Assembly (NCBI GenBank): GCA_018066965.1
Contig: JAGPVP010000118.1
Location: 1-64,000 of the forward strand
Length of the DNA stretch: 64,000 bases
Direction: 5' to 3'
From: Zhongshania sp.
GTDB taxonomy: Bacteria; Pseudomonadota; Gammaproteobacteria; Pseudomonadales; Spongiibacteraceae
The position numbers and the translations under genes were made by a program. The notes below the pieces were generated by a model. It was not told the origin of the DNA and did no database searches. It worked only from the letters and a program-made list of their open reading frames with translations. Positions 1 through 64,000 of the stretch are shown in pieces. Every line of letters starts with the position of its first letter. The stretch's first letter is position 1.

Positions 1-1
1 G

Positions 2-94
2 GCGGATAATTTCAGCAGTAAAATGCAGACTGTTCCGCTGCCTAAACCAGTGGATGATTTGCCGATAGTTGTGAAGCGCCTTTCCAAAGCGTGA
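2..94 (+). CDS. 3' end of a CDS truncated by the window edge (…ADNFSSKMQTVPLPKPVDDLPIVVKRLSKA*)
   Basis: Open frame from the window edge to TGA at 92-94; family not identifiable. Confidence 0.4.
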   Translation, partial: ADNFSSKMQTVPLPKPVDDLPIVVKRLSKA

Positions 95-237
95 CCGTTA
101 CCTTGGTATAGCTTCATACCCGATCCTGATTGCGTATCGGAGGGGGCTAATCTACTGTCATACTCGGCCACGACCGAGTATCCACGGGCGAAGCGACTAT
201 TTATTTGAGTATGGTGTAAGCCCGAAGCTCAAGGTAT

Positions 238-400
238 ATGGATCCCCGATCGAGTCGGGGATGACTAGGTGGTGGATTGTCATACCCGACCCCGATCGGG
301 TATCCAGGTGAGCAAAGCGAATGCAATTGGTTTTTACTAAGCGTGGTGTGCCCCATAGCCTGAGGTATATGGATCCCCAATCAAGTTGGGGATGACGATG
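238..400. repeat. Composite intergenic palindromic repeat (CATACCCGACCCCGATCGGGTATCCAGGTGAGC … GGATCCCCAATCAAGTTGGGGATGAC)
   Basis: Two palindromes joined by a conserved linker; same module recurs near 505-550, 1955-2080, 2245-2365, 2600-2650, 5010-5115 and 6489-6518. Confidence 0.8.
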
Positions 401-684
401 TTGGGCGGTTGGGGATGACGAGCTTGGGCGGACGAGACTTCGGCCACTGCTTTTGAGCCGAAGCCTTAGTCCAATTCAGCGCCGCTTTATGCAACAAAAC
501 TACGTCATACCCGACCCCGATCGGGTATCCAGGTGAGCGCAGCGAATGTTCATACCGCTCCAGTATCAATGATCTTTTTCGTCACTCCCTAGCAACCGTA
601 TTTGAGCGGAGATGTCATCGGTGCTCACGTATCCGGCCCTTATACTGTTTAACAGTGTGATCGCAATAATAAAGAGGATTTAGC

Positions 685-1707
685 ATGAAACTCGGACTCC
701 ATCTTGGCTATTGGCAAAAGCATCCTACCGACCGTTTTTTGGAATTGGCTCAAACTGCTGAGAATATGGGTTTCGATTCAGTGTTTACCGCAGAGGCTTA
801 TGGCTCGGACTGTTTTACACCGCTTGCGGCAATTGCAGCAACGACCAGTAAAATCCGTTTGTGTACCGGTGTTATGCAACTGTCTGCTCGCACGCCGGTA
901 TGTGCGGCGATGACGGCGATGACCTTGGATCACTTATCAAATGGCCGCCTGTGTTTGGGGGTAGGGGTATCGGGGCCGCAAGTCGTTGAAGGTTGGTATG
1001 GTCAGCAGTTTAAGCGCCCGCTTGAGCGTACCCGCGAGTGGTTAGATATTTTCCAGCAGGCGGTGTCGAGGGAGGCGCCGGTAGAGTTTCATGGCAGCCA
1101 ATATAATTTGCCTTACCAAGGCCCAGACAGTCTTGGTCTTGGTAAGCCGCTGAAAAGCATTACCCATCCCTTACGCAAAAAAATCCCGGTGTTTCTGGGC
1201 GCAGAAGGCCCTAAGAATATTGCATTAGCCGCGGAAAAATTTGATGGCTGGATGCCTATTTTTGTATCGCCATATCGTCTGAATATATTCGATGACAGCC
1301 TTGCGAATAAGCCAGAGGGATTTGAAATTAACGCGATGGTGAATTGCATTGTTAACGACAACTTGGAAGAGGCCATGTACCCCGGAAAAATGACCATGGC
1401 CTTGTATTTGGGTGGTATGGGAGCGCGACAAGAGAACTTTCATAAAAATTTAATGGGTCGCATGGGCTTTGGTGACGAAGCCGAAAAGGTGCAAGACTTG
1501 TGGTATGCGGGTAAGCACGATGAGGCGATTAAGGCTGTACCAGATGCCTTGGTTGACGAGATTTCATTACTTGGCCCTAAAGAGCGAATTAGAGAGCGCT
1601 TACAAGATTGGAAAAAGTCAGATGTGACCACGCTGATGATTGGTCATCGCGATCACTTTGAAACGTCGATAGAAACAATGGCGTTTCTTGCCAACGAAGT
1701 GGTGTAG
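685..1707 (+). CDS. LLM-class (luciferase-like) flavin/F420-dependent oxidoreductase
   Basis: MKLGLHLGYWQ…GFDSVFTAEAYGSDCFTPLAAIAATTSKIRLCTGVMQLSARTP: luciferase-like monooxygenase pattern; RBS aaagagg upstream. Confidence 0.88.
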   Translation: MKLGLHLGYWQKHPTDRFLELAQTAENMGFDSVFTAEAYGSDCFTPLAAIAATTSKIRLCTGVMQLSARTPVCAAMTAMTLDHLSNGRLCLGVGVSGPQVVEGWYGQQFKRPLERTREWLDIFQQAVSREAPVEFHGSQYNLPYQGPDSLGLGKPLKSITHPLRKKIPVFLGAEGPKNIALAAEKFDGWMPIFVSPYRLNIFDDSLANKPEGFEINAMVNCIVNDNLEEAMYPGKMTMALYLGGMGARQENFHKNLMGRMGFGDEAEKVQDLWYAGKHDEAIKAVPDALVDEISLLGPKERIRERLQDWKKSDVTTLMIGHRDHFETSIETMAFLANEVV

Positions 1708-1954
1708 CGACAGCTGATTGTTATGTCCCTTGCCGTGATACTTGGTTCTGATCTGGTGTCACGGTGAACGTATCCGAATTATTTTATAAAGACGCTGCAC
1801 AAGCTCTAAGTGTGCAGCGTTAATTGAGTAGCGGATAACACCGCGCTGTAGCTTATTCCCAATTCCCTAAAATCACCGTCATTCGTAACTCTTTAAAATT
1901 ACCGCCATCCTTAACTTTTTATAATCACCGTCATCTCCCCGCGCCTTAAAATTA

Positions 1955-2080
1955 CCGTCATCCCCGACTCCGAACGGGGATCCAGATGAGCGCTAGCGAA
2001 TATTTTTGGCTTTTATGACGCGCGGTGCGATTCATAGCCTGAGGTATATGGATCCCCAATCAAGTTGGGGATGACGATGT
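1955..2080. repeat. Composite palindromic repeat copy
   Basis: CATCCCCGACTCCGAACGGGGATCCAGATGAGCG…GATCCCCAATCAAGTTGGGGATGAC. Confidence 0.75.
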
Positions 2081-2244
2081 TGGACAGTTGGGGATGACGA
2101 TGTTGGACAGTTGGGGGTGACGAGGTTGGCGGATGGGCGATGATGACGGGGTGGGTGTTGAGGATGACGAAGTGAAGGACTGTCATATTCGGCTACGACC
2201 GAGTATGTACGTTATACCGAAGTGACAGTATGTTTTAAAAACCT

Positions 2245-2365
2245 CGTCATACCCGACCCTGATCGGGTATCCAGGTACAGCGCAGCGAATATTTTTGGCT
2301 TTTATGACGCGCGGTGTAGCTCAAAGCCCGAGGGCTATGGATCCCCAATCAAGTTGGGGATGACG
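2245..2365. repeat. Composite palindromic repeat copy
   Basis: CATACCCGACCCTGATCGGGTATCCAGG…TTTTTGGCTTTTATGACGCGCGGTG…GATCCCCAATCAAGTTGGGGATGAC. Confidence 0.75.
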
Positions 2366-2545
2366 ATGTTGGACAGTTGGGGATGACGATGTTGGACAGT
2401 TGGGGATGACGATGTTGGACAGTTGGGGATGGCAAGGTTGGACAGTTGAGGGTGACGAGATGGGCGGTTTGGGGATGACGAAGTTGGAGGATTGGGGGAT
2501 GAGTATGGCGATTGGGGCGATGAGGTTGGACGGTTTGGGATGACG
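2352..2545. repeat. Degenerate tandem array of a ~23-bp unit (AGTTGGGGATGACGATGTTGGAC)
   Basis: Three near-identical consecutive 23-mers followed by diverged copies; shorter related array at ~2055-2125. Confidence 0.8.
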
Positions 2546-2700
2546 TGCTGGAAGGTGGTCTTTACTCGGCTTGCGTGACCGAGTACCCACCCCTTACTTC
2601 GTCATCCCCGACCCAGATCGGGGATCCAGATGAGCGTTAGCGAATGCCTTTGGGTTTTGTATCCGACCTCAGACACCAAGCGTCCGTCGTAATCCAAGCG

Positions 2701-3534
2701 TTAGGCAATAACAGCGTCAAGTTCGAAGGGCTTACTCTCGTCATTGGCCAGCAGTGTTTGCAGAACAGGCATAATTTCTTGCAGCTGTGCTTCTAGTTGC
2801 CAAGGCGGGTTGATGACAAACATGGCGCTGCCATACATACCGTGACTGCCTTGCTCGGCTTGAACACAAAGTTGGGCGTGCAGGTAATTTTTGGGCGATA
2901 AGCCTTTTAAACGCCGACCTAAGTCTTTTGATTCGTCTCTGGGTATGAGTGGATACCACACCGCGTACACGCCATTTGGAAAGCGTTGCTGGCTGTCTTT
3001 TAAGGCGTTAATGACATTGCGGTAGTCATTTTTGTCTTCGTACGGCGGATCTATTAATACCAGTGCGCGCTTGCTTGGTGGTGGCAATAAACCTTTTAAA
3101 CCGGCAAAGCCATCGGTGTCACTGATTTGGGCGCGGCCTTTAAAACGCTTACTTAGGTTTTGATGATCGTTGGGGTGCAGCTCAAATAAATGCGCTTTGT
3201 CTTGTTCACGCAATAGTGACAACGCGATGGCTGGTGAGCCAGGGTAACCCACAGCTTCGCCGCTGCAACATGCTTCAACAATCTCCAAATAGTGCTTTAG
3301 CGGCGCTGGCAGGTCGATATCTGCATTACGCAATTTAGCAATGCCGGTATCAAACTCGCGGTTCTGAGCGCTGAAGGTGCTGGCGAAGTGATAAAACCCC
3401 GCCCCAGCGTGGGTGTCGATATAAGAGACAGCAGTGGGTTTTTGCATAAGGTAGTCGAGGATCAGTACCTCAACCACATGCTTAATCACGTCGGCGTGAT
3501 TGCCGGCGTGAAAACCGTGGCGATAACTAAGCAT
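2701..3534 (-). CDS. rlmJ: 23S rRNA (adenine(2030)-N6)-methyltransferase RlmJ
   Basis: MLSYRHGFHAGNHADVIKHVV…YIDTHAGAGFY…LVLIDPPYE. Confidence 0.93.
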   Translation of the reverse strand: MLSYRHGFHAGNHADVIKHVVEVLILDYLMQKPTAVSYIDTHAGAGFYHFASTFSAQNREFDTGIAKLRNADIDLPAPLKHYLEIVEACCSGEAVGYPGSPAIALSLLREQDKAHLFELHPNDHQNLSKRFKGRAQISDTDGFAGLKGLLPPPSKRALVLIDPPYEDKNDYRNVINALKDSQQRFPNGVYAVWYPLIPRDESKDLGRRLKGLSPKNYLHAQLCVQAEQGSHGMYGSAMFVINPPWQLEAQLQEIMPVLQTLLANDESKPFELDAVIA

Positions 3535-3567
3535 TGCCGAATATTCCGGTGTAGGCGCTGAATGAAC

Positions 3568-4542
3568 TCAGCGCTGGTGGTAGTCAACGCAAAGCGCGAC
3601 TTCGTTGGCTGCGCCCAAAATAACGGGAACGCGCTGGTGAATATGTTCTGGTTGAATATCGAGAATCTTGCCCTCGGGTGTCCACACTTCGCCGCCTGCT
3701 TGCTCAACTAAAAAGCCCATCGGATTGGCTTCATACATTAGGCGCAATTTACCGGCTTGTTCTGGTTTGCGGCTGTCCCAAGGGTAGGTGAACAAGCCAC
3801 CGCGACACAGGATTCTATGCACGTCTGCGACCATGGCGGCAACCCAGCGCATATTAAAGTCTTTGCCCCGTGGGCCATCTTTGCCCGCAATTAAGTCAGC
3901 AATATAAGATTGCATCGGCGCAACCCAGTGACGCTGATTAGACATATTGATAGAAAACTCTTTGGCGTCAGCAGGGATAGTGACCTCAGATTCGGTGAGC
4001 AAGTAGCTGCCGGCATCTTGATCTAAAGTAAACATGACTACGCCATTGCCGGTGCTCAATACCAGCATCACCGATGGCCCGTACAGGACATAGCCCGCTG
4101 CTCTTTGGTGGCGGCCAGGTTGTAGAAAGTCTTGCTCAGTGACCACAGCATCACCTGTGTGTGGCAACACCGAAAAAATAGTGCCAACCATACTATTGAT
4201 GTCGATGTTGGATGAGCCATCTAGCGGGTCGAATGTAACTAGGAAGCTGCCGGTGGTGTGGCAGGGTACAACGTCAGTTTCTTCTTCAGAGGCCAGTCCA
4301 CGCACGGCAGGTAAAGCCGCGAGGGCGTCCTTGATCATATCGTTGGCGATAACATCTAACTTTTTCTGATCTTCACCTTGCACATTCTCTGCACCGGCGG
4401 CGCCGAGAATACCGGCGAGCGCGCCTTTGGCTAAGGCTTTACTAATATCAGCACTGACGTCAGCCAGACCAAGAATAATTGATTGTAGTTCGGGCGCCAC
4501 AGAGGCGTTCGCTAAATATTGGGGCAGGTCAATTCTGCTCAT
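3568..4542 (-). CDS. fbp: Class 1 fructose-1,6-bisphosphatase
   Basis: [35 protein letters not shown]…[11 protein letters not shown]-type motifs; start assigned at [10 protein letters not shown] (4542), ORF open to 4644. Confidence 0.93.
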
Positions 4543-4710
4543 GGGAAAATTCCGTTTTGCGGGATAACAGCGGTCTATTATGTCATTAGGGTGGGCGAGA
4601 AGACAGGTAAGCTGTATTGGGAGTCGCGAAATAAGGCCTAGCATTTTACAAACAGATGTTTAGTGGCCTATTGTTACCGAACTAATTTCTACAATGACAA
4701 GGAGGTCATT

Positions 4711-4968
4711 ATGAAGTCTTGCCTGTTAGGTCTCGTATTTTGTTTCGGTATATTTCCCGTAGTGCATGCAGCGAGCTGGGATGCCTGCCGCGCGCGAAAA
4801 ATTGAAGCAGTCCGACTTGAGCAAGCCCTCGGTGACGGGAAAAAACTAAAGGGCTACTCAAGTGGCGCTGCAATGAAAAAGGCGCGCCGCGCAAAAGAAG
4901 AATGGATCTGGAAAAACTGCCGCTACTATTCACGTCGTTTAAGGGATATTGAGCGAGACATGATGTGA
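4711..4968 (+). CDS. Small putative secreted/periplasmic protein
   Basis: N-terminal signal MKSCLLGLVFCFGIFPVVHA; RBS aaggaggtc; no family recognised. Confidence 0.55.
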   Translation: MKSCLLGLVFCFGIFPVVHAASWDACRARKIEAVRLEQALGDGKKLKGYSSGAAMKKARRAKEEWIWKNCRYYSRRLRDIERDMM

Positions 4969-5119
4969 TGTTTGTGGGGTGTTCGGCTTAAATTACCTGC
5001 AAAATAATTTGTCATACTGGGCTACGATCACGTGCCTAGATCGGCTACGGCGAATGCTGCTAGCTTAAGAAAGCGCAGTGCAACTTCAAGTCTGCGGCCT
5101 ATGGATCCCCGATCAAGCC

Positions 5120-6407
5120 GCACTGCTGTCCGGAATAAATTAAAGGGAAATGGCTGGAGGGGTTGCAGAGCCTTTGCCTAGAGGGTAAACCTCTGAGTGC
5201 GAACTCAAAAACAAAGGCCTGCAACATGTATACAAATACCCGATTTGGCGAGCTAATGAAAGGCATTCCACGTGGGATGTTTGAGCGCCTCGCTAAAAAG
5301 CATCAAGCGGACAAATACAGCAAAGGATTTCGGTGCTGGGATCAATTTGCCGCCATGCTCTATGGCCAAGTGACCGGCAGCCGGAGTTTGCGAGATCTGG
5401 AACTGTCATTTAACAGCCACGAAGGGCACCACTATCACCTTGGCGCACGGACCATAAGGCGCTCAACGCTGGCCGACGCTAACAATAAGCGTGATGTCGC
5501 GCTATACGAATCACTGTGCCAACAGTTACTCCTTCGTGCTCGGGGGCAGCTTAAAGCGCAGGTAAGCGACATGTTGTACTTGTTGGATTCAACGCCGATT
5601 CCCCTCAAAGGCCTAGGTTATGACGACTGGGCCGCCAATGGTCACCGCACACCGGGTTTAAAGGTTCATATGGTGATAGAGGGCAATCAGCACGTTCCGG
5701 TATACGGTAAAATTACGCCAAGCAATGTGCCTGATCTCAACGATGCCCGGCAAATGAAGATTGAAGCGGGGGCTACCTATGTCTTTGACAAAGGGTATTA
5801 CGACTTCAATTGGTGGCACCGGATTAATGAGGAAGACGCGTTGTTTGTAACGCGCGCGAAGCATAACGCGGCACTAAAGCTTGTTAATAGCCACTCGATT
5901 GAAGGCTGCGGGGCTCATATCCTTAGTGACGAAGCAGTTTGCTTCAAAAATCGCCGTCCTGGTGGCGGTCGAATCAACGAGTACATCGACCCGCTGCGGA
6001 GAGTGACGGTATATCGAGAGGATCACGATACGCCGCTCGTATTGCTCACCAATGACTTTACGCGCAGTGCTGACGAGGTCGCCGCGCTCTATAAGCAGCG
6101 CTGGCAAATAGAGCTGTTCTTTAAGTGGTTAAAGCAAAATCTAAAGATTAAGCGCTTCCTAGGTCGCAGTGAAAATGCGGTTAAAACCCAGATTTACATC
6201 GCGGTCATTGCTTATGTGTTGCTGTGGTTATACCGCAAGGCAGAAGGTATGGGCTGCAGTCTAACCGACTGCGCTAGATTGCTGGCCTCAGCGGCCTTCC
6301 AGCGGCCAAGAAGTGAATACAGCATATGGAAACGGCGACGACAGCAGAGAGAGGAGCTCTTGGCACTGCAGGGAATCTTGATATGAATTTATTCCGGACA
6401 GTAGTGC
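5120..6407 (+). mobile_element. IS4-family insertion sequence
   Basis: 22-bp terminal inverted repeats GCACT(G/A)CTGTCCGGAATAAATT at 5120-5141 and 6386-6407 (1 mismatch) bracketing one transposase ORF. Confidence 0.9.
5226..6386 (+). CDS. IS4-family DDE transposase
   Basis: LLDSTPIPLKG…, FDKGYYDFNWW…, YKQRWQIELFFKWLKQNLKIKRFLG (YREK-like region); start assigned at MYTNTRFGEL. Confidence 0.92.
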   Translation: MYTNTRFGELMKGIPRGMFERLAKKHQADKYSKGFRCWDQFAAMLYGQVTGSRSLRDLELSFNSHEGHHYHLGARTIRRSTLADANNKRDVALYESLCQQLLLRARGQLKAQVSDMLYLLDSTPIPLKGLGYDDWAANGHRTPGLKVHMVIEGNQHVPVYGKITPSNVPDLNDARQMKIEAGATYVFDKGYYDFNWWHRINEEDALFVTRAKHNAALKLVNSHSIEGCGAHILSDEAVCFKNRRPGGGRINEYIDPLRRVTVYREDHDTPLVLLTNDFTRSADEVAALYKQRWQIELFFKWLKQNLKIKRFLGRSENAVKTQIYIAVIAYVLLWLYRKAEGMGCSLTDCARLLASAAFQRPRSEYSIWKRRRQQREELLALQGILI

Positions 6408-6410
6408 AAC

Positions 6411-6605
6411 TTGATTGAGGGTCCAGAAACCTCGGGCTGTACGTTATTGCGAACTCTGATAAAACCAGCAGTAGTCACTCCGCTTCAACTGGATCCCCGA
6501 TCGGGGTCGGGGATGACGCAGTGTGGTGGTGTTATCCTCAAATTGATTAAGGATCCAGAAATCTCGGGCTGTACGTTATTGCGAACTCAAGCCAGCAGTA
6601 GTTGA
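6411..6605 (+). repeat. ~65-bp imperfect direct repeat (6411-6478 / 6542-6605)
   Basis: TTGATT(G/A)AGG(G/A)TCCAGAAA(C/T)CTCGGGCTGTACGTTATTGCGAACTC…CCAGCAGTAG present twice. Confidence 0.85.
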
Positions 6606-7573
6606 CCACTACAACCGACGCCAGTATCGAATTCATGTACGAAACCATGAGCGGCGCGTCGCCTTGGTTTATTCTGCCGGGCCAGGATGGGCCGGTGCAG
6701 GTCATGAGTGGGGCCACCATTCACGAAGAGCGCAAAGACCTGCAGGCGAAGATTAATCATCTATTAAATGACAAAACCGTGATTTCGTTTATCGGTGGCG
6801 TGTCGGACGAGAAAGACTATTTCGCGGTGAATGCGGGGGTGGAAGCACTCTATGAAATTCCCGACACTCAGCTCACCCTAACCGCCGGTATCGGTTACAG
6901 CGACGACGAATTGGAGCCGACCGACGGCAGTATATTGCCAGACCGCATTGTTCGCGCGACCCGCGACAGCACCACCGCCTTTGTGGGGCTATCGCAGATA
7001 TTAAGTAAAACCACCGTGGTACAAGCCAGCCTTAGCTACAGTTTACAGCGGGGATTTTTGTCCGATCCCTACAAAAAAGTATGGATAGATGATCAGGCGA
7101 ATACTATTAACGACAGCCGCCCCGACGACCGCAATCAGTTTGTGGCGCAGGCTCGGTTGCGGCATTTCTTGCCGGAATTAAAAGCGGCGGTGCACTTGGA
7201 TTACCGCTATTTTGAAGATGATTGGGAAGTAGCTTCTAGCACCATAGAGGCGGCCTGGTATCAAAACTTGCCCGGCGGCTGGGTGTTCACACCGTCGCTG
7301 CGCTACTACAGCCAAACCCAAGCCTTCTTCTATGCGCCGTATTTCTTTTCGGCGCGGAGCGACGGTTTTGGCTCGGCGGATTATCGCCTGTCGCCCTATG
7401 GCGCCATCAGCGTAAAACTGCGTTTAGAGAAGCGCTGGCAAAGTTTGGATCTGCACGCCGAATGGGAAAGTTATGAAGCCAGTGCAGATTATTCCTTAGA
7501 TTCCGTCGATCTGGAAAACCCCGGCTTGGTAGAATTTGATATTCTCTCCGTGGGACTTAACTGGCGACTTTAA
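6602..7573 (+). pseudogene. DUF3570-family protein, N-terminally truncated (no signal peptide or first strands)
   Basis: C-terminal beta-barrel-like DUF3570 sequence (…SIEFMYETMSGASPWFILPG…DILSVGLNWRL) starts abruptly at the repeat junction. Confidence 0.65.
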
Positions 7574-7604
7574 TGTAGGCGTGTGTAGGCTCCCTTACTG
7601 ACTG

Positions 7605-8519
7605 ATGGAGAGACACTGCGTGCAGCTTTACCACTACCCCTTTACGGCGATGGCCAGCCCCTGCGAACTGCGCTTATACGCGGCGTCGCAAGCACTGGCC
7701 GATGCCGCTGCCGATGCCGCCAAGGCGGAAGTCATCCGCATTGAACAAACCTACTCACGTTACCGCGAAGACAGCGTCGTCGGCCGAATCAACGCAGCAG
7801 CCGGTGGTGCCCCGCTTGCTGTTGACGAAGAAACCTGCGCGCTAATTAACTACGCCACCACGGCCTATGCCGAAAGCGACGGACTGTTTGATATTAGCTC
7901 AGGCGTGCTTCGCGAAGTGTGGAATTTCAAACTCGGACAATTACCCAGCCCCGCCGCCGTGGCATTTTGTTTAAAGCGTGTGGGCTGGAGCAAGGTGCAG
8001 TGGGACGCCCCCAATATCTCCCTTCAACAGGGAATGGAATTAGACTTTGGCGGTTTCGGCAAAGAATACGCCGCAGACCGCGCCGCCACGATTTGCACAG
8101 AACAAGGCATCGCCCACGGCTTAGTGGAATTGGGTGGCGACATCCGCGTCATTGGCCCACACCCCGACGGCAGCGCCTGGCAGATCGGCATTCGCAACCC
8201 CCGCGATCCTGACGTGGCGATGGCGGTAATACCGTTAAAAACCGGCGGCCTCGCCAGCAGTGGCGACTACGAACGCTTTATGGTGATAGACGGCAAGCGC
8301 TACAGTCACATTTTAAATCCCCGCACTGGCCGCCCGGTAGATCAGCCCATGGCTGGCGTCACCGTTGTCGCGCCCCTGTGTTTACTCGCCGGCACAGCGG
8401 CAACCGTTGCCATGCTGCAGGGCGAAAAGGGCGCATCGGCGTGGTTGAACGAAATGGGTTTACCCCATTTGTGGATTGATCAAGCGGGGATGTTGGGGGG
8501 AGATTTGGTGTCACCTTAG
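7605..8519 (+). CDS. apbE: FAD:protein FMN transferase (ApbE family)
   Basis: ASPCELRLYA…, ELDFGGFGKEYAADRAA…GLVELGGDIRVIG…YSHILNPRTGRPV. Confidence 0.92.
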   Translation: MERHCVQLYHYPFTAMASPCELRLYAASQALADAAADAAKAEVIRIEQTYSRYREDSVVGRINAAAGGAPLAVDEETCALINYATTAYAESDGLFDISSGVLREVWNFKLGQLPSPAAVAFCLKRVGWSKVQWDAPNISLQQGMELDFGGFGKEYAADRAATICTEQGIAHGLVELGGDIRVIGPHPDGSAWQIGIRNPRDPDVAMAVIPLKTGGLASSGDYERFMVIDGKRYSHILNPRTGRPVDQPMAGVTVVAPLCLLAGTAATVAMLQGEKGASAWLNEMGLPHLWIDQAGMLGGDLVSP

Positions 8520-8813
8520 CGGTCATTCCCCTTATCTACCTAACGAGTTACTTAACTCGTTGAAATTCTTCAAAAACAGGATATGATCAAGTGAAGGGAA
8601 TGCATGGCAGAAATAAAAGGACGCTCTCGTTTGACTGACGCTCGCTAATAGCGGGGTCGTTACCTCATTGAATTCCCTATAAATTTCCAATCTACTGAAA
8701 AGCCGGTTCCGTGATAAGGGGGCCAAAGTGATATGTGGCCTGAGTCGTCTGAATAAAACTATTAGCTGCCATGGAGCACCGGGTGCGAAATTCACCAAAA
8801 TAGGATGCGAGTA

Positions 8814-9908
8814 ATGAATTTGCTGGAACAAATCGAAGAAAAGCGTAAAGAAATATTTACCGACTCCTATCCGATGTCGATTGGGGAGCTGGCAAATTTA
8901 TATCGAGATGGCGATCTTGAGATCAATCCTGCATTTCAACGCTTCTTTAGATGGAGCGACGCTCAAAAAGTCAGGCTAATCGAATCGATTCTTCTTGGCA
9001 TTCCGTTGCCATCGATTTTCGTTGCACAAAGGGATGATGGTGTTTGGGATTTGGTCGATGGATTGCAAAGAATTTCAACCATACTGAACTTCATGGGAGA
9101 GCTGAAGAACGCTGAAAAAGAGGTAGTTAAGCCATTGAGACTAACAAAAACTGACTATCTTCCACTGCTTGACGGCGTCGTCTGGACCGAGGGCGATGGA
9201 GAGCTCGAAAGTTCACTTAAAAGGCTCTTTAAGCGTGAGAAAATAGAAATAAAAATTATCAAAAAAGAAAGTGACACCAGCACAAAATTCGAGCTATTCC
9301 AAAGGCTAAATACAGGGGGGTCTCAGCTTTCTGACCAAGAGGTGCGTAACTGTCTTTTGATTATGCTGAATGAAGATTTTTACAAAATTCTGGTTGATTT
9401 GTCGAAAGATATTAATTTCAACGATTCTATAAATATCACAGAAAGGCTTTACGAAGAGCGATATGAAATGGAGTTGGTTCTTCGGCTGCTAGCATTAGCG
9501 AATTCGGAGGCCGAAGAGCTTAGATCTATCCCTGATGTATCAGAGTTTCTAACGAACAAAGTTAAAGACTTCGCAGACTCTGATATAGATTGGAAGAAAG
9601 AGAAAGACGTGTTGTCCAAGTCATTTGAAATTATCAATCAGACTCTTGGGGAAGATGCATTTAAAAGAAAAGACGGCAACCGTTTTAAGGGAGGCTTCCA
9701 ACTTACTATATACGAAGTAATTGCGGCCGGGTCGTATCTCTATATAAAAGATGGGCGGGATGTCACAGCCCTCCCGGACTTACTTGTAGAAGTAGTAGGG
9801 AAGTTGGGAGATGACCCGGTATTTCGGCAGTATAGTGGGTCTGGTTCCAAGGCCAACTACCGATGGCCAAAATTTGTGCCACTGTCGAAGCAATTGTTTC
9901 TAGCATGA
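8814..9908 (+). CDS. DUF262-domain (GmrSD-N/ParB-like fold) protein
   Basis: SIGELANLYRDGDLEINPAFQRFFRWSDAQKVRLIESILLGIPLPSIFVAQ…VWDLVDGLQRISTIL (DGxQR motif). Confidence 0.9.
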   Translation: MNLLEQIEEKRKEIFTDSYPMSIGELANLYRDGDLEINPAFQRFFRWSDAQKVRLIESILLGIPLPSIFVAQRDDGVWDLVDGLQRISTILNFMGELKNAEKEVVKPLRLTKTDYLPLLDGVVWTEGDGELESSLKRLFKREKIEIKIIKKESDTSTKFELFQRLNTGGSQLSDQEVRNCLLIMLNEDFYKILVDLSKDINFNDSINITERLYEERYEMELVLRLLALANSEAEELRSIPDVSEFLTNKVKDFADSDIDWKKEKDVLSKSFEIINQTLGEDAFKRKDGNRFKGGFQLTIYEVIAAGSYLYIKDGRDVTALPDLLVEVVGKLGDDPVFRQYSGSGSKANYRWPKFVPLSKQLFLA

Positions 9909-10567
9909 AAATTCGGAGTAAAGAGGAGTTCTTTGACTTTATCCAAGAAGAAAGAGCTTGGAGAAGAAAAGAGCTTACAAATTGCAAATCAATGATTCAT
10001 GGTTCTAGAGAATCCCATAATCAAACGGTTCTTCGTGCCGGCATCCTTTTACTTTATGCGCACTGGGAAGGGTACATTAAGAAAGTTTGCGAAGCGTTCT
10101 TTAGTTACATAAACTTTAAGGGCCTTAAATACGAGCAGTTGAAGCATAATTTTCTTATCGTTGGTTTCGGCGACAAATTCAATAGTGGGTTGTCATTGAA
10201 ACGTTTTGCATCGTGTGCTGAATCCGTACGCTTCGTGCTCGAAGATTGCAAGGATAAAAAATTTAGAATTGACGTTCAGTCAAGAGTTGACACTAGAAGT
10301 AATCTTAATTCAGAGGTTCTAGTTGAAATGCTGGAAATGCTTGGTATTGACGCGGGGCATTTCATCAGCAACAAACACCATATTGATAACCGCCTATTAA
10401 AGTACCGAAATGCGATTGCCCATGGCGAAAGAACCGAGTGGAATCCTGAGCTGTCGGTTGATGTTGTAGGTTTCAATGATTTATATGAGCGCATCAATGA
10501 TCTTGTAGATGTCTTTGAGAATGAGGTGAGTAATCATGTTGAAATGGAAACTTATCGCGCCGCTTGA
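9905..10567 (+). CDS. MAE_28990/MAE_18760-family HEPN-like nuclease
   Basis: Overlaps DUF262 stop (ATGA); LLYAHWEGYIKKVCEAFFSYI… and RNAIAHGE (R-x4-H HEPN motif). Confidence 0.85.
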   Translation: MKIRSKEEFFDFIQEERAWRRKELTNCKSMIHGSRESHNQTVLRAGILLLYAHWEGYIKKVCEAFFSYINFKGLKYEQLKHNFLIVGFGDKFNSGLSLKRFASCAESVRFVLEDCKDKKFRIDVQSRVDTRSNLNSEVLVEMLEMLGIDAGHFISNKHHIDNRLLKYRNAIAHGERTEWNPELSVDVVGFNDLYERINDLVDVFENEVSNHVEMETYRAA

Positions 10568-10718
10568 AGAAATCAAAAAATACGACAGACAGGCACTTTC
10601 TGGGGTAGGCAAAAAGCACGCAATACGACATCTTCACGAGATAGGGTGCGTCGAGCCAACGCAATCTGAGGCTGATACATGGTGGCTACGTGAGTGGATT
10701 TCACCCGCATACCGCTAA
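10536..10718 (+). CDS. 60-aa hypothetical protein overlapping the 3' end of the HEPN gene
   Basis: Same strand, 32-bp overlap, stop directly abuts attC-like site. Confidence 0.4.
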   Translation: MLKWKLIAPLEEIKKYDRQALSGVGKKHAIRHLHEIGCVEPTQSEADTWWLREWISPAYR

Positions 10719-10719
10719 A

Positions 10720-10784
10720 GCCTTAACAAGCGCGTCAACTAGGGCGCTCGCAAGCTCGCGCCTATTACGCGAGCGTTTTAAGCT
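10720..10784 (+). other. attC-like recombination site 1
   Basis: Outer arms CTTAACAAGC-GCGTCAACTAGGGCGC / GCGCCTATTACGCGAGCGTTTTAAG pair with bulges; sits at the 3' end of the preceding ORF. Confidence 0.6.
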
Positions 10785-10801
10785 CAAAAAAAGGTAATCC
10801 C

Positions 10802-11134
10802 ATGAAAGCATTGATCTTTTTATTGTTAGCGGTATTTTCCATTGCGTCATACGCCGAAACATTAAATGTGAAAGTAGCAAGAAATGCTGCAAACTGCCTT
10901 GCAGGTCATGCCGCTAGCAACAGCCCAGAGTATCAATCGGGTAAAACATCAAAGTACATTTCTTTAATCGAGAGCATTCAAGGTAGTAAAGCAGGCGCTG
11001 CAACAATTGAAAGCTCCGTGCAAAAAGTGAAGTCGACAGTTCGTATGCTGGGATCAACTCCACAAGAAGAGGGGCAATTTCTTATAAAGAAATTCTGCCC
11101 AAGCATTGATGAAATTATTAGCAACCAAGCCTAA
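10802..11134 (+). CDS. Small secreted hypothetical protein (cassette ORF)
   Basis: MKALIFLLLAVFSIASYAET signal peptide; lies between attC-like sites. Confidence 0.6.
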   Translation: MKALIFLLLAVFSIASYAETLNVKVARNAANCLAGHAASNSPEYQSGKTSKYISLIESIQGSKAGAATIESSVQKVKSTVRMLGSTPQEEGQFLIKKFCPSIDEIISNQA

Positions 11135-11259
11135 CAAGGTGTTGTTGTCGCAGCGCGGAAAAGCCTGGACAGCCTTGCGCTTGTGCCTTTTGTGCATGGC
11201 TTCGCCATTATTGCACAAAATCCGCAATCACAAGTCTGTCGTTGTTGGCGGCTTTAGCA
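11129..11259 (+). other. attC-like recombination site 2
   Basis: GCCTAACAAG overlaps the ORF stop; central hairpin TTTTGTGCATGGCTTCGCCATTATTGCACAAAA; right end GGCGGCTTTAGC. Confidence 0.65.
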
Positions 11260-11275
11260 ATTAAATGGAGATCGA

Positions 11276-11836
11276 ATGAAGCCAAAGTTAGTTACAGCAA
11301 TTCTTCTTTTTATATCTGCCTATTCCCCGCTATTTTTGATATTGGCAGTAAAAGACTTTGATTTTGATAAATTGCAATGGTTTAAGCACCCATGTGCAGT
11401 GCTTTTCTTGCTGACCATTACAACGCTAAGCATTGTCTTGCTCTTTGTAACAATGAAGACGCTTGATAGGGGCAATATGGCTGTTAAAGTGGTTTCAATC
11501 AAAGATCGATCTTCTGATCTTATTAACTATACAATTCCTTATATTCTTTCATTTTTTGGATTTGATCTATCTAAATGGGGTGACGTTATCTCATTAGGTA
11601 TTTTTCTTTCAATAATGATGCTTTTAACAATCAAGAGCAAATCCGTTTTTTTAAACCCTATACTTGCTATGTGTGGGTATGGCCTTTATGACTTGGAATA
11701 CTCCTTTAATGGAAGTCAGAAAAATATAATCATTTTAAGCAATTATGAACTTAAGCCAGGGCTCGTATGTAATATTCGGAGCTTGTCTAGATTTTTATAT
11801 GTAGTAACGGAAGCGAAAGAAGGTGCAAATGGATAA
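11276..11836 (+). CDS. kwaA: KwaA-like membrane protein (Kiwa system)
   Basis: Four hydrophobic segments; YTIPYILSFFGFDLSKWGDVISLGIFLSIMMLLTIKSKSVFLNPILAMCGYGLYDLEY; directly overlaps a DUF4868 gene. Confidence 0.75.
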   Translation: MKPKLVTAILLFISAYSPLFLILAVKDFDFDKLQWFKHPCAVLFLLTITTLSIVLLFVTMKTLDRGNMAVKVVSIKDRSSDLINYTIPYILSFFGFDLSKWGDVISLGIFLSIMMLLTIKSKSVFLNPILAMCGYGLYDLEYSFNGSQKNIIILSNYELKPGLVCNIRSLSRFLYVVTEAKEGANG

Positions 11837-12761
11837 TCAGCAAACCCTAAAAAATCTTAAAGAAGTTGATCTTGAAGCATGTGATATATCTCTTGCCATT
11901 ATCAAAGAGTATAAAAAGCTACGAGTCTCGCAATATAACGCTTCTTACGTTCCAGTCAATGAGCCGGTTGAAATCAAGCTTCGTAGAATAATGGCTAGTC
12001 ATATAAATAATGCGAACACTGTTGAAGAATATTCGGTTGACTGCCCAGAGCCGGAAGAAGACGAGGTTAGGGCCATACCTTATGAAGATACAGATTTTAT
12101 TAAAATTATGGAAAAGTTAATTCCGCTCAACCCAGAGGAAGATATTGTAACTGACGTGGATGAGCTGGTTCGCGCTAAATCCTATGTGATAGTCCTCCGA
12201 CAGGATGGTGATATAAAGGCTATAGGCTTTAGAATTCTTCCTGAAAACTGGAAGATGAAGAAGGCTAAAGGCTTTATTCCGCTTATGTACAAAGATAATA
12301 GATTTGAGGATTTGGATTCTAACCCTGTTTTTAGTATAGCTAACACCATTGATTTTGTTTTTTATGGAGATAAATTGTTTATTCTTTCTAAAAAATCATT
12401 TGAAGCGGGGTTGAATTTTAGAGAAGGGATGATTAACAAGGCAAACGAATTTTATGATGAGGCGAATGAAGAGAAAATATTTTTAAATATCGATGTGCTA
12501 AAGCAAAAGGTTGGGAATAATCAACGTTATCTGAGAAAACTATCAACCATTCAGAATCTGGGATATTACAAAAATAAGAATTTTCTGATTCGCATGAAAG
12601 AATTAAGCGAAGAAAAGAAATGGGATGTTCAGTTTGATAATGGCCTAATAGTGATAACCGAAGAAAATTTAGATCATATTCTCTCAATTCTTCAAAATAA
12701 AAGGCTTCATTCTGAATTCACAGAGGAAGATTTCGATGTTGATAGCGTCAAGCCATTGTAA
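11823..12761 (+). CDS. kwaB: KwaB-like DUF4868 protein (Kiwa system)
   Basis: NTIDFVFYGDKLFILSKKSFEAGLNFREG…RYLRKLSTIQNLGYYKNKNFL…ILSILQNKRLHSEFTEEDFDVDSVKPL; GTG 11823 or ATG 11829 start. Confidence 0.8.
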   Translation: MQMDNQQTLKNLKEVDLEACDISLAIIKEYKKLRVSQYNASYVPVNEPVEIKLRRIMASHINNANTVEEYSVDCPEPEEDEVRAIPYEDTDFIKIMEKLIPLNPEEDIVTDVDELVRAKSYVIVLRQDGDIKAIGFRILPENWKMKKAKGFIPLMYKDNRFEDLDSNPVFSIANTIDFVFYGDKLFILSKKSFEAGLNFREGMINKANEFYDEANEEKIFLNIDVLKQKVGNNQRYLRKLSTIQNLGYYKNKNFLIRMKELSEEKKWDVQFDNGLIVITEENLDHILSILQNKRLHSEFTEEDFDVDSVKPL

Positions 12762-12770
12762 CACTGACTT

Positions 12771-12887
12771 GCTAACAAACATGTCAGCCGGACAATTTTT
12801 TCGACGCACTTTTGTGAATTTCGCTCTGCTACATTTTTTCACAAGAAAACTCCACAAAGAAATCGCTCGGTTACATGGGTGTTAGGT
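12771..12887 (+). other. attC-like recombination site 3
   Basis: GCTAACAaaCATGTcAgCCGgA pairs with CCGTGGTTACATGGGTGTTAGGT-type right end (CTCGGTTACATGGGTGTTAGGT); R' core GTTAGGT fits GTTRRRY. Confidence 0.7.
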
Positions 12888-12895
12888 TTATAGAT

Positions 12896-13369
12896 ATGGA
12901 ACAGTGGTTAATCGATTCATCAAAAATCATCATACCAGGAATTTTCGTTGCTATTGTTACCTCGATGATTACCGTTAGGCTATCTATTAGAAGATTCTAT
13001 GAGGAAAAGTGGTGGGAAAGGAAGTTTGACGTTTATTCAAAGTTATTTAAAGCACTACATCATCTTAAGAACTATGCCCTAGAGCATTTAGAAACATATC
13101 ATACTCATCAAGATATACCTGAAGATAAACGAGCAGAGTTAGAGCATGACTGGAAAACATTTTCTAGAGAATTCGACGAGCTTTTTGATCTCGCTCCATT
13201 CCAGCTAAACGCTAAATCAGTATCTATCTTGAAAGAGTATGAAAAGAAAAAGAATGAGGCTCGAAACCACGAAGATATTTATAAGTGGATTGATACAGAT
13301 GCTCAAGCAGCTATTGATTGTATTAAGCAATTATCTAATGAAGCCAAAAATGATCTTAAGGTTAAATAA
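12896..13369 (+). CDS. Hypothetical protein with one N-terminal TM helix (cassette ORF)
   Basis: MEQWLIDSSKIIIPGIFVAIVTSMITVRLSIRRFYEEKWWERKFDVYSKLFKALHHLKNYA. Confidence 0.65.
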   Translation: MEQWLIDSSKIIIPGIFVAIVTSMITVRLSIRRFYEEKWWERKFDVYSKLFKALHHLKNYALEHLETYHTHQDIPEDKRAELEHDWKTFSREFDELFDLAPFQLNAKSVSILKEYEKKKNEARNHEDIYKWIDTDAQAAIDCIKQLSNEAKNDLKVK

Positions 13370-13451
13370 GCTTAACAAGTCGGTAAAGTCGACTTCGGCT
13401 TGCGCGCAAAAATGCTGCGAGTTTTCAAGCTCCTTACCGAGGCGTTGAGGG
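13370..13451 (+). other. attC-like recombination site 4
   Basis: CTTAACAAGTCGGTAAAGTC … CTCCTTACCGAGGCGTTGAGG inverted arms; directly follows the ORF stop. Confidence 0.65.
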
Positions 13452-13515
13452 TGTATAAAAATCCCTTTTTATGATACGGGGCGGACCATATATGACTTTG
13501 GCGTGCTGAGGAAAA

Positions 13516-13785
13516 TCAACGGTCGTCGTAATGCCCGCCAATCGCGAAAATATAAATCGAATGTTCGTCAAATTTATAAACGAGGCGATCCTTCTGGGAA
13601 ATTCGTCTTGACCAAAACCCGGTGAGATTGTGTCGAAGCTGTTCGGGCTTTCCCATGCCTCTACCTGAGTCGTCTCGAAGCATTTCTTTTAAATGCTTGC
13701 ATAGGGCCTTGTGTAGCTTTTTGTCTTGTTGGCGAAGCTCTTCATAGACCTCCCACGTTTTACCCTCAAATACCAGTGATCTCAT
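13516..13785 (-). CDS. Txe/YoeB-family addiction module toxin
   Basis: LVFEGKTWEVYEELRQQDKKLHKALCKHLKEMLRDD…GKPEQLRHNLTGFWSRRISQKDRLVYKF. Confidence 0.92.
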   Translation of the reverse strand: MRSLVFEGKTWEVYEELRQQDKKLHKALCKHLKEMLRDDSGRGMGKPEQLRHNLTGFWSRRISQKDRLVYKFDEHSIYIFAIGGHYDDR

Positions 13786-14038
13786 TTAATTCCTCGCTGG
13801 TCGGGGTATAGCCGGTTTTAGTGTGGTGAGTTGCCAACGAGTCTGCAATTTGCTTCATCAGGCTGCTGTTCTGCAAAACATAGAGGGTTTCCTGTTCTCG
13901 CTCCCAGTCGTCGGCACTTATTATCACAAATGCTTCCCCGGCTCTGCGGGTTACCTTCAGGGGGGTGTGGTTCGTAACCACTTGTTCTACAAAGGTTTTT
14001 AGCTTATCTCTAAACTGGTTTACACTTACAGTGTCCAT
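13766..14038 (-). CDS. Phd/YefM-family antitoxin
   Basis: MDTVSVNQFRDKLKTFVEQVVTNHTPLKVTRRAGEAFVIISADDWEREQETLYVLQN; overlaps toxin start. Confidence 0.9.
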   Translation of the reverse strand: MDTVSVNQFRDKLKTFVEQVVTNHTPLKVTRRAGEAFVIISADDWEREQETLYVLQNSSLMKQIADSLATHHTKTGYTPTSEELNEITGI

Positions 14039-14177
14039 ATTTACCACCAAATGTACGGAAATGCGGTACAAGTATAGTGGGTGCGCCCTAACAAGACAAT
14101 CTTGCGAGATAATAGGGTTGGAAGTGTTGATTTTGTTCCTCAGCAAAATAGCCGTGGTTTAAGTTGTATGGGGTTCT

Positions 14178-14300
14178 ATGGCCCGCTTACCAAGAGTTTA
14201 TTTGCCTGGTTGTGCCCAAGATATTATTCAGCGCGGCAATAACCGAGAAAGTCGACCTCAAAGGCGATGGATTAGGCTCCTAGCAAGCGCCAAATACTGA
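14178..14300 (+). pseudogene. REP-associated tyrosine transposase (RAYT, Y1_Tnp/IS200-like) N-terminal remnant
   Basis: MARLPRVYLPGCAQDIIQRGNNRES then homology is lost and the frame ends at 14300. Confidence 0.75.
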
Positions 14301-14400
14301 TCGATGATTCCGTGCCGAGGGTACGAACGATTACGCGTGGTGTTTCGCGATGGCAGAAAAACCTTGAAAGCCTCGCGGCGCTTTTAGATCCTAGCTTCAA

Positions 14401-15030
14401 TTAAATATCGGCATTTAAAGCCGCAATTCCCCGTATATTTCTCGCCATGACCTCCCTCCACAGCTGTTCGTGATTGTTCAGTGCTAGATGCTTCGACGTT
14501 GCCTGTAGCTCGGCTGGAAGATCTAAAAACAGGCCCGCGATATTGTCTGCGCTTGATGATGTTTCAAACAGCGCAAAGCCCAGCGTCATCCACAATAGAG
14601 ACTGGGCGTGGCGTATTGCCTCACCCCGTTCTATGTTCATATCGATAATGGGCTGCGCAAGGTCCGCAATGGTCCGCACCATTGCCTCGGCTGGCAGCGC
14701 GCTATTGAACTGCGGCAATAGCCCCGGAAGCGTTAAGACTTGGTGCCGGAGTTGGTTTAACAGGGCTGCAAGGCGCTGCTCGTTGGAATAACTGGCGGGT
14801 AAAGATGCGGCATCCAGTGAGATGAGGTTTTCCCCCAAAGCCGTAATCAGTTGCTGCTTGCTTTCGAAATAGCGGTATAACGAGGTGGGGCTGAGGTCCA
14901 ACTGCTTCGCTAGTTGCCGCAAGCTCAGTGCCGATAGCTCTTCTTGCTGCAATAGCGCCACGGCAGCGGCCAGAATCTCTTCCCGGCTCGTTACACTTGG
15001 TCTTCCCACCCTACGCACATTTTTATTCAT
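14401..15030 (-). CDS. TetR/AcrR-family transcriptional regulator
   Basis: GRPSVTSREEILAAAVALLQQEELSALSLRQLAKQLDLSPTSLYRYFESKQQLI. Confidence 0.92.
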   Translation of the reverse strand: MNKNVRRVGRPSVTSREEILAAAVALLQQEELSALSLRQLAKQLDLSPTSLYRYFESKQQLITALGENLISLDAASLPASYSNEQRLAALLNQLRHQVLTLPGLLPQFNSALPAEAMVRTIADLAQPIIDMNIERGEAIRHAQSLLWMTLGFALFETSSSADNIAGLFLDLPAELQATSKHLALNNHEQLWREVMARNIRGIAALNADI

Positions 15031-15055
15031 TCGAAGTCCTCTTTGATTATTATAT

Positions 15056-15080
15056 TAACACCGTTAACTAATTCGTGTTA
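15056..15080. promoter_or_regulatory. Candidate TetR operator
   Basis: TAACAC-N13-GTGTTA inverted repeat with internal GTTAAC, between divergent tetR and the phosphotransferase gene. Confidence 0.5.
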
Positions 15081-15125
15081 GCATCAAATGATTGGCTAGC
15101 AAATAACATAACAATGGGCCCTGTC

Positions 15126-16244
15126 ATGAGTGAAGAACCAACCCTGTCTCCAGACTTTGAAAACCAGGATATACGTCCGACGCCGGTACTGGATAATCCG
15201 GAAGAAACCCGTAGCAAGCTTGAGCAGTGGCTATCCGCTCAGCTCGGCAGCGACGTTAGCATTCCAAGCCTGACTGTGCCCGAGGGCACGGGCATGTCGA
15301 ATATCACCATGGTGTTTGATGCAACGCACGGCGGTGCGACTCACTCCTATGTCGCGCGTATCGAGCCCCGAGGCGATTATCTTGTTTTCCCTGAGTACGA
15401 CCTGGATATCCAATGCCAAGTCATTGATATGCTCAGCGCCGATACTGATCTGCCTGTTCCTGAGATTGTCGCCAAGGAATTAAGCGGTGCGGTTTTAGGT
15501 AAACCCTTTTACATCATGAAAAAAACCGAGGGTCTGATTCCGCCGGATATTCCCCCCTATCACATGGATGGCTGGCTTACCGAGCAGTCGCCAGAAACAC
15601 GCCGTCAGGTGTGGAATGCGGGTTTGAACCGCCTCGCTCAGGTCAGTCAGGTTGACATTAGTAAGCCCTCGATACGCGGTGTACTAAACGACTGCTCCCT
15701 TCCTGGAAATCTGGATGAGCAGCTGACTTACTGGGAGAACTATTACCAGTGGGCTTTTAACCGTGACGGTAAGTTTCTGCCACACGATGCGGCGGAGCGC
15801 ATTCTTAAATGGCTGCGAGAGCATCAACCTAAGGAGCAGGCTATTCGCCTGTGCTGGGGTGATTCCCGGATGGCCAATGTGATCTTTACCTCGGACAAGA
15901 CCGACGTGGCGGCGCTGTTGGATTGGGAAATGGTGGCGCTGGGTGACCCGCTGCAAGACCTCGCCTGGTGGATTTATATGGACGAGCTGTTTTGCCACGG
16001 CTTGGATTTTCCTCCACTGGAAGGTTTTCCTAGCCGAGCGGAATCGGTGCAGACGTGGGCGCAACAGACTGGTTACAGCGTTGAGCACCTTCACTATTAC
16101 CTGGTCTTTGCCGGTCTGCGATTTGCACTCCTGCTGGGGCGTATGGCGATTGGGCAAAATGGTCAGGATGCCATCAATAGCCACTTCAACCAGTGCTTTG
16201 AGGTGAAGTATCTCGAAAAAATTCTCTCTGAAATTTCGGCCTGA
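15126..16244 (+). CDS. Phosphotransferase-family protein (APH/ACAD10-like)
   Basis: LCWGDSRMANVIF…VAALLDWEMVALGDPLQDLAWW; start assigned at MSEEPT. Confidence 0.88.
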   Translation: MSEEPTLSPDFENQDIRPTPVLDNPEETRSKLEQWLSAQLGSDVSIPSLTVPEGTGMSNITMVFDATHGGATHSYVARIEPRGDYLVFPEYDLDIQCQVIDMLSADTDLPVPEIVAKELSGAVLGKPFYIMKKTEGLIPPDIPPYHMDGWLTEQSPETRRQVWNAGLNRLAQVSQVDISKPSIRGVLNDCSLPGNLDEQLTYWENYYQWAFNRDGKFLPHDAAERILKWLREHQPKEQAIRLCWGDSRMANVIFTSDKTDVAALLDWEMVALGDPLQDLAWWIYMDELFCHGLDFPPLEGFPSRAESVQTWAQQTGYSVEHLHYYLVFAGLRFALLLGRMAIGQNGQDAINSHFNQCFEVKYLEKILSEISA

Positions 16245-16256
16245 GGACAGTCACAC

Positions 16257-17381
16257 ATGATTAGCAAACTGGACGACTACCCCGTACACCAAACCGCCGA
16301 GCCGATTTCACAAACGGCCGCGAGTGATCGTTTCACCTACGACCGCTTCTGGTATAACGGCCACGCCAAAGATGGCTCGTTTTATTTTGGTATTGGCTTG
16401 TGTCGTTACCCCAACCTCGGCATCGTCGATTGCAGCTTCAGTTTGGTGGTAGACGGAAAGCAATACGCCTTTCACGGTTCGCGTCGGGCATCCAATGAAC
16501 CCACCGATCTGGATGTTGGGCCGTTCAAGCTCACCATTCTTGAGCCCATGGGGCGCCACCGATTGGTGATTGAGGCCAACGAAACCAATATAGAGTGCGA
16601 TCTTGTTTTTACCCCTAAAACGGGCGTGATTCCTGAAGGCCGACAGACCCTGCGCAACGCCAGGCATTTGGTGATGGACGCGACCCGCATCGACCAGTTC
16701 GGGTCTTGGCAAGGTAGCATTCGCGTAGAAGGGCGCGAGCTAAAAGTTCATGCCGAAAATACCTTTGGGCTTAAAGATCGTTCTTGGGGAATTCGTCCAG
16801 TGGGCGCTTCTTATACGGGCGGCGCGCCGATCGATAATTTCCAGCCGCTGCACTTTATGTGGTTGCCGATTCACTGGGAAAACCGCTGCACTTTAGCGGG
16901 ATGGTTTGAAGACCAGAGCGGCTATCAATGGCATACCGATCAGGCCATTGTCCCGATTCACAGCAACCCGGAAAGCATTGAGATTAACGACCCTGCAATG
17001 GCGCTTTGGCAAGGCTGTGTTGGCCATCAGCTAAAGTTTAAGCCCGGAACCCGTCAGGCATTGTCGGGCACGTTCTTAATGAATAATAAAAATGGTGAGC
17101 AACTCGAGATCAGTGTTGAGCCGGTCATGCTGCACCGTATGAAAGGCTTGGGTTATATGCACCCGGAGTGGGGGCACGGGGTGTGGCAGGGTGAGTTGGC
17201 CATTGCTGGAGAAAGTTGGAATTGTGAGGATGCCAATCCCCTCGCCCTTGAAAACATCCATATACAGCAAACCGTCATCGCTCGTTGTGGTGATGAGGTG
17301 GGCTATGGTGTTCTTGAGCAGTTGCACATCGGCCCGCATGCGGAACACGGCTTTAATGATTGGTTTGACGGCGTCGAATAA
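16257..17381 (+). CDS. Uncharacterised protein, possibly DUF7064/DUF7065 type
   Basis: Intact ORF directly downstream of the phosphotransferase; family name is from recollection only. Confidence 0.55.
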   Translation: MISKLDDYPVHQTAEPISQTAASDRFTYDRFWYNGHAKDGSFYFGIGLCRYPNLGIVDCSFSLVVDGKQYAFHGSRRASNEPTDLDVGPFKLTILEPMGRHRLVIEANETNIECDLVFTPKTGVIPEGRQTLRNARHLVMDATRIDQFGSWQGSIRVEGRELKVHAENTFGLKDRSWGIRPVGASYTGGAPIDNFQPLHFMWLPIHWENRCTLAGWFEDQSGYQWHTDQAIVPIHSNPESIEINDPAMALWQGCVGHQLKFKPGTRQALSGTFLMNNKNGEQLEISVEPVMLHRMKGLGYMHPEWGHGVWQGELAIAGESWNCEDANPLALENIHIQQTVIARCGDEVGYGVLEQLHIGPHAEHGFNDWFDGVE

Positions 17382-17433
17382 TATTCTGGCCGATTACTAA
17401 TAGAGCTTAGGTTTTCACGCAGACATAGACTGA

Positions 17434-17601
17434 GTCTTGCTCGCCGGCACAGCGGCAAGCCTTGCTGCTTTGCAGGGCGAGCAAGGTGCGCCAATGTGGT
17501 TAAATGAGATTAGGCTGCCGCATGTGCAGATTGATCAAGCGGTAGTGATGGGGGGATTTAGAGCGACAATAGAGGCTCACATTTACCGTCATTCAAACTA
17601 G
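17434..17601 (+). pseudogene. ApbE-family 3' remnant
   Basis: VLLAGTAASLAALQGEQGAPMWLNEIRLPHVQIDQAVVMGG aligns with the intact ApbE C-terminus (LLAGTAATVAMLQGEKGASAWLNEMGLPHLWIDQAGMLGG, 8380-8510). Confidence 0.85.
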
Positions 17602-17612
17602 GGGGCTTATAT

Positions 17613-18083
17613 ATGTTGGAAAATCATCATGCCTGTCAGTGCTCATGCGGGGAAACAACATTTTCCGTTCAAGGCGTGCCGCTTCTGCGCGCTTATTGCC
17701 ACTGCACAATTTGCCAAGAGTTTAACCAAGCTCCGTTTTCCGACATCAGTATTTACAGAGCCAAAGATGTGGTTCTGCCGAGTCCTGAGTCTCTTGAGTA
17801 CAAGGCGTATCGGCCACCACCAGCAGTTCAGCGTGGAAAGTGCAAAACTTGTGATACTCCCGCTGTGGAAGTGATGCAGATTTTTCCCTTGCCTAAACTG
17901 GTCATTGTTCCGACGGAAAATCTTCATAAAGATTGTATCGTTGAGCCGTCGCTGCATATGTTCTACAACAGTCGGGTGTCAGACATTGAAGATGAGTTGC
18001 CAAAGTTTAGTGGTTACTTGAAGAGCCAGATAGCATTTGGGCACAAATTAGTGGTGTCGATGCTGCGCGGTCGCGCTGTCTAA
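17613..18083 (+). CDS. GFA-family (Mss4-like fold) zinc-binding protein
   Basis: CQCSCGETTFSVQGVPLLRAYCHCTICQ…CKTCDTPAVEV. Confidence 0.87.
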   Translation: MLENHHACQCSCGETTFSVQGVPLLRAYCHCTICQEFNQAPFSDISIYRAKDVVLPSPESLEYKAYRPPPAVQRGKCKTCDTPAVEVMQIFPLPKLVIVPTENLHKDCIVEPSLHMFYNSRVSDIEDELPKFSGYLKSQIAFGHKLVVSMLRGRAV

Positions 18084-18306
18084 AATCAGTTATATCCAGA
18101 AGTCCAGCGCCGAGTGATACCGAGCACTTAAATACTGCGGCAGTAATTCCACCTTGCCGCAATTCACCTTGGCTTTCCCGGACAATCGGTGGCACAGCTT
18201 ACCAATATGAGTAATTGTTGTGTGGTGCATACTGGGCTATAAAATAAGTTCAGTACGCCTCATTGCATACCGCCGTTGGCGGTGCGTGGGGCCTCAGGAG
18301 TACCCC

Positions 18307-20766
18307 ATGCGCGGTTTTAGCTTAGCCAATAGTTTACTTTTCTCTGGGTTGTTATCCCTTGCCGCCTGCGGTGGTGGGAGCAGTGGCAATCCGCAGGGCG
18401 GTAGTAGCGGCACGCCGAACGGGGGCAATAGCGGTTCACAGGAAGAGTTCTTTCAAACCCGTTTGCAAACCGCGTCTGGCTTTTGTCGCACCTGTCATAT
18501 TCCCGGCGGGGTGGCAGATACCGCCGACGGCGATGGTTTGATGCTGTCTAGCAATACCGCGGATGACTTCCGACTGCTGCGCGCTTCATGGGAGACCTTG
18601 GGCGGTGGCGTAGAGACTAGCCCGCTGTTAATTGAGCCCAGTGACCCTAGCGAACCGCATAGCGGCGGTAAGCCGTGGCCGGCGGGAAGTCAGCCCTATG
18701 GGGCGATGCGCATGTTGCTGGCGTGTTGGGATAGTCCAGATAGCTGTAGCTTGAGTGGCGGTGGTAGTGGCCCAGCTCCTAATTTAGAGCCGCTGCTGGG
18801 CAGTGCGCGTGGCGGCCATGTTTGGTTTGATTACTGCGCTGCAGACGATAACGGTAATCCTCGTCCTGACAGCGCGCTGTTACCCCCTGACCCACGTTCG
18901 CTGGTGCAGCCTGGCATAAGTAACGGCAAAGCGGTGGCCTTTAATGCATTTTGGAAGGATTGCCATATTGATCCTGAGTTAGTGGGCGAAAGGCCTCACC
19001 CAGAAACCTGCGGCCAATTGCGCGAGAGTTACGCCAAGGGCGCACCGATTATGGAAGGCAATGGCCAGCTGGGTGCGGCGACGACGTTTGCGGGTCAGCA
19101 GCCGCACGGTTTGTCGGCTATTAGTGCCGATCAATACAATATGATGTGGTTGCTTTGGGGCTTGCCGGGTCGCCCCGATAATTTCGATCAGTTAGTTGCC
19201 GAGCGCCACGGCTTCGGCCCCGTTTTGAGCGGCCCAGATGCACCTCGCAACCCTTACCCTTTGCAGGGCGAAGATCCCAATTTAAGCAATGGTGGCTCTG
19301 GTACCTTGCCGCAGGGTTTAACCCAAACACGTAATAACGATGGCAGCTACAGCGGCTATATTGCGGCCAACTGCCAAGGCTGTCACAGCACGCCGGTGGA
19401 AACCGCCGACGGTCTTGATTACCACTACGGTGCAGGTGGTGGCTTGCTGGATGCCAGTACCTCTGCACGTGACTTTGGTGCTTTGGGCGGTGCGGGAACG
19501 TTAATTATTGATCGCGCAGGTTTTGGTGGACGGGTTCGCGGTACCAATAATGCGCAGTTTGCCAATGTGCTGGCGCTGCTAGGTAGTTTTGAAAACCCTG
19601 ACCCGATCTCGTTTGGGCAGATCCTTAATAATGGCTCGACTGCCACTGGTGATACGCCGGCATGGTGGAACGTTGGGCATCGGCCAGTAAAGTTTGTGGA
19701 TGCGATGTTCTCTGGCGACGCGGTGCGAGTGGATTTTGCACTTTATTATCCGCTGCTTGATAAAAACCCGTTGATCGACGGCGAGGCTCCCGGCATTTTT
19801 GATATGGAGCGTGTTGATCAGTGGATGAGTGAAAACGTTCAGTACGGCGACCACTGGATTATGGCGCAGAAGTCACCAGAGTACCCCGGCGAGATTGACG
19901 AGCCATTGGCAGAGCAGGGCGCGGTGTTGTTTCACACAAAAAACTTGTGGGCTGGGAACATTAATAATGCGGTGCAACAACCGGCTGAAGGCAATGGCAG
20001 TTGTGCGGGGTGCCACGGCGCTTACTCGCCGCGTTACGTAAATGATACAAGTTATTTGGCAAGTCCCGCTTTGGAGGGCATGGCGAGTTACATCACTCCC
20101 ATCGATATTATTGACACTGATCGCGTTCGTTTAGACACGTTTAACGAAGGCACAAACCAGGGCTTATCTGGCACGTTTGTGGGCTATCCTGAAACCGCCG
20201 ATACCGCGCAGGATTGCCGTGTTCAGAATATGGAATCGTTGCGTAACGGTCGCCCCAAAGGATATGCCGCGCCGCCGCTCTACGGTGTTTGGGCAACCGC
20301 ACCCTATTTGCATAATGGTTCTGTGCCAACGGTGGCGGCCGTGTTGGATTCAACTTCACGTCCGGCAATTTGGCGCAGAGTGTCTAAACCCGCCCGGGCC
20401 GATCAGCAAGGCCAAGTGGTAATGGGTTTTGATTACAATTTTGCCCGCGCCTACGACCAGCAGAATATGGGCTGGGATTACGACGAGTTAGCGTGCGGTG
20501 GTGATAACACCTTGCCCTATTTAGATTGCACGCCGCTTGATCCGCTGGTGGATACCATTTTGCAAATACCGGTAAATTCACTGTTTTCTAATCTTTTATT
20601 GAGTTGGAATATTACTAATCCGCCAATACTGAGTAATCAGGACGTAGAGAGCCGAAAGATTTACAACACCGCGATGTTTAGCCAAGGTAATGGCGGGCAC
20701 GTGTTTAGCGATGTATTAAATGACGCCGAGCGCAAAGCTATTATTGAATACTTGAAAACCCTTTAA
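18307..20766 (+). CDS. Tri-heme c-type cytochrome lipoprotein
   Basis: Lipobox LSLAACGGG; CXXCH motifs CRTCH, CQGCH, CAGCH; PPLYGVWATAPYLHNGSVPTV. Confidence 0.85.
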   Translation: MRGFSLANSLLFSGLLSLAACGGGSSGNPQGGSSGTPNGGNSGSQEEFFQTRLQTASGFCRTCHIPGGVADTADGDGLMLSSNTADDFRLLRASWETLGGGVETSPLLIEPSDPSEPHSGGKPWPAGSQPYGAMRMLLACWDSPDSCSLSGGGSGPAPNLEPLLGSARGGHVWFDYCAADDNGNPRPDSALLPPDPRSLVQPGISNGKAVAFNAFWKDCHIDPELVGERPHPETCGQLRESYAKGAPIMEGNGQLGAATTFAGQQPHGLSAISADQYNMMWLLWGLPGRPDNFDQLVAERHGFGPVLSGPDAPRNPYPLQGEDPNLSNGGSGTLPQGLTQTRNNDGSYSGYIAANCQGCHSTPVETADGLDYHYGAGGGLLDASTSARDFGALGGAGTLIIDRAGFGGRVRGTNNAQFANVLALLGSFENPDPISFGQILNNGSTATGDTPAWWNVGHRPVKFVDAMFSGDAVRVDFALYYPLLDKNPLIDGEAPGIFDMERVDQWMSENVQYGDHWIMAQKSPEYPGEIDEPLAEQGAVLFHTKNLWAGNINNAVQQPAEGNGSCAGCHGAYSPRYVNDTSYLASPALEGMASYITPIDIIDTDRVRLDTFNEGTNQGLSGTFVGYPETADTAQDCRVQNMESLRNGRPKGYAAPPLYGVWATAPYLHNGSVPTVAAVLDSTSRPAIWRRVSKPARADQQGQVVMGFDYNFARAYDQQNMGWDYDELACGGDNTLPYLDCTPLDPLVDTILQIPVNSLFSNLLLSWNITNPPILSNQDVESRKIYNTAMFSQGNGGHVFSDVLNDAERKAIIEYLKTL

Positions 20767-20790
20767 GGTTTCTGAAAATGAAGGAGTAGT

Positions 20791-20826
20791 AAAAAGCCAC
20801 TTAGCGATTAACTAAGTGGCTTTTTT
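20791..20826 (+). terminator. Rho-independent terminator
   Basis: GCCACTTAG-cgattaa-CTAAGTGGC followed by TTTTTT. Confidence 0.93.
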
Positions 20827-20894
20827 GAACGCTAGAAAGAGGGCGTTACTTCCCTGAGCAGCGGCAAGGTGCGAGCCCTTTTTAAATTACTTTC

Positions 20895-22997
<2,103 letters not shown>

Positions 22998-23339
22998 TCA
23001 ATATTTGAGGTAAGTCACAGTTCATAGCTGCGATACAATGATTGAGATGGCTTCGCCTCGCTGTGTTGGCCGCGTGAATAGGGTTTAATTAACTTGTAAG
23101 GGACGGATGTACATGCCGCTTACTTTAATCGTTATTTTAGTGCTGTGGCCTCATAAAACTTCGTTATAAGAAGTTTGGTAACTGCTTTTCCCCCTCGATG
23201 GCGCGATATGGTTCATTTCTTTAGTACAGTGAGCCGAGAGTGAATTTACTTCGCATTGAAAGACTGGGCCCAAGTGTTGCCGGTCGTGCGCGATGTTTGA
23301 TATCTGCTAAGATCTAATCCTATTTGTGAGGATGGCCGC

Positions 23340-24695
23340 ATGTCAGTGACTCAGCACGTTGATATAGAACAATTTATGGAAGGGGTTGTTAGACGGAATC
23401 CAGGTGAAGTCGAGTTTCATCAGGCCGTCTACGAAGTTGCGGTTGATATCTTCGATTTTATACGTGATAAGCCTATTTACCACGAGGCACAAATTTTGCG
23501 CCGTATCACTGAGCCAGATCGTGTAGTTTCTTTTCGTGTGTGCTGGGAAGACGACGCGGGCAATGTCAGGGTGCAGCGGGGCTATCGAGTACAAAATAAT
23601 AATTCCATCGGCCCCTACAAGGGCGGTCTGCGCTTCCACAAAAGTGTCAATCAAAATATTTTGAAGTTTCTCGCTTTCGAGCAAACCTTTAAGAATAGTT
23701 TAACTGGCTTGCCAATGGGCGGCGGAAAGGGCGGCTCTGATTTTGATCCCAAGGGAAAATCGGATCGCGAAATCATGCGGTTTTGTCAGTCGTTTATGAC
23801 CGAGCTATATCGTCATGTGGGTGAGGACACGGATATTCCCGCAGGTGACATTGGTGTGGGCGCACGCGAGATCGGCTATATGTTCGGCCAATATAAGCGC
23901 ATTACCAATCGCTATGTTGGTGTGTTGACGGGTAAGGGCTTGGAGTGGGGCGGTAGTTTGGTTCGCAAAGAATCCACAGGCTACGGTGTGGTGTACTTTT
24001 TAGACCATATGTTTAAGCAAGACAAAGATACAATTGATGGCAAAGTTGTTGCGATTTCGGGAGCGGGTAATGTGGCAACACATGCTGCAGAGAAGGCAAT
24101 TCAACTCGGCGCCAAGGTTATCACCATGTCTGATTCAACTGGCTTTGTTCACGACCCAGATGGATTTAGTCATGAAAAAATTCAATGGATAGTCGATCAA
24201 AAACGTCAGGGCCGTGGCAGTTTGGCAGCTTACACTGAGGTGTATTCTGGTGCTCGTTTTTATACGGGAGAACGGCCGTGGTCTGTAGTGTGCGATGTTG
24301 CGATGCCCTGCGCTACGCAAAATGAACTGAACCAGGACGAAGCTAAAGTTCTACTGAAAAATGGCGTGAAGGCCGTGGTTGAGGGCGCGAATATGCCCTG
24401 TAGCAACGATGCTATTGCGGTGCTGCGTAGTGCGCGAATTTTATTTGGGCCGGCCAAGGCCGCTAACGCGGGTGGCGTGGCTGTATCTGGATTAGAAATG
24501 AGCCAAAACAGTACGCGAATTAGTCTAAAAGAAGAGGCGCTGCAGGGAATGCTGCGTGAAATTATGGGGAATATTCATAAGAATTGTTTGGAGTTTGCGG
24601 TGCAAGAAGATGGCTATGTTGATTATGCCAAGGGCGCTAATATAGCGGGCTTTAAGAAAGTCGCCAATGCAATGTTAGCGTTTGGAATATTGTGA
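23340..24695 (+). CDS. gdhA: NADP-specific glutamate dehydrogenase
   Basis: GLPMGGGKGGSDFDPKGKSDREIMRFCQSFMTEL…VEGANMPCSNDA. Confidence 0.95.
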   Translation: MSVTQHVDIEQFMEGVVRRNPGEVEFHQAVYEVAVDIFDFIRDKPIYHEAQILRRITEPDRVVSFRVCWEDDAGNVRVQRGYRVQNNNSIGPYKGGLRFHKSVNQNILKFLAFEQTFKNSLTGLPMGGGKGGSDFDPKGKSDREIMRFCQSFMTELYRHVGEDTDIPAGDIGVGAREIGYMFGQYKRITNRYVGVLTGKGLEWGGSLVRKESTGYGVVYFLDHMFKQDKDTIDGKVVAISGAGNVATHAAEKAIQLGAKVITMSDSTGFVHDPDGFSHEKIQWIVDQKRQGRGSLAAYTEVYSGARFYTGERPWSVVCDVAMPCATQNELNQDEAKVLLKNGVKAVVEGANMPCSNDAIAVLRSARILFGPAKAANAGGVAVSGLEMSQNSTRISLKEEALQGMLREIMGNIHKNCLEFAVQEDGYVDYAKGANIAGFKKVANAMLAFGIL

Positions 24696-24762
24696 AAATA
24701 AAAAAAGCGCCGCAAGAGATATTTTCTGACGACATTTATTGATGTGCGATATCTCAAAAAAA

Positions 24763-24797
24763 GGGCCAGTGAGCAATGCGCTCGCTGACCACTTTTA
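24763..24797 (+). terminator. Possible terminator downstream of gdhA
   Basis: GGCCAGTGAGCaatGCGCTCGCTGACC imperfect stem then acTTTT. Confidence 0.45.
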
Positions 24798-24818
24798 AAA
24801 GTGACACTGCGAAAAATA

Positions 24819-25808
24819 CTATCGCGCTGCGGCTAAGGCACCGAGGACGCGTTTATTGGCTTCAGTCAGTGCTGCGCTTGCTTTGACCTTATACTCACCT
24901 GGGTTGGCGACAACACTGATTTCTTTAGTGCTTGAAGTGCCGCCACTGACAGCGCCCAACACCGATGAAAACACGTTGGCGGCCTTTTGCATGCCACTGG
25001 TCGAGTCTTCGCTTGTACCGTAGCCGCCAGGAATAACGACCGGCGCCTTAATGTGTACGGCACCGTTGGGGTGGCTGAAGGTACTGTTAACGCCCCGCAT
25101 AAAGTCTATGCCCGAGCCAGGAGTAACGTGAACACCTTGGCCAACGCTGACTTCTGCAGAATACTCCGCGCCTTTAATATTTGAGTAGGAATTGGATTTG
25201 TAGTCAGTTTCACTGCCAAAGTAGACGAAATGTACCGTGTAATTAACATTGAGAATAGGTGTGCTCAATTGGTTGGCCACGTCATAGGCTTCGTATGGCG
25301 TGCCGCCACCAATAGCTCTGCCCATTAGGGTGCGTCCGCTTGGTGCAAACGTTGCGTCTTCACGGCTGCCGCCGGTGATCATTTTAAAAGACGAGGTGTT
25401 TTTTATAGGGCTGGCTTCTTGTTTAATTTTTTGCCATGTGGTGTTGCCGGTTAGCGCGCTTTCGTCGGCAATGGTGTAGCCATTACTTTTTAGGCCAGCG
25501 ATGAAATCTTGGTAAGCAGCGTCAGTGACGGCTTGCATAGCGTCATCCGGAACACCGGTTAAAGTCGCTTTCATACTGCTGCTAGCATAGCCAGTGTCAC
25601 TGCTAAACATTCCGCTCTTGGCGGTGGCAGAGGTTTTGTCGAAGGTGATAAAGGTGACGCGGAAGTCGCCTATTAGCACTTTGTTTTGTCCTGCGAAAAC
25701 TGCTGCATTCGTTAGAGCGATGGGCTCAACGGCTTTTGGGCTGCCGCCGATACCGGCGCAAGCGCTAATTAGCGTGAGAATCACGGCTGAGAAAAGTATT
25801 TTTTTCAT
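24819..25808 (-). CDS. Putative lipoprotein of unknown function
   Basis: MKKILFSAVILTLISACAGIGG lipobox. Confidence 0.65.
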   Translation of the reverse strand: MKKILFSAVILTLISACAGIGGSPKAVEPIALTNAAVFAGQNKVLIGDFRVTFITFDKTSATAKSGMFSSDTGYASSSMKATLTGVPDDAMQAVTDAAYQDFIAGLKSNGYTIADESALTGNTTWQKIKQEASPIKNTSSFKMITGGSREDATFAPSGRTLMGRAIGGGTPYEAYDVANQLSTPILNVNYTVHFVYFGSETDYKSNSYSNIKGAEYSAEVSVGQGVHVTPGSGIDFMRGVNSTFSHPNGAVHIKAPVVIPGGYGTSEDSTSGMQKAANVFSSVLGAVSGGTSSTKEISVVANPGEYKVKASAALTEANKRVLGALAAAR

Positions 25809-25971
25809 GGGGGACTCGTAATTTTTTAGGGGTTGTTATTTTAGGAGGCCGGGTTTGCGTGGGTAACCCCTTAATTAGGGGGGTAAAGGTAAGCTTTTGG
25901 GTCTGTGAGCGATACAGTGCCCAGTTGGCATTCTGGTGTAAGGGCGAAGTTATAACCCCCCCACCCAATAA

Positions 25972-26313
25972 TTACTGACTTTTCTTTACGAACTCAGACT
26001 TTAGCATCATTGGGCCGATACCTTTGATGTTGCAATCAATGTTGTGGTCGCCCTCTACTAGACGGCCAATTTTCACTTTGGTACCGATTTTGGCGGTGTT
26101 TGACGTACCCTTAATTTTAAGGTCTTTGATGAGTGTTACATAGTCGCCGTCGGCTAAAATATTGCCGTTAGCATCTTTGATAATAAGTTCGTTTCCCGTC
26201 GCCACTTCTTCATTCGGGTTCCACTCAAATCCGCATTCGGGGCAAGATAATAGAGATTGGACTTCGTACACATAGTTCGATTCACATTTTGGGCATGGCG
26301 GTAAGTCGCTCAT
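25972..26313 (-). CDS. phnA: PhnA/YjdM-family zinc-ribbon protein
   Basis: [29 protein letters not shown]…[25 protein letters not shown]-type sequence. Confidence 0.9.
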
Positions 26314-26330
26314 TATTTATCTCCTGAAAT

Positions 26331-26561
26331 TTATAAAAAAACGGTGAAATCACTAAGGCCAAGCGATTTAATTAATGGGATTAGTGTATTTATATCTTCG
26401 GTGACGATTGGTGTGTCGTCGTTGTCGGCAAACACAAAGGATTTACTCTGCTTGTCGAAGAGCATCACAAACCACTGTGCTTGATTGCCGGGTTTAATTC
26501 TTACCTGTGCCTCTATCCATGCGCTTGCTTTGCCTAGCGCAATTGCATTATCTAGCTTCAT
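26331..26561 (-). CDS. Hypothetical 76-aa protein
   Basis: Overlaps the sulP 3' end; same strand; no family recognised. Confidence 0.5.
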   Translation of the reverse strand: MKLDNAIALGKASAWIEAQVRIKPGNQAQWFVMLFDKQSKSFVFADNDDTPIVTEDINTLIPLIKSLGLSDFTVFL

Positions 26562-28290
26562 ATAATGCTCCCTCCTTCAAGGCGTCTTCAATTGCATCAT
26601 TTAGCGTGGCAAAAGATAGGCTTAATGCTGCTGATGTCTCATCCCGTGCTTTTGCTAACGTTTTCAAGGGTTGGAATTGCCAGCTTGAGAAACGGATAGA
26701 TATTTTATTTTTTTCACAGTGCGCAATTAGTTTATTTATGGCAGAGAGTCCGCCAGCGTCTAGGTAAGCGCTGTATTGTAAGTGAATGATAAGGCCATTG
26801 ATCCCTGGTGTTTGCGCAGAAAGTTCTCCGACGATGCGATCTGCGGCAGCGAAAAATAAGGGGCCGCGAATTTTTACAATCTTAATGTTATTTGGTGGCG
26901 TTGTGTGCACAAAGTTAGAGTTGTTGGTAATGTCGACTACATCGGTAAGGGCTGCAATTTCTTTCATAAATAACAGTGACGCCAATACGATACCGGCGGT
27001 AATGGCGATGACCATATCGAAGAAAACAGTCAGCGATAGGCAGGTCAAAAATACCAGTATATCGCTGGTGGGGGAGGTGCGTACTAGTTTTACGGATTTT
27101 GGCGCTTCGCTCATATTCCAAGCAACAACCATCAGCAGCGCCGCCATGGCGGGCATGGGGATATATGTTAAGACTCGAGCGAGGAGTAATATGCTGAGTA
27201 ATATAACAACAGAGTGAATAATAGCCGCAATAGGCGATATCGCGCCGGCTTTGAAATTAGTCGCCGAGCGCGCGATAGCTGCGGTTGCTGTTATGCCACC
27301 AAAGAAAGGTGCAATTAGATTGCCTAAACCTTGCGCTAGTAATTCGCTGTTGGCGCTGTGGCGTTTGCCCGACATGCCGTCGAGTACAACTGCGCATAAC
27401 AATGATTCGATGGCGCCAAGCATGGCGATGGCAAAGGCGGCGGGAAGTAGCGCTGAAATTAAGTTCAGGGACAGCCCTAGTGGCTGTCCATTGGCGCCGG
27501 GCCTGTTCCAAGGCCAATCAAATGTGGGTAGGTAAGGGGGAATGCCAGGTGCTTGTTCACCGTTGGGTAGCAAGTAATGAAAGCGGGAGCCAATGGTGTC
27601 CACGTCGATGCCTTGCCAGCTCAATACGATACCTATCAAGCAGGCTAATGCCAGTGCGGGCAAGTGCGCTGGAATGCGGCTGCCAAGTCGCGGCCACACA
27701 ATCATAACCGCAAGTGTGAACAGGGCTACTGCGAAACTACCTAAATCGATTTCTTGGAAATGGCTGCTGATGGTGATGAGTTTATCGACGAAATGCTCGG
27801 GCATGTCGTTGATTGTCATGCCGGTAAAATCGGAGATCTGTAACACGGCGATCACAATGGCAATACCGCCTGTAAACCCCAATGTAACTGATTCGGGGAT
27901 GTACTCAATAAAGCGGCCGAGTCGCGCGTAGGCCATAGCGACCAAGATGCCGCCAGCCATAATTGAGGCCAACAACAAACCTGCTAAGCCATATTTTGTT
28001 GCGATTGGATGCAAGATAACAACGAATGCAGCCGTTGGGCCAGAAATACTGAAACGACTCCCCCCAGTCAACGCAATGATGGCACCAGCAATCAGTGCGG
28101 TATACAGGCCGTATTGCGGCGCGACACCGCTGGCAATGGCCAGTGCCATGGCTAATGGAATGGCAATGACGCCGACGGTGATTCCGGCAATCAGATCTTT
28201 GATTAAGTCTGCGCGAGCGTATCCATCGGCAAATGCCTCACGGAGTGCATGCCCTGCTCGCAATGACAAAAGATGTGCTCTATGAGACAA
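26548..28290 (-). CDS. SulP-family inorganic anion transporter with C-terminal STAS domain
   Basis: DLIAGITVGVIAIPLAMALAIASGVAPQYGLYTALIAGAIIALTGGSRFSISGPTAAF…; STAS-like C-terminus. Confidence 0.93.
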   Translation of the reverse strand: MSHRAHLLSLRAGHALREAFADGYARADLIKDLIAGITVGVIAIPLAMALAIASGVAPQYGLYTALIAGAIIALTGGSRFSISGPTAAFVVILHPIATKYGLAGLLLASIMAGGILVAMAYARLGRFIEYIPESVTLGFTGGIAIVIAVLQISDFTGMTINDMPEHFVDKLITISSHFQEIDLGSFAVALFTLAVMIVWPRLGSRIPAHLPALALACLIGIVLSWQGIDVDTIGSRFHYLLPNGEQAPGIPPYLPTFDWPWNRPGANGQPLGLSLNLISALLPAAFAIAMLGAIESLLCAVVLDGMSGKRHSANSELLAQGLGNLIAPFFGGITATAAIARSATNFKAGAISPIAAIIHSVVILLSILLLARVLTYIPMPAMAALLMVVAWNMSEAPKSVKLVRTSPTSDILVFLTCLSLTVFFDMVIAITAGIVLASLLFMKEIAALTDVVDITNNSNFVHTTPPNNIKIVKIRGPLFFAAADRIVGELSAQTPGINGLIIHLQYSAYLDAGGLSAINKLIAHCEKNKISIRFSSWQFQPLKTLAKARDETSAALSLSFATLNDAIEDALKEGALYEAR

Positions 28291-28364
28291 GCCAGATTTT
28301 CCTTTTCAGGGTGAGTATAGCGTTGTAGCGCGGTTACTTATGCTAAACGGGAGCATTGTTAAAT

Positions 28365-28394
28365 ATGATAATAGTATTATAATGATATTATCAT
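28365..28394. promoter_or_regulatory. Candidate operator upstream of pckA (ATGATAATA … ATGATATTATCAT)
   Basis: Perfect 6+1+6 palindrome plus half-site; the same ATGATAAT/ATTATCAT words occur upstream of the RHH gene. Confidence 0.55.
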
Positions 28395-28448
28395 TTAACC
28401 TTATTGAAAGTCACATTCATATTCACTTCAGTAAAAGGATATCTCTTC

Positions 28449-30062
28449 ATGTCTCACCTCCGGTTACAGCAGGCACTTCAGCGCTATGGCATTCATGATC
28501 CTGAGGCGATTCTATACAATCCGAACTACGAAACCTTATTCCAAGAAGAGATGCGTACAGAACTTGAGGGTTATGAGGCTGCGCGTTTAACGAGTAATGG
28601 TGCCGTCGCGGTGGACACAGGTATATTCACCGGCCGCTCACCTAAGGATAAGTATTTCGTTAAAGACGATACGACACGCGACACCTTATGGTGGTCAGAT
28701 CAGGGTAAAAACGACAATAAGCCAATTACGCAAGAGACTTGGCAGTCGCTAAAAGCCGTAGTTGGCGAGCAGCTTAGCGGTAAGCGCTTGTTTGTTGATG
28801 ATCTATTTTGTGGCGCGAATCCCGCGAGCCGTTTAAAAGTCCGCTTTGTAACAGAAGTCGCTTGGCAGTCTCACTTTGTAAAAAATATGTTTATTTTTCC
28901 CTCGGCGGCTGAGCTTGAAAATTTTGAACCGGATTTCGTCGTACTGAACGGGGCTAAGACGGTTAACCCGAATTGGCAGGAGCAGGGTCTGAATTCGGAG
29001 AATTTCGTTGCTTTTAATATGACCGAGGGGGTACAGCTTATTGGCGGTACTTGGTATGGCGGCGAAATGAAAAAGGGGCTTTTTTCAGTTATGAATTACC
29101 TGCTGCCCCAGAAAGGGATTGCCTCCATGCATTGCTCCGCCAATGTTGGCCCGGACGGCGATACTGCGATATTTTTCGGACTGTCAGGGACAGGCAAAAC
29201 CACCTTATCAACTGACCCCAAGCGCGCATTAATTGGTGATGATGAGCATGGTTGGGACGATAACGGCGTATTTAATTTTGAGGGTGGCTGCTACGCCAAA
29301 ACCATCAACCTTAGTCAAGAGCAAGAGCCCGAAATATATGCGGCGATCAAGCGCGATGCATTATTGGAAAATGTGGTTGTTGATGACGCCGGTAATGTCG
29401 ATTATTCCGATTCGTCTAAAACTGAAAATACCCGGGTGTCATACCCGATCTATCACATTGAAAATATCGTCAAGCCGGTTTCTGTGGGCGGCCATGCAAA
29501 TAAAGTTATCTTCTTAACCGCTGATGCGTTTGGTGTGTTGCCGCCGGTAGCGCGCTTGACTAAAGCGCAGGCTCGCTACTATTTCTTGTCGGGTTACACC
29601 TCTAAGTTGGCGGGTACCGAACGGGGAATTACTGAACCCACGCCAACCTTTTCGGCGTGTTTTGGTGCTGCGTTTTTAAGTTTGCATCCCACCCAGTATG
29701 CAGAGGTGCTCAATAATCGCATGAAACAGTCTAACGCTCAGGCTTATCTCGTAAATACGGGTTGGAACGGCAGCGGTGAGCGAATCTCTATTAAGGCGAC
29801 TCGCCGCATCATTGACGCCATTCTGAATGGTTCAATTGAAGACGCAGAATTTAATACCTTACCTATTTTTGGGCTGCAAATTCCGGAGGCTCTTGAAGGG
29901 GTAGATTGCGGTATTATCGACCCGAGGAATACCTACGGTGATGTTAGCGAATGGACCGACAAAGCCTCTGCGCTGGCGGCAAAGTTTGTAGCTAATTTTA
30001 GCCAATTTACCGATACCGAGAACGGTCTTGCCTTGGTGGCTGCTGGCCCTAAGCTAGACTAG
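28449..30062 (+). CDS. pckA: Phosphoenolpyruvate carboxykinase (ATP)
   Basis: [18 protein letters not shown]…[29 protein letters not shown]. Confidence 0.95.
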
Positions 30063-30238
30063 CGAGAGGTGATAGCCAATTTGAAGTGGGTGTTTAGTAA
30101 CAGCGATATCTTGCCCGTTTCAAGTTGGTTAGCTAGCTTTGTGGCATTGCTGGGGTTGGTATTTAACGTTAATGCCGGTGCTGATAACAGTTGTATATCA
30201 CTAGCTAGCGGGCTGAACTATTAAGTTGTATGCCGGCA

Positions 30239-30451
30239 CTACCGTTTAGGTTTGGGGCCTCTTGGGGCTGCTGGGCTGGTACTATAACTGATGCCATGAT
30301 CGGCTAAATAACCGCGAATGAGTTGGCGCACTACCTGTGATGGGGTGAGATCTTGAGTAGCGCACAGTTCCTCAAAAGCAGTTTTCTTTGCCGGATCAAT
30401 CAATACCGTCAATCGAGCAGTTTTTGATTCCAAAATGTTCACCATTATCAT
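30239..30451 (-). CDS. Ribbon-helix-helix-like small regulator
   Basis: ARLTVLIDPAKKTAFEELCATQDLTPSQVVRQLIRGYLADHG. Confidence 0.75.
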   Translation of the reverse strand: MIMVNILESKTARLTVLIDPAKKTAFEELCATQDLTPSQVVRQLIRGYLADHGISYSTSPAAPRGPKPKR

Positions 30452-30474
30452 TTAATTATAACGTAATGATAATA
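30444..30474. promoter_or_regulatory. Candidate operator upstream of and overlapping the RHH gene start
   Basis: ATTATCAT-N14-ATGATAATA inverted repeat. Confidence 0.55.
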
Positions 30475-30669
30475 CTAAGGTATTGTGCTGCAATGATCCA
30501 TAAATTTACCTGACTTTGAAGAGGTGTATTTATGTCACTGGATTGATTCAAGGCTCGGTCACGTGGCAAGCGCTATACGCTTTGCATCAAAATTTTTTGT
30601 GAGGGGCTACGTCCGCTTGCGGTGAGTTGTTTAGTTTGGAAGCCGCGTGTGAATGTATTTCGTGTGTCA

Positions 30670-31482
30670 TTACAGCAGAGCACTGCGCAACTCGCTAATT
30701 TCTTGTTTCGCTTCGGATAGAAAAGCCAAACCTTGTTCGGGCCCCATTTCGTGTAGATGTAATTTTTTGAATGCGGGTAGTCGCGACAGTTGTGGCAATT
30801 TGCGGTGGCTGCGCTCGTCAAGATAGGTGTGGTAGCGGGCTATCAGTATTAAATCTGCTAGATCCGCTGTGGGGCTTTTATCTCGCAGCCAGTTTTCTCG
30901 ATTTAAACCAACAAGAATCAGTTCTTCGTCAAAGTGCCAGTTGTGCAAAATCAGGCCGCTGATTTTGCCGGTAAACTCGCTAAGTAATTCTTTTATTGCG
31001 CTTGGCTCAGAGGTCAGGCTTGGAAAGCCCTTTAAATTGGCGAGTAAAGGTAGCGCACCTATATCTTGAATTAGCCCCGCGAGCAGTGCGCGGTCGGGGT
31101 CGAAGCCACAGTGCCTGGCCATAACATGGGCGAGGGAGGCGGTGTACACACTGCGTCGCCAAATATCACGCATGCTTGATTTAACGGCGGTGTCTTGGAT
31201 TAAAAACAGTGCTTTCAGGGCGTAGCTTGCGGTTAGGTCGCGCGCCGCATTGAGGCCCAGTCGGCGAATGGCCGCGGTAAGGTTGCGTGCGGGGTTGCCG
31301 CGGCTGTAGTGCACGCTGTGACTGATTTTTAGTAAGTAGGCGCTAAGGCCAGGGTCTTGCTGAATAAGCTTGGCGAGGTCGTTAATATCTAATTCGGGTT
31401 GCGTGATTGCCACGCGCACGTCAATCGCGATGTCCGGAAGGCTTGGCAGCTCCAGTGTGCCGGCGCGCAGGGAGTCCGTCAC
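30670..31482 (-). CDS. HDOD-domain protein
   Basis: LPSLPDIAIDVRVAITQPELDINDLAKLIQQDPGLSAYLLKISHS…AIRRLGLNAARDL. Confidence 0.88.
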   Translation of the reverse strand: MTDSLRAGTLELPSLPDIAIDVRVAITQPELDINDLAKLIQQDPGLSAYLLKISHSVHYSRGNPARNLTAAIRRLGLNAARDLTASYALKALFLIQDTAVKSSMRDIWRRSVYTASLAHVMARHCGFDPDRALLAGLIQDIGALPLLANLKGFPSLTSEPSAIKELLSEFTGKISGLILHNWHFDEELILVGLNRENWLRDKSPTADLADLILIARYHTYLDERSHRKLPQLSRLPAFKKLHLHEMGPEQGLAFLSEAKQEISELRSALL

Positions 31483-31528
31483 GAGCTTTAAAAGCTGTGC
31501 CTTCGGCGTGCTGGCTGCGTGTGTGATG

Positions 31529-31813
31529 CTAGTACTCCTTCAATATGATATTGCCGTGTTCAGTCAGTCCTACGGCGGTCCATTGCGAGGCGTTTTCTCG
31601 AAGGCATAGTGGGTGGTACGGCATTCCGGCTATGTCGAGAGGTAATAACGAAGCAAGGGGTCGCCGTAGGGCTGACCCTTCGGGCGCCGAGCAGGCTGCC
31701 CCCTGCGGCGTTGCACTGACTTGACATAGGCCCCTATGCCTGCGCCAGTGCGCCTTGCAGGGAGCAGCCTGCTCGGCGCTGAATGTGGCAATATCATATT
31801 GAAGGAGTACTAG
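31529..31813. mobile_element. MITE-like element, 285 bp
   Basis: 27-bp perfect terminal inverted repeats CTAGTACTCCTTCAATATGATATTGCC (31529-31555 / 31787-31813) and a large internal palindrome at 31684-31779; no complete transposase. Confidence 0.8.
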
Positions 31814-31944
31814 GGACATGCTGCTGCTATTGAGTATGGGCGACTGAATACTGTCGTGTTTCAGCGCTTATTACACAATAGGGAATTGCCGTAGCAAAGC
31901 ATGGCCGATACAGGTGTACCGGCCGTCGAGGCTACGTTAGACGC

Positions 31945-33540
31945 TTACTTGCTCAGCGCGTCTTGATGAGATAGGAATTCGTCGTAATTTCCTTGGAAAT
32001 CATTGAGTTGCTGATCTTTAATCTCAACAATTCGGGTCGCTAACGACGACACAAATTCGCGGTCGTGGCTGGCGAAGATCAACGTGCCTTCGTAGTGCTC
32101 TAGGGCTAAGTTGAGCGCTTCGATGGCTTCCATGTCCAAGTGGTTGGTCGGCTCATCCATGATCAAAACGTTGGTGTCTTGCATCATTAATTTGCCGAAC
32201 AATAGGCGGTTTTTCTCGCCGCCGGAACACACTTTGGCTCGCTTGTTAAAGTCGTCTGAGGAGAACAGCAGGCGGCCCAGGGTGGCGCGAACGATTTGGT
32301 CGTCGTGCTCCGGTTTGCGCCAGCGGCTCATCCAGTCGAATAGATTTAGGTCGTTGTCGAAGTCGTCGCTGCTGTCCTGTGGGCAGTAGCCGAGGGTGGC
32401 ATTTTCCGCCCACTTCACTACGCCTTCATTGGCACTTAACTCGTTCATTAAACAGCGCAAAAAGGTGGTTTTACCCGCGCCGTTTTCGCCAAGTACGGCT
32501 AAACGGGTGCCCGCTTCTAAAATGAGGCTGCCATTTTTAAACAAGACTTCGTCAAAACCGTGGCCGATGTTTTCTAAAGTCAGGGCTTGGCGGTGAAGTT
32601 TTTTGTCTTGTTTAAAGCGGATATAGGGTGACTGGCGGCTGGAGGCTTTAATTTCATCGAGCTGAATTTTGTCAATTTTCTTGGCCCGCGACGTTGCCTG
32701 CTTCGCTTTCGAGGCGTTGGCGGAGAAGCGGCTCACGAAGGCTTGCAAATCTGCAATTTGGGCAGACTTCTTTGCGTTTTGCGACTGCATGCGCTCGCGT
32801 GCGGCGGTGGCGGCAGTCATGAAGTCATCGTAGTTGCCGGGGTACACACGCAGCTCGCCGTAGTCGATGTCGGCCATGTGAGTACACACTTCGTTCAAGA
32901 AGTGACGGTCATGCGAAATAATAACCATGGTGCTTTTGCGGTCGTTGAGCACGCCTTCCAGCCAGCGGATGGTGTTGATATCCAAGTTGTTGGTTGGCTC
33001 GTCGAGCAGCAAAATATCTGGATCAGAAAACAGTGCTTGGGCGAGCAGTACGCGTAGTTTCCAGCCTGGCGCCACTTCACTCATCGGCCCAAAGTGCAGG
33101 TCTAGCTCTATGCCTGCGCCGAGTAAGATTTCGCCGGCGCGGCTTTCGGCGCTATAGCCGTCCAATTCCATAAACTGGGTTTCAAGATCGGCCACCTTCA
33201 TGCCGTCTTCTTCAGACATTTCGGGCAGCGAGTAAATACGATCGCGCTCTTGCTTAATTTCCCACAGCTCGGTGTGACCCATAATGACGGTGTCGATAAC
33301 CGAGTATTGCTCGAAGGCGAACTGGTCTTGGTGCAGCTTGCCAATACGCTCATTGGGGTCGAGAGACACATTACCGGAGCTGGGCTTTAAGCTGCCGTCC
33401 AGAATCTTCATGAAGGTGGATTTGCCGCAGCCGTTTGCGCCGATAAGGCCGTAGCGATTGCCACCACCAAACTTAACGGAGATGTTTTCAAAAAGCGGCT
33501 TGGCACCAAACTGCATGGTGATATTTGCGGCGGAAATCAA
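31945..33540 (-). CDS. ybiT: ABC-F family ATPase, YbiT type
   Basis: [41 protein letters not shown]…[42 protein letters not shown]. Confidence 0.93.
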
Positions 33541-33874
33541 TGTTGTATACCCAATGAGTGATGAAGTGGAAATTGTTAAAAGAGGACAATGTGCGGGGCG
33601 CGAATTATACGGGTTTATATACCGTGGGTCGAGGTGTTGCAGGTTTTTGGCGGGATATTCGACGAAAACGAGTTCAATTCCGAGGAAGTACGGTGATTTA
33701 GCGGCAACAGACCTTCGGCTTTTGTCCGAAAGTCAGCCTTTGCCGACTTGCCCATGGTATCTCGCCAAGCAATGTCGTTGATTAACAGTGAAGTCGTCGC
33801 GTGCCGCTATTTTAATTTTGACTGGTCGGCGTAGCTTAGGGACATCTAATAAAACCATAATAAGCGAGGTAACT

Positions 33875-34666
33875 ATGAATACGGTAACACGAGAGCCCGT
33901 TCCATTCTGGGCGCGGTTCTTTCTAGCTTTTGCAGATATCACCATCTTTAATGCTCCTGGGCGTCCGTTTATTAAAGTGGCGTGGGCGGTAGACCTTCAT
34001 AAAATTGTCACCCTTTTTATTATTTACGCGATGATGAGTTACTACGGTAATTTCAGTGCTGGCGCGTGGGTGTTCTTAGCTTTACACGGTATCTACGGCT
34101 ACTGCTGGTTGATTAAGGATTTGGGGTTTAGGGATCATCAGCTTGAGAATAAATTAAGCTTTCTAGGTTTTATCAATTTATATGTGTTGCTGATTGCGTG
34201 GTACTGGTTAATACCGTGGCTGTTTATAGCGCGGGCGATAGAGCCTAGCGGCTTGATGCTATTTATTGCCATTGCCATTCATACCTTGGGTGTCGTGACG
34301 ATGGTTGCGGGCGATGGCCAGCGGCACTGGATTCTTAAATACCGGACTGAACCCGGTTTGATTAAAGAGGGAATGTATCGCTACACCCGCAACCCGAATT
34401 ATTTGGGAGAGTTAATGCTTTACGCAGCGTATGCTCTGTTGGCGAGCCACTGGATTGCGTGGGTCATTTATTCATATATGGCGATTTACTTTTTGGCGAG
34501 AATGAAGGGCAAAGACAACGCGATTTCCCGTCACCCCGGCTGGCAGGAATATAAATCGCAATCGGGCTTGGTCATTCCCTGGGCGCTTTTAAACGGGCGG
34601 GCTTTGCTGGATAGAATTAATAAGAATAGTAAGAAAATCGCAGGGACCCATATTCATGAAAAGTAG
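33875..34666 (+). CDS. Membrane methyltransferase-family protein (ICMT/DUF1295-like)
   Basis: GLIKEGMYRYTRNPNYLGELMLYAAYALLA…HPGWQEYKSQSG; multiple TM helices. Confidence 0.75.
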   Translation: MNTVTREPVPFWARFFLAFADITIFNAPGRPFIKVAWAVDLHKIVTLFIIYAMMSYYGNFSAGAWVFLALHGIYGYCWLIKDLGFRDHQLENKLSFLGFINLYVLLIAWYWLIPWLFIARAIEPSGLMLFIAIAIHTLGVVTMVAGDGQRHWILKYRTEPGLIKEGMYRYTRNPNYLGELMLYAAYALLASHWIAWVIYSYMAIYFLARMKGKDNAISRHPGWQEYKSQSGLVIPWALLNGRALLDRINKNSKKIAGTHIHEK

Positions 34667-35051
34667 CCGTGTTTGGCGGGGATTTTTCCAGTTCTCCGCA
34701 ATTTTTAATTTTTCTGCCGCGTTTATGATGCTATTTGTACCAGAGTTTTTCTTTAATATTTTGATGATGAGCGACGCGCTTACTGCTGAGGCCATTCCTT
34801 GGCTTCATCAGTTTGGCGGATTGGTGATGGTGTTTGGTATAGGCTATTGGCTTATATCTACTAACCCGATGTTGCATAAAGATATTGTCTGGATGGGCTG
34901 CGTTGGAAAGATCGTGGTCTTTACCATCGCGTGGATCGATATTGCTCTTTTTGCTGCGCCAATGGGTTTTGGTATTTTGGTGATAGCGGATTTAATTTTT
35001 GCGATGTTCTTTGCAGCGTTCTTTGTAAAAAGAGGGGAAGCTAGGAAATAA
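34656..35051 (+). CDS. Small integral membrane protein of unknown function
   Basis: Four hydrophobic segments; overlaps the upstream gene. Confidence 0.6.
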   Translation: MKSSRVWRGFFQFSAIFNFSAAFMMLFVPEFFFNILMMSDALTAEAIPWLHQFGGLVMVFGIGYWLISTNPMLHKDIVWMGCVGKIVVFTIAWIDIALFAAPMGFGILVIADLIFAMFFAAFFVKRGEARK

Positions 35052-35091
35052 TTTTTCTATTAGTTTAGCCGTCTATTATATAATGATCCGA

Positions 35092-35150
35092 CTTGTGAGA
35101 TTCTATATCTGTTTGGGCCTCTAATCCAAACAGATATAGAATCTCACAAG
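35092..35150. repeat. 25-bp perfect inverted repeat with 9-nt loop
   Basis: CTTGTGAGATTCTATATCTGTTTGG-gcctctaat-CCAAACAGATATAGAATCTCACAAG between convergent genes. Confidence 0.9.
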
Positions 35151-35171
35151 CCCGATCAGTTTATCGCCGTG

Positions 35172-36287
35172 TTACAGCCAAGGATTGTTCATATATCCCA
35201 ACTTGTGGAATTTCTCTATTAACTCGCGATGACCGAATGCGCCCGCCGCAGATTGGAAGCCAACCGCTTTAAGTTCACCGTTGAGGAGGCGCTCTGAAGC
35301 CTCTGTACATATTTCGCCGGTGAAGGTATAGGGTGCATTGAGTGACAGCGGGAATACGGTAGTGACCTGTCGGCCCTGACCAATACAGGTGATGACGGTG
35401 CGGTGAATGTCTGGGCTGTCTTTGGGTGGTTCTGCTGGCGTCATTTCATCGCCGAACTGGTTAGTCAGCTCTTCTTTTTGAGCTTGATTCATTCCCACTG
35501 ATTCTTTGTTAAAGCGATGAATTAAGCCGACTACGCCTTCGATAATTTCGTCGCCAAAGGCGGTTAGAACTTTACAGTTTCTTACGCGTTCATCGTGCTC
35601 ATACCAGACTGGTTCACAGCCGCCGCTCCAAGGTAGGGCCAGCGCGGGTTGCGACATATGAGGAACCGTAATGGTGAAGTGGCGGTCGCCCTGCCATTCA
35701 ATCATTTCGTTGTTTTTGAGTAGATACTGGGGATTGTTCACCATGCGTAGAAAAGACTTTGTCGACGCTTGCGAGGGCAGTGCATCGTTAATTTGGTAGG
35801 TGAGATCCAGGCTGTCTACCCCCTCTGTTTCAAGCGTCACTTCTGCGGCTAGTGCGCCGGCGCACCACATGTAGCTGTTTGCTGGACTAAGTAATAGATT
35901 TTTTTCTGCGAAGGCTTTGCCGTATTGATCGCGTACCGCGATAACAAAGTCTTGCTCGCCGGTGGTGTCTAGGTAGTGGCAATTTGCTTCGAGGCAGGTT
36001 TCAACAACCGGCCACGCTAATTGCATAAAAGGGCCGGCGACATTGATGACGACTTCGACTTTGTCGAACCACGGTAGCAGCTCCTCGCGGGAGTTGGCGG
36101 CTTGAACAATTGTCGCCGGTGCTTTGCGGCCCAGGCGCTCTTCAACGATGGCGAGTGAGGCCTCTAATTTGTCTTGGTTTCTACCAGCAAAATAGAAGGG
36201 CATGTCGCGTTGCGCCAGGCATTCGGCCACTAGTTTTCCGGTATAGCCGCTGGCACCGTATATGAGTATGCGTGGTGAGTTAGACAT
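35172..36287 (-). CDS. Saccharopine dehydrogenase-like NAD(P)-binding protein (trans-acting enoyl reductase type)
   Basis: RILIYGASGYTGKLVAECLAQRDMPFYFAGRNQDKLEASL. Confidence 0.85.
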   Translation of the reverse strand: MSNSPRILIYGASGYTGKLVAECLAQRDMPFYFAGRNQDKLEASLAIVEERLGRKAPATIVQAANSREELLPWFDKVEVVINVAGPFMQLAWPVVETCLEANCHYLDTTGEQDFVIAVRDQYGKAFAEKNLLLSPANSYMWCAGALAAEVTLETEGVDSLDLTYQINDALPSQASTKSFLRMVNNPQYLLKNNEMIEWQGDRHFTITVPHMSQPALALPWSGGCEPVWYEHDERVRNCKVLTAFGDEIIEGVVGLIHRFNKESVGMNQAQKEELTNQFGDEMTPAEPPKDSPDIHRTVITCIGQGRQVTTVFPLSLNAPYTFTGEICTEASERLLNGELKAVGFQSAAGAFGHRELIEKFHKLGYMNNPWL

Positions 36288-36454
36288 AAAATTACTCCGT
36301 TATTGTCATTATCAAAAATTATTATCAACCAGCGTGCAAAGAAAACTGGTGGTGATTTAAGGTATAGAAAGTGGCTAAATCTAAGAATGCGAATTACGGA
36401 CAGGTTCTTGCGAAATTCGGACAGCGGTGCTAATTTAAAAATAAAAAGGTCGAT

Positions 36455-37471
36455 ATGAAGCCAAAGTATCATTCAGCAAAAACCATACTTTCTCCTCTGA
36501 CACGTTTGCGAGAAGAGGGCATTTCCGTTGGCCAGGCCTTGACTGGAACAGGCCTTTCACTGTCGATATTAAGTAAGCCAGAGCAGCACGTTAACCTCAG
36601 CCAAGAGCTTATGTTTTTGCGTAATTTGCGCAAGGCGACAGGCAATCCGGCAATTGGTCTGAAGGTTGGCTCGTGCTATCCACTTAGTCTGTTTGGTATC
36701 TATGGCTATGCCTTGATGAGCGCGGCAACAGTGCGGGATGCCCTCAAACTAGCTTACGAGTTTGTCGAGCTGAGTTTTGCATTTTATGAACACAAAATGT
36801 CATTTCGCGGTGATCATATTGTGATGAGTATGAGCGCTGACGATTACAATGACGATGATGTCGCGATGCTGAATGAGCGCGAAATGATTGCCACGCTGAT
36901 GATTTTGCGCGGTCTAATGGGAGAGGAATTTCGCTTGCATTCGGCAACGCTACGCAATGCGCCGCAGGCGTCTGCTGCCGAGTACGATAAATATTTTAAT
37001 TGCCCCGTCACGTTTAACGCCGATGAAAATGCCTTAGTTTTTTCCGCTGATTTACTGCAGATTCCAATTCTGCAAAGCGATAGTGATACAGCGAGCTTGT
37101 GCATTGAGCGCTGTGAACGGTTAAAGGCAAGGTTGACAGAAGAGTATGATATTGAAGATGAGGTGCGGGAGTTAATACTGCTGCGACCGGGCTATTTTCC
37201 GACTATTGAAGAGTTAGCTGCCAAGCTAAATATGTCTGGCCGGACCTTGCGACGCAAGCTCACAGCGCAGGGAATTGGCTATCAAAAGATAATTGATGAT
37301 TTACGTTTTCAACTGTCCCGGGAGTATTTGTCTACTACTAACATTAGTGTTGAGCAGATGTCGCTACTGTTGGGCTATAGTGATCCCGCGCATTTTTCTC
37401 ACGCCTTTCGCCGCTGGGCTGGGGTGGCGCCATCAGCGTTCCGCTCGTCATTTGTCTCGGCCTCGCGATGA
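36455..37471 (+). CDS. AraC-family regulator
   Basis: C-terminal HTH LAAKLNMSGRTLRRKLTAQGIGYQKIIDDLRFQLSREYL…YSDPAHFSHAFRRWAGVAPSAFR. Confidence 0.92.
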   Translation: MKPKYHSAKTILSPLTRLREEGISVGQALTGTGLSLSILSKPEQHVNLSQELMFLRNLRKATGNPAIGLKVGSCYPLSLFGIYGYALMSAATVRDALKLAYEFVELSFAFYEHKMSFRGDHIVMSMSADDYNDDDVAMLNEREMIATLMILRGLMGEEFRLHSATLRNAPQASAAEYDKYFNCPVTFNADENALVFSADLLQIPILQSDSDTASLCIERCERLKARLTEEYDIEDEVRELILLRPGYFPTIEELAAKLNMSGRTLRRKLTAQGIGYQKIIDDLRFQLSREYLSTTNISVEQMSLLLGYSDPAHFSHAFRRWAGVAPSAFRSSFVSASR

Positions 37472-38484
37472 CGGAGATCGCTGGGGTTTACGCCCGTCCA
37501 GCGCTTGTAGGCGTGACAAAAGCTGGATGAGTCTGAATAGCCAAGTCTTACTGCAATTTCCTCTATTGTAAATGTTGTGCTTTGCAGGTATTCGATCGCG
37601 AGATTTCTGCGCACATCTTCAAGGATATCTTTATAGCTCGTGCCTTCTGCGCTGAGTTTCCTCTGTACCGTACGCGCAGTCATATTTATGCGATCTGCAA
37701 TCGTCTCCAGGGTAAAAATTTCCCGCGGTGAAGACAGGATGTGGTTGCGTACAACATCTGAGAATGTGCTGTTTCGCGCCAGCTGTAAGCAAATTTTGGC
37801 GCATTGATTGCTATAGATTCTCGCGGTTTCGGGCTCAGACTGCGCGAGTGGGTGATACAGTAGTTTACTGTCGAATGCGTAGTAATTTTCAGACGAATTA
37901 AAATGAATGGGGCATTTAAAATAGTCACTGTAGACGTGGGCATAAGTGGGCTTTGCTTGCTTTAAATGTACCTCAAAAACTGGGAGGTCTTGGCCCAGTG
38001 CTTCTTTAAAAATAGTGTGGGATGCAACCAGACCGCGATCGACCATATATTGGTAACTGCCACCTAGATCTCGCAATTTCTCTAGACTAACGTAGGCTTT
38101 ATCTCCTCTAACTGTTGTATTCCACTGCATGTAGGTCCACGTCATTAGTATATTTTTATACAGCACCGCCATGCCAGATAGCAGGTTCTCGCTAGTCATT
38201 ACCGCAAGGCCTAGTAGGCCGTAGGCAGACAAATGGTAGCGCCCACCTACCATTAAACCGAGTTCGGGGATGTTGATGCTTTCGATGACGGCGGTCGTAA
38301 AGTTTAGCTCTTGATGGGGTGTCAATTCGTATGTTGGATCTTCAAGTGCCTGAGGTGGAATACCCGACGCGTCAAGCATGGGGGCAGGATCTAACTTGTA
38401 TTCCTTTAGTAAGGAGATCAAGGGGTTAAGCCCGTAGCTCAGATGTCGGGAGGGCGGGGTGCTTAATGACGACCTTAGCTCCAT
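37399..38484 (-). CDS. AraC-family regulator (convergent, overlapping paralog)
   Basis: IADRINMTARTVQRKLSAEGTSYKDILEDVRRNLAIEYL…YSDSSSFCHAYKRWTGVNPSDLR. Confidence 0.92.
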   Translation of the reverse strand: MELRSSLSTPPSRHLSYGLNPLISLLKEYKLDPAPMLDASGIPPQALEDPTYELTPHQELNFTTAVIESINIPELGLMVGGRYHLSAYGLLGLAVMTSENLLSGMAVLYKNILMTWTYMQWNTTVRGDKAYVSLEKLRDLGGSYQYMVDRGLVASHTIFKEALGQDLPVFEVHLKQAKPTYAHVYSDYFKCPIHFNSSENYYAFDSKLLYHPLAQSEPETARIYSNQCAKICLQLARNSTFSDVVRNHILSSPREIFTLETIADRINMTARTVQRKLSAEGTSYKDILEDVRRNLAIEYLQSTTFTIEEIAVRLGYSDSSSFCHAYKRWTGVNPSDLRHREAETNDERNADGATPAQRRKA

Positions 38485-38632
38485 GACTGGAATCTCTTAT
38501 TTTGATTATGAAGGCTGTCGTAAATTAACAACCATAATGTCCTCTGTAAACATCTAACTTCTCATTTTGCGCGGATAGTATGGTCACCTAATTATCGATT
38601 TCTCGAAAAACCATAAGAATAGAGGTGAAAAA

Positions 38633-39964
38633 ATGACTAGTCAGTCTGCCCAAGAGCTAACACATCCAGAAAGTAGTGATCACAGAAATTTAGCTGCTCC
38701 CATTTATACTTGGGAAAGCACGCCAAAAGGCGCCTTGACTATGTCAGGTGCCGAGGCTGAGCTGCCTGAGCACATTGCTGAATTTCAGAAAACGCTGCGA
38801 AATTTTGCGCTGAATGTGATGCGTCCGATAGGCATAAAGCTAGATCGTATGACGCCGGAGCAAGTTATTGCGAAAGAGTCATTGTTTTGGGAATTTCGCA
38901 AAAAATATTTGGAGCTTGGTGTTACGGTTGAAGCACTAGGTGAAATGGAGCCGCAGGAAGCGGCCTTGCTGTTCTCTATTTTATTTGAAGAATTGGGCTA
39001 TGGCGATGCAGGCCTGGCGATATCGGTCGGTGCGGGAATATTGCCTCAATGGTTGTGCGCGAAGTTTGGCCGCCAAGATTTACTTGATGAGTTTCCTGAT
39101 GCGGTATTGGGTTGCTGGGGTATTACCGAGCCAGATCATGGCACGGATATGCTCGACCCGAGTCGTCAAATTGTTTATCCCGGTAGCTCCTACGGTCGCC
39201 CCAACTTAGTGGCCGATTTAACTGGTGACGACATTGTATTAAATGGTCAAAAGTCTGCGTGGGTTTCTAACGGGATTATTGCCGATGTGTGTATTTTGTA
39301 TTGCGCGGCAGATTCGGGAAATGGGCCGTCAGCCACTGAAGGCTGCGCGCTGGTTTTTCCAATGGATTTACCCGGTATTAGCCGTGGCAAGCCATTAGAT
39401 AAAATGGGGCAGCGGGCATTAAATCAGGGCGAAATATTTTTTGATAATGTGCGTATTCCACGCAAGTATTTGCTGGCCGGGCCAGAGGACTATCAGCGTG
39501 CCGTGTACTGTATTCACGCTGAAGCCAACGCCTTGATGGGGGCAACATTCACTGGTCTCGCGCAAGCGGCGGCTGATTTAGCGCTCGACTACGCCCACGA
39601 AAGAAAGGCGGGTGGCGTTCCGATTATTCAGCATCAATCTGTGCGCAGTCGTTTGTTTCATATGTTTAGAAAAGTAGAAATTTCACGTTCGGTTACCCGC
39701 CGTGGTTTGAATTTTAATAACGACCCTAAATTGGGCACGCCGTCGCTTTGCGCCGCGATGTTCTCTAAGACAACCGGCACTCAACACGCCTTTGAGGTCA
39801 CTAGTGATGCCTTGCAAATCTTTGGTGGCAACGGCCTGAGCAAAGAGTATCCGCTAGAGAAAATGCTGCGCGACGCGCGTGCGTCTCTTATTGAAGATGG
39901 CTGTAATGAAGTCTTGGCCATCAAGGGCGGCAGCTACCTTATCGATAGTGAAAAACTTTCATAA
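38633..39964 (+). CDS. Acyl-CoA dehydrogenase family protein
   Basis: WGITEPDHGTDML…VRIPRKYLLAG…QIFGGNGLSKEYPLEKMLRDARASLIEDGCNEVL. Confidence 0.92.
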   Translation: MTSQSAQELTHPESSDHRNLAAPIYTWESTPKGALTMSGAEAELPEHIAEFQKTLRNFALNVMRPIGIKLDRMTPEQVIAKESLFWEFRKKYLELGVTVEALGEMEPQEAALLFSILFEELGYGDAGLAISVGAGILPQWLCAKFGRQDLLDEFPDAVLGCWGITEPDHGTDMLDPSRQIVYPGSSYGRPNLVADLTGDDIVLNGQKSAWVSNGIIADVCILYCAADSGNGPSATEGCALVFPMDLPGISRGKPLDKMGQRALNQGEIFFDNVRIPRKYLLAGPEDYQRAVYCIHAEANALMGATFTGLAQAAADLALDYAHERKAGGVPIIQHQSVRSRLFHMFRKVEISRSVTRRGLNFNNDPKLGTPSLCAAMFSKTTGTQHAFEVTSDALQIFGGNGLSKEYPLEKMLRDARASLIEDGCNEVLAIKGGSYLIDSEKLS

Positions 39965-39976
39965 GGAAGTAATACA

Positions 39977-41212
39977 GTGAAACAGAATGCTTATGTTGCC
40001 GGCGTCGGAATGACGCCGTTTGGCAACGCTATGGATAAAACCCTTAATGATTTGGCCTGTGCATCTATCAAGGATGCCCTGCAGGACGCCGGTATCCCCA
40101 AAGAGGAGTTGAACGCGGCCTATATGGGTAACGCTGCAGGTGGCGTTATTACCGGCCAGGTTTGTGTGCCCGGGCAGGTCGCCCTGCGCAGTATGGGGAT
40201 TGGCAAAATACCGGTTATCAACATTGAAAATGCCTGTGCAACGTCTGCGACCGCTTTTCAGCAGGCTTGTACTATGGTGACTCTCGGGGTCTATGACGTG
40301 GTGTTGGTTTGCGGTTATGAAAAGCTTTATCACGAAGATAAAAACAAAACTTTTTCGGTTTTTACCGGCGCGATTGATGTCACCCAAACCGAGGCAATTA
40401 CGCAGCGATTGCGAGCTCGTAATGACGCCATAGGCCAAGCGCTGGATATGAGTGGCGCGGGCAGTAGCCGTTCTATTTTTATTGATATCTACGCGACCTG
40501 GGCGCGTGAGCATATGCATCAGTACGGCACGACCCGCGAGCAGTTGGCGGCGGTGTCGGCTAAAAACTCCGTGCACGGCAGCCTGAATCCAAAATCACAG
40601 TTTCAAAATGTTATCTCGATAGCGGATGTCCTCGCTGCTCGCGAAGTAGTTGCGCCACTCACCTTGCCGATGTGTGCACCGATTGGTGATGGTGCGGCAG
40701 CGGTGATTGTTGTGAGCGAAAGTTATGCCAGGAAAATAGGCAAGGGACGCTGCATTAGGGTAAATGCGTCTAGTCTGCACAGCGGTTGGGATGCCGGTGA
40801 AAATGAACTGCCAATGGTGTCGGGTGCAGTTGCACAGCTTTATGAACAGGCAGGTTTGGGCGCTGAAGATCTTAACTGCGTGGAGCTTCACGATGCATCG
40901 GCGATTTCAGAAATAAAATATTACGAATACCTGGGTTTGTGCGCGAATGGGGCGGGCGGCGAATTTGTCGCTAGCGGAGCGTCATCCCTGGGTGGGCGCG
41001 TGCCGGTTAATACTTCCGGCGGATTGATGCGCAAGGGGCATCCTATCGGTGCCACTGGCGCGGCGCAAATTGTAGAGCTGGTTATGCAGCTTCGCGGCGA
41101 GGCCGGTGCGCGTCAGGTTGGTGGTGCCAGGGTTGCGCTTGCCGAGAATGGCGGCGGTTATATCGGTGCAGATGCGGCTGCCTTGGTACTTAGCATCTTG
41201 TCAAAAGAATAA
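39977..41212 (+). CDS. Thiolase-family protein
   Basis: NAYVAGVGMTPFG…INIENACATSATAFQQA…NTSGGLMRKGHPIGATGAAQIVEL. Confidence 0.92.
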   Translation: MKQNAYVAGVGMTPFGNAMDKTLNDLACASIKDALQDAGIPKEELNAAYMGNAAGGVITGQVCVPGQVALRSMGIGKIPVINIENACATSATAFQQACTMVTLGVYDVVLVCGYEKLYHEDKNKTFSVFTGAIDVTQTEAITQRLRARNDAIGQALDMSGAGSSRSIFIDIYATWAREHMHQYGTTREQLAAVSAKNSVHGSLNPKSQFQNVISIADVLAAREVVAPLTLPMCAPIGDGAAAVIVVSESYARKIGKGRCIRVNASSLHSGWDAGENELPMVSGAVAQLYEQAGLGAEDLNCVELHDASAISEIKYYEYLGLCANGAGGEFVASGASSLGGRVPVNTSGGLMRKGHPIGATGAAQIVELVMQLRGEAGARQVGGARVALAENGGGYIGADAAALVLSILSKE

Positions 41213-41225
41213 TAAGGGAAGGGAT

Positions 41226-42830
41226 ATGAAAGATCTCAGAATATTTTCGAATTTAATTGAAGATAAAAAAAATTCTAATCCAAACCTTGATGTGCTGACT
41301 TTCGTCAATGTGCTTCCCTGCGGCGATCTTGAGCATGAAACGAGAACGTATCGGGAGTTGTGGGAGCAGGGGCAGCGCGTTTTTGCCGGTTTGAAGAATG
41401 AAAACATGGCGCCGGGTGAAAGTTTTGCCATTGTTATGCAGAACCATCCGGAATTTGTAGATTGTATGGTGGGGAGCTCGCTCGCCGCGACCGTATTTGT
41501 TCCCATTGATCCGCGTACCAGCGGCGAGCGTCTGGAATACATGTTGAGTTGGGCTGATTGCCAGGGCGTTGTTTGCGCTGATTACTGCCTGAACAATGTA
41601 TTGGCTGCCTGTAAAAAGTTACCGCAGATACGCTGGATCTGGGTTATGCACAGCGGCGAGTTAATGAAAATGCCTGGCAATGACCCGCGGTTGAAGAAAT
41701 GGAGTGATATAGCGCACGCGCCGATAAAAGAATCTGAGGGGCGTGTGCAGAGTGCAGATGAAACGATGCAAATGCTCTATACATCCGGTACCACCGGTGA
41801 CCCAAAGGCTATTCGTGCACCCTACACTCGGTATGACACGGTGGCGTCAATAGGGCCAATGATAGGGCTCCGGGAAAATGACAGGCCTTATACAGGTTTG
41901 TCTTTTACCCATGCCAACGCCCAGTTAATTAGTTTGGGAAATATTTTAAAAATGGGTTTGCGTGGCGTTATCAGCCGCAAATTCACCAAGTCTAGATTGT
42001 GGGATATTTGCCGAGCTTATAGTTGCACCACATTTAACTTGCTTGGCGGTATGACAACCGCAATTTACAGCGAACCAGTGCGCCCAAATGACGCCAATAA
42101 TCCGGTGCGATTTATATTAAGCGCGGGCATGCCTGGTGCAATCTGGGAGGACTTCAGTAAGCGCTTTGATGTGGACCTCTTTGAGTTTTACGGGGCTGCG
42201 GAGGGCGGCATGATGTTCAATCCGCCTGGGGTGGGACCTATCGGGAGCATTGGCAAGCCGCCGGCAAGTTTAACTGCCCGGATCATTGATGAGCAGGGCA
42301 ATCCATGCGCACCGGGCGAGCGTGGTGAAATTGTTTTTGAAGCGGTGTCGGGCGAGCCCTTGGCTGTTGAATATTACAAAAACCCGGAGGCATCAAGAAA
42401 GAAGACGTCCGACGGCGTGCTGTATATGGGTGATATTGGCCATCAAGATGAAGATGGTTGGTACTACTTCGACAGTCGTAAAGGGGATGAAATTCGCCGC
42501 AACGGCGAGTTCGTCGATATCGCAAAAATAGAAAAAACCATTGCCGAATTTGATGATGTTGAAGATGTTTTTGTCTACGGCATTCCCTCATTAAATGGTG
42601 CTCCTGGTGAGAAGGATGTGATTGCGGCAGTGGTGCCGGTAGAGGCTAGGTTGTTCGACCCGGACGTGCTGGTAAAACATTGTCGAGAGGTGTTGGGGCG
42701 TAACGATTTGCCGAGTTATATACAGGTCATGTCGGAGATTCCCAAAACCGCTTCTGAAAAACCACAGTCACGTTTTTGTTACGAGTTTTTTATGGAGCAA
42801 AAAAACCATGTCTATGACGTGGCTTCGTAA
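41226..42830 (+). CDS. AMP-dependent acyl-CoA synthetase/ligase
   Basis: MLYTSGTTGDPKAIRAPY…YMGDIGHQDEDGWYYFDSRKGDEIRRNGE; start assigned at MKDLRIF. Confidence 0.93.
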   Translation: MKDLRIFSNLIEDKKNSNPNLDVLTFVNVLPCGDLEHETRTYRELWEQGQRVFAGLKNENMAPGESFAIVMQNHPEFVDCMVGSSLAATVFVPIDPRTSGERLEYMLSWADCQGVVCADYCLNNVLAACKKLPQIRWIWVMHSGELMKMPGNDPRLKKWSDIAHAPIKESEGRVQSADETMQMLYTSGTTGDPKAIRAPYTRYDTVASIGPMIGLRENDRPYTGLSFTHANAQLISLGNILKMGLRGVISRKFTKSRLWDICRAYSCTTFNLLGGMTTAIYSEPVRPNDANNPVRFILSAGMPGAIWEDFSKRFDVDLFEFYGAAEGGMMFNPPGVGPIGSIGKPPASLTARIIDEQGNPCAPGERGEIVFEAVSGEPLAVEYYKNPEASRKKTSDGVLYMGDIGHQDEDGWYYFDSRKGDEIRRNGEFVDIAKIEKTIAEFDDVEDVFVYGIPSLNGAPGEKDVIAAVVPVEARLFDPDVLVKHCREVLGRNDLPSYIQVMSEIPKTASEKPQSRFCYEFFMEQKNHVYDVAS

Positions 42831-43362
42831 TTACAAAAATAAAATAATAAATATTTTGTGTCGTAAATTAACAGTGAAAGGGTCGGTAATGAGCATTACC
42901 GAAAAGCAGGTTTAAAATTAGCATATGGTCATGATTTGATAAAAATATTTTGTACGTAGTTGAAATAAGAAGTGCATTGAATAAGTAACGAGGTCGTAAC
43001 GCTAAATTTACAAACTTCTACATCGCGAAAGCAGGAAGTTTGTAGATGGATGAGATTCGGTTTTACTGCACAAAGAGATCAAAACGAGATATAGATTTGC
43101 GGTTATTGAGCTGGGGACGCTTGTCGTTGCAGTTAAAAAGTAAAACCTCCCCATTTGGGCAGGTCTTTTCTAAATGATCGCGAAGTAGGATTGATCCAAC
43201 TGGTTTTCAGACAATAACAGCGCAAAGTACTAAGTATGTGTATTAGAAGTCTGTTGGATGATATGCGTGGCTAGGTGAGATGTAGCCGAACAGCGACACG
43301 ATAATTGTGTGTAAAGAGCGTTTCATAGTGTCTCTTTGCCATAAAAGAGGTAGAAAACCTTA

Positions 43363-45822
43363 ATGAATACAATAAGAAATAGAATAGCGTTAGCGGTGCT
43401 GGAAAATAGAAAAACTGCGTGGTTTTTCTTTATCGCCGTGACAATATTTTTTGCTATGGGCTTAAAAAACGTTGAGCTTAAAACGATATTTTCTGATTTG
43501 CTGCCCAAGGATGACCCTTTTATTCAGGTCTTTAAAGATCACCCAAATTTTGGTAATCCCTTGACCTTTACGTTAATGGTTAAGACCAAAAGCGGCGATA
43601 TCTATAACGCAGAAACACTTGATAAAGTTTGGCAGCTTACCCGTGATATTGATTTGTCACCTGGCGTTGACCACGATCAAATTTTATCTATTGCATCAGC
43701 AAAAGCACGTTATGCGGAAGCAACTCCGTTCGGTATTGATGCACAACCTTTAATGGGTGACTCTGTTCCTGTTACGAGCGAGGAAATTGCAGCGTTCAAA
43801 GAGAATGTGCGTAAGTCACCTAATGCTCAGCAGTTCTTAATATCTGGCGATGAGACGGCAACGATCATCTCGGCGACGTTTATTGAACAACGCCTGGATT
43901 ATGGCGTTGCTTTTAAGTTTGTTAAAGATCTTGCCGATAATGCTCGTGATGCGAACCATGAGGTCTATATGGCGGGTCAGCCGGCGTTGACTGGCTGGGT
44001 GTACGAATACCAACATCAAATGATCGGGATTTTTGCGATCACCCTGGGTGCTCTAGTTATCGCCTTAATTCTGTACACCCAAAATATCGCCGGTGTTGTT
44101 ACGCCGGTGTTTGCCAGTATCGTCGCGGCAATTTGGGGGTTTGGTTTCGCCGGTTGGATGAAGCTGCCAATTGAGCCTTTGTTGATGATCGTGCCGCTAT
44201 TGCTTATTGCGCGGTCCTTCAGCCATTGCGTGCAGTTTACCGAGCGCTTTTATGAAGTATTTGCGCAGGTGGGTGACAAGGTGCGTGCAGCGGGTATTAC
44301 CACTGGGCTTATGTTGGCGCCGTCCATCTTAGGGATTATCACTGACGCGGCGGGTATTTTCCTTATATCGATTGCGCCGATCCCCGCGATGGAACGATTT
44401 TCGCTGTTTTGTGGCTTCTGGGCAATGATGCTTGCGCCAACAGGAGTCTTCCTTGCGCCGTTGCTACTGTCGGTATTACCTGCTCCGAAGAACCTCGATA
44501 AAATTATTTCTGATGAGTCGGGCGGTGTGCACGGCCGAGTGAAGTCAGTGCTCGCTTGGATTGCGACTTTCTCGCAAGGTAAGCGCGCACGATATACCAC
44601 GGTAGTGGTTGTATTGATTGCCGCTTTTTCTACCTACCACGCGATGCGTATTCAAATAGGTAACCCGGTCGAAGGCAGTAATTTGCTATGGGAAGACTCT
44701 GAATACAATGTGTCGGTCGCCGAGATTAATCAGCATTTTCCCGGTGTGAATACCCTTGAAGTCATATTAGAGGCAAAGGACCCCGATAATTCAAACCGCG
44801 TTGCCCGTCAGGCGGAAACGGTTTCGACGATGTTAGAGCTGCAAGCCATTATGGAAGCAGGCGAAGACGCGCCGCGCGCGACCTTGTCCTTCGGTGATTT
44901 CTTGATGGACGCTAACCGTCTGATTTCCGGCGGACACCCTAAGTGGTTGCCTTTGGATAATACCGATGCGGCGGTGAATGCGGCAACGTCTGCGGTGTTG
45001 ATGGGCACCAGCCCTAAAGCCTACTCCCACGTTGTCGACTTTGAGTTACAAAACTCCACGGTGTCATTTTGGTATCCCGATAATAAGCAGGCGACAGTCG
45101 ATCATGCGCTCGCTTCTGCTGAGGCTGCGATTGCGAAGGTGGGTATTGATCACCCTGACTTCACTGTGCGCTTGGGCAGCGGAACGATTGCGATTCAACA
45201 GGCGATAAATCACGTAGTTGAGCGTTATCACTGGTTAATTATGAGCTTGCTCAATCTGGTGATTCTATTGGTGTCGAGCTACGCCTACCGCTCGCTTGTG
45301 GCGGGTATCGTCTTGCTCATTCCAGTCAATCTTTCCAATATGATTCTGACGACGTGTATGTCGTTTATGGGTATCGGCTTAGATATTAATTCGTTAATGG
45401 TGGCGGCAATTGGTGTTGGCGTGGGTATCGACTACGGCATCTATCTGCTGAGCAGAATGTGTGAGGAGTATCAAGAGCGCGAAGATTATGGTCAGTCGAT
45501 CACGGCGGCATTAACAACTACCGGCAAGGCCATTATGTTCACTGCCAGCATTATGTTGATAGGGATTCTTCCTTGGTACTTCCTATCCGGGCTTAAATTT
45601 CTTGCCGATATGGGGCTGCTGCTCGTGCTGGTAATGCTGATCAATATGGTAATTGCGCTGGTTGTATTGCCGCTGTTGGTATGGCTGATAAAGCCGAAGT
45701 TTATTTCCAGCAAAGACATTATGGTGCTGGGCGAAGGGGTCGATATAGCTAAGTTAATGGCTGAAGATGCGCAGAAAAAACAAACTGATAATCACAATAA
45801 TTTAAAAGCCGAAACAGTGTAA
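43363..45822 (+). CDS. MMPL/RND-family transporter
   Basis: Two hydrophobic TM blocks with large periplasmic domains; GVGVGIDYGIYLLSRMCEEY…. Confidence 0.92.
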   Translation: MNTIRNRIALAVLENRKTAWFFFIAVTIFFAMGLKNVELKTIFSDLLPKDDPFIQVFKDHPNFGNPLTFTLMVKTKSGDIYNAETLDKVWQLTRDIDLSPGVDHDQILSIASAKARYAEATPFGIDAQPLMGDSVPVTSEEIAAFKENVRKSPNAQQFLISGDETATIISATFIEQRLDYGVAFKFVKDLADNARDANHEVYMAGQPALTGWVYEYQHQMIGIFAITLGALVIALILYTQNIAGVVTPVFASIVAAIWGFGFAGWMKLPIEPLLMIVPLLLIARSFSHCVQFTERFYEVFAQVGDKVRAAGITTGLMLAPSILGIITDAAGIFLISIAPIPAMERFSLFCGFWAMMLAPTGVFLAPLLLSVLPAPKNLDKIISDESGGVHGRVKSVLAWIATFSQGKRARYTTVVVVLIAAFSTYHAMRIQIGNPVEGSNLLWEDSEYNVSVAEINQHFPGVNTLEVILEAKDPDNSNRVARQAETVSTMLELQAIMEAGEDAPRATLSFGDFLMDANRLISGGHPKWLPLDNTDAAVNAATSAVLMGTSPKAYSHVVDFELQNSTVSFWYPDNKQATVDHALASAEAAIAKVGIDHPDFTVRLGSGTIAIQQAINHVVERYHWLIMSLLNLVILLVSSYAYRSLVAGIVLLIPVNLSNMILTTCMSFMGIGLDINSLMVAAIGVGVGIDYGIYLLSRMCEEYQEREDYGQSITAALTTTGKAIMFTASIMLIGILPWYFLSGLKFLADMGLLLVLVMLINMVIALVVLPLLVWLIKPKFISSKDIMVLGEGVDIAKLMAEDAQKKQTDNHNNLKAETV

Positions 45823-45896
45823 AGACTCTGTTCTGAATGCTGTTTCAACACGACGTAAGAAGACAACAATAAAAGGGTTTATCCCGGAGGAATATT

Positions 45897-47276
45897 ATGC
45901 ACATTAAGAAATATGACACCAATTATAGTCGTCGTCGTTTTATGGAAAATACGATTAAGGGTGTTGGCGCGGCCGGCGTGCTAGCCCCATTGTGGCCACT
46001 TATTGCTAATGCTGGTGATGTGAGTAAAGCCTATCCCGACGAATTGCTATCTATAGAAATGTATACCAAGGGAAAAGTTAAGCCTGGTGATGTTATTACT
46101 GCGGATAATGTTGAACACGTAAAAGAGTTGTTAGACCCCGTTGCCTATAAACACGTAAAGGAAATGGGGCGTCGGATTCATATTGTTGAGCCGGTTAAAG
46201 ATGTAAGTCGTATGTTTCCTGCCGAATATTTGGAGGCGACCTTGCGTAACCAGGGCAAGGCGGTGATTGGTAAAGACGGCAACGTATACACAAAAAGCGG
46301 CGAGCCGTGGATTGGTGGCACGCCTTTCCCTGAGCCAAAAAATGGGGTTGAAGCCCAATATAATTTGACCTTAAGTTGGGGTCGCCACGACTACTCTCAA
46401 TATGCCGTGCGCGATTGGGATATCGATTCATCCGGTGATCTGTCGTACCAGTATGACTTTGTGTGGACTGAGCTAAATACCACGGCTCGTACCGATGGTA
46501 AGGTCTGGAAAGATAAGAAAGATTTGCTACGCTATCAATCAGTGTTCTTTACCGCGCCGAACGATAGCGCGGGAACATCTTTCCTCAATATTTGGGATTA
46601 CGATCAGCGCAAGTTCCCAGAGTTGCACGGCTATATCCCAGCCTTCCGTCGTGTCCGTCAGTTCCCCACTAACCAGCGATTCGAGCCGCTAGTTCCGGGT
46701 ATTACTCTGTTCCTGTCGGACGCGTGGGCAGCGGGCGATCCGCTGCAAACTTGGGGCAATTATAAAATTGTTGGGCGTCAGCCCATGCTCGGCGCAATTG
46801 GCTCTCGAAACTTCCACGGCGGCTACCACGATAACTGGGAAAAACCTGTTCACGGCGGCCCTAAAGATCAAACCTTCTTTGATACCTACATGGAATTAGT
46901 GCCCGAGTGCATTGTGGTTGAGGCTGAGCCAACAGGTTATGCCCGAGCGCCGGTAGGTAAAAAGCGGGTTTGGATCGATGCGCGGAACCAAATGTACGTC
47001 GCCTATGTGGTTTATGATCGCCGTGGTGAAATGTGGAAATCCTTTGAACCGCATTACGCCATGCAAGACAACGACAAGATGACCCGTAATGACGGCGATC
47101 ATCCCGCGTGGTCTTGGTCGAGTGTACATAGTCATGACATTCAATCAAATCGAATGAGCCGATTTGTGCAAGCCAAGTCTGTCACCGGTGGCTACCAAAG
47201 TGGCTACGATCCCGGCGATGTCGACGTATTTAACAAGTTCCTCACTATTCAAGCCATGCAGCGTCTTGGGGGTTGA
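45897..47276 (+). CDS. DUF1329 protein, Tat-like signal (copy 1)
   Basis: NYSRRRFMENTIKGVGAAGVLAPLWPLIANA; AYPDELLSIEMYTKGKVKPGD. Confidence 0.88.
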   Translation: MHIKKYDTNYSRRRFMENTIKGVGAAGVLAPLWPLIANAGDVSKAYPDELLSIEMYTKGKVKPGDVITADNVEHVKELLDPVAYKHVKEMGRRIHIVEPVKDVSRMFPAEYLEATLRNQGKAVIGKDGNVYTKSGEPWIGGTPFPEPKNGVEAQYNLTLSWGRHDYSQYAVRDWDIDSSGDLSYQYDFVWTELNTTARTDGKVWKDKKDLLRYQSVFFTAPNDSAGTSFLNIWDYDQRKFPELHGYIPAFRRVRQFPTNQRFEPLVPGITLFLSDAWAAGDPLQTWGNYKIVGRQPMLGAIGSRNFHGGYHDNWEKPVHGGPKDQTFFDTYMELVPECIVVEAEPTGYARAPVGKKRVWIDARNQMYVAYVVYDRRGEMWKSFEPHYAMQDNDKMTRNDGDHPAWSWSSVHSHDIQSNRMSRFVQAKSVTGGYQSGYDPGDVDVFNKFLTIQAMQRLGG

Positions 47277-47277
47277 T

Positions 47278-48228
47278 GTGAGAACGCTAGCCAGTATGGC
47301 GAAGTACGCTGCACCCTTGCTACTTGGCACTGTAATGAGCGCTGCTAACGCAGCGCCATTGCAGAGCGAGATGGTGAATCAAGGTCACGCACATGAGGCC
47401 TTGTTTGCAATCAATGTTAGTAGCGACGGTCTGCTCGCGGTGGGTGGTGCTGGTCAGATTAGTAGCAGTAAAGACGGCAGCACATGGCAGCGCCAAAATA
47501 TTGATCTCGCCGGCCGATCGCTGTTGGCGGTGTCAGATGTGAATGGCAATGCCATTGCCGTCGGGCAGCAGGGCGTGATTGTTCGGCGGCAGGGACAGGA
47601 GTGGTTAGAGCAGGACTCGGGCACCACAGAGCGGCTATTTTCGGTTGCTCAGAACGGCAATGGTTTTGCCATCGCCGCGGGTGGTTTCGGTACTGTTTTA
47701 CGGTCGTTAGATAGCGGTAAAAGCTGGGAAGCTTTGACCATCGACTGGCAGGAGCTAATTGGTCAATCCTATGAACCCCACGTGTATAACGTCACAGTCG
47801 ACGAGCAGGGGCGAGCCTACATGGCGGGCGAATTCGGAATGATCGCCCGTTCAGAAGATCAAGGCACTACGTGGCAGGCACTAAACACTGGGGATGAATC
47901 CTTGTTTGGTTTGGCCTTCGGTGAACGCGGTCTCGCGTATGCGGTAGGGCAGAGCGGTACCATTTTGCGTAGCCAAGACGGAGGTGATAGCTGGCTAAAG
48001 ATTGATTCCGGCAGTGATGCCATTTTATTAGATGTGTCCATACGCGGTGATGATCGCGCGGTTGTAACCGGCATTCGTGAAGCACTGTCGATTGCAGCTG
48101 GAAGTGACAGTGCGACGCGACTGGATAACGTTCAGTTGCTTAACTCGTGGTATTGCGATGTGGGAGTGTACAGGGGCGAATTTTATGTGGTCGGCCAACA
48201 GGCCAATGTTTTAAAACTCTCTATATAA
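47278..48228 (+). CDS. YCF48/BNR-like beta-propeller protein, exported
   Basis: Repeated GxxGTxLRSxDxGxSWxxL motifs; GTG 47278 or ATG 47296 start. Confidence 0.85.
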   Translation: MRTLASMAKYAAPLLLGTVMSAANAAPLQSEMVNQGHAHEALFAINVSSDGLLAVGGAGQISSSKDGSTWQRQNIDLAGRSLLAVSDVNGNAIAVGQQGVIVRRQGQEWLEQDSGTTERLFSVAQNGNGFAIAAGGFGTVLRSLDSGKSWEALTIDWQELIGQSYEPHVYNVTVDEQGRAYMAGEFGMIARSEDQGTTWQALNTGDESLFGLAFGERGLAYAVGQSGTILRSQDGGDSWLKIDSGSDAILLDVSIRGDDRAVVTGIREALSIAAGSDSATRLDNVQLLNSWYCDVGVYRGEFYVVGQQANVLKLSI

Positions 48229-48253
48229 AAATATTTTTTGGAGATTATCGTGT

Positions 48254-50161
48254 ATGAAAAATAATAATCAGCTGGCGACGGCTATCTCCCTGATCTCGCT
48301 TGGCTTAAGTAGTGCGGCCTGGTCGGCAAATGGAGAACTATTTGGAATTGATTACAGTTCTAGTGGTTTTATTCGTGTGGAGGCGGCGGCAAAAACCGTT
48401 AGCGAAGAGAACCCATTTAATCAGCGTGGCAATGTATTTAATGGCGTAGAAGTAGACCGTAATGGGGGCTTGAATGTCGGTACGCTGCTCGGTTTAAATT
48501 TGCCATTTTCTGTTGGTTTGCCTATTACTGACAGCGCGACGCGCAACGGAGAACAAGCAAATAACGACTTTAACTTTACCCAAGTGAGGTTGGAGAATAC
48601 CTTGCAACTGCGGTTTAGTGATAACTGGTCTGCGACAGCAAAAATACGCGGTATTTTTGACGCAGCGCAATACGACGAGTTTGACCCCGATAGCGTAAAT
48701 AGTAATGCGGCGGGCTATTTATATGGTGAGCCAAATTATTTTGAGTACGACGATTATGAAACCGGTGGCGAGCAAAATCGTTTAGAGGTAGCTGGCGAAA
48801 ACTATATGGTCGATTTTCCATCACTGTATGTTGATTACCAGAATGGGCCAATCTTGGTTCGCGCCGGTAATCAGCAAATAGCGTGGGGTCAGGCCTTGTT
48901 TTTTCGGGTAATGGACGTTGCTAATGGCTTGGATTTACGCCGACATTTAATTTTAGATTTCGCATCGGAAGAATATGCTGATGAGCGCATATCGTCCCCC
49001 GCGATTCGGGTTTCTTATCAGTTAAACCCCAGCTGGGAATTGGATATGTTTGCACAGGCATTCCAGCCAACCATTTACGCAAATCCCAATACGCCCTATA
49101 ACGTTATTCCCAGCCAATTCACGGTCCATGATCGTTATAGTGATGTGAATGAGAAGATTAACAGTGGCTTTCGTTTAAAGGGCAATATTGGTGATTTTGG
49201 CTTGCAGTTTATGTACACCAATCGCTACAACCCGGACGGCGTTATTCGCTGGACCGCATCTAACGTAAATCGTGACGCGCCGGGGATCCCTGGCAGTGGT
49301 TTAATTTTATCTCAAACGCCACTTGAAATTGATCCGACTGGCGTGTGGAGCGCAGAGGAATGGTTTACCTATGCTGGTATGGCGCGGTTAGATGGCGCTG
49401 AAGGTCTGAATAAACTGATTACAGATTTCCCTGCTTCGCAGTTGCTACTGGCGAGACCGGTAAATGGTATTGATGCCGCGAAAGAAGAGCTCGACTTGTT
49501 CTTTATTCTCACTGGTGGCGCGGGTAGCGTAATCACCGGCAATGGTATGGGTGGTTTGCGTGGCCACATTGAGCGTGAGTATAAGCGCGAAGACATATTT
49601 GCCACCGGTTTTAGCTATATTTTCAGCGGCGAACCGGGAAGTTGGCTCGACCAGTTGATTCTTAATTTCGAAGTATCATTTACTCCTGATCGTACTTTTA
49701 CATCACCAGATCTTGGTCAGGATTATCTGGTTGAAGATGAATTTATCTCGGCATTGGTTTTAGAAAAATACCAGCGTTTTAGTCGCAGTTTTCCAGCAAC
49801 TTACTTTGTCTTCCAGTGGATGCATCGCACCGAAAGCGATTTGTTCGGTCGACATTTAAGCGGCATGGGTGGAACAATCAATAATGCGCCCACGGGTGTC
49901 GATGCTTGGGATGGTTTGGTGCTGGCTCTACAACAACCTTTCCCGGGCTTGGTGTGGCGCGCTGACCTTTCGGTTCTATATGACACACGTGGCGGTGTTT
50001 TTGTGCAGCCAGCACTCAAGTGGAAGCCTAGCGGTAATTGGAATATTGAAGCCTTTTACACTTATATCGATGACGATATTAGCTCAAACGCCAATGAAAA
50101 TATTATGCAGACCTTTGATTGGGCTGAAGAGTTTGGCTTGCGGGTAGCGTATCAGTTTTAA
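48254..50161 (+). CDS. DUF1302 family outer-membrane-type protein
   Basis: Signal peptide, ILVRAGNQQIAWGQALFFRVMDVANGLDLRRHL…, C-terminal aromatic beta-strand RVAYQF. Confidence 0.87.
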   Translation: MKNNNQLATAISLISLGLSSAAWSANGELFGIDYSSSGFIRVEAAAKTVSEENPFNQRGNVFNGVEVDRNGGLNVGTLLGLNLPFSVGLPITDSATRNGEQANNDFNFTQVRLENTLQLRFSDNWSATAKIRGIFDAAQYDEFDPDSVNSNAAGYLYGEPNYFEYDDYETGGEQNRLEVAGENYMVDFPSLYVDYQNGPILVRAGNQQIAWGQALFFRVMDVANGLDLRRHLILDFASEEYADERISSPAIRVSYQLNPSWELDMFAQAFQPTIYANPNTPYNVIPSQFTVHDRYSDVNEKINSGFRLKGNIGDFGLQFMYTNRYNPDGVIRWTASNVNRDAPGIPGSGLILSQTPLEIDPTGVWSAEEWFTYAGMARLDGAEGLNKLITDFPASQLLLARPVNGIDAAKEELDLFFILTGGAGSVITGNGMGGLRGHIEREYKREDIFATGFSYIFSGEPGSWLDQLILNFEVSFTPDRTFTSPDLGQDYLVEDEFISALVLEKYQRFSRSFPATYFVFQWMHRTESDLFGRHLSGMGGTINNAPTGVDAWDGLVLALQQPFPGLVWRADLSVLYDTRGGVFVQPALKWKPSGNWNIEAFYTYIDDDISSNANENIMQTFDWAEEFGLRVAYQF

Positions 50162-50263
50162 CAACCCACCCTGCCGAGGCCGCGTGCCTCGGGTCTTGTC
50201 CATGTAATAACGGGACCTTTCCGGCGGGTAACTCCGCCGGCTTTTTCGTCAATGGGGCACGTG

Positions 50264-51640
50264 ATGGTATTTCATATAAAACGATTTGATCGCAATTACG
50301 CCCGCCGTCAATTTTTAAAGAAAACGGCAGGCTTGGCTGTCGGTGGTTTACTGATGCCAGTATGGAAGGCCATGGCGAATAATGGCGATTTCGCACCCGC
50401 CTATCCCGACGAATTACTGTCGATAGATGAATACACTAAAGGTAAATTAAAAGCGGGTGATTATATCGACGCAAGTAATGTCGATATTGTTAAAGATCTA
50501 CTTGAACCCGTTAAATATTATCAGATTAAAGAAATGGGGCGCCGTTTACGGCTGCGGGAAACCACCCGCGACATCATGAAGTTAAGCCCCTGGGAATATC
50601 TTGAAGCCAGCTTTAAAAATCGCGGGCAGGCCAAATTTGATGACAAGGGTAATGTTGTCACGCTGGATGGCCAGCCGTGGATCGGCGGTATGCCCTTTCC
50701 CGATGCAAAAAACGGCCTGGAATTGTTTGCGGGCTTGACCATGAGCTGGGGGCGTCACGACGCTTCTTTTTATGCCATTCGCGAATACGATTTAAGTCGT
50801 GAAGGAAAAATAAACTACCAGTATGAAAATGGTTGGGCTGAGTACGCGCCGACTGGGCGACTGGTCTTGCCAGGTGTTTATTGGAAGGGCCATGAAGATA
50901 AGTTGCGTTACCAGAGTGTCTTTTTTTCCGAACCGGATAGTGTGCGGGGCACATCGTATCTGAATATCTGGCATTACGATCAGAATAAATTCCCTGAGTT
51001 ATATGGCTATATTCCTGACTTCAAGCGTATTCGACGCTTTCCTACTGACCAGCGCTTCGAGCCCCTGGTACCTGGCTCAAGTTTGTACTTGTCCGATGCC
51101 TGGTACGCCGGCGACCCACTCCACACCTGGGGTAATTACAAGATTGTCTCCCGTGGTCCTATGTTGGCTGGTGTGAGCGGTGGCTGGAATTCGGCCAGCG
51201 AAAGCTGGGCGCACACAACCCACGGTGGCCCAAAAGGTGAGACCTTTTGGGATACCGATGTCGAGTTAGTGCCAGAGGCCATAGCGGTAGACGCCGAGCC
51301 GACCGGTTTTCCACGCGCCCCGGTGGGTAAGAAACGGGTGTGGTTTGACGCGAGAACACAGTTGCCGCTCGGCATGGTGTCCTTTGATCGGCGAGGGGAA
51401 ATATTCCGCTCTTTTGATGGCGCTTACGGGCTCTATGAAGATGGCGACAAGCGGGTGATGGACGGTAAGCATCCGTATTGGTCGTGGGGCCATGTGCATG
51501 CCTTCGACGTTCAAACAGGGCAGATGACTCGACTCGAACAGATGGCCAGCATGAGCGGTGGCCACAAAATGATGGTGAACTCCCAGGATATTTACGATCG
51601 CTATTTAACGAATGGCGCACTGAGACGATTAGGTAATTAA
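50264..51640 (+). CDS. DUF1329 protein, Tat-like signal (copy 2)
   Basis: NYARRQFLKKTAGLAVGGLLMPVWKAMA; AYPDELLSIDEYTKGKLKAGD. Confidence 0.88.
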   Translation: MVFHIKRFDRNYARRQFLKKTAGLAVGGLLMPVWKAMANNGDFAPAYPDELLSIDEYTKGKLKAGDYIDASNVDIVKDLLEPVKYYQIKEMGRRLRLRETTRDIMKLSPWEYLEASFKNRGQAKFDDKGNVVTLDGQPWIGGMPFPDAKNGLELFAGLTMSWGRHDASFYAIREYDLSREGKINYQYENGWAEYAPTGRLVLPGVYWKGHEDKLRYQSVFFSEPDSVRGTSYLNIWHYDQNKFPELYGYIPDFKRIRRFPTDQRFEPLVPGSSLYLSDAWYAGDPLHTWGNYKIVSRGPMLAGVSGGWNSASESWAHTTHGGPKGETFWDTDVELVPEAIAVDAEPTGFPRAPVGKKRVWFDARTQLPLGMVSFDRRGEIFRSFDGAYGLYEDGDKRVMDGKHPYWSWGHVHAFDVQTGQMTRLEQMASMSGGHKMMVNSQDIYDRYLTNGALRRLGN

Positions 51641-51663
51641 TAGTTTATTGTGAGGCAAATCCT

Positions 51664-52656
51664 ATGACACAAACATACAAAGCATTAGTTGGCACTCGCC
51701 AGGATGGCAAGCTATCAGTGGGCTTTGCCCAGCTCGATGCGGCAGACATTGGTGATGGCGATGTGGAAATCGCAGTTGAATATTCTACATTGAATTACAA
51801 AGATGGCCTGGCGATAAGTGATGCCATCCCCATTGTGCAACAAGAGCGCCTGATCTTAGGTATTGATATGGCGGGCACCGTTGTAAGCTCTGACAGTTCC
51901 CGCTTTGCCGTCGGTGATAGGGTGGTGATGAACGGCTACGGTGCGTCCGAAACCCACAATGGTGGCTATACCGAGCGGCTGCGTACCAATGCGGATTACT
52001 TAGTAAAGCTACCCGACGGCATAACAACTCGTCAGGCGATGGCGATTGGCACCGCCGGCTACACCGCCATGCTCTCGGTTATGCGTTTAGAAAAATTAGG
52101 CGTTGTGCCTGAGTCAGGCGTCGTCTTGGTAACGGGTGCATCGGGTGGTGTAGGGACGGTCGCTATTTCATTGCTCTCTGCGCTCGGCTACAGAGTGACG
52201 GCGTCTACCGGCCGAATGGAAGAGGCCGATTTTCTAAAGAGTCTGGGTGCCAATGATGTGATCAATCGTGCAGAGCTGTCCGAACCTGGTGAAATGATGC
52301 AAGCGCCACGCTGGGCGGCTGCAGTGGACTCGTGCGGTAGCCATACCCTGGCAAACGTCATCGCCCAGCTGCATTACAGCGGCGTTGTGACTGCCTGTGG
52401 TTTGGCGCAGGGCTTAGACCTACCAAGTAATATGATGCCATTTGCATTGCGCAATGTAACGCTGCTGGGTGTGGATTCGGTTCACGCGCCTATGAGCTTG
52501 CGCGAAGAGGCGTGGCGGAGGTTGGCTAAGGATTTGGATATGGCGAAATTGGAAGCCTTAACGATCAATATTCCCTTTGATGATATACCGAGTGCCGCAG
52601 GGAAAATTTTGCAAGGCCAAATTCGCGGTCGCGCGGTAGTCGAGATCGCGAAATAA
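51664..52656 (+). CDS. MDR-family oxidoreductase, YhdH/AcuI (acrylyl-CoA reductase-like)
   Basis: VEYSTLNYKDGLAIS…LGIDMAGTVVSS…VLVTGASGGVGTVAISLLSALGYRVTASTGR. Confidence 0.9.
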   Translation: MTQTYKALVGTRQDGKLSVGFAQLDAADIGDGDVEIAVEYSTLNYKDGLAISDAIPIVQQERLILGIDMAGTVVSSDSSRFAVGDRVVMNGYGASETHNGGYTERLRTNADYLVKLPDGITTRQAMAIGTAGYTAMLSVMRLEKLGVVPESGVVLVTGASGGVGTVAISLLSALGYRVTASTGRMEEADFLKSLGANDVINRAELSEPGEMMQAPRWAAAVDSCGSHTLANVIAQLHYSGVVTACGLAQGLDLPSNMMPFALRNVTLLGVDSVHAPMSLREEAWRRLAKDLDMAKLEALTINIPFDDIPSAAGKILQGQIRGRAVVEIAK

Positions 52657-52699
52657 TATTTTTTAACTAGCTGTAAATTAGAATAATAAGGGCAATGTT

Positions 52700-53521
52700 A
52701 TGAGTAAAGAACTCGCCGTTTTTGGTTTGGAAGGTAAGGTTGCGGTGGTCACAGGCGCCGGTGCCGGGATTGGTGAAGCCTGCGCGCGCTTGTTTGCAAA
52801 AGCTGGTGCCGCTGTTGTGCTGGGTGATATCAACGTCGAGGCCTGCGAGCGCATAGCTGCCGAACTAAATGGAAAGGGCTTACAGGCAAAGGCCGTGCAC
52901 TTAGATGTGACCAGTGAGGATGATTGGGCGGCGCTAAAGCAGACTCTAGTAGCATGGAAAAATCGCTGGGATGTGTTGCTGAATAATGCCGGTATCTATA
53001 TAGGCGGTATGTTGGAAAACAATACTAGTGCGCAGGTAAGTAAAATAAATCAGATTAATATTGAGTCGGTATTTCTCGGCACTCGCGCTGCGGTCGATTG
53101 CATGAAGCCGGGTGCATGTTTTGCGAATGGCGGTTCGATTATTAATCTATCGTCGATCGCGGGTTTGATTGGTGTGCCGGGGCATAGCATCTACGGCGCA
53201 ACCAAGGGCGCGGTGCGCTCGCTTACCAAACATAGCGCCGTCGAGTTCGCCAAATTTGGCTACGGTGTGCGCGTTAATTCTCTACATCCCGGGCTTATCG
53301 AAACCGCGATGGGTGACCAGGCCTTGCAAGATTTTGTCGATATTGGTGTGGTAGCCAATGTGGACGAAGCCGCAGCGCTGCTTAAATCGGCCATGATCCC
53401 CATGGGGCGGCTTGGCAATGTGCAAGATATTGCCAATGCGGCACTGTTCCTGGCGTCGGATGCTAGCACTTATGTGACCGGAATTGAGTTGACCGTGGAC
53501 GGCGGTTTCTGCGCGGCTTAA
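52700..53521 (+). CDS. SDR-family oxidoreductase
   Basis: VAVVTGAGAGIGEACARLFA…NNAG…YGATKGA…; YxxxK. Confidence 0.93.
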   Translation: MSKELAVFGLEGKVAVVTGAGAGIGEACARLFAKAGAAVVLGDINVEACERIAAELNGKGLQAKAVHLDVTSEDDWAALKQTLVAWKNRWDVLLNNAGIYIGGMLENNTSAQVSKINQINIESVFLGTRAAVDCMKPGACFANGGSIINLSSIAGLIGVPGHSIYGATKGAVRSLTKHSAVEFAKFGYGVRVNSLHPGLIETAMGDQALQDFVDIGVVANVDEAAALLKSAMIPMGRLGNVQDIANAALFLASDASTYVTGIELTVDGGFCAA

Positions 53522-53531
53522 GGAGAATATT

Positions 53532-54302
53532 ATGTCCTGTCAGGGAAAGGTGGCACTGGTTACTGGTGGTGGCGTGGGGATAGGTGAAGCCACCTGCCGA
53601 AGTTTGGCGGCGGCGGGTGCGATTGTTGTGGTAACGGATATTGATGAAGCGTCTGGTAGTCGTGTCGCTGAAGCCATCAATGCCGAGGGCAACTCAGCCA
53701 TATTTATGAGGCTGGATGTCTGCGATGAGCCGCAGTGGCAGGCAGTGATTGCTCAGGTCATTGAACGTTATGGTCGCTTGCAAATTTTAATTAACAATGC
53801 CGGTATAGCTAATATTTGCGGCATAGAAGATGAAACCTTGGCGGGGTGGAGAAAGACCAACACCATTAATAGTGACGCGGTGTTTATTGGTACCCGCGAA
53901 GCGATTCGCGTTATGAAAGAAACGGGTGGCAGCATCGTTAATATTTCTTCCATCGAGGGCATTGTCGGTGATCCTATGTTACCGGCTTATAATGCAAGCA
54001 AGGGCGCAGTGCGTGCGTTTACTAAGTCAGTTGCCTTGTACTGCGCAGATAAGAACTATGGCATTCGAGTTAACTCAGTACATCCCGGTTATGTGACGAC
54101 ACCACTGGTGAGCGGCGCTTTGGCGCGGTTAGCACAGAGCGACGCCGAGGCGTTTGCCCAACGCGTAGTGGCGAGCATTCCGATGGGGCGGATGGCGGAG
54201 CCAGCCGAGATAGCAAAAGGCATTGTGTTTTTAGCGTCTGACGATGCCAGTTATATGACGGGCTCTGAGTTGATTATGGATGGCGGGTACACGGCGCGTT
54301 AG
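53532..54302 (+). CDS. SDR-family oxidoreductase
   Basis: VALVTGGGVGIGEATCRSLA…NNAGIANICG…YNASKGAVRAFTKS. Confidence 0.93.
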   Translation: MSCQGKVALVTGGGVGIGEATCRSLAAAGAIVVVTDIDEASGSRVAEAINAEGNSAIFMRLDVCDEPQWQAVIAQVIERYGRLQILINNAGIANICGIEDETLAGWRKTNTINSDAVFIGTREAIRVMKETGGSIVNISSIEGIVGDPMLPAYNASKGAVRAFTKSVALYCADKNYGIRVNSVHPGYVTTPLVSGALARLAQSDAEAFAQRVVASIPMGRMAEPAEIAKGIVFLASDDASYMTGSELIMDGGYTAR

Positions 54303-54360
54303 CAATATATGCGGCTATTTGCTTCGAAAATAATAAAATTAAGTAAGCTTTGGTTAGGGG

Positions 54361-54646
54361 CTGTTGACGTTTCATCATTGCCTCTGTTGCGCCTGAGAAA
54401 GCGCCAATTTAGCGGGCCCCGCCGGGACGCGACGAGTGTGGTTTGGTTGCTCCAAATGAGCGAGGAGCAACAACAAGTGGCGTTTTCTCAGGCACAACCC
54501 GAGGGGCCGGGCGGCGCTCCGCTGGGGCCATTTTTCCGCCTGGCATCGTTATTCAGTCATTTATTTGGAATAACCAAACCGCACTCCTTCTGCCTCGCCA
54601 GACGAAAAAATGGCCTCCAGCAGTGGTAATGATGAAACGTCAACAG
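54361..54646. mobile_element. MITE-like element, 286 bp
   Basis: 19-bp perfect terminal inverted repeats CTGTTGACGTTTCATCATT (54361-54379 / 54628-54646), subterminal inverted pair TTGCGCCTGAGAAAGCGCCA / TGGCGTTTTCTCAGGCACAA. Confidence 0.75.
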
Positions 54647-54661
54647 ACCCGAGGGCTTCGT

Positions 54662-55108
54662 ATGCGCGAGTATTTAATTTTTCCAATGATCGCTCTGCTG
54701 GTCGGCGCGTGTATTCCGGTTCAGGCGTCGATGAATGCGGTGCTGAGTAAGTCGTGGGGAAACGTTTTTTATCCAACATTAATTCTGTTTTCTGTTGCCT
54801 TACTTTGTATTGCTATTGTGGTGGTTGCAAAGGGCATTAGGCCCCCAGATTATTCCGCTGTTATTGGTGCGCCCCCGTACGGATATATCGCCGGCGTGAT
54901 TTTGCTTAGCAATATATTGTTGATTACCTATTTAGCGCCCCGTATGGGAATGGGCAACGCAATATTCTATGTTGTGACGGGGCAGATTGTTGCCGCAGTA
55001 TTAATCGATCACTTTGCCGTGTTTGGTGCTGTTAAGGTACAGCTATCTTGGCAGCGAATAAGCGGCATTATGCTAATGGTGCTGGGAATAGGTTTGGCAC
55101 GACATTAG
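54662..55108 (+). CDS. DMT-family small transporter (YdcZ/DUF606-like)
   Basis: FPMIALLVGACIPVQASMNAVLSKSWGN…; four TM helices; start assigned at MREYLIF. Confidence 0.8.
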   Translation: MREYLIFPMIALLVGACIPVQASMNAVLSKSWGNVFYPTLILFSVALLCIAIVVVAKGIRPPDYSAVIGAPPYGYIAGVILLSNILLITYLAPRMGMGNAIFYVVTGQIVAAVLIDHFAVFGAVKVQLSWQRISGIMLMVLGIGLARH

Positions 55109-55190
55109 CGCTCGCAAGACATAATGGCTTAAGTATAATGGGGCGACAATTAATCGCTTATCTGACGAGCCACGGTGACGAGCCATTCCC

Positions 55191-55445
55191 ATGACAGAAA
55201 ATACCGAACTTAAGTTATCTCCGCTGTGCCGTGTTATCGAGCAAGACGGCAAAACGCTTCGCGTTGAAATTTGTGAAGACGGCGATGGCGGCTGGCTACT
55301 TGAAGTCTTTGATGAGTTTAATAACTCCACCGTGTGGGAAGATGCGTTTGAATCTGATCAAGATGCCTTATTTGAAATAGAAGCAACCATACGAGAAGAG
55401 GGCATCGATTGCTTAATTGGTCCTGTTGATGGCGGTATGCTGTGA
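55191..55445 (+). CDS. Hypothetical 84-aa protein
   Basis: Conserved-looking acidic ORF whose stop overlaps the next gene's GTG. Confidence 0.6.
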   Translation: MTENTELKLSPLCRVIEQDGKTLRVEICEDGDGGWLLEVFDEFNNSTVWEDAFESDQDALFEIEATIREEGIDCLIGPVDGGML

Positions 55446-56203
55446 GCGGTACTCTTAAGAATATGAACACGCCCGTTGCACTGGTAACTGGGGCCGCCCA
55501 GCGTCTTGGTGCGGAGATTTGCAGAGCGCTGCATGCGCGCGGCTATAATATTATTATCCACTATCGATCTTCTCAGGTACCGGCTGAGGCCTTGCGCGAT
55601 GAATTAAATGCGCAACGTGACGCTTCGGCGGTAATACTCTGTGCTGATATGAACTCTGTGCTCGACGTGCAATCACTTGCTGTGCAAAGCTTAGCGCAAT
55701 GGCAGCGTCTAGATGTGTTGGTGAATAATGCCTCGGGGTTTTACCCGACGGCACTTGAAAGTGCGGCTGAAAAAGATTGGGATGCCTTATTTAATAGTAA
55801 TCTCAAAGGGCCATTTTTTCTTTCGCAGGCCGTGGCCCCAGCATTGAAAGAAACTACCGGTTGTATTGTAAATCTCGTCGATATCTACGCGCAAAAGCCA
55901 CTGCAGGGATTCCCTATTTACTCGATGGCGAAGGCTGGCGTAGCGATGATGACCCAGTCTTTGGCGCTTGAATTGGGCCCGGATGTTAGGGTCAATGGTG
56001 TGTCGCCCGGTGCTATTTTATGGCCTGTGGAAGAAACCGAATACAGTATTCAGGAAAAGCAGGATGTAAACCACCGCGTGCCAATGCGGCGTCAAGGTGA
56101 GGCAAGTGATATTGCTAAGACGGTGGTTTTTTTGGTGGCGGATGCGCCTTACATTACCGGTCAGATTATTTCGGTTGATGGTGGTCGAACGGTGTCTATG
56201 TGA
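55442..56203 (+). CDS. Pteridine reductase-like SDR
   Basis: PVALVTGAAQRLGAEICRALHARGYNIIIHYRSS…VNNASGFYPT…YSMAKAGVAMMTQSLALEL. Confidence 0.87.
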   Translation: MSGTLKNMNTPVALVTGAAQRLGAEICRALHARGYNIIIHYRSSQVPAEALRDELNAQRDASAVILCADMNSVLDVQSLAVQSLAQWQRLDVLVNNASGFYPTALESAAEKDWDALFNSNLKGPFFLSQAVAPALKETTGCIVNLVDIYAQKPLQGFPIYSMAKAGVAMMTQSLALELGPDVRVNGVSPGAILWPVEETEYSIQEKQDVNHRVPMRRQGEASDIAKTVVFLVADAPYITGQIISVDGGRTVSM

Positions 56204-56306
56204 AGTGAGTAATTTAGCAGTTATGAAAAAGTCCGCATTAAAATATAAAAATATTAATTAATATTTCGGTAAGTTTCTAAATATTGGGTCCCCGTTTGTA
56301 TGGATA

Positions 56307-56346
56307 GGGAAAGCACCACATTCATTGCCGGCGCTTTCCCTGCCGT
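56307..56346. terminator. Hairpin, probably bidirectional terminator
   Basis: AGGGAAAGC…GCTTTCCCT followed by gccgTTTTATTT. Confidence 0.65.
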
Positions 56347-56347
56347 T

Positions 56348-58285
56348 TTATTTATTGAGGCGATGATTGACTAGGTCGTCTACGACGGCTGGGTCGGCCA
56401 AGGTCGACGTGTCTCCCAGGGTGTCTAATTCATTCGCTGCGATTTTGCGAAGAATGCGGCGCATAATTTTACCCGAGCGTGTTTTTGGCAGACCGGGTGC
56501 CCATTGTATTAAGTCTGGCTTCGCTATGGGGCCAATCTCTTGAACACAGAGCGCGATAAGTTCTTTGATTAGCTGTTCGCTTCCTGTGATGTCATGCATT
56601 AGCGTGACGTAGGCATAAATTCCCTGACCTTTTAGGTCGTGCGGGTAGCCAACCACAGCGGCTTCCGCGACAGCCTCGTGTAGCACCAATGCGCTCTCCA
56701 CTTCGGCTGTCCCCATGCGATGGCCAGAGATATTTAAAACGTCATCGACGCGGCCGGTGATCCAGTAGTCGCCGTCGGCGTCCCTGCGGGCGCCGTCGCC
56801 GGTAAAATAATAGCCGGGATGGGTGCTGAAGTAGGTTTCGATCAGTCTTTGGTGGTCGCCATAGACGCTGCGAATTTGTCCGGGCCATGACCGTTTGATG
56901 ACGAGCAGGCCTTCACCGGCGCCTTCAATTTCATTGCCGTCGTTGTCTAGAATAGCGGGTTCTACGCCGAAGAAAGGACGGGTGGCTGAGCCCGGTTTCA
57001 TATCGATGGCACCGGGCAGTGGTGTGAGCATATGCGCGCCGGTTTCGGTTTGCCACCAGGTGTCTACGATGGGGCAGCGCTCTTCGCCGACGACACGGTG
57101 GTACCACTCCCACGCTTCCGGATTGATGGGTTCACCGACGGTGCCGAGTAATCGCAGGCTGCTGCGATCTGTTTTGTTAACGAATTCATCACCCGCGCCC
57201 ATCAGTGCACGGAGTGCAGTTGGCGCAGTGTAGAAGATGCTGACATTGTGCTTATCAATTACCTGCCAGCAGCGCGAGGCGTCGGGGTAGGTGGGCACGC
57301 CTTCAAATAGCAGAGTGGTCGCGCCGTTGGCCAGCGGGCCATACACGATGTAGCTGTGGCCAGTAATCCAGCCGACGTCAGCGGTACACCAAAAAACTTC
57401 ACCGTCTTTATAATCGAAAACGTATTTGTGACTCATTGCCGATTGCAGTAAGTAGCCCGCGCTGGTGTGCAGTACGCCCTTGGGTTTGCCGGTTGAGCCG
57501 GAGGTGTAAAGAATAAATAAGGGGGCTTCGCTTTCGACCGCGACGGCGGGGCAGTCTGCAGATGCGTTTGCCACTGCGTCGTGGTAGCAAATATCGCGAT
57601 TATCTTGCCAAGCTATATCGCCGCCGGTGCGCTTAACCACCAGGCAGGACTCAATACTCGGACAGTCGCGTAGTGCGAGGTCGGCATTGTTTTTGAGCGG
57701 TATTTTTTTTCCGCTGCGCAGTCCTTCGTCGGCGGTAATTAACATTTTACAATCGGCATTTTGGATGCGGTCTTTTAACGCCTCTGGCGAAAAGCCCCCG
57801 AATACCACCGAGTGAATAGCGCCGATGCGAGCGCACGCTAGCATCGCATACGCGGCCTCTGGAGTCATCGGCATGTAAATGCAGACGCGATCGCCCTTGG
57901 CGACCCCTTGGGCGAGTAACACATTGGCGAGTTTGCAGACTGCGGTATGGAGTTCGCGATAAGTTATATGGCTGGAGTCCGCTGGGTCGTCACCTTCCCA
58001 GATAATGGCGGTTTGATTGCCGCGGGTCTCAAGGTGACGGTCGATACAGTTGTAGCTGACGTTTAGTTTGCCACCGTCGAACCAGCTGGCTTCGCCCTTT
58101 TTAAAATCGTACTTGTTTACGGTGTGCCAGCGCTTATCCCAGCTTAAGAATTCGTCGGCCTGTTTTGCCCAAAAGCTGTCGGGATCTGCAATTGATTCTT
58201 GGTACATCTCTTCATATTTGGCTTTATTGATATGAGCTTGCGCGGCAAAGGCGGCTGGAACGGGGTGGACGGTAGACTTACTCAT
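56348..58285 (-). CDS. acs: Acetyl-CoA synthetase
   Basis: [25 protein letters not shown]…[16 protein letters not shown]; start assigned at [13 protein letters not shown]. Confidence 0.95.
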
Positions 58286-58524
58286 GACCTTGCTCTCTAT
58301 AATGCGAATATTATGATTGTTGGGCTGCGGTAAGGCAGGAAACAAACCACTTTGAAAAGTGTATAAAGAGTCAGGATAACGGCTTGGCCGATAGGATTGA
58401 ACCCTCAAGTAGACTAATTTTTATGGTTCATGGTGATTGTGTGGCGCAGGAGTAAGCTGCCGCGACTTGGCAGTTTAAGGTCTATTGAGGGGGAGTGGCA
58501 GAGGCGAGCGCCTCTGCCAGATGA

Positions 58525-58905
58525 TCAGGCGACCTGAACAGGGATGGCGTTGCTGGCGTGGCTAACGGTGTTGTCCGCATTCATATAAATAAGGCGCGGC
58601 TTGAAGTTGATTAGCTCCGCCTCTGAATATGTAGCGTAGGCGCAAATAATGATGACGTCGTCGACATTGGCTTTATGCGCCGCTGCACCGTTTATAGAAA
58701 TGATGCCGCTATTATCTTCGCCACGAATTGCATAAGTGGTGAAGCGTTCGCCATTGGTGACGTTGTAAATTTGAATTTGTTCAAATTCACGGATGCTCGA
58801 CATATCGAGCAACTTACCGTCGATGGCGCAAGATCCTTCATAGTCAAGCACGGCGTGAGTCACGCGGGCTTTGTGAAGTTTCGCTTTCAGCATAACTGAC
58901 TGCAT
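58525..58905 (-). CDS. panD: Aspartate 1-decarboxylase
   Basis: [30 protein letters not shown]…[10 protein letters not shown]. Confidence 0.95.
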
Positions 58906-58939
58906 AACGCTGTTCCTTTCTCTATCGGTCGTAACTGGC

Positions 58940-59824
58940 TTAATTAGCGGCCAGCATTCCCCAATCGGCGCTGGGGTTAACATTCAGGGTGACGTTGTCG
59001 ATCAAACGCGTACTGCCAAGTTTGGCCGCGGCGAGTATGACCACTTCTTCGGTGTCCAGATCAACTGGACGCAGAGTACGCGCATCGCAAATAGTAAAGT
59101 AGTCAGACTCTAAGCCAGCCTTATTCAGGCTGATTTTGGCGTGCTGTTCTAATTTACTGTAGCTGTCGTACCCGCAGGCAATTGCCTCTCGAGTTTCCTG
59201 TAACACACGATGTAAAACCGGTGCAATTCTGCGCTGATCGGCATTGAGATAGCCATTGCGCGAACTTAGCGCTAAGCCGTCTTCTGCTCGCGCAGTTGCC
59301 ACACCAACGATGTTGATGGGCATACACAGATCGCGCACCATTTTACGGATAACGCTAAGTTGCTGAAAATCCTTTTCGCCAAACACCGCGGTGTCTGGTT
59401 GCACGATATTAAAAAGCTTGGCCACTACTGTTGCTACGCCGGTAAAGTGCCCCGGGCGACTTGCACCGCAGTGGTCGTCAGACAGCTCTGGCACAGAAAT
59501 TTTGCTGTGGCTGTCCATGCCTTCCGGGTAAATTTCGCTTACCTGGGGAAGGAATAAAAATTGTGCGCCGGCGGCAAACAACTTTTCTTTGTCTGCGGCT
59601 AGGGTGCGTGGGTAGCTGCTGAGATCTTCGTTGGCGCCAAACTGCAGCGGGTTAACAAAGATACTGACTACTACGATGTCAGCGTGCTGGCTCGCTCGCT
59701 GAACAAGGCGCAGATGTCCCTCGTGCAGATTGCCCATAGTCGGTACAAAGGCGACGGTTTTACCCGCGCGTCTTCCCGTATTTAGAGCGGCCCTTAGTGA
59801 TGCGGCTGTGCTATATGTTTTCAT
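58940..59824 (-). CDS. panC: Pantoate--beta-alanine ligase
   Basis: [18 protein letters not shown]…[10 protein letters not shown]…FGEKDFQQL. Confidence 0.95.
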
Positions 59825-60018
59825 ACCACCTAACTTCCCAATCTCATACTTCGCAGGGCGAAGGTAGTTTGCTGTGAAGTCAGTCCGCGCACATCGCGGG
59901 CTGGCGACCAATACACTGGCAATAAGGCCTTTAAAAGCTGAAAAGATTGTTCATAATCTGATCAGTTTGGCCAGTGGCGGGCAAGTATGCCCCAATCGGA
60001 ATGGCCGTTCAATGCTTT

Positions 60019-60072
60019 GGTAACAAAAAAATCATGACTTTGTTACCTCAAAAAATGTTCCCCGAGGTAACA
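60019..60072. promoter_or_regulatory. Overlapping alternative inverted repeats between panB and panC
   Basis: GGTAACAAA-N11-TTTGTTACC (60019-60047) and GTTACCTC-N13-GAGGTAAC share the middle arm. Confidence 0.6.
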
Positions 60073-60090
60073 GTTTGGGATTATAAACCC

Positions 60091-60882
60091 TTAGTCAAAA
60101 CTATGCTCCTCTGCGGGGAAGCTACTGTCAATGACCGCGTCATTATAGCGTTTCAGGGCATCTTCTACACCGTGACTGCCCTCCGCAAAGTTACGTACAA
60201 ACTTGGCGGTTTTCTCGGTGATACCCAGTAGGTCGTGTAACACCAGTACTTGGGCGTCGGTCACATTGCCGGCTCCTATGCCAATTACGGGGATTTTTAG
60301 CTCGGCGGTGATTTCAGCGGCGAGTTTGCGGGGTACGCACTCAAGTACCAACATCGCTGCGCCAGCGGCTTCTAGCGCTATGGCGTCGGCGAGAATGGCT
60401 TTCGCTTGACTGTCGTCGCGGCCCTGGACTCGGTAGCCTCCGAGTACGTTAACGGATTGCGGGGTGAGTCCTAGGTGGCCGCACACGGGAATTCCGGCTT
60501 GATTGAGCAGTGTTACGCTTGCCGCTAGCCAGCTACCACCCTCGATTTTTACCATGTGCGCGCCTGCGCGCATTAATGTGGCGGCGTTGTCGGCACATTG
60601 TTGCGGGCTATTATAGCTGCCGAAGGGCATGTCGCTGATGATGAGGGGCTGCTGGCAGCCACGTGCGACACAGCGGGTGTGGTAGGCCATGTCATCAATG
60701 GTGACCGGTAGTGTGGAATCGCGCCCCTGCAGCACCATGCCCAGCGAGTCGCCGACGAGAATGGCGTCTATTCCCGCTTTTTCGACGAGTCTGGCAAAGC
60801 TTGCGTCGTAGCACGTCACTACCGCAAATTTTTCCTGCTGTTGCTTCTTGGTTAGCAGTTTGAGGATGTTGACCTTGCTCAT
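60091..60882 (-). CDS. panB: 3-methyl-2-oxobutanoate hydroxymethyltransferase
   Basis: [32 protein letters not shown]…VKIEGG. Confidence 0.95.
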
Positions 60883-60900
60883 GGAGTGCCTCGCAGGTAC

Positions 60901-61581
60901 TTAAAAAAATGTGGGGTTAAAGTAATGGCGACCGCTTGGTATTTCCAGCAGATATTTTAATAATTGCTCATATTGACGGTCGTTGTTGGCGAAATCGATA
61001 TCGCTGGCATTAATGATGAGCAGTGGGGAGTCGTTGTATGACAGGAAAAACTCACTGTAAGCGGCATTAACCTGTTCTAAATAGTCGCCACTCATACTCT
61101 GTTCAAACTGCACGCCGCGGTGCTGTATACGCTCTTTTAGAACCTTTACCGGAGCTTGTAAATAAATCACCAAGTCTGGGGTTGGAATATCAACCTGCAC
61201 CTGTTGATAAACTTTTTTGTATAGCTCCAGCTCATTGGCGTCGAGCGTGATTTGCGCGAACAGAGGGTCTTTCTGAAAGAGAAAGTCGGCGATATGAGTT
61301 TGGTTAAACATATCGCTTTGGCGCAAGTCACTGAGCTGCTGGGCGCGCTGAAACAAGAAAAATAACTGAGCTGATAACGCGGCATGGCGCTGATTGGCGT
61401 AAAAGCGCTCTAGAAACGGGTTGTCCTCTGCTTTTTCGAGCAGCGTGTGGTAGCCGAGTGATTCCGCTAGGCGTCGCGTCAGGGTGCTTTTGCCAACGCC
61501 GATGGGGCCTTCAATCGCGATAAAGCACGGCGGCTTCTCGGCATTGATGATGGGCTCGTTAGGGTGTGATCGCTTTATCAT
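60901..61581 (-). CDS. Deoxynucleoside kinase
   Basis: FIAIEGPIGVGKSTLTRRLAESLGYHTLLEKAEDNPFLERFY…. Confidence 0.9.
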   Translation of the reverse strand: MIKRSHPNEPIINAEKPPCFIAIEGPIGVGKSTLTRRLAESLGYHTLLEKAEDNPFLERFYANQRHAALSAQLFFLFQRAQQLSDLRQSDMFNQTHIADFLFQKDPLFAQITLDANELELYKKVYQQVQVDIPTPDLVIYLQAPVKVLKERIQHRGVQFEQSMSGDYLEQVNAAYSEFFLSYNDSPLLIINASDIDFANNDRQYEQLLKYLLEIPSGRHYFNPTFF

Positions 61582-62062
61582 TTGGTGCTAAGACCCATAA
61601 ATTGTCGTTGTCGGAATAGTGTATATCGGTGTTCTCGCCCAAATAGTGGCGAAGTAGCTCGGCCGGTGCAATATCTGCGAGTGGGCGTAGCACAAAGTCC
61701 CTACTGAGCATTCTGGGGTGTGGGACAATAAGTTCTGGCGTTTGAATATTTGCAGTGCCGTATAACAGCAGGTCGAGATCTAATGTTCTGGCCGCCCAGC
61801 GAATCTCGCGCTGTCTATGGTGCTGGGATTCTATGGACTGCAGGGTGGCTAGAAGCTTTGGCGCCGTAAGTGTCGTGTCGATAGCGATAACGGCATTAAC
61901 ATAGTTGTCCTGCTCGCCGGGGCCAATCGCGATCGATCCATAGAGCCGAGATTGCGAAATTAAAGTGCAATCTGGGGTGTTGGCAAGGGTCGTTATTGCC
62001 GTCAAAACTTGCTCTTTGGGCAGGTTTAAGTTGCTGCCCAGCGCAATATAGCTTCGAATCAT
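61559..62062 (-). CDS. folK: 2-amino-4-hydroxy-6-hydroxymethyldihydropteridine diphosphokinase
   Basis: SYIALGSNLNLPKEQVLTAI…RWAARTLDLDLLLYG…VPHPRMLSRDFVLRPL. Confidence 0.94.
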   Translation of the reverse strand: MIRSYIALGSNLNLPKEQVLTAITTLANTPDCTLISQSRLYGSIAIGPGEQDNYVNAVIAIDTTLTAPKLLATLQSIESQHHRQREIRWAARTLDLDLLLYGTANIQTPELIVPHPRMLSRDFVLRPLADIAPAELLRHYLGENTDIHYSDNDNLWVLAPNDKAITP

Positions 62063-63426
62063 CTGGGCTTGCGGGGGCGGCGGCGTCGCGGAGCGCGAGG
62101 TTTTTCACCAGCGGGAACCTGAGTGAGCATGGCGCCACGGGTGTCTGCGTGAGCCTCTTGGAATGCCAGCCACCACTGTCCTAATCCTGCCTCTACTTCT
62201 CCTGCTTGTTCGCGCAAAAGTAGGAAGTCGAAGCCCGCTCGGAAATAGCGATGATCTAAAAGTAACTCGGCGCGCTTACCTGTGCGGCGGGTGAGTCGGC
62301 ACTGTAATTCCCATATGTCGCGCATTGGCAAAGAAAATCGCTTGGGAATGGCAACAGTTTGCTGTTGTTTATGCAATACGCGCTCGGCGGCTTGGTGTAG
62401 TGCTGGAATTTCTGGAACACCGCTATCCAGAATTTCTTTGTGAATACGTTTTACGACGGGCCACAGTAGTACCGCGTAGATAAATGCCGGGGTGACGTGT
62501 TTATCTTCGGCAATTCTCGCGTCGGTATTGATGAGGCCTTGTTGAATAATCGCCTCTGCAGCCGGCTCGTGCTGATTCAGCATTTTCTGGGTTGCGGGGA
62601 ACAGAGGGCTGAAAAGACCGTAGCGCTGCAAAAGCGCGTAAGTTTGAATGCCCTGGCCAGACATTAGGAGCTTGATCACTTCATCAAACATCCGCGCAGC
62701 GGAAATGTCGGTCAGCAGTGGTGCCAGGCGTTTTAGCGGCTCTTCGGTGCGTTGTTCGATATCAAAGTTGAGCTTGGCGGCAAAGCGGACAACTCTGAGC
62801 ATTCTGACGGGATCTTCGCGATAGCGTGTCTCAGGATCGCCGATAATGCGTATGAGCTTGCGCTCTAAGTCTTGCATGCCGCCAACATAATCGTAAACGC
62901 AGAAGTCGCGACTTGAATAATAGAGGGCGTTGATGCTTAGGTCGCGGCGCGCGGCATCTTCTTCCACCGATCCGTAAACATTGTCACGGGTAAGCATGCC
63001 TGATTCAGTGCGGGCGGAGTGCTTGTTGCGCTGAGCGCTGGAGGCGTCGTGGCCGCCCCGAAACGTGGTGACCTCAATGATTTCGTTGCCGAAGCGCACG
63101 TGCACAATGCGAAACCGGCGGCCGATGATTCGGCTGTTGCGGAATGCACCGCGAACTTGCTCAGGAGTTGCATTGGTCGCGATGTCAAAATCTTTGGGTT
63201 GGCCGCCCAAAAGCAAGTCGCGAACGCCGCCGCCCACCAAGTAGGCATCGAAGCCCTCTTCGTTTAGGCGTCGAATAACTTTAATTGCGGCGTCGCTGAT
63301 ATTTTTGCGGGAAACGCAGTGCTCATCTCGCGGAATAATGGTCGCGGAGTTTGGCGCGTATTGGGTGGGTTTGGAAAACTTGCCAGAGAGTTTTTTCCAG
63401 AGCCCGGTCACGGAGCTAGATGTCAT
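62059..63426 (-). CDS. pcnB: Poly(A) polymerase I
   Basis: AYLVGGGVRDLLLGGQPKDFDIATNATPEQVR…RRDLSINALYY…YREDPVRMLRVVRFAAKL; C-terminal RAPRRRRPRKPR. Confidence 0.94.
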   Translation of the reverse strand: MTSSSVTGLWKKLSGKFSKPTQYAPNSATIIPRDEHCVSRKNISDAAIKVIRRLNEEGFDAYLVGGGVRDLLLGGQPKDFDIATNATPEQVRGAFRNSRIIGRRFRIVHVRFGNEIIEVTTFRGGHDASSAQRNKHSARTESGMLTRDNVYGSVEEDAARRDLSINALYYSSRDFCVYDYVGGMQDLERKLIRIIGDPETRYREDPVRMLRVVRFAAKLNFDIEQRTEEPLKRLAPLLTDISAARMFDEVIKLLMSGQGIQTYALLQRYGLFSPLFPATQKMLNQHEPAAEAIIQQGLINTDARIAEDKHVTPAFIYAVLLWPVVKRIHKEILDSGVPEIPALHQAAERVLHKQQQTVAIPKRFSLPMRDIWELQCRLTRRTGKRAELLLDHRYFRAGFDFLLLREQAGEVEAGLGQWWLAFQEAHADTRGAMLTQVPAGEKPRAPRRRRPRKPR

Positions 63427-63555
63427 TGATGTTTGTGCTTAGCCGATAACTATTATGAAGCCGGTATTCTAGCACAGGCTTATTTCTAGTGTTGTTAAAG
63501 GATTGGTGGAATTTTGGCTTTGGCTGTGTAACTGGAGGCAAGTTAAATTTTGGAG

Positions 63556-63592
63556 CTTCTAAAACGAAGAAGGGGAAAACATTGTCTTCCCC
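63556..63592 (-). terminator. Terminator-like hairpin of the candidate sRNA
   Basis: Minus strand GGGGAAGAC-AAT-GTTTTCCCC then TTCTTCGTTTT. Confidence 0.7.
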
Positions 63593-63676
63593 ACCCAGGT
63601 CTCTTTGCTTTTGTATTATTATTATTCTTTCTCTGTTTTCTTATTATTATTTTGTTTTTTTATTATTCTTCGCTCC
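63556..63676 (-). ncRNA. Candidate CrcZ-like Hfq/Crc-sequestering sRNA
   Basis: Minus strand between cbrB-like and pcnB; repeated AAnAAnAA words (AAGAATAATAAAAAAACAAAATAATAATAAGAA…AAAGAATAATAATAATAC) downstream of a GG-N10-GC promoter; ends in a hairpin. Confidence 0.75.
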
Positions 63677-63680
63677 CAAT

Positions 63681-63700
63681 ATAGAGCATATGCCGTGCCA
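63681..63700 (-). promoter_or_regulatory. Sigma-54 (-24/-12) promoter
   Basis: Minus strand TGGCACGGCATATGCT: GG-N10-GC, one mismatch to TGGCACG-N4-TTGCW. Confidence 0.82.
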
Positions 63701-63796
63701 GTTTTGTTTTTTCCTTTACTATCAGTATCTTACTGTTTTTTGTGCTCGTATTTGGGCTTTGCATATTTGTAAATTGTTACCTTACTAAACGCCCTT

Positions 63797-63823
63797 TGTT
63801 ACGATTGCTTGTGGCGGGTAACG
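63797..63823 (-). promoter_or_regulatory. Candidate CbrB-type upstream activating palindrome
   Basis: Plus strand TGTTAC-N15-GTAACG, with an additional TGTTAC at 63775-63780; ~110-135 nt upstream of the -12 element. Confidence 0.6.
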
Positions 63824-63837
63824 CCTCCGTTTTAATT

Positions 63838-64000
63838 CTATGAGCCTGAACGGGAACTAACCTTCTTGCGTGGAATGCCCAATCGTTGGCGGCGCTCCCA
63901 CAGACATTTTCTGCTGACGCCGAGTTTCTGTGCCAGTTCGGTTTCGCTCATAGAATCCTGGTGTTCGAGTACAAAGCGTTGGAAATAGTCCTCCAGTGAG
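63838..64000 (-). CDS. cbrB: 3' end of CbrB-like sigma-54-dependent response regulator (partial)
   Basis: SLEDYFQRFVLEHQDSMSETELAQKLGVSRKCLWERRQRLGIPRKK: Fis-type HTH; adjacent to pcnB as in Pseudomonas. Confidence 0.85.
   Translation of the reverse strand, partial: SLEDYFQRFVLEHQDSMSETELAQKLGVSRKCLWERRQRLGIPRKKVSSRSGS

Follow-up and report, generated by a model that had tools for sequence, protein, structure and literature searches.

The DNA analysed here, a stretch of 64,000 nucleotides called the window below, is part of contig C120 of a Zhongshania MAG of 3.66 Mb that is 84% complete and 6% contaminated. Across the window and the flanking contig the genes run dksA, gluQ-like, cbrA, cbrB, an intergenic gap, pcnB, folK, a kinase gene, panB and panC, and the arrangement dksA-gluQ-cbrA-cbrB-gap-pcnB-folK-panB is the Pseudomonas gene order. 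On the minus strand, positions 63838..64000 hold the 3' end of cbrB, a sigma-54 activator/response regulator with REC and Sigma54_activat domains; the complete minus-strand ORF extends to contig position 65277 and encodes 479 aa, and its product is 60-64% identical to the CbrB proteins adjoining Pseudomonadaceae crcZ loci. The N-terminal 600 aa of CbrA match PDB 10ed, a chain of 606 aa, at 5e-170, and the remainder of the protein is a histidine kinase. The 10ed record is named only 'histidine kinase'; we take it to be the Pseudomonas CbrA structure of PMC13022988. On the other side of the gap lies pcnB for poly(A) polymerase (62059..63426, minus strand), whose product is 99.6% identical to the Zhongshania aquimaris homologue. 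The gap between cbrB and pcnB is 63.5% A+T. The MAG also holds this locus from a second Zhongshania strain (contig C92, ~36217-36496, L107), with a cbrB ~95% identical to that of the window, and such second-strain copies agree with the 6% contamination.

The gap carries a putative CbrB-dependent promoter on the minus strand. Three CbrB-type half-sites, F1 (CGTTAC against the consensus TGTTAC, 63818..63823), R1 (GTAACA, 63797..63802) and R2 (GTAACA, 63775..63780), lie at -123, -102 and -80 from the -24 element, where 0 is the T of TGGCAC for every promoter distance given here. Along the strand of the predicted RNA they read cGTTAC-N15-GTAACA-N16-GTAACA, the same F1-R1-R2 succession as in Pseudomonas crcZ; this order was mapped by mutation in P. 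putida, and the half-site consensus is also that of P. putida (PMC6296734). An IHF-like box, TAAGATACTGATA, with one mismatch to YAANNNNTTGATW, follows at -32 (63720..63732, minus), and a box in the same register is found in nearly all relatives as well as in most Pseudomonadaceae-type crcZ loci. IHF is reported to assist crcZ and crcY of P. putida (PMC6296734). The sigma-54 -24/-12 promoter itself, TGGCACGGCATATGCT (63700-63685, minus), is conserved in all Spongiibacteraceae loci and is the sole exact TGGCAC-N6-TGC in the 64 kb window. Half-sites, sigma-54 promoter and A-rich tracts were present in every Spongiibacteraceae locus examined. For F, R1, R2, IHF-like box, sigma-54 element and first AAnAAnAA word, the layout of the window is -123/-102/-80/-32/0/+30, while Pseudomonadaceae-type crcZ loci show about -124/-103/-82/-32/0/+29 (with R1 at about -104 in those scoring >250 bits with Rfam CrcZ), mostly with YAANNNNTTGATW as the IHF-like box. 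We regard the relation between the two promoters as homology and not mere resemblance.

A compact CrcZ-like sRNA of ~114 nt is predicted downstream of this promoter (63561..63674, minus strand), its start being placed by the spacing from the sigma-54 element and by the Rfam CrcZ 5' end in relatives. In Spongiibacter relatives the Rfam model RF01675, despite a score under its cut-off, puts its first position on the base that matches the predicted start, and then jumps almost the whole interior of the model to reach the 3' tail. The RNA contains three A-rich tracts, each of the form (AAN)5, at 63656..63670, 63637..63651 and 63615..63629 (all minus). AAnAAnAA words have 10 starts within 60 nt at this site, against 3 in the best other 60-nt stretch of the window. 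The longer word (AAN)4AA has 54 matches in the genome, of which 3 are in the gap and 4 in or beside the second-strain copy on C92; three such sites within ~55 nt occur nowhere in the genome except in the cbrB-pcnB gap and that copy. In the compact homologues (n=28) there are two to four AAN runs, usually three, accompanied by the CCTGG[A/G]T box and a hairpin. Across these 28 sequences, minority letters in the three tracts amount to 4% at the first base of the triplet, 6% at the second and 32% at the third, where the share of A is 96%, 94% and 20%, respectively. Judged from these substitutions, the A-A-N periodicity is under strong selection. Given that the distal face of Hfq offers A-R-N pockets (PMC6422490), triplets in which AA is fixed and the third base is free are the pattern to be expected of distal-face binding.

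The 3' end of the predicted RNA is a box followed by an intrinsic terminator. The box, ACCTGGGT (63593..63600, minus), stands directly before the hairpin GGGGAAGAC-AAT-GTTTTCCCC (63572..63592, minus), which has a 9-bp stem and a U-rich tail to ~63561. Among 78 distinct sequences from other families, the stem covaries strongly, with 94 double-change cells as compared with a mean of 23.7 after shuffling and 3-13 after sliding, and 93% of its cells are paired. This alignment was fitted to the model and favours the structure, but the individual folds agree. The 28 close sequences taken by themselves give only weak covariation, as their stems hardly vary. The box, as ACCTGG[A/G]T, is near-invariant in all compact relatives even though it is mostly unpaired, and Hfq titration offers no explanation for it. 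Two further candidate features were rejected: a helix between the two ends of the RNA (5' GAAGAA with UUCUUC of the 3' tail), suggested by a single-sequence fold, occurs only in close Zhongshania relatives and is not a conserved structure, and a CsrA-type GGA site in CCTGGATG was ruled out on the ground that CCTGGGTG stands there in the window and in its congeners. A previous sequence-only reading of this DNA had named four elements in the gap, namely TGTTAC/GTAAC words, a sigma-54 element, A-rich words of the Hfq/Crc type and a terminator hairpin, and all four are present, in the cbrB-pcnB location that it had given. Its assignment to a CbrB-type regulator and sigma-54 is supported by spacings within 0-2 bp of real Pseudomonas crcZ, its A-rich motifs resolve into the three (AAN)5 tracts, and its estimate of 115-120 nt is close to the ~114 nt predicted here. 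Only its strand label needs correcting: the half-site forms that it quoted for the minus strand are plus-strand readings (TGTTAC at 63797-63802, N15, GTAACG at 63818-63823, and a further TGTTAC at 63775-63780).

The predicted RNA shares with Pseudomonas CrcZ (RF01675) and its relatives CrcY and CrcX the F-R-R/IHF-like/sigma-54 promoter of CbrB, the position in the cbrB-pcnB gap, several AAnAAnAA tracts beginning at +29/+30, an intrinsic terminator and a 5' A-rich end that can be aligned to the Rfam model. In contrast to Pseudomonas CrcZ, which is ~400 nt long with six tracts, it has ~114 nt and three tracts, lacks the structured conserved middle domain, and has the near-invariant CCTGGRT box before its terminator. 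A fragment of P. aeruginosa CrcZ, CrcZ(1-151), with three A-rich stretches gave three Hfq-shifted bands, apparently one hexamer per stretch (PMC4063720). The content of this fragment, three A-rich stretches, is that of the compact RNA; CrcZ(1-151), however, is a laboratory truncation, whereas the compact RNA is a natural full-length form with its own terminator. At its gathering threshold RF01675 had no match in the window, at E<=0.001 it had none anywhere in the MAG, and a gathering scan of 12 relatives with Rfam likewise gave no match; RF01675 scores of relatives are 18-24 bits against a gathering cut-off of 95 bits. Several marks of a CrcZ in the functional sense are in place: the gene lies between cbrB and pcnB; F1-R1-R2 stand upstream of a sigma-54 promoter with spacing within 0-2 bp of Pseudomonadaceae (no occupancy data); several A-A-N motifs fit for Hfq distal faces are present as three (AAN)5 tracts with triplet-wise selection (no binding data); and the RNA is non-coding with its own intrinsic terminator. 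Of the required partners, CbrA, CbrB, RpoN and Crc are present, and hfq was not found in the incomplete MAG. The Rfam cut-off and the expectation of ~400 nt with a conserved middle domain were tested and not met, thus we class the RNA as a CrcZ variant and not as a member of RF01675.

A covariance model built on the 28 compact RNAs (R1; its E-values are rough owing to a shortened calibration) matches 71 of 392 Pseudomonadales genomes. RF01675 also matches 71/392, 19 of them above its cut-off, and the two models combined, with the lists compared by hand, cover 127/392 genomes in 21 families. In a class-wide sample of 369 genomes R1 matched only the window's own genome and none outside the order. 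We examined 52 further loci from families other than that of the window. In 50 of them a recognisable cbrB and/or pcnB is arranged as expected, and half-sites and a sigma-54 element stand at roughly the distance predicted; a few of the 52 come from families represented among the 28 training sequences and are not fully independent. The remaining two, both of family f14 (L196, ~2461-2613; L221, ~582-735), are unlinked: each unit has a sigma-54 element and no cbrB or pcnB neighbour, as would a CrcY/CrcX paralogue. Elsewhere one cbrB-pcnB gap holds tandem CrcZ-like units (L180, L182, L183, L190-L193, L197, L199, L200, L203, L207, L210, L212): two units, apparently three in L210 and L212, and mostly with an F-R-R and sigma-54 promoter of its own for each of two. 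In Halieaceae-like loci (L187, L194, L198, L202, L209, L213, L226-L228, L230, L231, also L020, L025, L034) two RNA modules lie ~100-700 nt apart in the gap. No sigma-54 element can be recognised for the second module, which may form one bipartite transcript with the first or have a second promoter type.

The partner proteins were sought in the genome and in its relatives. The crc gene is an ORF between pyrE and rph on contig C6 (110967-111746), and the best PDB match of its product is Crc 4jg3 (6.9e-60). In the Hfq/Crc/amiE complex K135, K139, R140 and R141 touch RNA, and R140E abolishes repression (PMC6422490). All four residues are kept in the Zhongshania protein and in all orthologues examined from seven further families, while in a paralogous exonuclease R141 alone remains. 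Two further RNA contacts of P. aeruginosa Crc, R138 and R196, are missing from the Zhongshania protein. Outside Pseudomonadaceae, residue 138 of Crc orthologues is Asn or His and R196 and R230 are mostly absent, and with these changes the Hfq/Crc/RNA assembly may differ in detail. rpoN is present in two copies (C77, C78), which we ascribe to the two strains in the MAG. The 84%-complete MAG yielded no hfq; the gene is present in 55/58 relatives and in 52/52 near-complete ones, so its absence is taken as incompleteness. Hfq of the closest relative has the distal residue Tyr25 and the usual distal-face stretch. The sequence-only reading had placed the RNA outside the pseudomonads and had asked for crc, cbrA and RpoN in the genome and for conservation of the -24/-12 element and A-rich tracts. 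The host is Zhongshania, of the Spongiibacteraceae, the three genes are all there, and the two elements are conserved in all relatives examined; hfq, not found in the genome at hand, is in all near-complete relatives, and none of the refuting conditions of that reading that sequence data could address was fulfilled. Its proposal that the RNA occurs beyond Pseudomonadaceae proved too narrow and not too far, the RNA being clade-wide.

Taken together, it is highly probable that the gap encodes a compact homologue of CrcZ, a CbrB/sigma-54-driven Hfq/Crc sponge, in which transcription, dependence on CbrB and RpoN, binding and sponge action are all inferred. The comparisons demonstrate the anatomy of the locus, its conservation, the homology of its promoter and the partner proteins in the genome or in relatives; for sponge function, homology and sequence are the basis of the inference. 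Under shortage of preferred carbon, CbrA would act on CbrB to give its phosphorylated form, which on the F-R-R sites and assisted by IHF would activate sigma-54 polymerase at the -24/-12 element. The resulting ~114-nt non-coding RNA would end at its own hairpin before pcnB, and each (AAN)5 tract, with Crc joining in, would fill the greater part of the distal face of an Hfq hexamer. With three tracts and one hexamer for each, one RNA could titrate about three Hfq/Crc units. Such titration would relieve translational repression and allow catabolic mRNAs to be translated. A search for targets through (AAN)5 sites elsewhere in the genome found few at gene starts and no convincing catabolic set.

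An RNA with the same CbrB/sigma-54 control could instead act mainly as an Hfq sRNA of the classical base-pairing kind or as a general Hfq competitor, and not as a Crc-dependent sponge. The near-invariant ACCTGGRTGGGG box, unexplained by titration, and the loss of the Crc contacts R138 and R196 speak for such a role, but selection that holds the A-A of each A-A-N triplet and leaves the third base free fits the Hfq distal face and not a pairing seed, and Crc, encoded in the genome, retains the K139-R140-R141 patch that contacts RNA. We consider this reading unlikely. It is very unlikely that the A-rich stretch and the hairpin are instead the 5' leader or attenuator of pcnB, with the hairpin governing read-through. 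Although pcnB follows ~135 nt downstream as the next gene in this orientation, and the terminator has no pure U-run behind its stem, pcnB has a probable separate promoter downstream of the terminator, the extended -10-like TGTGCTAGAAT (63466..63476, minus); comparison shows an element of this type in nearly all Spongiibacteraceae loci, at 43-84 nt upstream of pcnB, whereas a sigma-70 promoter scan of the region found none. Moreover, no conserved alternative anti-terminator pairing was seen, tandem-copy genomes have two promoter-RNA-terminator units per gap, the f14 copies adjoin neither cbrB nor pcnB, and in Pseudomonas the homologous RNA exists as a free sRNA (PMC8871633). A short coding region for a Lys/Asn-rich leader peptide would account for the AAN periodicity, given that AAN codons specify Lys or Asn and that freedom at the third position resembles codon degeneracy; however, the three tracts are in three different frames with TAA stops inside them, and the predicted RNA has no ORF and no start codon before the terminator module, making this explanation hardly credible. 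Chance assembly of motifs in A-rich intergenic DNA, for which only the 63.5% A+T of the gap could be adduced, can practically be dismissed, since 20,000 first-order Markov simulations of the gap gave the promoter core 4 times and a cluster of A-words as dense as the real one 77 times, but neither F-R-R (0) nor the full set (0/20,000) even once, and since position and sequence are conserved across many families.

A compact CrcZ homologue in Zhongshania would bear on how widely this regulation is distributed. A 2022 review regards CbrAB as unique to Pseudomonadaceae, with Pseudomonas and Azotobacter as exclusive hosts (PMC8871633), and the CbrB-regulon paper likewise considers CbrAB and crcZ exclusive to Pseudomonas/Azotobacter (PMC6296734). 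The sequences compared here contradict this exclusivity. In open-access full text we found no paper pairing CrcZ with Marinobacter or Cellvibrionales, or CbrB with Cellvibrio; co-mentions of CrcZ and Halomonas there at least partly have Halomonas in the references only, and as subscription literature was not covered, earlier notice is not excluded. The same promoter and sponge logic appears in the marine and halophilic families Spongiibacteraceae, Halieaceae, Marinobacteraceae and Halomonadaceae, and it predicts carbon-preference control of the Hfq/Crc type in organisms where nobody has looked. The compact form would represent a minimal sponge made by nature, with no more than three Hfq sites and a terminator, and opens the question of what purpose the other 290 nt of CrcZ serve.

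In a CbrB tree of 64 rows, in which family names are partly inferred, one branch with 100/100 support parts the lineages with compact RNAs (Spongiibacteraceae, Halieaceae) from those with long RNAs (Marinobacteraceae, Halomonadaceae, Oceanospirillaceae, Alcanivoracaceae and Pseudomonadaceae-type loci). Because the tree is midpoint-rooted, it does not show whether the compact or the long state is older. We can only tentatively propose that CbrAB-CrcZ-Hfq/Crc is an ancient trait of Pseudomonadales (GTDB) whose RNA architectures split once, Cellvibrionales-type families having a minimal sponge of three sites and the others a long form, and that the compact ACCUGGRUGGGG 3' module has a second function or partner. 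The long CrcZ-like RNAs of Marinobacter and Halomonas relatives lie in the same gap as the compact RNA and have CbrB sites, a sigma-54 element and AAN tracts as it does, but they are ~300-500 nt long and have other middle domains, the Halomonas type with more tracts between hairpins. On inspection the Halomonas-type loci have the same architecture even though both RF01675 (at gathering, in the sample tested) and R1 miss them. In Halomonadaceae (L039-L080), many AAN tracts between hairpins are accompanied by a conserved pair of boxes, TGTTTTGAATACGAG and GCGTATTCA.
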